From Oscillospiraceae bacterium (GTDB lineage Bacteria; Bacillota; Clostridia; Oscillospirales; Ruminococcaceae): 11,701 bases of DNA. The notes beneath the pieces are model-generated. The model was not told the origin of the DNA. It was given only the letters and a program-made list of their open reading frames with translations, and ran no database searches. Each line of letters opens with the position of its first letter. Position 1 is the stretch's first letter. Below are positions 1 through 11,701 of this stretch, piece by piece. A program made the translations under genes and the position numbers. The stretch spans positions 1-11,701 of the forward strand of contig JAGAKC010000309.1 of assembly GCA_017848155.1 (NCBI GenBank), written 5' to 3'.

Positions 1-2
1 CA

Positions 3-416
3 GTTGTATTTGTCATGATGAAGAAAAACAAGGGACAGACAGGTGCAGCGCCGGCACGCGCAGCAGCACCTTCAAAGGCAGCCGCTCCTGTAAGCAACAG
101 CTCCGTAACACCTGTTATCATCTGCGAAAAGGGACTTCTTGCAGGGCGCTCGTTCCCGATCGGTGCAAGCGTTATTATCGGCAGAAATACTCAGAAATGC
201 GGCATCTGCTTCCCTGTAGACGCAAAGGGCGTATCGGGAGTTCACTGCGAGATACGCAAGGCTGCAAACGGGTTCGAGATAATCGACTGCGGCTCCTCCT
301 ACGGCACTACTTTAGGAAGCGGTCAGAAGCTTACGGCAAACGTCCCTGTTGTTATCCCTAACGGAACATATTTTATGGTAGGAAGTGCAGAGCAGATCTT
401 CCAGATCAAATACTGA
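3..416 (+). CDS. FHA-domain protein, C-terminal part (5' truncated by window edge)
   Basis: Cytosolic phosphothreonine-peptide reader, probably the C-terminal module of a longer membrane protein. The first ATG pair is at 15 and 18, but the frame stays open to the window edge (Val-Val-Phe-Val just before the Met pair) and no Shine-Dalgarno precedes 15. The hydrophobic run followed by KKNK looks like the end of a membrane helix. Numbering from the Met at 15, residues 10-33 are an Ala/Pro-rich linker and ~34-133 are the FHA domain. It shows the family signature GR (56-57), SGVH (74-77) and SSYGT (94-98), where the usual Asn before GT is Tyr. It lies 2 nt upstream of a PP2C phosphatase and in the same operon as a Ser/Thr kinase, the classic partners of FHA domains. 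FHA identity is confident; the true start lies outside the window, and an upstream von Willebrand-type domain would be a guess. Confidence 0.85.
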   Translation, partial: VVFVMMKKNKGQTGAAPARAAAPSKAAAPVSNSSVTPVIICEKGLLAGRSFPIGASVIIGRNTQKCGICFPVDAKGVSGVHCEIRKAANGFEIIDCGSSYGTTLGSGQKLTANVPVVIPNGTYFMVGSAEQIFQIKY

Positions 417-418
417 TT

Positions 419-1663
419 ATGAATATTGATTTTTACAGCTATTCGGGACTCGGCGGCAGACCCGTAAACGAGGATAGCTGCATCGTAGGAAACGGCTGCT
501 ATATCGTATCTGACGGTCTTGGCGGTCACGACAACGGAGAGTTGGCGTCGGGTGCAGCCACACGTTATATATCGGAGAATTTCGCCGTCCCTGATCTTTC
601 AAACGAATATATCTCAGGTCTTATTCTGGGTGCGAACGAAGCGGTAAAGCAGCACGGCGAGGGCGGTAAGGCAACACTTGCCGCACTGTTCACTGACGGA
701 AATATCATAAGGATAGACAACATAGGCGACAGCAGGATCTACTATTTTCGAGGCGGAAAGATCCTGTTCCGTACCAAGGATCACTCTGTTTGTCAGGCGT
801 CCGTTGATATGGGAGAAATGACCGATATCGATGTGCGCAACAGTCCTGACCGTTCGGGTCTGTTCAAGGTGCTGGGTGACAGCACTCCGCTGAAGCTGCC
901 GAAGCCATATGACCTTATCGAGCCTATAAACGCTGACGCATTCCTGATATGCAGCGACGGCTTCTGGGAGAACATTTACGAGGCTGAAATGGAAGCGGAT
1001 CTGCTTAAGTCCGCAAGTGCAAGGGAATGGCTCGACTATATGCTTAAACGGCATTTTTTGCGTGCACAGGACCAAGGCGACAATTTTACCGCAATATGCG
1101 GAATTATCAGCTCGCCGAAAACAGCACCGCTTTATGACGGGACACCGTCTGCAAAGCCTGTTTCCGACATACCGAGCACGATTGCGATCACAGAAAGTGC
1201 GGTCAAGCCATCTATGCCTATGCATTGCAAGATCATTGTAGCTGTCTGTGCATTTATAGCTGTGGCAGCTGTATCGGTGGCGGTCACACTGCTTGCTGTT
1301 AAAAAGAGCGAGGATATACCGGTGTCTTCTCCGACTTCGGAAAGTCAGTCCGCTGAAGATATCGTGACAACAGAAAAGAGCACACCGCCCGAGGAAAGTG
1401 CTGCTACCGAAGTCAGTGAGATCTCCGGGAGCAGCGAGCCCTCTGAGGAAAGCACGCCTCCCGAAGTCGAAGATACATCCGAAAGTGGCGAGACTTCTGA
1501 GGTCAGCGAGACTACTGAAGTCTATGTGACAGCTGAAGTCAGCGAGAACGTCGAAAGCGGCGAGCCCTCAGTGGAAACAACGAGCCTGCCGGAAGGACCT
1601 GACTCGCCGTTTTCGCCAAATGAGCCTGACAGTATCCCGCCCCTTGAAACATCATTATTGTAA
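419..1663 (+). CDS. PP2C-family Ser/Thr protein phosphatase with membrane anchor and acidic extracellular tail
   Basis: Metal-dependent phosphatase expected to remove phosphate from Ser/Thr residues modified by the neighbouring kinases. The PP2C domain covers residues ~1-230, with RPVNED (14-19), DGLGGH (32-37), a GDSR-x-Y segment followed by DHS in the middle, SDGFW (179-183; Asp180) and DN (221-222). Asp19, Asp32, Asp180 and Asp221 are the expected metal-site acids. A single hydrophobic helix follows at ~272-294, flanked by Lys271 and Lys295-Lys296. The last ~118 residues are a Ser/Thr/Glu/Pro-rich low-complexity tail with repeated SEVSE-type units, predicted to lie outside the cell. The start follows the FHA stop by 2 nt with no strong ribosome site, consistent with translational coupling. 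Bacterial PP2C partners of Hanks kinases are often soluble, so the anchor and long tail are notable. The phosphatase call is secure; the topology is inferred. Confidence 0.93.
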   Translation: MNIDFYSYSGLGGRPVNEDSCIVGNGCYIVSDGLGGHDNGELASGAATRYISENFAVPDLSNEYISGLILGANEAVKQHGEGGKATLAALFTDGNIIRIDNIGDSRIYYFRGGKILFRTKDHSVCQASVDMGEMTDIDVRNSPDRSGLFKVLGDSTPLKLPKPYDLIEPINADAFLICSDGFWENIYEAEMEADLLKSASAREWLDYMLKRHFLRAQDQGDNFTAICGIISSPKTAPLYDGTPSAKPVSDIPSTIAITESAVKPSMPMHCKIIVAVCAFIAVAAVSVAVTLLAVKKSEDIPVSSPTSESQSAEDIVTTEKSTPPEESAATEVSEISGSSEPSEESTPPEVEDTSESGETSEVSETTEVYVTAEVSENVESGEPSVETTSLPEGPDSPFSPNEPDSIPPLETSLL

Positions 1664-1687
1664 TAAAATTAATATGAGGTAAAAACA

Positions 1688-3943
1688 ATGATCGAAATAA
1701 ATGGCAAGCATATGTGTGAAAGCTGCTTCTGTGAAACGACAGACGGCGCATTCTGCATGAACTGCGGATATAATCCGAATCAGACTGCCGTAGATCCTAC
1801 AATGCTTAAGCCGGGAAGCGTTCTTCTCGGAAAATATGTTGTCGGACGTGTAATAGGCAAGGGAGGATTTGGAGTTACTTATGTGGCATACGATGTCACC
1901 ACGCAGAAAAAGGTAGCGATAAAGGAATATTTCCCCTATGGCGTGGCGCTCCGTGCCCCCGGTACAACTACGGTGTCGGTTTCGTCGATGGACAATGCCG
2001 AGGCATTCAGAATGGGTGCGGAAAAGTTTTACAACGAGGCGAAAATGGTATCCCGCTTTAACGGCAACCCCAATATCGTTGGAGTTCACGAGTTCTTCTA
2101 CGAAAACGATACAGTATACTTTGCGATGGAATACCTGCAGGGTCATACGCTCAAGGAGCATATTAAGATCCATGGTGTACTGCCTTCTGCACAGGCATTG
2201 TTCATTATGAATAACGTGTCCAATGCGCTTATGGCAGCACACAGCGCAAATGTACTGCACCGCGATATCTCCCCCGACAATATCATTCTCTGCGATAACG
2301 GCAATGTAACGCTGATAGATTTCGGAGCGGCAAGGCAGGTCGTGGCAGAGCATTCGCAGAGCTTTTCGGTCATCTTAAAGCCCGGCTTTGCTCCGCTTGA
2401 GCAGTATCAGAAAAAGGGCAATCAGGGTCCCTGGACGGATATCTACTCGCTGGGTACGACCATCTATCATGCACTGACAGGCGATATCCCCGAGGACCCC
2501 ATGTCCCGTATCGATGACGATGAGGAGTTCAGCTCCAATGCGTACGGTATCGAGCCTGAGCTCTGGGCAGTCATACAGAAAGCGACCCAGCTCAAGGTGG
2601 AGGACAGATACAGCGATGTGTTTATGCTCAGGAACGACCTCAGCCGTATTTCGTACAAGCCCGAGCCTGTGATAGTTCCGACCGAGAGCGAAGATGAGAA
2701 AATGCCGCAGTTCCAGACCGCTGTTCCTTACGGAATGACGCAGATGGCAGCGGCTGCCGCTCCTGTGCCTGCCGCAGCTGTTCAGCCAGTGCCTGCCGCA
2801 GCTGTTCAGCCTGTGCCTGCGGAGAAAAAGAAGTTCGATTTCGGCGAATTCTGCAAAAAGAATACCAAAGCCGTTATAGGCGCAGCGGCGGCGCTTGTTC
2901 TGGTTATTGCTGCGGCGATCCTGATCCCCAATATGTTAAAGACAGATGAAAAGCCCCCGTATAAAAATAGCGGCTATTCCGATAAGGTCGACCGGGAAGA
3001 TGATGACACAAGCAGTTCGTCTTCGCAGAAGGAGCTTGTTAATAAAAATAACACTTTGGCAAAATACCTAACCGACCTGGTGACAAATGAAACTACGAGA
3101 TTGGAATCGGAAGGGTATAGCTTCCCACAGGGTGTGATAGCGGTTGCCATGACAGTTGATAACAACGGCAAATGGTCTGTTACTGCAGCTGATGAAGAAC
3201 TTAATACGATACCCCGCTTTGAAGACAAGTTATACTTTTCTCTCAGAAATATATTCAGTGACGTCAAAGATCGTGCAATGATGGTTATGATCTACAACAG
3301 AAAAGTTACATTCGCTGCCGTTCAGCAAGGTACAGATGTAAACTACTTAGCAGAGTTTTTAAAGCCGCTGATCGACGACTATGGAAATCTCTCACAGAAC
3401 CATGAATGGAACGGCAAGACCGCAGGTGTTACCAAAGACGGAATAATAATCGGCACATATCCTGTTGTTGCCTTAGGCATCTCGTCTTCACGGTCAGATG
3501 CGTTAAGTGTTGATGAAATGAACGACAGAGCGGTTGAGATACACAATGCACTCAGCGATTCGATCAGCGAATTTACGTATTATAACAGCCCTGATTATGA
3601 TTATATGTGGATGCAGATATCAGTTGATTCGTCGGGGAATTGGGTTTTCGACGAAACGACAGGATGTTATAAAGATAGCGGGGTTCAGGAAAACTTTGAA
3701 GAATGTGTGAATAGTGATCTTAAAGATTCGTTATCCGGATACAGTGATATGGTCATCTATGCGTCTTATTGGGAAGGTAAGGTAACAGCGGTCTATTGTG
3801 CTTGTAATACTGATTTTGCTACACTTGCCGAATTTACAGGGCAATTAGATGATACGGGATATGATGAGTGGAATGGAAAAACAGCAGGCGTTACCAAAAA
3901 CGGATTGGTAGTAGGCACATATCCTGTTATCGGCTTAAAATAA
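1688..3943 (+). CDS. Membrane Ser/Thr protein kinase with N-terminal zinc ribbon and duplicated extracellular module (kinase 1)
   Basis: Hanks-type kinase. A Cys cluster (C10-x2-C13 and C23-x2-C26) likely forms a small zinc ribbon. The kinase domain runs ~50-325: IGKGGFG loop (56-62), VAIK Lys79, helix-C Glu117, HRD Asp193 with Asn198, DFG Asp211, an activation segment rich in Ser (223, 225, 227), and an APLEQY P+1 region. The catalytic-loop Lys typical of Ser/Thr kinases is Ser195 (HRDISPDN). A Pro/Ala/Val linker contains a 24-bp tandem repeat. A membrane helix at ~395-414 is preceded by Lys residues, so the kinase is inside. The outer part (~440-751) contains two homologous ~145-residue modules, each ending in EWNGKTAGVTK (573 and 727) and a GTYPV strand. 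GAGG at 1676-1679 lies 8 nt before the ATG. The gene is 24 nt after the phosphatase and ends at a strong terminator. Kinase identity is secure; the sensed ligand is unknown. Confidence 0.95.
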   Translation: MIEINGKHMCESCFCETTDGAFCMNCGYNPNQTAVDPTMLKPGSVLLGKYVVGRVIGKGGFGVTYVAYDVTTQKKVAIKEYFPYGVALRAPGTTTVSVSSMDNAEAFRMGAEKFYNEAKMVSRFNGNPNIVGVHEFFYENDTVYFAMEYLQGHTLKEHIKIHGVLPSAQALFIMNNVSNALMAAHSANVLHRDISPDNIILCDNGNVTLIDFGAARQVVAEHSQSFSVILKPGFAPLEQYQKKGNQGPWTDIYSLGTTIYHALTGDIPEDPMSRIDDDEEFSSNAYGIEPELWAVIQKATQLKVEDRYSDVFMLRNDLSRISYKPEPVIVPTESEDEKMPQFQTAVPYGMTQMAAAAAPVPAAAVQPVPAAAVQPVPAEKKKFDFGEFCKKNTKAVIGAAAALVLVIAAAILIPNMLKTDEKPPYKNSGYSDKVDREDDDTSSSSSQKELVNKNNTLAKYLTDLVTNETTRLESEGYSFPQGVIAVAMTVDNNGKWSVTAADEELNTIPRFEDKLYFSLRNIFSDVKDRAMMVMIYNRKVTFAAVQQGTDVNYLAEFLKPLIDDYGNLSQNHEWNGKTAGVTKDGIIIGTYPVVALGISSSRSDALSVDEMNDRAVEIHNALSDSISEFTYYNSPDYDYMWMQISVDSSGNWVFDETTGCYKDSGVQENFEECVNSDLKDSLSGYSDMVIYASYWEGKVTAVYCACNTDFATLAEFTGQLDDTGYDEWNGKTAGVTKNGLVVGTYPVIGLK
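2762..2820 (+). repeat. 24-bp in-frame tandem repeat in kinase 1 linker
   Basis: Two copies (2762-2785 and 2786-2809), differing at one base, plus a partial third, encode the octapeptide PVPAAAVQ. The repeat lies in the flexible juxtamembrane linker of kinase 1. Its length is a multiple of three, so copy-number change would alter linker length without shifting frame. Confidence 0.8.
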
Positions 3944-3959
3944 CAGTAAAGCTCACAGT

Positions 3960-3995
3960 AAAAAGGTCAAGCCGCATACTGACTTGACCTTTTTT
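3960..3995 (+). terminator. Rho-independent terminator after kinase 1
   Basis: A perfect stem pairs GGTCAAG (3965-3971) with CTTGACC (3983-3989) around an 11-nt loop. It is extended by five A's on the left pairing with the T-run on the right (3990-3995, six T's). It begins 17 nt after the kinase 1 stop codon, so it ends the FHA-PP2C-kinase unit. The right arm overlaps the promoter of the next gene. Confidence 0.9.
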
Positions 3996-4012
3996 ACGAT
4001 TTATGGTAAAAT
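3984..4012 (+). promoter_or_regulatory. Sigma-A-type promoter of kinase 2, -35 embedded in terminator stem
   Basis: TTGACC (3984-3989), a 17-bp spacer, then TAAAAT (4007-4012): five of six consensus matches in each hexamer at the optimal spacing. The predicted transcript start is near 4019, leaving a ~42-nt leader. AGGGGG (4049-4054) sits 6 nt before the ATG at 4061. This indicates kinase 2 is transcribed independently of the upstream operon. It is a prediction from consensus only. Confidence 0.65.
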
Positions 4013-4060
4013 GAAATAGTCTTTTTATTTACCTTATTATATCAATTAAGGGGGATCTGA

Positions 4061-6436
4061 ATGATCGAGATAAACGGAAAACAATTATGCGAAAGCTGCT
4101 TCAAGGAAATCAAAGGCGACAAATGCGGCTGTGGCTTTGATTCATTGGAGGGCGTGCTTGATTCGTCACTGCTTACTCCGGGAACAGTGCTTGCAGACCG
4201 CTATGTTATCGGACAGGTCATAGGAAAGGGTGGCTTTGGCACAACATACCTTGCTTATGACGCACTTGTATGCAAAAAGATCGCCATTAAGGAATATTTC
4301 CCATACGGCGTTGCACAGCGCACCTCTGAAAGCTCCGACGTATCTGTTTTGTCCGAGGACAACGCACAGGCTTTTGAGCTTGGTGCACAGAAATTCTATA
4401 ACGAAGCAAAAATGGTATCGCGCTTTAACGGAAATCCCAGTATTGTGACTGTTTTTGACTGCTTTTACGAAAACAACACCGTATATATGGCGATGGAACA
4501 CCTTAACGGCTGTACATTAAAGGACTATATCCGAGAGTACGGAGTTCTCAGCGTTCCGCAAGCACTGCATGTCGCAAAAAGCGTTGTGAGCGCACTTGTG
4601 GTTGCACACAGTGCCGCAATACTTCATCGTGATATTTCGCCCGAAAACATTATCGTGAGCAACGACGGAAACATAAAGCTTATTGATTTCGGTGCGGCAA
4701 GACAGGTCGTGGCAGAGCACTCACAGCGCTTTTCCGTTATATTAAAGCCCGGCTTTGCACCGCCTGAGCAGTACAGCAAAAAGGGAAATCAGGGTGCGTG
4801 GACGGACGTTTATTCTGTCGGAACAACGCTTTATTACATGATAACGGGAGATATTCCGGAAGACCCCTCCGCACGCTTTGACAACGACGACACATTTAAC
4901 GAAAACAAGTTTGACATCGCTCCCGCTCTGTGGGAGGTCATCACCAAGGCAACAAAGCTTAATGCAGAGGACAGATATCAGGACGCTTATGAGCTGAAAA
5001 AGGCGCTTGACCTTATCCCTGTCGATGCTGAGCCGCTTGTTACTCCCGAAGCTGCGGAGCAGGTGGACGAGGAAGCCCCGTCCCAGCAGGAGAACCGTTC
5101 CGAGCTGACGGTCTCCATAAAGAAGCACAAGCCAAAGCAGAGCTTCTGGAAAAAGCACCGCCGCACGTTTATTGAGGTGGTCTGCGGTCTGCTGGTGGTG
5201 GCACTTGTAATTCCGCTTGCAGTTAAAGCGTTCAAGCCTGTCGTTACCGACGCTCCGCAGTCGGGTTCAACTTCCGATACGTCACAGCCGACAGCGAGCG
5301 GCTCTGTTGCGGCGATAGGTAGCAAGCCTACCCTTGAGGATATAAACTACTCGGGCCCGCTGTATACAGGGCTTGATGCAGGTGAACGTCAGCTTTACAG
5401 CGATATCTACTACGGGCTTATCAAGGACGAAAAGGAAATTATTCTTGACACGCTTGTATACACGATAGACGATATAGATTATGTTTATAGCTGCGTTCTT
5501 AACGAACAGCCCAAACTTGTCCATACAAGAGGATATAACGTAAACTATAACGACCTGAACAACAACAAGCAGCCCGACCCCGACGAGTATGTAAACTCTA
5601 TCACTCCGATATATTCGGGCATCGACAGAATGGAATACAACAATTACATATATGAGTATTTAAAGGATAATCTACATCATTTCTATTTAACAATAACAAA
5701 TGTAGATAATAATAAATATGGTGAGGTAGAGGCACTTAAATATTTGTATGACGATATCGCACTTAACACGACTGTATTATCAGGATATAATACAAGACCT
5801 TCCGCTTCTACTGCTTACGGTGCGATGATCGACAAATTCGCAGATGCCCTTGGCATAGCAAGGGCAATATGCGATATAGCACAGCGCTTGGGATTTGAAA
5901 GTTATGTACACGAGGGGTACGAAGCTGATGGCGACAAGATCGCATGGTGCCGTGTGAAGATTGATGATACTTGGTATAAGATAGACACTTATGCTGCGGC
6001 ATATTATGTACAGAATTGCATAACAGCGGTGCCGTTTGCAGAGGACGAACTGAGTCATTATAACTTTTTTATTATGGATGCGCCGTATATGGATACTTCA
6101 CTAATAGACGAACGACAGCTCCATCTCTGGGACCTTGCCGGCAAGGTATACGAAACAGAATACGATACTATGTATTATTTCAAGGAACATCTCGGTGTGA
6201 TGTATCATTGTAATTTACCCGAAAACAATTATGCCGCACTTCTGGAAGAAACAAAAAAACAGATTGACCAGAACAGCAATAAAGTCGATATCTATATATT
6301 GTCGCTTTTTGTGGATTCGTTGTGGGCAATAATGGAGGAGCAATACATCTCCGACCTTTCCGAGAAATACGGAATTACCATCACAGGCTTCACGGGCGAG
6401 TATGCCGATGATTGTCTGCACATTACGCTGACATAA
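4061..6436 (+). CDS. Membrane Ser/Thr protein kinase with degenerate transglutaminase-like extracellular domain (kinase 2)
   Basis: Paralogue of the preceding kinase. The N terminus opens with the same MIEINGK and CESCF motif but closes its metal-site-like cluster as C22-G-C24. The kinase domain (~48-322) has the IGKGGFG loop, AIK Lys77, Glu115, HRDISPEN with Asp191, DFG Asp209 and an APPEQY segment. Ser193 replaces the usual catalytic-loop Lys. The activation segment is nearly identical to kinase 1. A basic stretch and membrane helix (~370-388) lead to a ~400-residue outer region. Residues ~560-645 resemble the transglutaminase-like fold (an AYG-x-M helix start, RLGFESYV, then VKIDDTWYKID), yet the expected catalytic Cys aligns with Ala596 and the His with Ile627; only Asp642 is kept. 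The domain therefore probably binds rather than cuts or cross-links. The kinase call is secure; the ectodomain assignment rests on pattern recognition and is moderately sure. Confidence 0.93.
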   Translation: MIEINGKQLCESCFKEIKGDKCGCGFDSLEGVLDSSLLTPGTVLADRYVIGQVIGKGGFGTTYLAYDALVCKKIAIKEYFPYGVAQRTSESSDVSVLSEDNAQAFELGAQKFYNEAKMVSRFNGNPSIVTVFDCFYENNTVYMAMEHLNGCTLKDYIREYGVLSVPQALHVAKSVVSALVVAHSAAILHRDISPENIIVSNDGNIKLIDFGAARQVVAEHSQRFSVILKPGFAPPEQYSKKGNQGAWTDVYSVGTTLYYMITGDIPEDPSARFDNDDTFNENKFDIAPALWEVITKATKLNAEDRYQDAYELKKALDLIPVDAEPLVTPEAAEQVDEEAPSQQENRSELTVSIKKHKPKQSFWKKHRRTFIEVVCGLLVVALVIPLAVKAFKPVVTDAPQSGSTSDTSQPTASGSVAAIGSKPTLEDINYSGPLYTGLDAGERQLYSDIYYGLIKDEKEIILDTLVYTIDDIDYVYSCVLNEQPKLVHTRGYNVNYNDLNNNKQPDPDEYVNSITPIYSGIDRMEYNNYIYEYLKDNLHHFYLTITNVDNNKYGEVEALKYLYDDIALNTTVLSGYNTRPSASTAYGAMIDKFADALGIARAICDIAQRLGFESYVHEGYEADGDKIAWCRVKIDDTWYKIDTYAAAYYVQNCITAVPFAEDELSHYNFFIMDAPYMDTSLIDERQLHLWDLAGKVYETEYDTMYYFKEHLGVMYHCNLPENNYAALLEETKKQIDQNSNKVDIYILSLFVDSLWAIMEEQYISDLSEKYGITITGFTGEYADDCLHITLT

Positions 6437-6448
6437 CATATCCGTAAT

Positions 6449-6485
6449 AAAAAAATCTCCTTCCCGTAAAAAGGAAGGAGATTTT
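6449..6485. terminator. Bidirectional terminator between convergent genes
   Basis: AAAATCTCCTTCC (6452-6464) pairs perfectly with GGAAGGAGATTTT (6473-6485) around an 8-nt loop. Read on + it ends in four T's. Read on - it ends in a longer T-run supplied by the A's from 6446. It lies 12 nt beyond the kinase 2 stop and 19 nt beyond the end of the opposite-strand HTH gene, so it can serve both. Confidence 0.88.
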
Positions 6486-6504
6486 GCGTTTAAGCTCAAA
6501 CTAC

Positions 6505-6903
6505 TCAAACTACCTCGCTGTACCAGATGAAATCCACAGCATCGTAATATTCCATATTGTGATTAATTGCATAGAACACTCTTGCGTCTACAAGATTTCT
6601 GACATAAAGCGGTGATTTTCCTGCAAGCTGAAGCAGGTAGTTCATCTCGTCTATGTCAAGCTTCAGTATCAGGCTTAGCTGGATGATAAAATTTCTGGTG
6701 GGAGTGCGGCTTCCGTTAAGCACCTGATAACCATAGTTGCGGTCTACATTTATCATTCTGATAATGTCAGACTTTTTCTTTTTCTGGTTGTTGATGAGCT
6801 TGTTGAGAATATCGGAAAGCTGAGGAGGTGCTTCGTTTAATACCATACATTCGTCAAATGCACCGCGCTTTTTCAGCTTTTCTTCAAGCTCTACTGTCAG
6901 CAA
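6505..6903 (-). CDS. Small XRE-like helix-turn-helix DNA-binding protein
   Basis: Likely transcription regulator of ~132 residues. The centre resembles an XRE/Cro-type HTH: KKKSDIIRMINVDRNYGYQ followed by VLNGSRTPTRN, where the NGSRTP turn is typical of the recognition-helix end. A Leu-rich helix (EMNYLLQLAGK) and an aromatic C terminus ending FIWYSEVV follow. I prefer the TTG start at 6903 (protein beginning LTVELEEK, read as Met). AAGGGG lies 8 nt upstream of it, whereas the longer reading from a TTG at 6942 has no ribosome site. No ligand domain is seen. The gene converges on kinase 2 and shares its terminator. Its promoter faces the hairpin-repeat cluster. It could be the protein acting at the palindromic operator candidates downstream, but nothing in the sequence proves this. 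Family assignment is fairly sure, the start less so. Confidence 0.8.
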   Translation of the reverse strand: MLTVELEEKLKKRGAFDECMVLNEAPPQLSDILNKLINNQKKKKSDIIRMINVDRNYGYQVLNGSRTPTRNFIIQLSLILKLDIDEMNYLLQLAGKSPLYVRNLVDARVFYAINHNMEYYDAVDFIWYSEVV

Positions 6904-6946
6904 AATAAACACCCCTTGTCGCAAGAAATCACATTTTGTCAATATT

Positions 6947-6955
6947 AGTATACCA
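6947..6955 (-). promoter_or_regulatory. Extended -10 promoter candidate for the HTH gene
   Basis: The minus strand reads TGGTATACT, an extended -10 (TG-N-TATACT), about 45 nt upstream of the preferred TTG start. No good -35 is visible; a CTGACG hexamer at 15-bp spacing is poor. The motif coincides with the left edge of the repeat cluster (ATACCATG on +), so the repeat may supply the promoter. Confidence 0.4.
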
Positions 6956-7006
6956 TGAAAGCAAACGCGTCAGCGGTTGTGTGCCGACAGGCACTGACGG
7001 CGGCAA

Positions 7007-7075
7007 CCGTTCAATAAAAGCAGCGCAATTGCGAAGCAATTGAAGTAAGCTGTTTTTATCATACCATGACCGCAA
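7007..7075. repeat. 69-bp hairpin repeat, copy 1
   Basis: The outer stem 7014-7024 pairs with 7049-7059 (11 pairs, one G-T). The nested hairpin CAATTGC-GAA-GCAATTG spans 7026-7042. It is 65/69 identical to copy 2 in the same orientation, 122 bp downstream. Confidence 0.85.
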
Positions 7076-7128
7076 AGCGAAGCTTTGCAAGCTGCGTAAG
7101 CAGCGTTGCCGCACGAGCGGCAGGTCAG

Positions 7129-7197
7129 CCGTTCAATGAAAACAGCGCAATTGCGAAGCAATTGAAGTAAGCTGTTTTCATTATACCATGACCGCAA
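7129..7197. repeat. 69-bp hairpin repeat, copy 2
   Basis: The outer stem 7135-7146 pairs with 7171-7182 (12 perfect pairs). The nested hairpin CAATTGC-GAA-GCAATTG spans 7148-7164. Relative to copy 1, an A-T pair is replaced by G-C (7138/7179), a G-T wobble by A-T (7142/7175), and one base at 7182 adds a twelfth pair. All four differences therefore preserve or improve the stem. Confidence 0.85.
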
Positions 7198-7212
7198 GGG
7201 CATGGTATGATC

Positions 7213-7298
7213 GTCCGATACGCAGGAAGCAGATCTTTGATCTGCGTATCTGCGAGGACACTGAAATAAGGATATAATACACGCTTGCGTTTATTATA
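7213..7298. other. Further hairpins beyond the repeat cluster, no gene
   Basis: GTCC (7213-7216) can pair with GGAC (7256-7259). Inside, GATACGCAG (7217-7225)/CTGCGTATC (7242-7250) competes with GCAGATC (7229-7235)/GATCTGC (7239-7245). A separate near-palindrome pairs TATAATACACGC (7273-7284) with 7287-7298 at 11 of 12 positions. No T-run follows any of these, so they do not look like terminators. From 7299 to 7423 I see only AT-rich sequence with nothing I can assign. Confidence 0.5.
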
Positions 7299-7423
7299 CC
7301 ATACATTTTATATTATTGCAATAGGCAGAGAAAATTTGTATTATTCGCTTGCCGATCTCTGAATAACTATACGCATATAAGCGAACAAGCCCTTTGTACG
7401 CTCCGATAAAACCTTCCGAAAAA

Positions 7424-7475
7424 CAATTATAATTGCTAATCAATATACCAAACGCATTTCAGACCGTGCTATACT
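7424..7475 (+). promoter_or_regulatory. Promoter with upstream palindromic operator, copy A
   Basis: The perfect 12-bp palindrome CAATTATAATTG (7424-7435) is followed by CTAATCAATATACC, a weak -35-like ACCAAA (7447-7452), a 17-bp spacer and a good -10 TATACT (7470-7475). The predicted transcript start is near 7482, ~86 nt before the lipoprotein ATG at 7568. The same block recurs in ungapped register at 11084-11135. The poor -35 plus conserved upstream palindrome suggests activator-dependent expression, which is an inference. Confidence 0.7.
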
Positions 7476-7490
7476 TAAGTTACAATAAAG

Positions 7491-7544
7491 CACCGAACGC
7501 ATGGTTCGGGGGAGAAATAAAAGCAAAACGATATCGGTTCGGTG
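7491..7544 (+). promoter_or_regulatory. 5' leader with two competing pairings
   Basis: CACCGAAC (7491-7498) can pair either locally with GTTCGG (7504-7509; 6 pairs, 5-nt loop) or with GTTCGGTG (7537-7544; 8 pairs). The two states exclude each other. The distal partner ends ~23 nt before the start codon and 7 nt before the ribosome site (AAGGGAAG, 7552-7559). A switch or mRNA-stability role is possible but unproven. No known riboswitch class is recognised. Confidence 0.35.
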
Positions 7545-7567
7545 TTAAGTGAAGGGAAGAATAAAAT

Positions 7568-9289
7568 ATGAAAAAAAGTATTTTAAGCGGACTGCTTGCG
7601 GCGGTAATGATGCTGAATACGTCGGGCTGTATTGCGACAATAAAGAAGTCCGAAAAAACTACTTCGGCGGCAACGTACTCAACTACCACCACAGTCACAA
7701 CCGCAATCACTTCGACTACTGCAACGACTACCACTGTTGCCGAAGCAGAAGATGAGCCTGTTGAATCAACAAAGCCCGTTGAATCAACAAAGCCTGCTGA
7801 TACTACGACCGCAAAGCCTGTTGAAACGACCGGACCCGTTCCCGAGGAAAAACCTGTCGAAACGATACAGAGCTACGGTGCATATAAAAATGTCACAATA
7901 ACCTATAATCCCAAAACAAACCGTTATGTTATTGATTGGGACGACGTACCCGGTGGACGAGGATACAGGCTGGACGTTGACCGATACGGATATACCGATA
8001 ACGGCGGTATATGTGACGAGCTCCGCCAAACAAACGGCGGCACTTTTAAAGCGGAGCTTGTAAAGCCGGGCGAGGTGGTCTATGTGAAAATAAGATGCAC
8101 CGTTTATGAGGGCCGCCCTAATGAAAAGGAAGAGATCTTCGAGGGTAAATTTATGATTCCCGACCCTGCAGACTATGCAAAACCCGATGTACCGCTTGGG
8201 GAATTTACAGGAGAGCCTGATATAACCTGGGATGGCAGATATATCTATGTAAGTACATTGTCGGTTCCCGGTACAGAGAAGTATTGTCTGAGCATAGACA
8301 GTGAGCGTTATACGGATAACGGCGATCTGTGTACCGAAACCAAAGAAATATCACCTTGGGACGATTCTGAAATAATAACTCTGAGTTCATTTTTGGATCA
8401 GACTCTTCCGCAATATGTATATATAAGAGTAACTGCTTACAAAGGAGGGAAAAGCGCCAAAGCAGAGTTCAGATATAATACATATACAGAAAAATTATTC
8501 GGTGATGCGAAATATATTGATGGCAAAACTATTATCGTATCTATTTTCGCTGACGACCCCACAACAAAATGGACTGACTCCGCTGCTGACAAGCAGATGA
8601 CAGAGGACGTCCGGGAAAGTATGCGCCATGCAGTTGAGTGGCTGGAGAGTTCCACAGCAAAGTACGGAGCGAATTCGGAATTTATCTGGGACTGGAGAAA
8701 AGACAGCAGGCTTAAACTGACAGCATCATTTGGTGTAGAACTTGATATCCCCGAACACGATAGAAGCTTTGAAGTCACTGATGGAAATGAATCGTCCGTC
8801 AATAATGATCTGGCTGAAAAGTATTCTGCACAGAAAGATTATATTGAAAACATTGAAAGCAGAGCAGATGAGCTGAAGAAAAAATACAATGCAGATAATA
8901 TCGTTTATATTTACATAATAAATACTGATGGAGAGAATCAGGCAAACTGTCATGCCTACTCATACTCGCGTTACAGATCAGAAACAGAATTTATTAATAT
9001 TTATACAAAAGAGCATGGACGTTCCCACAAGGCAAACACCTATGCCCATGAGATACTGCATCTGTTCGGAACACATGACCTTTATTGTGAAAGTGACATT
9101 ATTCCACAGTCGTACGTTGACCATCTCGACGCTAACGGCTGTAACAGCATTATGTATTACGGTCAATCCAAAGATATTATTACAAGGGAATTTACCGACC
9201 TTGAAGCGTACTATACAGGTCTTATCAACTATCACGAGGACGTGGAGAAGTGGGGACTCGGCAAGAGTGATTTTTATGTCGGCCACTGA
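7568..9289 (+). CDS. Secreted lipoprotein with two beta modules and a zincin-type metallopeptidase domain
   Basis: Predicted cell-surface lipoprotein protease. A type II signal peptide (MKK, Leu/Ala core) ends in the lipobox TSGC with Cys21. Residues ~30-100 are a Thr/Pro/Glu linker with an 18-bp tandem repeat. Two homologous beta-rich modules follow (~107-198 and ~217-310), both containing YTDNG-x-x-C-x-E, and may be fibronectin-III-like. The C-terminal ~250 residues carry HEILHLFGTHDLY with His494, Glu495 and His498. This fits HExxHxxGxxD, so Asp504 may be the third zinc ligand. SIMYYG with Met529 follows and resembles a metzincin Met-turn. The layout recalls HExxHxxGxxD peptidases such as M6, but I do not recognise the exact family. 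The ribosome site AAGGGAAG is 8 nt before the ATG. The next gene follows after 20 nt and shares the same N-terminal cassette. Lipoprotein and zincin calls are good; the substrate is unknown. Confidence 0.85.
   Translation: MKKSILSGLLAAVMMLNTSGCIATIKKSEKTTSAATYSTTTTVTTAITSTTATTTTVAEAEDEPVESTKPVESTKPADTTTAKPVETTGPVPEEKPVETIQSYGAYKNVTITYNPKTNRYVIDWDDVPGGRGYRLDVDRYGYTDNGGICDELRQTNGGTFKAELVKPGEVVYVKIRCTVYEGRPNEKEEIFEGKFMIPDPADYAKPDVPLGEFTGEPDITWDGRYIYVSTLSVPGTEKYCLSIDSERYTDNGDLCTETKEISPWDDSEIITLSSFLDQTLPQYVYIRVTAYKGGKSAKAEFRYNTYTEKLFGDAKYIDGKTIIVSIFADDPTTKWTDSAADKQMTEDVRESMRHAVEWLESSTAKYGANSEFIWDWRKDSRLKLTASFGVELDIPEHDRSFEVTDGNESSVNNDLAEKYSAQKDYIENIESRADELKKKYNADNIVYIYIINTDGENQANCHAYSYSRYRSETEFINIYTKEHGRSHKANTYAHEILHLFGTHDLYCESDIIPQSYVDHLDANGCNSIMYYGQSKDIITREFTDLEAYYTGLINYHEDVEKWGLGKSDFYVGH
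7757..7792 (+). repeat. 18-bp tandem repeat in lipoprotein linker
   Basis: Two copies, 7757-7774 and 7775-7792, differing by one base, encode PVESTK twice. They lie in the wall-spanning Thr/Pro-rich linker, and the length preserves frame. Confidence 0.85.
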
Positions 9290-9309
9290 CATTTACAGAT
9301 GGAGGATTC

Positions 9310-10548
9310 ATGAAGAAAAGGATTTTAACTGTATTGCTTGCATCGGCAATGGTGCTGAATATGACAGGCTGCATTGCGACAATAAAGACTCCCGAAAGAA
9401 CTGCTTCGGCGGCAACGCACTCAACGACCACCGCAGCCACAACTGCAACCGCTGCAACTACTGCAACTACTGCAACGACTACCACTGTTGCTGAAACAGA
9501 AGATGAGCCTGTAGAAGCCACAACGACCAATGAAGCCGTTTGTACAGACGATGATCATGACTTCTGGCAGGCAGCGGCTAATATAAACGATTGTACGACG
9601 TTTTGCAATGTCTGCCACAAAAAATTCACTCCTGCCAAGCCTGTCGAAACAACATCCCCCACCGTAACTATCAGGGTCACTGCTGAGATCAATGACATTG
9701 AAAAGATATGTGGTCTTAAGTCTGATGTAGAAACAGATATCAAGGCTTGCGCTGTCGATGTGTTTGACGAGCATAACCCTTACGATGTTGTTTACGATTA
9801 CGGTGAAAATTACAACGCTTATGCAGATGCCTGTAACTGGGATCTGGTCTTTGATGCTGATTACTATATCGAAGCGTTCCCTATGCTCGCTACTCTTTAT
9901 CAAAATGACAAGGCTCGTCTTCTTGAGCACTTCCGTACTGTTGGTGTTCACGAAGGCCGTCAGGGCTCTGCGGATTTCAACGTAAAGGCTTATATGGATA
10001 ATTGCGATCCTGCAATTTGCAATATATTCGATAATAATTATGAAGGCTATTATTTCTACTATATGCTTAATTACGACACCGAAAAGTCTGTAAAGACAAC
10101 TGGTCCCGATTACGAAATCCAGTACAGGCAGATCATGACCAAATGTCAGGCTGACGAGCTTGCAGGTGTTAATATGTATCGTGGCGAAGTTTCTGTTGCT
10201 GATATTGCGTTTAACAGCGAACTTGCTGCAGTAGCCAATTACCGTGCATGGACTAACGCACATGACGACTGGAGAGGTCACGACTGGACACATGAATTTG
10301 AAAATCACAATTTCATCCTTGATTTATGCAAGCGTTATAATGCGGCTTCTTTTGCTGAAAATACATCTTATAATCTCAAATTCTGCAGAACTTATGGTCA
10401 TACTTCATACAGCAGTTATCGCGATTCTGAATCTCATTATGAAGCCATGGTCAATGCAAAATATGATCTCATCGGCCTCTCCAATATTTACTATTCCCGA
10501 GACGATACTTTTTCAAACCACTTCCAGACTTTCCTTGATCTCAAATAA
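9310..10548 (+). CDS. Secreted lipoprotein with EGR-type repeat and CAP/SCP-like C-terminal domain
   Basis: Predicted surface lipoprotein. The signal peptide ends in MTGC (Cys21). The first ~65 residues closely copy the upstream lipoprotein, including the Thr-rich stretch and the EDEPVE end. A small motif follows with His83, Cys95, Cys99 and Cys102 (C-x2-C), possibly metal-binding. Residues ~177-245 match a repeat seen in many bacterial surface proteins (FDADYY, then HF-x3-G-x2-EGR at ~206-217). Residues ~278-412 look like a CAP/SCP domain: VN-x-YR, a His-rich segment (His324, His328, His333), AEN with Glu350, and SESHY with His376 followed by a Gly/aromatic strand. CAP proteins have varied roles, so none is assigned. 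GGAGG is at 9301-9305, only 4 nt before the ATG. It is 20 nt after the protease gene and very likely in its operon. The CAP call is moderate. Confidence 0.8.
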   Translation: MKKRILTVLLASAMVLNMTGCIATIKTPERTASAATHSTTTAATTATAATTATTATTTTVAETEDEPVEATTTNEAVCTDDDHDFWQAAANINDCTTFCNVCHKKFTPAKPVETTSPTVTIRVTAEINDIEKICGLKSDVETDIKACAVDVFDEHNPYDVVYDYGENYNAYADACNWDLVFDADYYIEAFPMLATLYQNDKARLLEHFRTVGVHEGRQGSADFNVKAYMDNCDPAICNIFDNNYEGYYFYYMLNYDTEKSVKTTGPDYEIQYRQIMTKCQADELAGVNMYRGEVSVADIAFNSELAAVANYRAWTNAHDDWRGHDWTHEFENHNFILDLCKRYNAASFAENTSYNLKFCRTYGHTSYSSYRDSESHYEAMVNAKYDLIGLSNIYYSRDDTFSNHFQTFLDLK

Positions 10549-10584
10549 AGAAAGATCCGTCTTTTATTGAAAGGAGCATAAAAA

Positions 10585-11031
10585 ATGGGAAACAAATCAC
10601 TTAAGGGTGATCAGAATAAAGAATCAACGGCTAAAAACACTATATTGGAACTGGTAAGCGTATTATTAAAGCTTGCAGGAGCAGCTCTGATGATCATAGC
10701 TCTACTGTGCGCCTGGGCAGACAACCTCGGTTTAGGGATAACTTTGCTATGGATAGGGGTTGCGCTCCAGATTGTCGCAGAGCTTGTTGACCCCAAATCC
10801 AATTCCAAGGCTTTGTCTGAATCAGATCCTGCTCAGGAAACTGTATCTGGCTCTGCGCCTGTTCCCACACCTGCGCCTGCTCCCGTAGCAGTACCTGCAC
10901 AGCCCGAGCAAGTGAGGATCTCCTGCGGATACTGTGGACAGCCTATGCTTATTCCCCCACAATGCGGAACAGTTAAAATAACCTGTCCCAAGTGCGGCGG
11001 CAGTTTTATATATAATAGTAACAACAGTTGA
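10585..11031 (+). CDS. Small membrane protein with two helices and a C-terminal zinc ribbon
   Basis: Not a family I can name. Residues 1-20 are polar. Two hydrophobic helices lie at ~23-45 and ~48-66, separated by a very short turn, so both termini are probably cytosolic. A Pro/Ala/Val-rich linker (~88-108) leads to a zinc ribbon with C114-x2-C117 and C134-x2-C137; the first knuckle reads CGYCGQPMLIPP. The gene downstream at 11202 has the same plan and a near-identical first knuckle, so the two are paralogues. AAGGAG (10571-10576) is 8 nt before the ATG. The gene starts 36 nt after the CAP lipoprotein, so it is probably the last gene of the 7568 unit. No clear terminator follows. The ribbon might bind zinc, nucleic acid or a protein partner. 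Confidence 0.8.
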   Translation: MGNKSLKGDQNKESTAKNTILELVSVLLKLAGAALMIIALLCAWADNLGLGITLLWIGVALQIVAELVDPKSNSKALSESDPAQETVSGSAPVPTPAPAPVAVPAQPEQVRISCGYCGQPMLIPPQCGTVKITCPKCGGSFIYNSNNS

Positions 11032-11056
11032 CAATAAATAAACTACGATGTAAAAG
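11028..11056 (+). promoter_or_regulatory. Weak alternative promoter overlapping a stop codon
   Basis: A perfect TTGACA (11028-11033) overlaps the stop codon of the preceding gene and is followed after 17 bp by TAAAAG (11051-11056), a 4/6 match to the -10. It is weaker evidence than the conserved block at 11084-11135 and may be chance in AT-rich DNA. Confidence 0.3.
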
Positions 11057-11083
11057 CTTTATATGTGTTTGAAAGCCAAAACG

Positions 11084-11135
11084 CAATTATAATTGCTAAT
11101 TAATATACCGAAAGGATCTCGTGGTATGTTATACT
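11084..11135 (+). promoter_or_regulatory. Promoter with upstream palindromic operator, copy B
   Basis: The palindrome CAATTATAATTG (11084-11095, extending to 14 bp at 11083-11096) is followed by CTAATTAATATACC, ACCGAA at the -35 position (11107-11112), a 17-bp spacer and TATACT (11130-11135). Every element sits exactly 3660 bp from its counterpart in copy A. The spacer is not conserved, as expected of a real promoter. The predicted start near 11142 leaves a ~60-nt leader before the gene at 11202. Confidence 0.7.
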
Positions 11136-11201
11136 TGAGCTACAGTAGAACGCTGAAAAAGCTGACAGCTTCAATCGATCGAAAATCAAAGGAGAATTAC
11201 T

Positions 11202-11701
11202 ATGACAGTCAAGGAATTAAAAACAAGATGTAAGGAAGAGTTCAAGGCAAAAGAGCGCGGAAAGTGGATAGCAAGCTGGGTTTTTATATTACTGGCACTG
11301 GCTCATATCGTTTTTATGATCATACAACTTATAACGCTGATCGTTTCAGGCGTTGAGTTTGTATTGAATCCCGTAGGTATCATTTTCAATCTTGTCCTTT
11401 GGGCAATTTCAGGTACTATATCCAATAAAATATACAAGACCGTGAGAAAATACAAAAAAAGCGGCGAGTACACGAACATTCCCTATGATCACCCGCACAG
11501 TCTTATGTATCAGGGTCAGCCGTATCCGTTTGATAGGCCTGCTCCAATTGCTACGCCTGCGCCTGCTCCTGCTCCTGCGCCTGCGCCTGCTCCTGCTCCT
11601 GTAGCCGCTCCTGCTCCTGCGCCTGCATCCGCTCCCGTACCTGCTCCCCAGCAGGTAACGTTTTCCTGCAGACAGTGCGGACAGAATATGCTGCTTCCCC
11701 C
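11202..11701 (+). CDS. Membrane protein with two helices, Pro-Ala linker and zinc ribbon (3' truncated by window end)
   Basis: The frame is open to the end of the window (166 codons), so the C terminus is missing. The ATG at 11202 follows AAAGGAG by ~8 nt. A basic, amphipathic N terminus (MTVKELKTRCKEE) precedes a helix at ~23-48 and a second at ~55-73, then a Lys-rich segment. A long Pro-Ala linker (~112-150) leads to CRQCGQNMLLPP (Cys156, Cys159), where the window cuts the gene. Architecture and knuckle match the 148-residue protein upstream, so this is a paralogue and two more Cys are expected just beyond the edge. It has its own conserved promoter block. Function is not recognised; both proteins may present a cytosolic ribbon at the membrane. 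Confidence 0.8.
   Translation, partial: MTVKELKTRCKEEFKAKERGKWIASWVFILLALAHIVFMIIQLITLIVSGVEFVLNPVGIIFNLVLWAISGTISNKIYKTVRKYKKSGEYTNIPYDHPHSLMYQGQPYPFDRPAPIATPAPAPAPAPAPAPAPVAAPAPAPASAPVPAPQQVTFSCRQCGQNMLLP
11556..11648 (+). repeat. Hexanucleotide Pro-Ala coding repeat
   Basis: Seven consecutive CCTGCK units (11556-11597) encode Pro-Ala dipeptides, followed by further imperfect units to ~11648. The six-base unit keeps frame, so slippage would change linker length rather than switch the gene off. Confidence 0.8.

Follow-up and report, generated by a model that had tools for sequence, protein, structure and literature searches.

Two near-identical stretches of DNA stand ahead of genes for predicted envelope or membrane proteins on one contig of an uncultured gut Oscillospiraceae bacterium, raising the question of whether a single regulator reads both and, if so, which protein it is. 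We analysed this contig over its full length of 11,701 nucleotides (hereafter the window), starting from a preliminary description that had proposed two promoters with a shared palindromic operator and, as a candidate regulator, a neighbouring XRE-like helix-turn-helix (HTH) protein.

Matching promoter blocks and their third copy

Comparison of positions 7424–7452 with 11084–11112 gave an ungapped alignment of 29 columns, with mismatches solely at 7441 (C/T) and 7450 (A/G); the preliminary description had placed both blocks and their two differences correctly, but had counted 28 positions. No pair of 29-mers with ≤2 mismatches occurred in any of 200 Markov-1 shuffles of the window, whose further pairs of this kind fall in the two kinase genes and in a 72-bp repeat at 7004/7126. 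Both blocks contain the perfect 12-bp palindrome CAATTATAATTG, as had been described, followed by TATACT at 7470–7475 (site 1) and 11130–11135 (site 2). The elements of the two sites are:

7424–7475, plus strand: site 1, operator-promoter block before the lipoprotein gene at 7568, predicted +1 at about 7482 (43.5 bits)
11084–11135, plus strand: site 2, operator-promoter block before the gene at 11202, predicted +1 at about 11142 (38.3 bits)
7424–7435, no strand: palindrome CAATTATAATTG of site 1, centre at about −52, found as such within this genome only
11084–11095, no strand: palindrome CAATTATAATTG of site 2, likewise found as such within this genome only
7434–7445, no strand: where the family-wide dyad falls in site 1, centre at about −42, degenerate here (TGCTAATCAATA)
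11094–11105, no strand: where the family-wide dyad falls in site 2 (TGCTAATTAATA)
7447–7449, plus strand: near-invariant ACC of site 1, 20 bp ahead of the −10
11107–11109, plus strand: near-invariant ACC of site 2
7467–7475, plus strand: extended −10 of site 1, TGCTATACT
11127–11135, plus strand: extended −10 of site 2, TGTTATACT

The genes behind them support the earlier assignment of the downstream products to the envelope or membrane:

7568–9289, plus strand: target of site 1, a predicted lipoprotein whose sequence includes the zincin-like motif HEILHLFGTHD
9310–10548, plus strand: second predicted lipoprotein of the site 1 unit, with a weak CAP domain
10585–11031, plus strand: predicted membrane protein (by eye) with a C-terminal CxxC-CxxC, the last gene ahead of site 2
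11202–11701, plus strand: target of site 2, truncated where the contig stops; a membrane protein as predicted by eye, having CxxC and a proline-rich linker

The start codon at 7568 lies about 86 bp past the predicted +1 and has a Shine-Dalgarno-like sequence; the product of 10585–11031 gave no Pfam match. Searches of the window returned no Rfam match at gathering score and no tRNA. A conventional promoter was considered and rejected: a sigma-70 scan of 6400–11400 gave 11 promoter-like sites against 11.6 in shuffles, and no match used the −35 and −10 named in the preliminary description, one (7458–7486) overlapping site 1 in a different register.

The same genome, which is incomplete, yielded a third copy of the block on contig C482, ahead of an operon that begins with FHA-like and PP2C genes (its protein P0001 scores 18.4 in Pfam FHA, just below the cut-off of 20.7). 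This operon very probably continues into the window through an inferred join, and the three sites detected would very probably all belong to one gene cluster. The proposal of a new regulon holds in that sites recur in relatives, but the regulon found in this genome is small. The third site also qualifies what had been said of the spacer and of the transcribed start. The 17-bp spacer is indeed not conserved between sites 1 and 2, but 13 of its 17 bases are common to site 1 and the C482 site. Past TATACT, sites 1 and 2 differ up to 7491 at 7477, 7480, 7485, 7488 and 7490, by transitions throughout as claimed; this had been ascribed to selection, but the likeness is absent from the third site and from the related genome G005, which makes a recent copy likelier than selection there.

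Promoter copying together with a gene cassette may indeed be the origin of sites 1 and 2 even under a common regulator, given that neither the third site nor G005 has the transcribed bases that they share and that the lipoprotein genes at 7568 and 9310 are 81% alike over 167 nt; moreover, no relative of the genes behind sites 1 and 2 was found beside the HTH gene in G005 (blastp, L044). That copying should be the sole reason for the likeness, with no regulator in common, is nevertheless very unlikely, as the frame is seen again at the third promoter, whose flanks are unrelated, and beyond it in other species and genera. Spread of a mobile or repeated element by transposition would explain recurrence within the genome, but we give it almost no credence: all three copies are in promoter position before a start codon, their flanks differ, and none lies inside a gene or has shared terminal repeats.

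A promoter frame in related genomes

Footprinting at orthologous and paralogous loci of relatives revealed a common frame consisting of a ∼12-bp dyad (TRCWAA/TTWGYA) near −42, ACC, 20 bp, and TGnTATAMT, with no −35. ACC is present in 34 of 36 sites and its distance to the −10 is exactly 20 bp in 34 of the 36, a conservation that in model-picked sites is partly by construction, while −35 matches are at the random level (2.14 against 2.61). Class II activator-dependent promoters have an operator at about −41/−42 at a fixed distance and a weak −35; over the 36 sites the dyad centre is at about −42 relative to predicted +1 positions, while the dyads of this genome's own three sites are degenerate (3/6, 4/6 and 3/6 arm pairs). 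Among 38 sites, a dyad centred on column 16.5 was 68% complementary (58% in shuffles), and paired changes were seen at columns 12/21 and 14/19 in 25 sites each, against 16.9 and 15.7 expected. A centre at 8.0 gave an equal excess at lower symmetry (43% against 32%), and a centre on the palindrome of the preliminary description (column 6.5) was rejected, its 36% complementarity being that of the shuffles. At the position of CAATTATAATTG, G005 has TAATTATAATTA and the remaining aligned sites have TARTTAGTATTR or unrelated letters. By these alignments the palindrome is lineage-specific, and the widely conserved dyad lies ∼10 bp nearer the promoter. The earlier suggestion of an activator near −52 thus keeps its first half, a poor or absent −35 being suggestive of activation, but the most symmetric dyad is near −42.

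XRE proteins are often repressors, and the HTH protein could bind as one, blocking the extended −10 promoter until a kinase lifts repression. Operator and promoter do overlap, and in G008 and G007 a site stands directly ahead of the HTH gene itself, an arrangement common for autorepression. We nonetheless consider repression rather unlikely, because a fixed 20-bp distance together with the missing −35 fits an activator that touches the polymerase better, whereas a repressor site could move.

Linkage of the sites to HTH and kinase genes

The remaining genes of the window would make up the signalling part of the locus:

15–416, plus strand: C-terminal portion, with the FHA domain, of a trypsin-like protease-TM-FHA protein that has its N-terminal portion on C482
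419–1663, plus strand: PP2C-like phosphatase (21.4 bits in Pfam, slightly below the cut-off of 24; 102.9 bits in NCBIfam, cut-off 230)
1688–3943, plus strand: second Ser/Thr kinase of the same type as the next, with N-terminal CxxC pair motifs
4061–6436, plus strand: Ser/Thr kinase of Hanks type that carries CxxC pair motifs at its N-terminus, its gene convergent with that of the HTH protein
6505–6903, minus strand: candidate regulator, an XRE-like HTH protein whose predicted recognition helix is RNYGYQVLNG

The HTH gene was assigned a TTG start by alignment, its reading frame opening at 6942, and encodes 132 residues. Its predicted fold, compared over residues 24–97, is an XRE-like, five-helix lambda-repressor-like DNA-binding domain, with a putative recognition helix at 55–62. 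Weak sequence matches include HigA and HipB, and structure matches include HigA and 1lmb; generic HTH models were the sole Pfam matches of the family, at weak scores, and no NCBIfam match came near a cut-off. Helices were also noted at the C-terminus (104–128). Both kinases match Pkinase PF00069 (127 and 134 bits), and HipA was absent from their Pfam matches at E≤1e-3. The label ‘zinc ribbon’ refers, for the kinases, to CxxC pairs in the sequence letters, the Pfam double zinc ribbon being below cut-off in two kinases checked and absent from the others. Among anti-phage kinase systems (PD-T4-6, MADS Mad6, Stk2), PADLOC lists PD-T4-6 and Mad6 for the window kinases, the best matches being centred on the kinase part and the models having no cut-offs; MADS6 of NCBIfam scored 131.8 and 136.6 bits (cut-off 460).

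An exact 26-base pattern with ≤3 mismatches was found in 2 of 43 genus genomes (this one and G005) and in 1 of 297 family genomes, a scarcity explained by the greater divergence of promoters at related loci seen in the footprints. We scanned the 297 family genomes with R1, a DNA-only model trained within one genus at loci picked for HTH or FHA homologues, a choice that renders co-occurrence within the genus partly circular. Beyond the genus (292 genomes, E≤1e-3), R1 gave five matches, four of them at genes for Ser/Thr kinases that bear CxxC pairs at the N-terminus; three of these adjoin an HTH gene and the contig of the fourth stops within the kinase, while the fifth, in G095, is at an unrelated gene. 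A match was present in 3 of 8 genomes with a close HTH homologue and in 2 of 284 others (Fisher P 1.3e-4). Inside the genus, 4 of 29 non-training matches of 14.4–30 bits (the lower bound being our own choice) were ≤5 kb from an HTH homologue (P 1.4e-5), and a separate contig collection outside training contributed L120 (36.2 bits) and L121 (36.0 bits). Together with the C482 site and the sites of relatives, these matches bear out the expectation that the operator-promoter unit recurs past the two loci of the window; what the preliminary description had named as a refutation, a block confined to this pair of loci in every genome, does not hold. Of 72 loci examined, 65 have the HTH gene ≤3 kb from a kinase domain, which strengthens the case for this neighbour as regulator, and HTH homologues occur in 32 of the 126 family genera sampled.

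Other results mark the bounds of this linkage. At 20 HTH loci beyond the genus (5 close, 15 distant), 18 had no R1 match at E≤5, the two matches scoring 16.8 and 8.9 bits. An order-wide scan with a model termed R2 matched in six out-of-genus genomes, five of which (G264, G337, G346, G392 and G502) had neither kinase nor HTH gene in the stretches examined and were set aside as background. L135 and G328 (L162) denote a single place, so that L135 was not counted as separate evidence; L134 likewise coincides with G044 (L200).

A different reader, such as an alternative sigma factor or a transcription factor that is not linked to the locus, would leave the HTH-kinase pair merely co-regulated. Just one of seven strong (≥30 bits) non-training matches in the genus was ≤5 kb from an HTH homologue, the other six being farther from any; G033 has a site of 44.9 bits with no HTH homologue detected; and the ACC element falls outside the dyad. 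Yet the dyad is symmetric and the −10 is of the sigma-70 type, the blind matches outside the genus fell on kinase genes in four cases of five, three with an HTH gene in view, and in G004 and G016 the trans site shares its half-site letters with the site local to one HTH paralogue. We regard a different reader as decidedly unlikely. For the two G004 paralogues (contigs C65 and C51), their own dyads, TCCTAATTTGCAGACC and TACTAACGAGTATACC, should be the preferred ones. At four loci where distant HTH homologues have altered recognition helices, the dyad letters are seen to be altered as well.

A candidate kinase-linked circuit

The sites, their architecture, their linkage, the predicted fold and the target classes come from the DNA itself, and on this basis we consider it likely that the HTH protein at 6505–6903 controls both promoters, with the kinases, in a phosphatase- and FHA-linked circuit. 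The protein is probably an activator of sites 1 and 2. As the DNA-binding partner of the neighbouring Ser/Thr kinases, it would sit as a dimer on the dyad near −42, overlapping the missing −35 region, and recruit RNA polymerase to the extended −10 promoter; in this lineage the bound dyad may reach, or have moved, upstream to CAATTATAATTG. Joint control would cover three promoters in a single cluster, namely that of the C482 unit (an FHA-like/PP2C/protease-FHA/PP2C/kinase/kinase operon), that of the site 1 unit (lipoprotein-lipoprotein-CxxC) and that of the site 2 unit (the next CxxC protein). Upon a cell-surface signal, the kinases would, together with PP2C phosphatases and FHA proteins, set HTH activity; binding to the site, activation and phosphorylation of the HTH protein are what we infer from this arrangement. 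Genes after 39 sites encode mostly lipoproteins, zinc-ribbon proteins, FHA-like proteins and kinases, and once the HTH protein itself; in other genera, sites also precede kinase genes.

Parts of such a circuit are known from other systems. At lambda PRM, the operator lies near −42 and overlaps a poor −35, akin to the lambda-repressor-like fold and operator position predicted here, whereas here kinase and phosphatase genes are linked, there is no phage switch, and a near-invariant ACC and an extended −10 are present. In HipBA and HigBA, an XRE-type DNA-binding protein is likewise encoded at the side of its partner gene and has a dyad operator, but the partner here is a Hanks-type kinase, neither HipA nor HigB, and sites precede further genes too. 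PASTA-type PrkC and StkP of Firmicutes are also Hanks-type kinases paired with a PP2C phosphatase; the window kinases, however, reach 163.4 and 189.7 bits with the PASTA model NF033483 (NCBIfam cut-off 450) and have N-terminal CxxC pairs. PknH-EmbR of Mycobacterium tuberculosis, as presented in PMC4601284, resembles the proposed circuit in that a Ser/Thr kinase controls a transcription factor tied to FHA recognition; EmbR is of OmpR/SARP type with its own FHA domain, whereas no FHA family matched the 132-residue XRE-like protein, nor at E≤1 any of 14 HTH homologues, and separate proteins carry the FHA or FHA-like domains. The transmembrane Hanks-type kinase PknS of Xanthomonas citri is likewise reported to act on transcription via a partner, EcfK (PMC13147305); this partner is an alternative sigma factor rather than an XRE protein.

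More generally, Oscillospiraceae kinase-XRE activator pairs might act as two-component systems without histidine kinases, using paralogue-specific dyads (TGCA..TGCA, TACTAA..TTAGTA, CTAC..GTAG, ACGCA..TGCGT, GTCC..GGAC) in one frame (dyad, ACC, 20 bp, TGnTATAAT), with PP2C and FHA proteins completing a circuit that governs surface lipoproteins and membrane proteins of zinc-ribbon type, a generalization towards which we are nearly evenly disposed, leaning slightly against. No description of the HTH family or of the circuit was found among the titles and abstract starts listed by searches of an open-licence library. PMC4601284 describes bacterial Ser/Thr kinases as few per genome, and their targets as pleiotropic rather than exclusive. 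With a conserved kinase-regulator pair and a recognisable operator, the promoters themselves name the regulon, and operator letters can be matched to a regulator paralogue. Taken together, the recurrence of one control site next to genes for a kinase and a small DNA-binding protein points to a kinase-linked switch for surface proteins, a circuit that becomes testable by reporter strain for a large, mostly uncultured gut family.

Two promoters with a common frame

The following window features enter the argument:
1688-3943, plus strand, Hanks-type Ser/Thr kinase gene
4061-6436, plus strand, second Hanks-type Ser/Thr kinase gene
6505-6903, minus strand, HTH gene (XRE-like protein of 132 residues, candidate regulator)
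from 7424, plus strand, promoter block (site 1)
from 11084, plus strand, promoter block (site 2)

Both blocks lie where the preliminary description had placed them, and 7424-7452 and 11084-11112 differ only at 7441 and 7450 over 29 ungapped columns; when the window was shuffled 200 times under a Markov-1 model, no equally close pair arose. As described, all mismatches 3' of TATACT, up to 7491, are transitions. The shared palindrome, CAATTATAATTG, lies 5' of the conserved dyad and is perfect in the own genome but nowhere else. In 38 aligned sites (31 strong, 7 weak) symmetry was highest about column 16.5, with 68% complementary arm pairs vs 58% for randomly dealt partners, and column pairs 12/21 and 14/19 showed paired change (25/38 each vs 16.9 and 15.7 expected); centre 8.0 was less symmetric (43% vs 32%) but exceeded the random value by as much. 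Examples of the dyad are TGCAAATTTGCA, TACAAATTTGTA and TACTAATTAGTA, and its proximal half is degenerate in the two window sites (3/6 and 4/6), where either the dyad or CAATTATAATTG may be contacted. The observed blocks are real; the exact palindrome and its location are corrected to a conserved dyad centred at about -42 (the first base of the -10 being set as -12).

Among 36 sites (alignment A3), ACC occurs in 34, exactly 20 bp from the -10 in 34, and the -10 reads TATAAT or TATACT in 35, a conservation that is partly by construction, since most sites were chosen with models containing ACC and the -10. TG stands one base 5' of the -10 in 27 and immediately 5' in the remaining nine. No -35 was apparent in these 36 sites: with TTGACA placed 16-18 bp away, the highest number of matching bases averaged 2.14 vs 2.61 for random letters. 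A matrix scan of related loci returned the same promoter in a more diverged form, YARTTAGTATTRCTAAYTTGCATACCAMAAACG...TGnTATAMT. Read from sequence, this architecture (dyad near -42, fixed spacing, no -35, extended -10) looks like that of a protein-activated promoter: an activator bound at the dyad would contact polymerase at the extended -10 promoter, a likeness to lambda CI, which activates PRM by touching polymerase.

The interval separating the HTH gene from site 1 contains two 72-bp direct repeats (7004-7075 and 7126-7197, 93% identical), each carrying a CAATTGC/GCAATTG hairpin that resembles a terminator on the minus strand. A strong terminator-like stem-loop (6452-6485) separates the convergent kinase and HTH genes.

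A third site and the operon of the window

Searched with the pattern, the own genome, a 2.39-Mb assembly in 498 contigs that is 77% complete, gave a third copy at position 6918 of contig C482, with one mismatch to the pattern; the reversed-pattern control gave zero matches there. Given this completeness and fragmentation, additional sites may be absent from the assembly. Across the genus the 26-base pattern matched 2 of 43 genomes, with a fourth site only in G005, before the orthologue of P0001. P0001 is the product of the gene behind the third site (88 bp from predicted +1 to start codon); it combines a CxxC motif with an FHA-like region that scores slightly short of the Pfam cut-off (18.4 vs 20.7), and its gene is followed by a PP2C phosphatase gene, above cut-off.

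C482 breaks off within a trypsin-like protease-TM-FHA protein, of which positions 8469-9350 of stretch L004 and 15-416 of the window are the two pieces; judged from the intact relative in G005, the window begins with the C-terminal part. Because of this split protein, and because three relatives (G005, G010, G017) carry orthologues of P0001 and the HTH protein on a single contig, 8-9 kb apart, the predicted operon that extends into the window very probably starts at the third site and runs FHA-like, PP2C, protease-FHA, PP2C, kinase, kinase. Behind it come the HTH gene, on the opposite strand, and then sites 1 and 2. We infer the join, as the contig ends of C482 and the window showed no exact overlap.

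Sites and HTH genes among relatives

By comparison, the notion of a regulon is right in kind, with the third site in the own genome and matching sites in relatives (all named relatives are MAGs). R1, a sequence-only model built from 15 sites (alignment A1), found seven new sites of at least 30 bits in a scan of 43 genus genomes.

Genes downstream of the new strong genus sites
G004, G016: predicted lipoprotein gene in each
G033: predicted lipoprotein gene, contig stopping after 40 residues
G017, contig C104: zinc-ribbon protein gene
G017, contig C222: kinase gene
G029: gene run, secreted protein-kinase-HTH
G036: unclear gene

Just one of the seven has an HTH homologue within 5 kb, and in G033 the homologue search of genus genomes found none. 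Among the matches listed, 4 of 29 weaker ones (14.4-30 bits, the lower bound being our choice) lie that close (binomial P 1.4e-5, target 0.5% of genome; 53 of 54 genus HTH places used, the G011 fragment left out). Of 297 family genomes scanned with R1, 292 lie outside the genus, and these yielded five matches at E<=1e-3. Four adjoin a Ser/Thr kinase gene, the site being immediately 5' of it in G239 and G159 and, in G328 and G234, in the interval that separates it from a divergent exported-protein gene; an HTH gene follows the kinase gene in G328, G239 and G159, and the G234 contig stops within the kinase. The fifth match (G095) precedes a peptide deformylase-like gene and was taken as chance, although a PP2C-kinase pair, different in type, is located some 5 kb further on. 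Three of ten separately collected loci outside R1 training matched (L120, 36.2 bits; L121, 36.0; L135, 25.8 and 13.0), L135 adding no independent evidence as it is the same place as G328; L125 and L134 gave single matches below 10 bits, and the other five (L128, L130-L133) zero R1 matches.

R2, built from 36 sites, matched the own genome at three sites, 25 of 43 genus genomes (E<=0.02) and, among 375 genomes of the order, six out-of-genus genomes (E<=0.001). We inspected 28 matches: 22 of 26 non-training genus matches, a new one in G044, and five in G264, G337, G346, G392 and G502. Nine have an HTH or kinase gene no more than 0.6 kb away; 19, including those five, have neither within that distance, and 8 of the other 14 stand, by eye, before a zinc-ribbon, lipoprotein or exported-protein gene.

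HTH homologues occur in 31 of 43 genus genomes (E<=0.001) and, by profile search, in 46 of 297 family genomes and 32 of 126 genera (E<=1e-12). At 65 of 72 loci examined, a subset of all places found, a Ser/Thr kinase domain lies within 3 kb (33 same direction, 22 convergent, 10 divergent). Among the seven others, four have the HTH gene less than 2 kb from the stretch end, a fifth shows a kinase 3.7 kb away, and L143 and L147 are plain misses. Fold prediction gives a five-helix XRE-like domain with a C-terminal helical hairpin, and the matches listed by structure comparison are for the most part lambda-repressor-like DNA-binding domains, with middling Z. In G004 and G016, with two close paralogues each, one local site is TACTAACnAGTATACC, and the trans site carries half-sites identical to that local site of its own genome. 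In a small set of four distant homologues the recognition helix is altered, and nearby dyads in the same frame have different letters (for example CTAC..GTAG, ACGCA..TGCGT, GTCC..GGAC). In G008 and G007 a site lies immediately 5' of the HTH gene. Taken together, these comparisons make the XRE-like neighbour, proposed earlier as a possible regulator, a now well-supported candidate. Counting against it, no R1 match (E<=5) was found at 18 of 20 out-of-genus HTH loci examined (5 close, 15 distant), so that the operator described is a property of a subset of HTH-kinase pairs.

Near a distant HTH-kinase pair (L215), two dyads resembling GTGTCC..GGACACC, at 5634-5665 and ~4197, are set in this promoter frame too. 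A further operator class, TACC/CTAC..GTAGACC, occurs at five loci: L262 (6234) and L264 (2197), before zinc-ribbon genes, L258 (6439), near an HTH-kinase pair, L259 (7726) and L101 (6968).

Target genes and putative control

Among the most plausible downstream genes of 39 sites, called by script, simple patterns identified a lipobox at the start in 14, a zinc ribbon in 14 and either in 27, against 8.0% and 10.8%, respectively, of 425 background reading frames, a rough contrast as these include spurious ones. The other 12 are P0001 and its four relatives, the G008 HTH gene, the site 2 protein, a single-CxxC protein (G016, contig C157), two secreted proteins (G029, G328) and two sites (G003, G278) that lack a convincing downstream gene. 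Selected targets contain Pfam transglutaminase-like, MORN, BspA-type LRR and double zinc ribbon domains. LRR domains also occur in 4 of 5 full-length kinases checked from other loci; 'zinc-ribbon kinase' denotes N-terminal CxxC pairs, the Pfam double zinc ribbon being below cut-off in kinases wherever present.

The window lipoproteins 7568-9289 and 9310-10548 have a signal peptide and Thr-rich linker in common. The former contains HEILHLFGTHD, which we take to be a zincin-like HExxHxxGxxD motif, and has just a weak Pfam M78 match (E 0.064); the latter has a weak CAP domain (E 0.0039).

Nearly all aligned HTH homologues conserve a Thr close to the N terminus and the Thr/Ser of a P-[TS]-R turn, but the latter is common among XRE proteins too. 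The neighbourhood of kinase, PP2C and FHA genes suggests phosphorylation control of the candidate regulator, whose activity would be set through these proteins. On comparative grounds, the system is a kinase-linked, XRE-like putative regulator with its own operator.
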